Shown piece after piece: positions 1 through 11,138 of a stretch of DNA of 11,138 nt; within the stretch, counting starts at the first letter, position 1; every line of letters begins with the position of its first letter. The stretch comes from Betaproteobacteria bacterium (GTDB lineage: Bacteria > Bdellovibrionota_B > Oligoflexia > Silvanigrellales > Silvanigrellaceae). Under the pieces are notes generated by a model. That model saw only the letters and a list, made by a program, of their open reading frames with translations. It did not search any database and was not told where the DNA came from. The stretch spans positions 1 through 11,138 of the forward strand of contig VGHE01000021.1 in assembly GCA_016868315.1 (NCBI GenBank). The letters are read 5' to 3'. The position numbers and the translations under genes were made by a program.

Positions 1-180
1 GTAAGCCTCGGACTCAAATTGGAGTCAGATACTTTTCTAACTTTCGCACTTTCCAGGCGATATGTTGATCTCATGCTGGGGTTCAAGTACATCCAACACA
101 CCGCCACTGTTAATGGGGAAGGAGGAGCAGAAAAGCTCACCATACCAGCGGTTGGTCTACGTTTGGGTGCAAACCTTTAA
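1..180 (+). CDS. C-terminal fragment of a probable outer-membrane beta-barrel protein (5' end outside window)
   Basis: Reading frame 1 is open from the first base to a TAA at 178-180 and encodes 59 residues. The peptide shows the alternating hydrophobic/polar pattern of amphipathic beta strands (for example LGLKLES at the start, FLTFALSRRYVDLMLGFKY in the middle, and AVGLRLGANL at the very end) joined by a short Gly/Glu-rich turn. That is how the last strands of outer-membrane barrel proteins look, but there is no terminal Phe, and 59 residues are too few to name a family. It ends 16 bp before the peroxidase start, so the two may share a transcript. The barrel reading is inference from pattern; that a real gene ends here is more certain, because the frame explains the sequence in front of the peroxidase start better than the N-terminal extension does. 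Confidence 0.55.
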   Translation, partial: VSLGLKLESDTFLTFALSRRYVDLMLGFKYIQHTATVNGEGGAEKLTIPAVGLRLGANL

Positions 181-196
181 CCTTGCGAGCTTCACA

Positions 197-688
197 ATGA
201 CAACAGAATCTGTCCATTCCTTTTCCGTAAAAAGTATTGCCGGAGAGCAGGTTTCTCTCTCTCAATTCAATGGCAAGGTCATTCTCATTGTGAACGTTGC
301 CAGCAAGTGTGGCTTCACCTCGCAGTACAAAGGCCTCCAAGCATTGTTCGACAAATTCTCAAGCAAAGGTTTTTCTGTACTTGGATTTCCTTGCAATCAA
401 TTCGGAGCACAAGAGCCGGGCAACGAAGAGGAAATTAAAAACTTCTGCTCTCTGAATTACAACGTCACCTTCCCCATGTTTGCTAAAATCGAAGTGAACG
501 GCGACAAGGCTGACCCCTTGTATTCGTTCCTCAAGAGCGCAGAGCCAGGACTTTTCGGAACAGAAATGATCAAATGGAACTTCACTAAGTTTCTTATCGA
601 CAAAGAAGGCAACGTCTTGCGCCGCTATGCGCCGAATATTTCTCCGGAGAGCCTGGAGAAAGATATTCTCGCCGCTCTGGAAAAATAA
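197..688 (+). CDS. Glutathione peroxidase family protein, Cys-type (probably thioredoxin-dependent)
   Basis: The 163-residue protein matches the full length of bacterial glutathione peroxidases (BtuE/GPx family), which reduce H2O2 and organic hydroperoxides. Family signatures are in order: VASKCGF with peroxidatic Cys38 (Cys, not selenocysteine), FPCNQFG at residues 65-70, then AQEPG with the tetrad Gln72, and WNFTKF with tetrad Trp127 and Asn128. Cys84, in the segment FCSLNYNVTFPMF, sits where non-selenium enzymes carry the resolving cysteine, which suggests reduction by thioredoxin rather than glutathione (family knowledge plus inference). No export signal is visible, so it is probably cytoplasmic. 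I chose ATG 197 because the protein then begins as family members do; the frame is open back to 62, but that extension overlaps the end of the upstream gene. No clear Shine-Dalgarno sequence precedes 197, consistent with read-through from the gene ending at 180. Confidence 0.93.
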   Translation: MTTESVHSFSVKSIAGEQVSLSQFNGKVILIVNVASKCGFTSQYKGLQALFDKFSSKGFSVLGFPCNQFGAQEPGNEEEIKNFCSLNYNVTFPMFAKIEVNGDKADPLYSFLKSAEPGLFGTEMIKWNFTKFLIDKEGNVLRRYAPNISPESLEKDILAALEK

Positions 689-691
689 AAT

Positions 692-720
692 AAGGAGGAT
701 GCAACACACACATCCTCCTT
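692..720 (-). terminator. Intrinsic terminator of the caspase-like gene, possibly bidirectional
   Basis: A perfect 10-bp inverted repeat (AAGGAGGATG at 692-701, CATCCTCCTT at 711-720) encloses a 9-nt loop. Read on the minus strand the hairpin is followed directly by ATTTTATTTTT, a typical U-tract, 20 bp after the stop of the caspase-like gene. On the plus strand the tail is only TTTCTG, so termination of the peroxidase transcript would be weaker. The stem contains the Shine-Dalgarno-like word AAGGAGG; no start codon follows it usefully, so I read it as part of the stem. Confidence 0.85.
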
Positions 721-739
721 TCTGAAAACACATTTCTCC

Positions 740-1651
740 TCAGAACAAGCTGCCATCAGCAACATACTCGCCTGCAAACTGTGGTTCGGCATACTGGTCT
801 GTACTTTTTTCCTTCGCAGTCTTGATAACGTATTTCACAAGTTCATCGAACGATGTTTTGCCATCCTTGTTACCATCCACAGTTCCATCGGCGGCACCTG
901 CAAGTGCGGTGCGTACCGCATAGTTGAATGGGTTACCAATTCCACTCTGAAGATTTTGATCCGTGGACTTGGACAACTGTTCGGTTGAAACAGCGGTCAA
1001 CACGATAAGGCTACGACCAGCATTTTTCCGCGAACCTTCCCACTTATTTGATATCTTCTTCAGTGCCTCAGTGAGGTAGCCTGAATGACAGGACATCGTG
1101 AAGACAATCACATTCTTTGCGGGAAGACTGACAATTGCCTCTGCGTACTCCTCCCACTTATAGGTCACAAGTTCTTTATTGCGCGTCTCCCAGTCAAGTC
1201 CGAGTCCGAGCGGAAGACCGTGAGAATGAGTATAAATAACCACGGTATCCTGTGCACGAACCTTTTGACGCAGATCATCGAGCTTTGCTTTAACGTCGGC
1301 AACGCGCACTTTCAGTGGCGAAGTCTCAACATCAGAAGAAAAGCTGAGGCCGCTCAGCTTCTTGATTGCGTCGCTGACCATGCTGGTTTGTGCGCTACCG
1401 AATTGCTGCATGCCAACAGAATCGTCTGGCTTGCTGCGCGCGAATGAATAGAAATAGTTATTGCCGGATGAATTATCAGCGCTTGCAGAGGGCAGAGTTT
1501 GGGCTGAATCTTTAGGGGAGCTTGAGTTGTCGTCAGAACGGGTGGCAGGCGGCATTGTGATTGTGTTCAACCCATCGCTGGATGTTCCGCAGGCCACAGC
1601 AACATTCAGGACGCCCGCCAAACAAAGTGCCTTTGCAATCGCTACTCTCAT
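740..1651 (-). CDS. Caspase-like (clan CD) peptidase, predicted lipoprotein with EF-hand-like loop
   Basis: The 303-residue protein starts with a short basic/hydrophobic leader ending in AVAC, a plausible lipobox with lipidated Cys21, followed by a Ser/Asn/Pro-rich linker to about residue 65. The core has the two hallmarks of caspase-fold (clan CD) cysteine peptidases: a hydrophobic strand ending in His-Gly (TVVIYTHSHG, His144-Gly145) and a second strand ending in the catalytic Cys (VIVFTMSCHSG, Cys188). After the Cys half, residues 259-270 (DGNKDGKTSFDE) fit the 12-position EF-hand calcium loop, followed by a helix. Similar segments occur in some bacterial orthocaspases. This predicts a membrane-anchored, perhaps Ca2+-responsive protease outside the cytoplasm; substrate specificity cannot be read. 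ATG 1651 is preceded by AAGGAG at 8-nt spacing. Exact family (C13, C14 or another clan CD group) is uncertain. It appears monocistronic. Confidence 0.75.
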   Translation of the reverse strand: MRVAIAKALCLAGVLNVAVACGTSSDGLNTITMPPATRSDDNSSSPKDSAQTLPSASADNSSGNNYFYSFARSKPDDSVGMQQFGSAQTSMVSDAIKKLSGLSFSSDVETSPLKVRVADVKAKLDDLRQKVRAQDTVVIYTHSHGLPLGLGLDWETRNKELVTYKWEEYAEAIVSLPAKNVIVFTMSCHSGYLTEALKKISNKWEGSRKNAGRSLIVLTAVSTEQLSKSTDQNLQSGIGNPFNYAVRTALAGAADGTVDGNKDGKTSFDELVKYVIKTAKEKSTDQYAEPQFAGEYVADGSLF

Positions 1652-1723
1652 TGTTAATACTCCTTGCTTGTGGTCTTCATCGACCCTTCACAAGACGTAT
1701 CGGAAGATTTTTCTGCCCATTAA

Positions 1724-1751
1724 ATTTTATAATAAAAATGAATTAAAACAA
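1724..1751 (-). promoter_or_regulatory. Candidate sigma70-type promoter of the caspase-like gene
   Basis: The 194-bp gap between this gene and prc has a very A+T-rich block at about 1720-1780, unlike the coding surroundings. On the minus strand it contains TTGTTT (1751-1746), a 16-bp spacer and TAAAAT (1729-1724), about 70 bp before the start codon. In such A+T-rich DNA, matches of this quality can arise by chance, and TATAAA or TATTAT one or more bases away are alternative -10 boxes. Confidence 0.35.
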
Positions 1752-1784
1752 TTATTTAAAAAATGCCAGAAATAAATTTAACCC

Positions 1785-1810
1785 CGAAAACTGCCCACGA
1801 GAAGCGGGCA
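1785..1810 (-). terminator. Intrinsic terminator downstream of prc
   Basis: On the minus strand, TGCCCGC (1810-1804) pairs with GTGGGCA (1798-1792) around a 5-nt loop, with one G-U wobble, and is followed by GTTTTCGG. The wobble pair becomes an A-C mismatch if the plus strand is read, and no T-run follows on that strand, so the signal is directional. It lies about 35 bp after the prc stop codon. Confidence 0.6.
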
Positions 1811-1845
1811 TAAATAAGGGCGGAGGGTCAACGCGAATCGGAAAA

Positions 1846-3906
1846 TTAACGGCCACTCAATCCGGCCTTACCCTGACTCGCGGGCTTGGTAGCCTGAAGA
1901 TCAACAAGATCTTTCAAAATGTTGAGGGTCTCCGCAAGCTGCAGGTCACTCTTTCGGACGACGATATTTTCGTCACGAATTTCTTTCAAATCAGCTTCTT
2001 CTTGTTCCTTCTCCTTGAGCCTGTCAGCCTTGGACTTTGCATCCTCGAGCAGCGAGACACTCGCTTTGTCTTTTTCCTTGCGCGCTTTTTGGATTTTCTC
2101 GCGCATCTCGGAAAACTCTTTTGATTTTGCAACGCGCTCTTTGCTGGCTTGTTCGAGAGTTGGAATCAGCGCATCGACCTTGCCAACCACGCGAAAGCCT
2201 GGAGTCGGCTGAATGGCATCATTCTTTAAGACAAAGTCATTCTCTTTTTCACCGACATCGCTGGCCTCAAGTAAGCTCGGGATAACGATGTCCGATTGCA
2301 CACCGATCTCCTGATTGCTCCGCCCACTTGGCCGATAAAACTTTTGCTGCGTGATTTTGAGAGCACCGTTGGATACGCGCCCCTCGGTTCCCGGGAGCTC
2401 CTGAACAACCTGCACAGTCGCTTTGCCATAGGAATGGCTATCGCCGACGACAACGGCACGACGGTAGTCTTGGAGCGCGCCAGCGACAATCTCGGATGCC
2501 GAGGCGCTGTGTTTGTTGATGAGCACAACCAACGGACCCGCATATTGTTGACTGGGGTCGGAATCGAGCAAAGGCCGACGCAATCGACGCCTATCTACCG
2601 TTTGAACAACAGGGCCTTCCTCTATGAACAAACCTGCCAATTGAATGCTCTCACCGAGATCTCCGCCACCGTTGCTGCGCAAGTCGAGAACAATTCCTTC
2701 GACTTTGGACGAGGACATTTTCTTCAACTCGCGCAGAACATGCAGCGCAGCTCCGCCACACTCACGCGTAAACCGTGCGCGGCATGAAAAATCGGTGTAA
2801 AACGCAGGAAGCCGAATCACACCAAGCTTCTTCCCACCTACATCGACCGCTTCGCTGCGCGCCTCGCTAGAAGAGATTTTGACTGCATCGCGAATGATTG
2901 GAATAGTCACTCGCTCGGTTGTTCCAGCCTCTGACTTGCGCAGAATCTGGAGCACCACGCGGGTTCCTTTTTTACCGCGAATCAACCGCACCGCCTTGCT
3001 GAGCTCCATGTCAATTAAGTCAACCAAGCCCTGGCCATCGCCTGAATCGACAGCAACAATCTTGTCGCTGACCTTAAGACGACCATCGCGCTGGGCCGCG
3101 CCGCCCACAATCAGAGCCTGAACAGTGATGTAACCGTCAACCTCTTGCAGAGTTGCACCGATTCCCTCGAGCTGATTGCCCAAGCGGATGTTGAAATCTT
3201 CCTGCTCAACCGGCAACAGATGCGTTGAGTGTGGATCGAGTGAAAGAGAAAATGCATTTATAAACAGATTTGCCACTTCATCTGGGCTCATCTCCTCATA
3301 GTTTTTGCGGATCTGATCGTAGCGTCGCTTCAGGCGCTCACGCGCCTTTGGCTCGCCATCGGGATCCTTCATGGTCATCACTTGAAACTTGATCCGTTTG
3401 CGCCAACGCTCGTTGACTTGGTTGGAGTCGGCAGCCCACTCTTGCTTCCCAATTGACATTTCATCGGGAGCATTAAACGCAAATGGCTTAGCAAGAAGGC
3501 TTTCGGCATGTGCGCTTCTCTCTTTGACGCGCACCAGGAAAACCTTGTGGATCTCTGAAATGAAATTGCAATCAGCCTTAGCAATCAACTCATCGATTTT
3601 ATCTTCGTATTTGACAAACTGAGTCAGGTCGGACTTCAGGAAATAGAATTTACCCGGATCGAGTGTTTCAAAAAATTTACCGTACGTGCGTCGCGAGAGT
3701 TCCTTATCGAAACTTCGGTACACATAGTGATTTTGAAGGTACAAATCGAGACGATTTCGAACCTCACGACAGGTCAATAGCGGCCCTGCGGAAGTGACTT
3801 TGCCCGTTGCACTTGCAGGCTCGTGGATCGTCGTTGCGGCGAATCCGAGAAAAACGAATGCCAGAGTCCAGCGCACCCACTTTGGTTTGCCCAGTAGAAA
3901 ATTCAT
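1846..3906 (-). CDS. prc: Tail-specific (C-terminal processing) protease, S41A family
   Basis: The protein has 686 residues, close to the 682 of E. coli Prc/Tsp, a periplasmic serine protease that trims or degrades proteins from their C-termini. Order of parts: signal peptide (residues 1-33, likely cut after ASA), N-terminal helical domain (about 45-230, with LDPGKFYFLKSD), PDZ domain (about 240-325, GIGATLQEVDGYI), the S41 core with DLRSNGGG (408-415), and a C-terminal Prc-type domain rich in charged helices (about 565-670). The Ser/Lys dyad is visible: by alignment with E. coli Ser452/Lys477 it is Ser469 in SASASEI and Lys495 in YGKATVQ. The frame is open to 4014, but ATG 3906 has a Shine-Dalgarno sequence and gives a clean signal peptide. 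A terminator follows; a large inverted repeat lies in front. Confidence 0.95.
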   Translation of the reverse strand: MNFLLGKPKWVRWTLAFVFLGFAATTIHEPASATGKVTSAGPLLTCREVRNRLDLYLQNHYVYRSFDKELSRRTYGKFFETLDPGKFYFLKSDLTQFVKYEDKIDELIAKADCNFISEIHKVFLVRVKERSAHAESLLAKPFAFNAPDEMSIGKQEWAADSNQVNERWRKRIKFQVMTMKDPDGEPKARERLKRRYDQIRKNYEEMSPDEVANLFINAFSLSLDPHSTHLLPVEQEDFNIRLGNQLEGIGATLQEVDGYITVQALIVGGAAQRDGRLKVSDKIVAVDSGDGQGLVDLIDMELSKAVRLIRGKKGTRVVLQILRKSEAGTTERVTIPIIRDAVKISSSEARSEAVDVGGKKLGVIRLPAFYTDFSCRARFTRECGGAALHVLRELKKMSSSKVEGIVLDLRSNGGGDLGESIQLAGLFIEEGPVVQTVDRRRLRRPLLDSDPSQQYAGPLVVLINKHSASASEIVAGALQDYRRAVVVGDSHSYGKATVQVVQELPGTEGRVSNGALKITQQKFYRPSGRSNQEIGVQSDIVIPSLLEASDVGEKENDFVLKNDAIQPTPGFRVVGKVDALIPTLEQASKERVAKSKEFSEMREKIQKARKEKDKASVSLLEDAKSKADRLKEKEQEEADLKEIRDENIVVRKSDLQLAETLNILKDLVDLQATKPASQGKAGLSGR

Positions 3907-3915
3907 TTCAGACTG

Positions 3916-3921
3916 CTCCCC
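3916..3921 (-). promoter_or_regulatory. Ribosome binding site that fixes the prc start
   Basis: GGGGAG on the minus strand lies 9 nt before ATG 3906. It decides between this start and the upstream in-frame one at 4014, which would add 36 residues in front of the signal peptide. Confidence 0.7.
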
Positions 3922-3926
3922 GTGAC

Positions 3927-3965
3927 CCCTGAGGCCACACTCAGTACTACACTGAGGCCTCAGGG
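3927..3965. repeat. Large inverted repeat (operator or leader hairpin) between prc and fur
   Basis: CCCTGAGGCC at 3927-3936 is repeated in perfect inverse at 3956-3965. Inside, TCAGT (3941-3945) pairs with ACTGA (3951-3955), giving a 15-bp interrupted stem with a 4-nt bulge and a 5-nt loop. The right half is also a perfect 12-bp palindrome, CTGAGGCCTCAG (3952-3963), and CTGAGGCC occurs as a direct repeat at 3929-3936 and 3952-3959. The element ends 5 bp upstream of the prc ribosome binding site. A TTGACC at 3977-3972 (minus strand) could be the prc -35 box, which would place the repeat over the spacer and -10 region. It does not resemble a classical Fur box. Whether it binds a protein or forms an RNA hairpin cannot be told. 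Confidence 0.6.
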
Positions 3966-4007
3966 AAAACCGGTCAATTGGGAATTCTGGCCGCCTGCTC
4001 CCCAAAG

Positions 4008-4036
4008 TTGGCACATGAGCATTTGTGCCTTATACG
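4008..4036 (+). promoter_or_regulatory. Sigma70-type promoter of the fur-pyruvate kinase operon
   Basis: TTGGCA (4008-4013), a 17-bp spacer and TATACG (4031-4036) match the consensus at 5 of 6 and 4 of 6 positions. The predicted start near 4043 leaves a leader of about 30 nt before the fur ATG. A second TTGGCA-17-TAT arrangement precedes surE. Confidence 0.6.
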
Positions 4037-4073
4037 GTAGGAATAGAACCACACTGGAGACGAAGCGCATTCT

Positions 4074-4571
4074 ATGGCCGACACGGGCGAGCACAGGAAA
4101 TCTGCCGACCATGCAAAAATTCACGAGGCATTCGATGCCTACCTGGCGCGTCTCGGATTGCGTCAGACAAAGCAGCGTCGTGTCATTGTGGAAGCTGTGC
4201 TTCAGATTGGCCCCCATGTTGATGCCGAGGCTATCACCGCCCGAGCGCGGCAGTTGGACAAGAGCATCGGCCTCGCAACTGTTTACCGCACACTTCAACT
4301 CATGACCGCTGCCGGCCTGCTGCTTGAGCACTCTTTTAGCAAAGATCGCAGCACATTTGAGTTTGTGGGGCCAGATCGCGAACATCATGACCACCTTATC
4401 TGCAACCAGTGCGGCTCAATCGTTGAGTTTTGTGACAATTCACTGGAAGACCTGCAAGAGCAAATTGCCCGGAAATTGGGGTTTCAGCTAAAGACCCACC
4501 GGATGGAGCTTTTCGCCGACTGTATGAACCCCGAGACCTGCACCCGACGTGCTTCTCCAAAAGGACACTGA
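4074..4571 (+). CDS. fur: Fur-family metal-responsive transcriptional regulator
   Basis: The 165-residue protein has the Fur family layout. The N-terminal winged helix (about 15-95) includes LGLRQTKQRRVIVE and the recognition-helix region GLATVYRTLQLM (66-77). The C-terminal dimerisation and metal-binding domain carries HHDHLICNQC (His104, His105, His107, Cys110, Cys113) and a late Cys pair, Cys150 and Cys156, likely the structural zinc site with the CxxC. The family represses iron (Fur), zinc (Zur) or peroxide (PerR) genes with a bound metal corepressor; which metal applies here cannot be settled from sequence, so the symbol is a family-level name. A weak GGAGA precedes ATG 4074 at longer than usual spacing. 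The downstream gene starts 3 bp after the stop, so the two are almost certainly co-transcribed. I saw no convincing Fur box in its own promoter. Confidence 0.88.
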   Translation: MADTGEHRKSADHAKIHEAFDAYLARLGLRQTKQRRVIVEAVLQIGPHVDAEAITARARQLDKSIGLATVYRTLQLMTAAGLLLEHSFSKDRSTFEFVGPDREHHDHLICNQCGSIVEFCDNSLEDLQEQIARKLGFQLKTHRMELFADCMNPETCTRRASPKGH

Positions 4572-4574
4572 GAC

Positions 4575-6167
4575 ATGACTCAAACGGCACCGCAAACGAG
4601 CCACAAGTTCCCGATGACTCCCAGAACAAAGATTTTGTGGTCACTCTCACAATCGTCCTTCGAACGTCACAATGCAGAGAAACTCGCAACGCACTTGTGC
4701 GGCTTGCATGTTGATGCGCTGCGCATTGTGGTCTCGCCTGCGTTGCTGCCTTTGCTCAAAGGCCTCCGCACCGAAATCACCCGGCAGTTCGGCCAAATGC
4801 ATCATCGCCCCACACCTGCAGGGCTCATGCCCTTTGTCTGTGGACTCGTAGGTCGACGCGCTCGCTTGCGCGTCCCTGGCGGAAATTTTGAAATCAAAGC
4901 AGGCGAGCCCTTCAGCGTCACTGTACGTGCCGACTTCGATGCGTGCCTGCACCCCGACAAAACCCCTTCAGCCCAGGATGTTGAAATTGTTCTCAGCTCC
5001 CCAGACATGAAGACACAGTTGAAAGTCGGCAGCACGCTCACCGTCTCCTACGGCCAAACTATTCTCGAAATCACGCAGATCGAAGCCCACGGAGACTCTC
5101 TCCGTTTGAAGGTAATGGCCTCACAACCGACCCAACTTCTCACGGGTATGGATGTGCAAAGCAGCCATCTGCCGCACACTCTTCTCCCCCTTCTGCCCCA
5201 AGACGAAGAGGTTCTATCAAACGGCTTTATGCAGGTCGCCGACTACGTGGTGATCCACGGTGTGTCCACCCGCGATGAGCTTCTCAAACTGAAAGCGCGC
5301 ATCATGCCAGAGAAATCGGGGCAAGGTTCGCTGCGTCACCCCAGCGTTTCGGTTGGACCTGCAGTACGCGATCGTGCCGCTGCGCTTCCACCCCGTTGGA
5401 TTTGGAAGGTGGACTCAAAGGATAGCCTTGAGCTGCTGCCACACATCCTCGACTGCGTTGACGGCGTGTTGCTGAGCCGTTCTGAACTTGGACTTTCCAT
5501 TCCAGCTAACAGCCTGCCCATCATCCAAAAAGAACTGATCGCACGCTGCAACGAAATTGCCAAAATCGTGATTGTTGCTTCTGAGCTGATGTATTCCATG
5601 CGCGTAAATCCGAATCCTACACGCGCAGAAGTCAGTGACATGGCCAACGCCGCTGCCGACGGAGCCGATGCGCTGCTGCTGGCTGAGGAAGTCACAGAAG
5701 GTCCATTCGGTGATATTGTTGCCGAGATGTCACGTGATACCTTGGTGAACGCTGCTCCATTTCTGGAAGCAAACTGGAACCGCGTCGAATTCAAAGCGAA
5801 GACCGATGAAGATGCGATTGCCTATGGTGCATTAAAAGTGGCGCGCGACATTGGCGCACGCGCAATTGTGTGTCTCACCGAGGGTGGCTACACAGCGTAC
5901 CGCTTGGCTTCATTGCGCACCCCAATTGACGTTGTAGCCATCTGCTACAATGAGAACATCATGCGCCAGTTAAACCTTGTGAACTCGGTACGCGGTCTCA
6001 CGATCGACAGCGCTCTCCCCTTCGACCAGATTCTAGCCGAGACCAAAGTCCAGTTGAACCAGTCGCACGGTTTCAATAAGGGCGACAAAATTGTGTTCGT
6101 ATCGCTCACAGCATCGAGTGTTTCAGCTCGCAATTCGAATATTTTCACTGTTCAGGAAATCGACTGA
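4575..6167 (+). CDS. Divergent pyruvate kinase homologue, possibly non-canonical or a pseudoenzyme
   Basis: The 530-residue protein can be aligned to pyruvate kinase along its length: N-terminal TKILWSL, an unusual B-like domain (about 100-210), the barrel end with NPTRAEVSDMANA and DGADALLL (346-369), and the C-terminal domain with IVCLTEGGYTA (431-441). The usual catalytic residues are changed. Compared with human PKM2: catalytic Lys270 is kept (Lys278), but Mg2+ ligand Glu272 is Asp280, Mg2+ ligand Asp296 is Glu304 (SRSELG instead of ARGDLG) and Thr328 is Ser336. The N-terminal RLNFSHG is RIVVSPA (Arg50 and Ser54 kept, Asn and His lost), and the DTKGPEIR motif is not recognisable near residue 90. 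A segment at about 247-274 looks inserted. The frame is intact and AAGGA precedes ATG 4575, so it is translated and under selection. It is co-transcribed with fur. Homology is confident; pyruvate kinase activity is doubtful. Confidence 0.82.
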   Translation: MTQTAPQTSHKFPMTPRTKILWSLSQSSFERHNAEKLATHLCGLHVDALRIVVSPALLPLLKGLRTEITRQFGQMHHRPTPAGLMPFVCGLVGRRARLRVPGGNFEIKAGEPFSVTVRADFDACLHPDKTPSAQDVEIVLSSPDMKTQLKVGSTLTVSYGQTILEITQIEAHGDSLRLKVMASQPTQLLTGMDVQSSHLPHTLLPLLPQDEEVLSNGFMQVADYVVIHGVSTRDELLKLKARIMPEKSGQGSLRHPSVSVGPAVRDRAAALPPRWIWKVDSKDSLELLPHILDCVDGVLLSRSELGLSIPANSLPIIQKELIARCNEIAKIVIVASELMYSMRVNPNPTRAEVSDMANAAADGADALLLAEEVTEGPFGDIVAEMSRDTLVNAAPFLEANWNRVEFKAKTDEDAIAYGALKVARDIGARAIVCLTEGGYTAYRLASLRTPIDVVAICYNENIMRQLNLVNSVRGLTIDSALPFDQILAETKVQLNQSHGFNKGDKIVFVSLTASSVSARNSNIFTVQEID

Positions 6168-6176
6168 AAACGACGA

Positions 6177-6539
6177 TTACGCGCGCGGCGTAGGGCCCAT
6201 GCGGCCCTGCCTGCGGCGCTCCTCGATGCGCTCTAGCTTGCTGCGCACTGCAGTCTCAAGACCAATTCCGCGTGCATTGCAGTAGTTCATTAAAGCAATA
6301 AACACATCGGCTGCTTCATCTGCAATGTGCTGCGCGTCCACCCCGCATTCGGGGTCACGCCAGAGTTTCTTCTCAAGGTTGGCAAGCTCGCCGCATTCAC
6401 CGGCAAGCTCCAGCGCAAAAAAAGACGCGCTCCGCTGCCCGAAGGCGCGGAGCTGGTAATCGAGAAACGATTGCTGAGTGGGAGCGAGACCCTGCACCTG
6501 GGGAGGAACAAGGGTCTCAACCTGAGTGCCTTCTTTCAC
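6177..6539 (-). CDS. MazG-like nucleotide pyrophosphohydrolase
   Basis: The 120-residue protein is one all-helical MazG-type domain. The metal-binding pattern is complete: ExxE in AGECGEL (Glu48, Glu51), then ExxD in ADEAADVF (Glu75, Asp78), followed by the usual C-terminal helix. Such small enzymes hydrolyse (d)NTPs or modified nucleotides to the monophosphate and pyrophosphate; the exact substrate is not predictable. The start is a GTG whose last bases overlap the malate dehydrogenase stop (GTGA), a typical coupling arrangement, with no other start before Met84 inside the domain. It is the last gene of a minus-strand run. Its stop lies 9 bp from the stop of the convergent pyruvate kinase homologue, so no separate terminator fits between them. 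Confidence 0.82.
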   Translation of the reverse strand: MKEGTQVETLVPPQVQGLAPTQQSFLDYQLRAFGQRSASFFALELAGECGELANLEKKLWRDPECGVDAQHIADEAADVFIALMNYCNARGIGLETAVRSKLERIEERRRQGRMGPTPRA

Positions 6540-7477
6540 AGAAAGCCCTTGGTGATGTTCATGAGTTCAACATTGGCTGCCACAGATTTCTTGAATGCTT
6601 CGCTTTCAGCTGGGCTGAGTTCGAACTGATAGATTTTCTCTGCGCCCTTGTTTGTCAGCTTCACGGGAACACCGACGAAGCAATCCGACACGCCGAATTC
6701 ACCCTTGAGCTCAACCGAACAAGGAAGCACGCGACCTTGGTTGCGCACAATAGCTTCAACCATAAGAGCTGTTCCTGAGCCCGGCGCCAACCAAGCCGAA
6801 GTACCAATGAGTGCGGTGAGCTCAGCACCACCTTTTTTAGTACGCTCAACCACATCGTTCAGCTGCTCGGCAGTCAGCATTTTTGTGAGAGGTACGCCAC
6901 CCACACAGGCTGTGGAAACAACTGGCACCATGTCTTTGTCGGTGTGCGCACCAAGAACAATGGCGTGAACATCTTCAACAGAAGCTCCAGTGGCCAGTGC
7001 AATGTTGGTGCGGAAGCGCGCGGAGTCGAGTGTTCCAGCCGAGCCAATAACGCGCTCGCGCGGGAAGCCAGTGACCTGCTTTGCAACATAAACCATGGCA
7101 TCCAATGGATTTGATACAACAATGAGAATCGAGTTTGGCGCGAATTTCTTCACGTTCTGGCAGATTTCTTTGACGATCCCTGCGTTGATATTCACGAGCT
7201 CTTCACGGCTCTGACCAGGTTTGCGCGGAACGCCGGCAGTCATGACAACCACGTCAGCATCTTGCATGAGTGCAGCATCACTACCCGCTGTGAAGTTGTT
7301 GTTGAATGATTCAAACGGTCCGCACTGGGTGAGGTCGAGCGCACGACCCTTAGCCACATCACCCTTGAGGTCGATGAGCACAAGTTCACCGAGCTCTTTG
7401 ACAGCAGCCCAGTGAGCTACAGCCGCGCCTACGTTTCCACCTGCACCAACAATCGCAATCTTCGGACGTTTGATCAT
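6536..7477 (-). CDS. mdh: Malate dehydrogenase (LDH-like type)
   Basis: The 313-residue protein belongs to the lactate/malate dehydrogenase superfamily and has the standard length. It oxidises malate to oxaloacetate with NAD+ in the cytoplasm. Visible motifs: GAGGNVG dinucleotide loop (11-17), Asp36 at the end of the second strand (NAD preference), AGVPRKPGQSR with Arg85 and Arg91, VSNPLDAM (121-128), and GTLDSARFR with Asp151 and Arg154. Arg85 at the specificity position fits malate/oxaloacetate rather than lactate. The catalytic His178 is kept, but its loop reads GAHTDKDMVP, one residue longer than the common GHGDxMVP form. AGGGAG lies 7 nt upstream of ATG 7477. The gene sits 24 bp after the methyltransferase gene and overlaps the start of the MazG-like gene. 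Confidence 0.92.
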   Translation of the reverse strand: MIKRPKIAIVGAGGNVGAAVAHWAAVKELGELVLIDLKGDVAKGRALDLTQCGPFESFNNNFTAGSDAALMQDADVVVMTAGVPRKPGQSREELVNINAGIVKEICQNVKKFAPNSILIVVSNPLDAMVYVAKQVTGFPRERVIGSAGTLDSARFRTNIALATGASVEDVHAIVLGAHTDKDMVPVVSTACVGGVPLTKMLTAEQLNDVVERTKKGGAELTALIGTSAWLAPGSGTALMVEAIVRNQGRVLPCSVELKGEFGVSDCFVGVPVKLTNKGAEKIYQFELSPAESEAFKKSVAANVELMNITKGFL

Positions 7478-7501
7478 GATTTCGCTCCCTGTAGAAAAAA
7501 T

Positions 7502-8251
7502 TTAGGGTTTATCGGCAACAAACAATCGGGTGGCACCGGATAACCACATCTGCTGCGTTATGTTTATAAATCCAATCTCACGCAGTGTCTGGGCAAAGGC
7601 TTCAGCACTGGGCATGGATCCAACCGACGCAGGCAAATATTGGTAGGCAGCACGGTCGGAGATGAGTCCTCCCACCTTGGGGAGCACATTCGTGAAATAA
7701 AAATCGAACGCTTTTGCAAAAAGCGTACTGTGCGGTTGGAAAAATTCCAAAACAAGAACGCGACCGCCTGGCTTAAGCACCCGGAACATCTCGCGCAGAG
7801 CCTGCTCGCGGTTGTCCACATTGCGCAGTCCGAACGCTATGGTCACAGCATGCGCGGAAGCGGGCTCAGCAGGAAGAGCCTCAGCAGAGGCCTGCGTAAA
7901 TGAGCAACGCGCATTGGCTTTGCGGATCCATTTTCCGAGATCGGGTCGACTTTCGCCTTTGCGGAGCATTTCGAATGATATGTCGAAACCCCGAATTTGC
8001 GCGTAGTCAGCGCGGAGCTTGGCGACCGTCAACATCACATCGCCCGTGCCGCAGGCCACATCGTAAAGAACGCCCTGACGGTCAGCCTGTGCAGGAAGCT
8101 TCTGTGCCAAAGCTTTGCGCCAACGCACATCTTGCCGGGCGCTCAAGAGCCGATTTAGAAGGTCGTAACGGTCGGCAATTTTGTCGAACATGTCCTGAAC
8201 ATTTTTGGACTTCTCGCTCAGACGCATGATTTCATTCGGCCTTATGACCAC
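7502..8251 (-). CDS. ubiE: UbiE/MenG (COQ5) quinone-biosynthesis C-methyltransferase
   Basis: The protein shows the class I SAM-dependent fold and UbiE/COQ5 signatures. Numbered from GTG 8251: FDKIADRYDLLN near residue 22, motif I DVACGTGD (64-71), GFDIS (88-92), AFGLRNVDNREQALRE (139-154), LKPGGRVLVLEF (159-170) and GLISDRAAYQYLPASV (195-210). The enzyme C-methylates demethylmenaquinol to menaquinol, or the equivalent ubiquinone intermediate; sequence does not separate the two, so MenG is an equally valid name. Start choice is uncertain: the frame is open to a TTG at 8269; GTG 8251 has AAAGGG at 7-nt spacing and is my preference (249 aa); ATG 8227 would give 241 aa and the length of short MenG proteins. 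It is followed 24 bp later by mdh in a probable operon. Confidence 0.9.
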   Translation of the reverse strand: MVIRPNEIMRLSEKSKNVQDMFDKIADRYDLLNRLLSARQDVRWRKALAQKLPAQADRQGVLYDVACGTGDVMLTVAKLRADYAQIRGFDISFEMLRKGESRPDLGKWIRKANARCSFTQASAEALPAEPASAHAVTIAFGLRNVDNREQALREMFRVLKPGGRVLVLEFFQPHSTLFAKAFDFYFTNVLPKVGGLISDRAAYQYLPASVGSMPSAEAFAQTLREIGFINITQQMWLSGATRLFVADKP

Positions 8252-8258
8252 GGATGCA

Positions 8259-8264
8259 CCCTTT
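8259..8264 (-). promoter_or_regulatory. Ribosome binding site supporting the GTG start of ubiE
   Basis: AAAGGG on the minus strand lies 7 nt before GTG 8251. The alternative starts at 8269 (TTG) and 8227 (ATG) have their nearest purine-rich matches about 12 nt away, a poorer fit. Confidence 0.5.
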
Positions 8265-8323
8265 CGCAATGACGCAACCCACTCCCGGGCTGTTTAAGCA
8301 GCGTTTTGTTTACGTCCCAGAGC

Positions 8324-8962
8324 CTATTTGTGCAACTGATTCAGGCCTAAAAGTCGGCGTAAAAATCCCGTGTCGACCGCACGCAACGGCACTCCTTCGC
8401 TCGGCAGCTCAAGCAGTCCTGCGGGCCAATAAAATGCCCGTCCAGCTTGCAGGGAAACTCCATGATGCGCCCCTGCAACCAGGGCACAATTCCAAACCCC
8501 CAGAAGATCGCGAAAGAGCCGACCAGCCTCACCCGTAGGCACGACTCCGCAGCCGACCTCAGCAGAGACAACCACCACCGGACAATCGATGGCCTGCAGC
8601 GCACTGAGCAACTGCTGAAATTCAATCTCGAGGTGAGTCTTTAACTGGCTCATCGAATAGAGCGCCGTGCAGCGATTGATTTGGGCAGCTAACCACAAAT
8701 TTAAACTGTCCATCACAAAAACCTGCGCTCCCTGGGGCTCGCGCACTCCTGAAACAGGCCACGCCCAAGGACCTTCATAGGTTTTCCAGGACGCTGGCCG
8801 CGCAGCACGGAGCGCACCGAGACGCTGCTGCCAGTCGCCGTCTTGGGGCAACTCAACTCCGGTCCCCCACCAGCAAACATTTTCAAGCGGAGCACATATG
8901 TCATGCGCAAGATTGCTTTTGCCGCTGTGCGCACCACCCAAAAGAACCATCCGTTGTGCCAT
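8324..8962 (-). CDS. CobU-like P-loop protein (adenosylcobinamide kinase/guanylyltransferase family), guanylylation His missing
   Basis: The 212-residue protein resembles CobU, which phosphorylates adenosylcobinamide and then transfers GMP to it in cobalamin assembly or salvage. Visible: P-loop GGAHSGKS (9-16), ARPASWKTYEG (54-64), VMDSLNLWL (83-91) and the CobU-type block VVVSAEVGCGVVPTGEAGRLFRD (about 130-152). In Salmonella CobU the GMP is carried by His46 in RIQHHKDGRP; the equivalent segment here is RLGALRAARP (residues 47-56), with no histidine, and the usual Asn of VVSNEVG is Ala. The protein may therefore keep only nucleotide or kinase function, or act on another substrate. No other cobalamin gene is in the window. 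ATG 8962 is chosen over TTG 8968 because AAAGAGG lies 8 nt before it; it begins 2 nt after the stop of the upstream gene. Confidence 0.75.
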   Translation of the reverse strand: MAQRMVLLGGAHSGKSNLAHDICAPLENVCWWGTGVELPQDGDWQQRLGALRAARPASWKTYEGPWAWPVSGVREPQGAQVFVMDSLNLWLAAQINRCTALYSMSQLKTHLEIEFQQLLSALQAIDCPVVVVSAEVGCGVVPTGEAGRLFRDLLGVWNCALVAGAHHGVSLQAGRAFYWPAGLLELPSEGVPLRAVDTGFLRRLLGLNQLHK

Positions 8963-8964
8963 GC

Positions 8965-10047
8965 TCAAGGCCTCTTTCTTTCACTAAATTTCATGATGAC
9001 TTCCATGAGGGCTGCGATTTTTTCTGCGGAGACAATATCGAGTGTGTCTTTTGGTGTGTGCCACTCCTGCAAATTCGTCCAGTCAATCATATGAACGACG
9101 GGAACACCCATGCGCATGAAGGGAACATGATCGTCTTCAACTGTAAGTGGAACCTTACGCAGCTGAACATGACCTCGCAGTGCAATAAACTGCTCGGCAA
9201 TCAGAGGATCACTGCCGCTCGTAATAAAAAGATTTTGCTTCTTGTGTCCGACCATGTCGATGTTCAGGACAAGGCGAATTGGCTTCTTGTTCCACAAGAC
9301 TGTTGATCCGCTGCGCTGCAAACGATTCACAAAATCACGCGAGCCATAGAGATTGTCTCGCACGCCAAAGAGTCTTTCGCCGTCGCTCCATTCTGGCAGA
9401 GAAGCCTCCTCGCCATCAAAAAAAGCGAAAACTAAATCGCATTCAAACCACGTACCCGCAGACTTTTGCTTAGCTATAAGAGCATGCAACGGATGCGTCC
9501 AAAGCCGAGCCAATTCCAGCATCAATGCCGTTGATGAGCCACCATCATTCGCGCCCACAAATCGCACTTCGGGAGCAAAAAACTTGCTGTCATAGTGTCC
9601 TACTATCATGAATGCACAGTCGTCAGGTCCAGGCCTCCACGCAACAATATTACGGCCAGTGCGCTCCTCAAATTTTTTCTCTTTGCCGTTCAAGACTGGC
9701 GTTCTAACGGAAAATCGCTGCTCTTCAGACTTCCAACCAAAATGCTTGAGCACTTGCAGCATCCATTGGGCGAGGCGGCGCTGCTGCTCACTGCCCATGG
9801 GGTGTGGCTCCTGGGTTATGACCTGCAAAAACCGGTCAATATTACTCAGACTTGGTGCCGAAGGACGGCGCTGCAAGGTCTTGGCTGAGGGCCATCCCAC
9901 CACCTTTGCGTCAACAGGGCTGGCATCCGCGATTGAGCTCCGCCGCGGATGATGTTCGAATACCAGGCACAGAAAAAGTGCACTCAGCACAACAACGCTG
10001 ATTCGCAAGCAAAAGACCTTGGCAGAGTTCAGGATTGTGGTTATCAC
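8965..10047 (-). CDS. M28 family metalloenzyme resembling animal-type glutaminyl-peptide cyclotransferase
   Basis: After a membrane segment (residues 16-30 from GTG 10047), the protein carries an M28 zinc-hydrolase fold closest in motif detail to animal glutaminyl cyclase (QPCT), which forms N-terminal pyroglutamate. Shared blocks: GHYDSKFF (150-157), FVGANDGGSSTALMLELAR with Zn ligand Asp168, FDGEEA with Glu213/Glu214, NLYGSRDF, LNIDMVG (Asp264), EDDHVPFMRMGVPVVH (Asp305/Asp306) and EWHTPKDTLD (Trp329, His330). These match the human Zn ligands Asp159, Glu202 and His330 and the catalytic acidic residues; some relatives are aminopeptidases, so cyclase activity is inferred. It probably acts in the periplasm, anchored or secreted. 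Start is uncertain: the frame runs into surE up to 10173, GTG 10047 leaves a 31-bp divergent gap, and TTG 10005 with AAGG upstream is also possible. Confidence 0.78.
   Translation of the reverse strand: MITTILNSAKVFCLRISVVVLSALFLCLVFEHHPRRSSIADASPVDAKVVGWPSAKTLQRRPSAPSLSNIDRFLQVITQEPHPMGSEQQRRLAQWMLQVLKHFGWKSEEQRFSVRTPVLNGKEKKFEERTGRNIVAWRPGPDDCAFMIVGHYDSKFFAPEVRFVGANDGGSSTALMLELARLWTHPLHALIAKQKSAGTWFECDLVFAFFDGEEASLPEWSDGERLFGVRDNLYGSRDFVNRLQRSGSTVLWNKKPIRLVLNIDMVGHKKQNLFITSGSDPLIAEQFIALRGHVQLRKVPLTVEDDHVPFMRMGVPVVHMIDWTNLQEWHTPKDTLDIVSAEKIAALMEVIMKFSERKRP
8971..8977 (-). promoter_or_regulatory. Ribosome binding site that fixes the CobU-like start
   Basis: AAAGAGG on the minus strand lies 8 nt before ATG 8962 but only 2 nt before the alternative TTG 8968, so it supports the ATG. 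It lies inside the end of the M28 gene, so translation of the pair may be coupled. Confidence 0.6.
10019..10047 (+). promoter_or_regulatory. Candidate sigma70-type promoter of surE
   Basis: TTGGCA (10019-10024), a 17-bp spacer and TATCAC (10042-10047) match the consensus at 5 of 6 and 4 of 6 positions and would start transcription near 10054, about 25 nt before the surE ATG. The site lies over the N-terminal codons of the divergent M28 gene, so the two transcription units may interfere. Confidence 0.45.
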
Positions 10048-10063
10048 ACCGCCACCGTGTTCA

Positions 10064-10069
10064 GAGGAG
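10064..10069 (+). promoter_or_regulatory. Ribosome binding site that fixes the surE start
   Basis: GAGGAG lies 9 nt before ATG 10079. It excludes the upstream in-frame ATG at 10019, which would put 20 residues before the conserved N-terminal strand. Confidence 0.75.
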
Positions 10070-10078
10070 AGCCAGAAT

Positions 10079-10864
10079 ATGCGCATCTTATTGTGTAACG
10101 ATGATGGATACCAAGCAATGGGCATCCAAACCTTGGCAGAGACCCTGCGTGGAGCTGGCCATGACGTCACCATCGTGGCTCCTCATGAAGAGCGCAGCGG
10201 CCAGTCACATGCCATGACCTTTTTTCGTCCGGTTCTGGTGAGAAAAATCGACACAAGTACTTTTGCGGTGCACGGCACACCAGCAGACTGTGCGTTCCTG
10301 GCGCTCCATGATCTATTCAAAAACGTCAAATTTGATCTGGTCATGTCGGGAATAAACCACGGCCTGAATGTTGGGTGGGATGTGAACTACAGTGGCACGG
10401 TCGGAGCTGCAACTGAGGCTGCGTCTCTCGGTTATCGGGCTATCGCGGTGTCGGTGGATCTCGACGGCTGCAATACCTCAGAGCTTATGAAAAAGGCCTT
10501 CCAGAATGCCGCACAGCTCGCACTTTATTTTGTCGAGCAAAGCGAAAAAATCCAATGGCCAAAGCTCGAGGTTCTGAACCTCAATCACCCTGGCCTCCGT
10601 TCGAAAGGCCTGCGCCAGGCTTCCTGCGGATCAATCAGTGTTTATGTACCCACAGCCCACAAAATGACTTCCGAGGAATTAAGCAAGCAGGGCACCCACG
10701 TTTACATGATTGGTGGTCAGGCTCGCCGTGGCAGCGATGTCGCGGAGCAGGATGTCAATCTCATTCAAGAAGGTTATGCCACGGCCAGCTTTCTTGAAGT
10801 GAGGCAAGCAAGCACAACCAACACAGCGTCACTCACGTCCGTGGTCAACGCCTTCAAATCATGA
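10079..10864 (+). CDS. surE: 5'/3'-nucleotidase SurE
   Basis: The 261-residue protein matches SurE (253 residues in E. coli), a metal-dependent phosphatase acting on nucleoside monophosphates and some polyphosphates, associated with stationary-phase survival. The metal and phosphate site is intact: MRILLCNDDGY with Asp8 and Asp9, PHEERSGQSHAMT with Ser40, MSGINHGLNVG with Asn93, and YSGTVGAATEA (104-114). The protein begins directly with the conserved first strand at ATG 10079, with a good Shine-Dalgarno sequence in front. It is divergent from the M28 gene and its stop overlaps the next start by 4 bp (ATGA). In several proteobacteria surE is next to pcm or nlpD; neither is seen here, and the partner is instead an aminomutase-like gene. 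Confidence 0.95.
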   Translation: MRILLCNDDGYQAMGIQTLAETLRGAGHDVTIVAPHEERSGQSHAMTFFRPVLVRKIDTSTFAVHGTPADCAFLALHDLFKNVKFDLVMSGINHGLNVGWDVNYSGTVGAATEAASLGYRAIAVSVDLDGCNTSELMKKAFQNAAQLALYFVEQSEKIQWPKLEVLNLNHPGLRSKGLRQASCGSISVYVPTAHKMTSEELSKQGTHVYMIGGQARRGSDVAEQDVNLIQEGYATASFLEVRQASTTNTASLTSVVNAFKS

Positions 10865-11138
10865 ACTCCAACGTCTCCGGATTATCCGAAAAAACACGAT
10901 CAACAGACACTCTCAGCAAAGAGAATCAAGTTGCAAAAGAGGCGCTCCCCTGGCCGCAAAAGCTACGCCGTGGTCTTGTAACGCTGCAACAGCTCGATGA
11001 ACGTGGATGGTTAAACACAAACGAAAACCGGGAACATCTCGAGCAGGCGCAAGATGCCTTGGATATACGTGTTCCAGAGGCATGGCATGAAGCAATCCAG
11101 AGGGGCGACGTCGAGCTCGCAAAACAGGTAATTCCTTC
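10861..11138 (+). CDS. N-terminal part of a probable KamA/EpmB-family lysine aminomutase (3' end outside window)
   Basis: An open frame starts at ATG 10861, overlapping the surE stop as ATGA, and runs off the window after 92 codons. The first 30 residues are polar and unconserved; then come LPWPQKLRRGLVTLQQL, a region ending in RVPEAWHEAI, and AKQVIPS at the edge. This order resembles the segment in front of the radical SAM domain in lysine 2,3-aminomutases and EF-P beta-lysylation enzymes (W-Q/L-R region, then an 'R/KQVIPs' block). The Cys motif CxxxCxxC that would prove it lies beyond the window. No Shine-Dalgarno sequence precedes the start, consistent with translational coupling to surE. 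Confidence 0.5.
   Translation, partial: MNSNVSGLSEKTRSTDTLSKENQVAKEALPWPQKLRRGLVTLQQLDERGWLNTNENREHLEQAQDALDIRVPEAWHEAIQRGDVELAKQVIP

Follow-up and report, generated by a model that had tools for sequence, protein, structure and literature searches.

A pyruvate kinase paralogue that has lost catalytic residues and kept an interface arginine: a candidate regulatory subunit of the canonical enzyme

Pyruvate kinase (PK) is among the best studied allosteric enzymes. Here we describe a PK paralogue, which we refer to, together with its family, as PKL, and which is encoded in a DNA stretch of 11,138 bp (hereafter the window) that represents one whole contig (G000:C21) of a 3.24-Mb genome. PKL has lost most of its catalytic residues but has kept an inter-subunit arginine that was lost by the true enzyme, and this suggests that the two proteins may function jointly as a single enzyme, one of them being its regulatory subunit. 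Judging from sequence comparisons and from the analogy with known prozymes, we tentatively propose, with a confidence that falls just short of an even chance, that PKL is a catalytically degenerate, prozyme-like regulatory subunit that would act on the cell's own canonical PK by contributing this 'lock' arginine in trans.

Results

The reading frame of PKL, which starts with ATG, was intact over its entire length, and the features discussed below are collected in Table 1. Recognition by Pfam profiles was limited to the end of the PK barrel and to the C domain: the match to PF00224 was confined to residues 276-378 (114.9 bits) and that to PF02887 (PK_C) to residues 413-515 (65.6 bits), both above the gathering score. 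An AlphaFold2 model, built from an alignment with 34 family members (pLDDT 86, pTM 0.89), was superimposed on PK crystal structures with VIA Z values of 40-43 across about 450-467 residues. The best superpositions (VIA Z 43) comprised 457-466 residues at an rmsd of 4.2-4.8 Å, and a Foldseek comparison of the model with PK crystal structures gave 1.6e-39. According to this model, PKL has a complete predicted PK fold with a (beta/alpha)8 A domain, a B lid and a C domain, so that the fold-level PK motifs pointed out in a preliminary description of this DNA are now matched by a full-length predicted fold. In the equivalog test of TIGR01064, PKL scored 169 bits, which is below the cut-off of 306.4, whereas the canonical paralogue of the same genome reached 521 bits. 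An Rfam scan of the window gave no match.

Table 1. Features of the PKL locus, with positions in the window and residue numbers of PKL; equivalent residues are numbered as in PKM2
Feature	Position	Strand	Basis
fur-family regulator (PF01475, 123.8 bits), directly upstream of PKL	4074..4571	+	Pfam
PKL, pyruvate kinase paralogue, 530 aa	4575..6167	+	ORF, Pfam, family profile, AlphaFold2 model, structure comparison
R50-A56 (RIVVSPA), degenerate counterpart of RLNFSHG; retains R73 but neither N75 nor H78	4722..4742	+	alignment
G90-R97 (GLVGRRAR), degenerate K+/ADP loop; canonical DLQGPKIR	4842..4865	+	alignment
K278-V279-D280; equivalents of catalytic K270 and of metal ligand E272, now D	5406..5414	+	alignment
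R302-S303-E304, beginning of the alpha6' helix; R294 retained in 48/48, G295 in 0/48, metal ligand D296 now E	5478..5486	+	alignment
S336, corresponds to T328; 48/48 paralogues have Ser	5580..5582	+	alignment
P348-D355 (PTRAEVSD), motif at the A-A interface that contains the lock arginine R350	5616..5639	+	alignment; PMC3467265
T435-T440, effector phosphate loop of the C domain; hydroxyls retained at n (T435) and n+5 (T440), Gly at n+2	5877..5894	+	alignment; PMC3467265

The canonical pyk gene was located on another contig of the same genome (G000:C15; PF00224, 381 bits), and its RLNFSHG, DLQGPKIR, AKIE, ARGDLG and ATQM motifs are all intact. The encoded enzyme carries Leu113/Gln114/Lys117, the signature of K+-independent PKs (PMC4284704, PMC8835810). 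Lying on contigs C21 and C15, respectively, the PKL gene and the canonical pyk gene are not part of one operon. The possibility that PKL is the sole pyk of this genome was rejected in view of the gene on C15.

A search of 58 genomes of the phylum with a PKL family profile detected PKL in 56 of them, including two fragments at contig edges (genomes G013 and G051) and one lid-less form of 353 aa; the same search found no PKL in genomes G017 and G056. Scores above 300 bits were obtained in 53 of the 58 genomes, while canonical PKs scored at most 267 bits. PKL was almost always accompanied by a canonical pyk in the same genome. The phylogenetic tree united the PKLs in a single, long-branched clade (SH-aLRT 100), and this clade was split into family f1, to which the window belongs, and the rest. 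The canonical PKs showed the same division, which makes the inheritance of PKL look vertical and old. We propose that PKL arose when a gene was duplicated long ago, close to the base of the phylum. The dN/dS ratio of PKL was 0.02-0.09 in the six pairs with measurable dS, indicative of strong purifying selection. Chance or decay was rejected as an explanation of PKL, since the frame is intact, the protein is conserved clade-wide and dN/dS is far below 1. The earlier view that an intact frame of 530 codons is not the product of simple decay, and that a sensor or scaffold is the better description, therefore stands for this conserved PK homologue that occurs beside a canonical pyk.

Comparison of mean identities by region showed that PKL is more variable than canonical PK. 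The gap was widest in the lid and in the N-terminal half of the barrel (24-25% in PKL versus 52-67% in canonical PK), and narrowest in the segment from K270 to E364 and in the C domain (45-49% versus 54-61%). The lid-less PKL is encoded in a 1.2-Mb genome (G014; L052 / L163:4764-5825) by a complete gene that sits between a carboxyl transferase gene and an AstE/AspA-like gene. Its model shows a barrel of eight strands and a C domain but no B lid, and matched PK structures with a VIA Z of 35 at about 3 Å over about 340 residues. In this protein the equivalents of K270 and D296 are absent and PTRAEVSD is retained. In another genome, which is 75% complete, a single TAA interrupts the PKL frame (G055:C488:1721-3105), reflecting either a pseudogene or a sequence error. 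Weak PK-like matches were also seen within frames of 635-647 aa in three genomes (G033:C128, G028:C72 and G045:C28), and these perhaps represent a third PK-related protein.

Residue equivalences were derived from an alignment of PKL with canonical PKs, and residue frequencies in the family from 48 aligned PKLs. The alignment agreed with all four pairs previously matched by eye (K270 with K278, E272 with D280, D296 with E304 and T328 with S336), as well as with the reported change of RLNFSHG to RIVVSPA and the reported loss of the K+/substrate motif, where DLQGPKIR has become GLVGRRAR. From the catalytic set of N75, K270, E272, G295, D296 and T328, the PKL of the window retains K270 alone. Since E272, D296 and T328 were invariant both in the canonical PKs of the phylum (22/22) and in PKs from elsewhere (80/80; genome PKs among the matches listed), the changes in PKL are far from chance. 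Within the family, T328S was found in 48/48, E272D in 42/48 and D296E in 37/48 sequences, with the double exchange of the metal ligands in 34/48. The substitutions are thus shared through common descent.

Conceivably, PKL could still be catalytically active, its metal site being exchanged (D280/E304), for instance as a metal-dependent enzyme acting on a pyruvate or PEP enolate (a decarboxylase, an aldolase or a slow PK) with altered use of ADP. In agreement with this idea, an acid is found at both metal positions in 41/48 PKLs, the family is under strong purifying selection, and the complete K-D-E-S set is present in 12 of the 13 f1 members and in 24/48 PKLs overall. An altered activity may still exist in f1. 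However, position 270, although basic in all 48 sequences, is occupied by R in 16 of them and by K in the other 32, and in several lineages the metal ligands are replaced by G, S, A or N, with both acids gone in some. Furthermore, N75, F244, G295 and H78 are essentially always lost, R120 is lost throughout, and the genome possesses a canonical pyk. The drift at position 270 and at the metal ligands argues against conserved PK catalysis and, combined with the lid-less copy in G014, these losses imply that the function conserved throughout the family cannot be PK catalysis. We consider it improbable that an active enzyme accounts for PKL. Across the phylum, the active site is thus undergoing degeneration, not uniform re-tooling. 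For the family as a whole, the 'rewired active site' of the preliminary description is too strong a term.

A scan of alignment columns was performed with 37 non-redundant PKs from plasmid and viral-contig records and 80 genome PKs (among the matches listed) as reference. Of the 54 columns that were near-invariant in these other PKs, 30 were lost in PKL only, and these were mostly catalytic or active-site positions. Four columns showed the opposite pattern, being retained in PKL and lost only in the canonical orthologues (K319, P348, R350 and A359), and all four are located in or near the PTRAE segment. The PTRAEVSD motif itself was invariant in 48/48 PKLs. By its spacing to T328 and D296, R350 was identified as the equivalent of Arg342 in Cryptosporidium PK, R310 in LmPYK and R342 in PKM2. 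In the Leishmania enzyme, Arg310 crosses the large A-A interface to the alpha6' helix of the neighbouring subunit, where it forms hydrogen bonds with the R294 and G295 backbone carbonyls, and mutation of this arginine abolishes activity (PMC3467265).

Because the 80 genome PKs had been picked by the peptide PTRAEVSDxA and are biased at R342, the plasmid and viral-contig PKs served as the control at this position. The former had been found with the whole protein as query, the latter with two peptides, one of which, PT[RK]AEV[SC]D, permits Lys. The lock arginine was present in 48/48 PKLs and 37/37 control PKs and in 0/38 canonical orthologues, in which the residue is L, K, F, A, M, V, I or Q. 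Conversely, the R-G-D acceptor was retained in 38/38 canonical PKs and the acceptor glycine in 0/48 PKLs. The canonical PKs of family f1 have Lys at the R342 position, and this residue might still lock, which would count against complementarity.

Three canonical copies in the phylum carry the arginine. Two of these (L050 in G004 and L064 in G054) are extra pyk copies outside the orthologous clade, which from their placement were probably acquired. The third, from G056, is placed beside the canonical clade in the tree (SH-aLRT 90); it has retained both the lock arginine and all three effector Ser/Thr residues. In this genome (87% complete, 8% contamination), psd is present and is followed by a convergent gene on its contig; PKL was not found there. 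The presence of the lock arginine in G056, and its absence from the canonical PKs of PKL-bearing lineages, were counted in favour of a regulatory role of PKL. In G017, the canonical PK has Leu at position 342 and neither PKL nor psd was found; as psd is the usual neighbour of PKL, this suggests an assembly gap. The canonical clade probably lost R342 in one event at its base, in which case the contrast would amount to about one independent event and one outgroup (G056). A clean complementarity at the effector site of the C domain was not supported, since each paralogue retains two of the three Ser/Thr residues, the canonical PKs having lost n+5 and the PKLs n+2.

The start of PKL is separated by 3 bp from the end of fur, as had been noted before, and AAAGGA within the end of fur is a possible ribosome site for PKL. 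In all 13 f1 members, fur is located upstream on the same strand at a distance of 3 to about 125 bp. This linkage had given rise to the suggestion that PKL is coupled to Fur and serves metal or redox physiology. Outside f1, however, it is psd, encoding phosphatidylserine decarboxylase (PF02666), that lies upstream on the same strand (33/36 PKLs in nine families), and neither the fold nor the residues of PKL show anything specific for iron or redox. We therefore regard a Fur-coupled role as very unlikely; fur is a lineage-specific neighbour. The psd-linked loci often include a gene for a CYTH-domain protein and YqeY downstream (for example L164, L165, L168 and L170), and in genus g5 of f1 a lipid-kinase gene of the DAGK/YegS type follows PKL within a few bp. 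Lipid genes thus recur beside PKL on both sides of the tree. The psd gene of the window genome is located elsewhere, on contig C4.

Discussion

In the mechanism that we propose, the large A-A interface would join PKL to a catalytic subunit, and R350 of PKL would be pressed onto the alpha6' helix (R294-G295-D296) of this partner. PKL would thereby provide a lock that is mutual between the subunits of an ordinary PK and that canonical subunits in these bacteria would no longer be able to form on their own. The conserved C domain of PKL could then pass an effector signal to the pair of PKL and canonical PK.

Alternatively, PKL might be a stand-alone pseudoenzyme that forms homo-oligomers and relays the binding of a ligand (PEP, pyruvate or a sugar phosphate) to a partner other than canonical PK, for which the products of the neighbouring psd, CYTH, lipid-kinase or fur genes are candidates; the canonical PK would in that case have lost allosteric control by itself. 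R73, the basic residue at 270, Ser 328 and the acidic pair indeed outline a pocket for a phosphate or carboxylate from which the nucleotide-site residues are gone, PTRAEVSD and R302 are retained within PKL as a homodimer would need, and the linkage to psd outside f1 and to the DAGK/YegS gene in g5 hints at a partner in lipid metabolism. On the other hand, the pocket residues vary in several lineages, the loss of the acceptor G295 makes a lock within a PKL homodimer doubtful, and the loss of R342 by the canonical orthologues of PKL-bearing lineages is left unexplained. We consider such an independent role unlikely.

A stricter form of the regulatory-subunit proposal is that the PK of this phylum is an obligate heteromer, in which a catalytic subunit without the lock arginine would depend on a dead paralogue both for that arginine, given in trans, and for allosteric control. 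From the sequences at hand this appears possible, if rather doubtful. To our knowledge, bacterial PKs are generally described as homo-oligomers.

As a regulatory subunit, PKL would resemble the prozymes of trypanosomatids, the AdoMetDC prozyme and the paralogue of deoxyhypusine synthase (DHS), which likewise are impaired paralogues that are conserved clade-wide beside a live enzyme. PKL has an enzyme paralogue in the same genome, it has lost its catalytic residues under purifying selection, and its presumed partner shows a complementary loss. In trypanosomatids, the dead DHS paralogue raises activity 3000-fold (PMC3663545) and TbAdoMetDC is activated by heterodimerisation with its prozyme (PMC5201418). 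Hetero-oligomers and activation are thus proven for these proteins, whereas for PKL they are inferred; moreover, the folds differ and the host of PKL is bacterial. The PK isozymes of Vibrio cholerae (PMC5501398) are similar in that two PK genes are present per genome, but both are active PKs, whereas PKL lacks the set of catalytic residues. Compared with PK in general (PF00224 and PF02887; TIGR01064), PKL shares the complete predicted A-B-C fold, R73, R294, PTRAEVSD and the outline of the C-domain effector loop, and differs in its exchanged metal ligands, T328S, the missing K+/ADP loop, the lost N75, G295 and F244, and its score of 169 versus 306 bits. In the open-access literature, we found no paper on a PK pseudoenzyme of this kind.

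If our proposal is true, the phylum-wide pair, with one copy devoid of catalysis and the other of the lock, would represent a natural experiment on the communication between PK subunits, and a prozyme-type split in the central glycolysis of bacteria. It leads to single-residue predictions, for R350 of PKL and for residue 294 of the canonical enzyme, that are biochemically testable. In any case, automatic annotation of the PKL gene as 'pyruvate kinase' is probably wrong.

Other features of the window

On the minus strand, positions 740-1651 contain an ORF for a lipoprotein-like protein of 303 aa that gave no Pfam match and only a weak hit to the NCBIfam caspase model NF047832 (22 bits; cut-off 140). 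The sequence has a histidine motif (SHG), a cysteine motif (SCHSG) and a loop resembling an EF hand (DGNKDGKTSFDE), and the product is possibly a secreted caspase-like protease.
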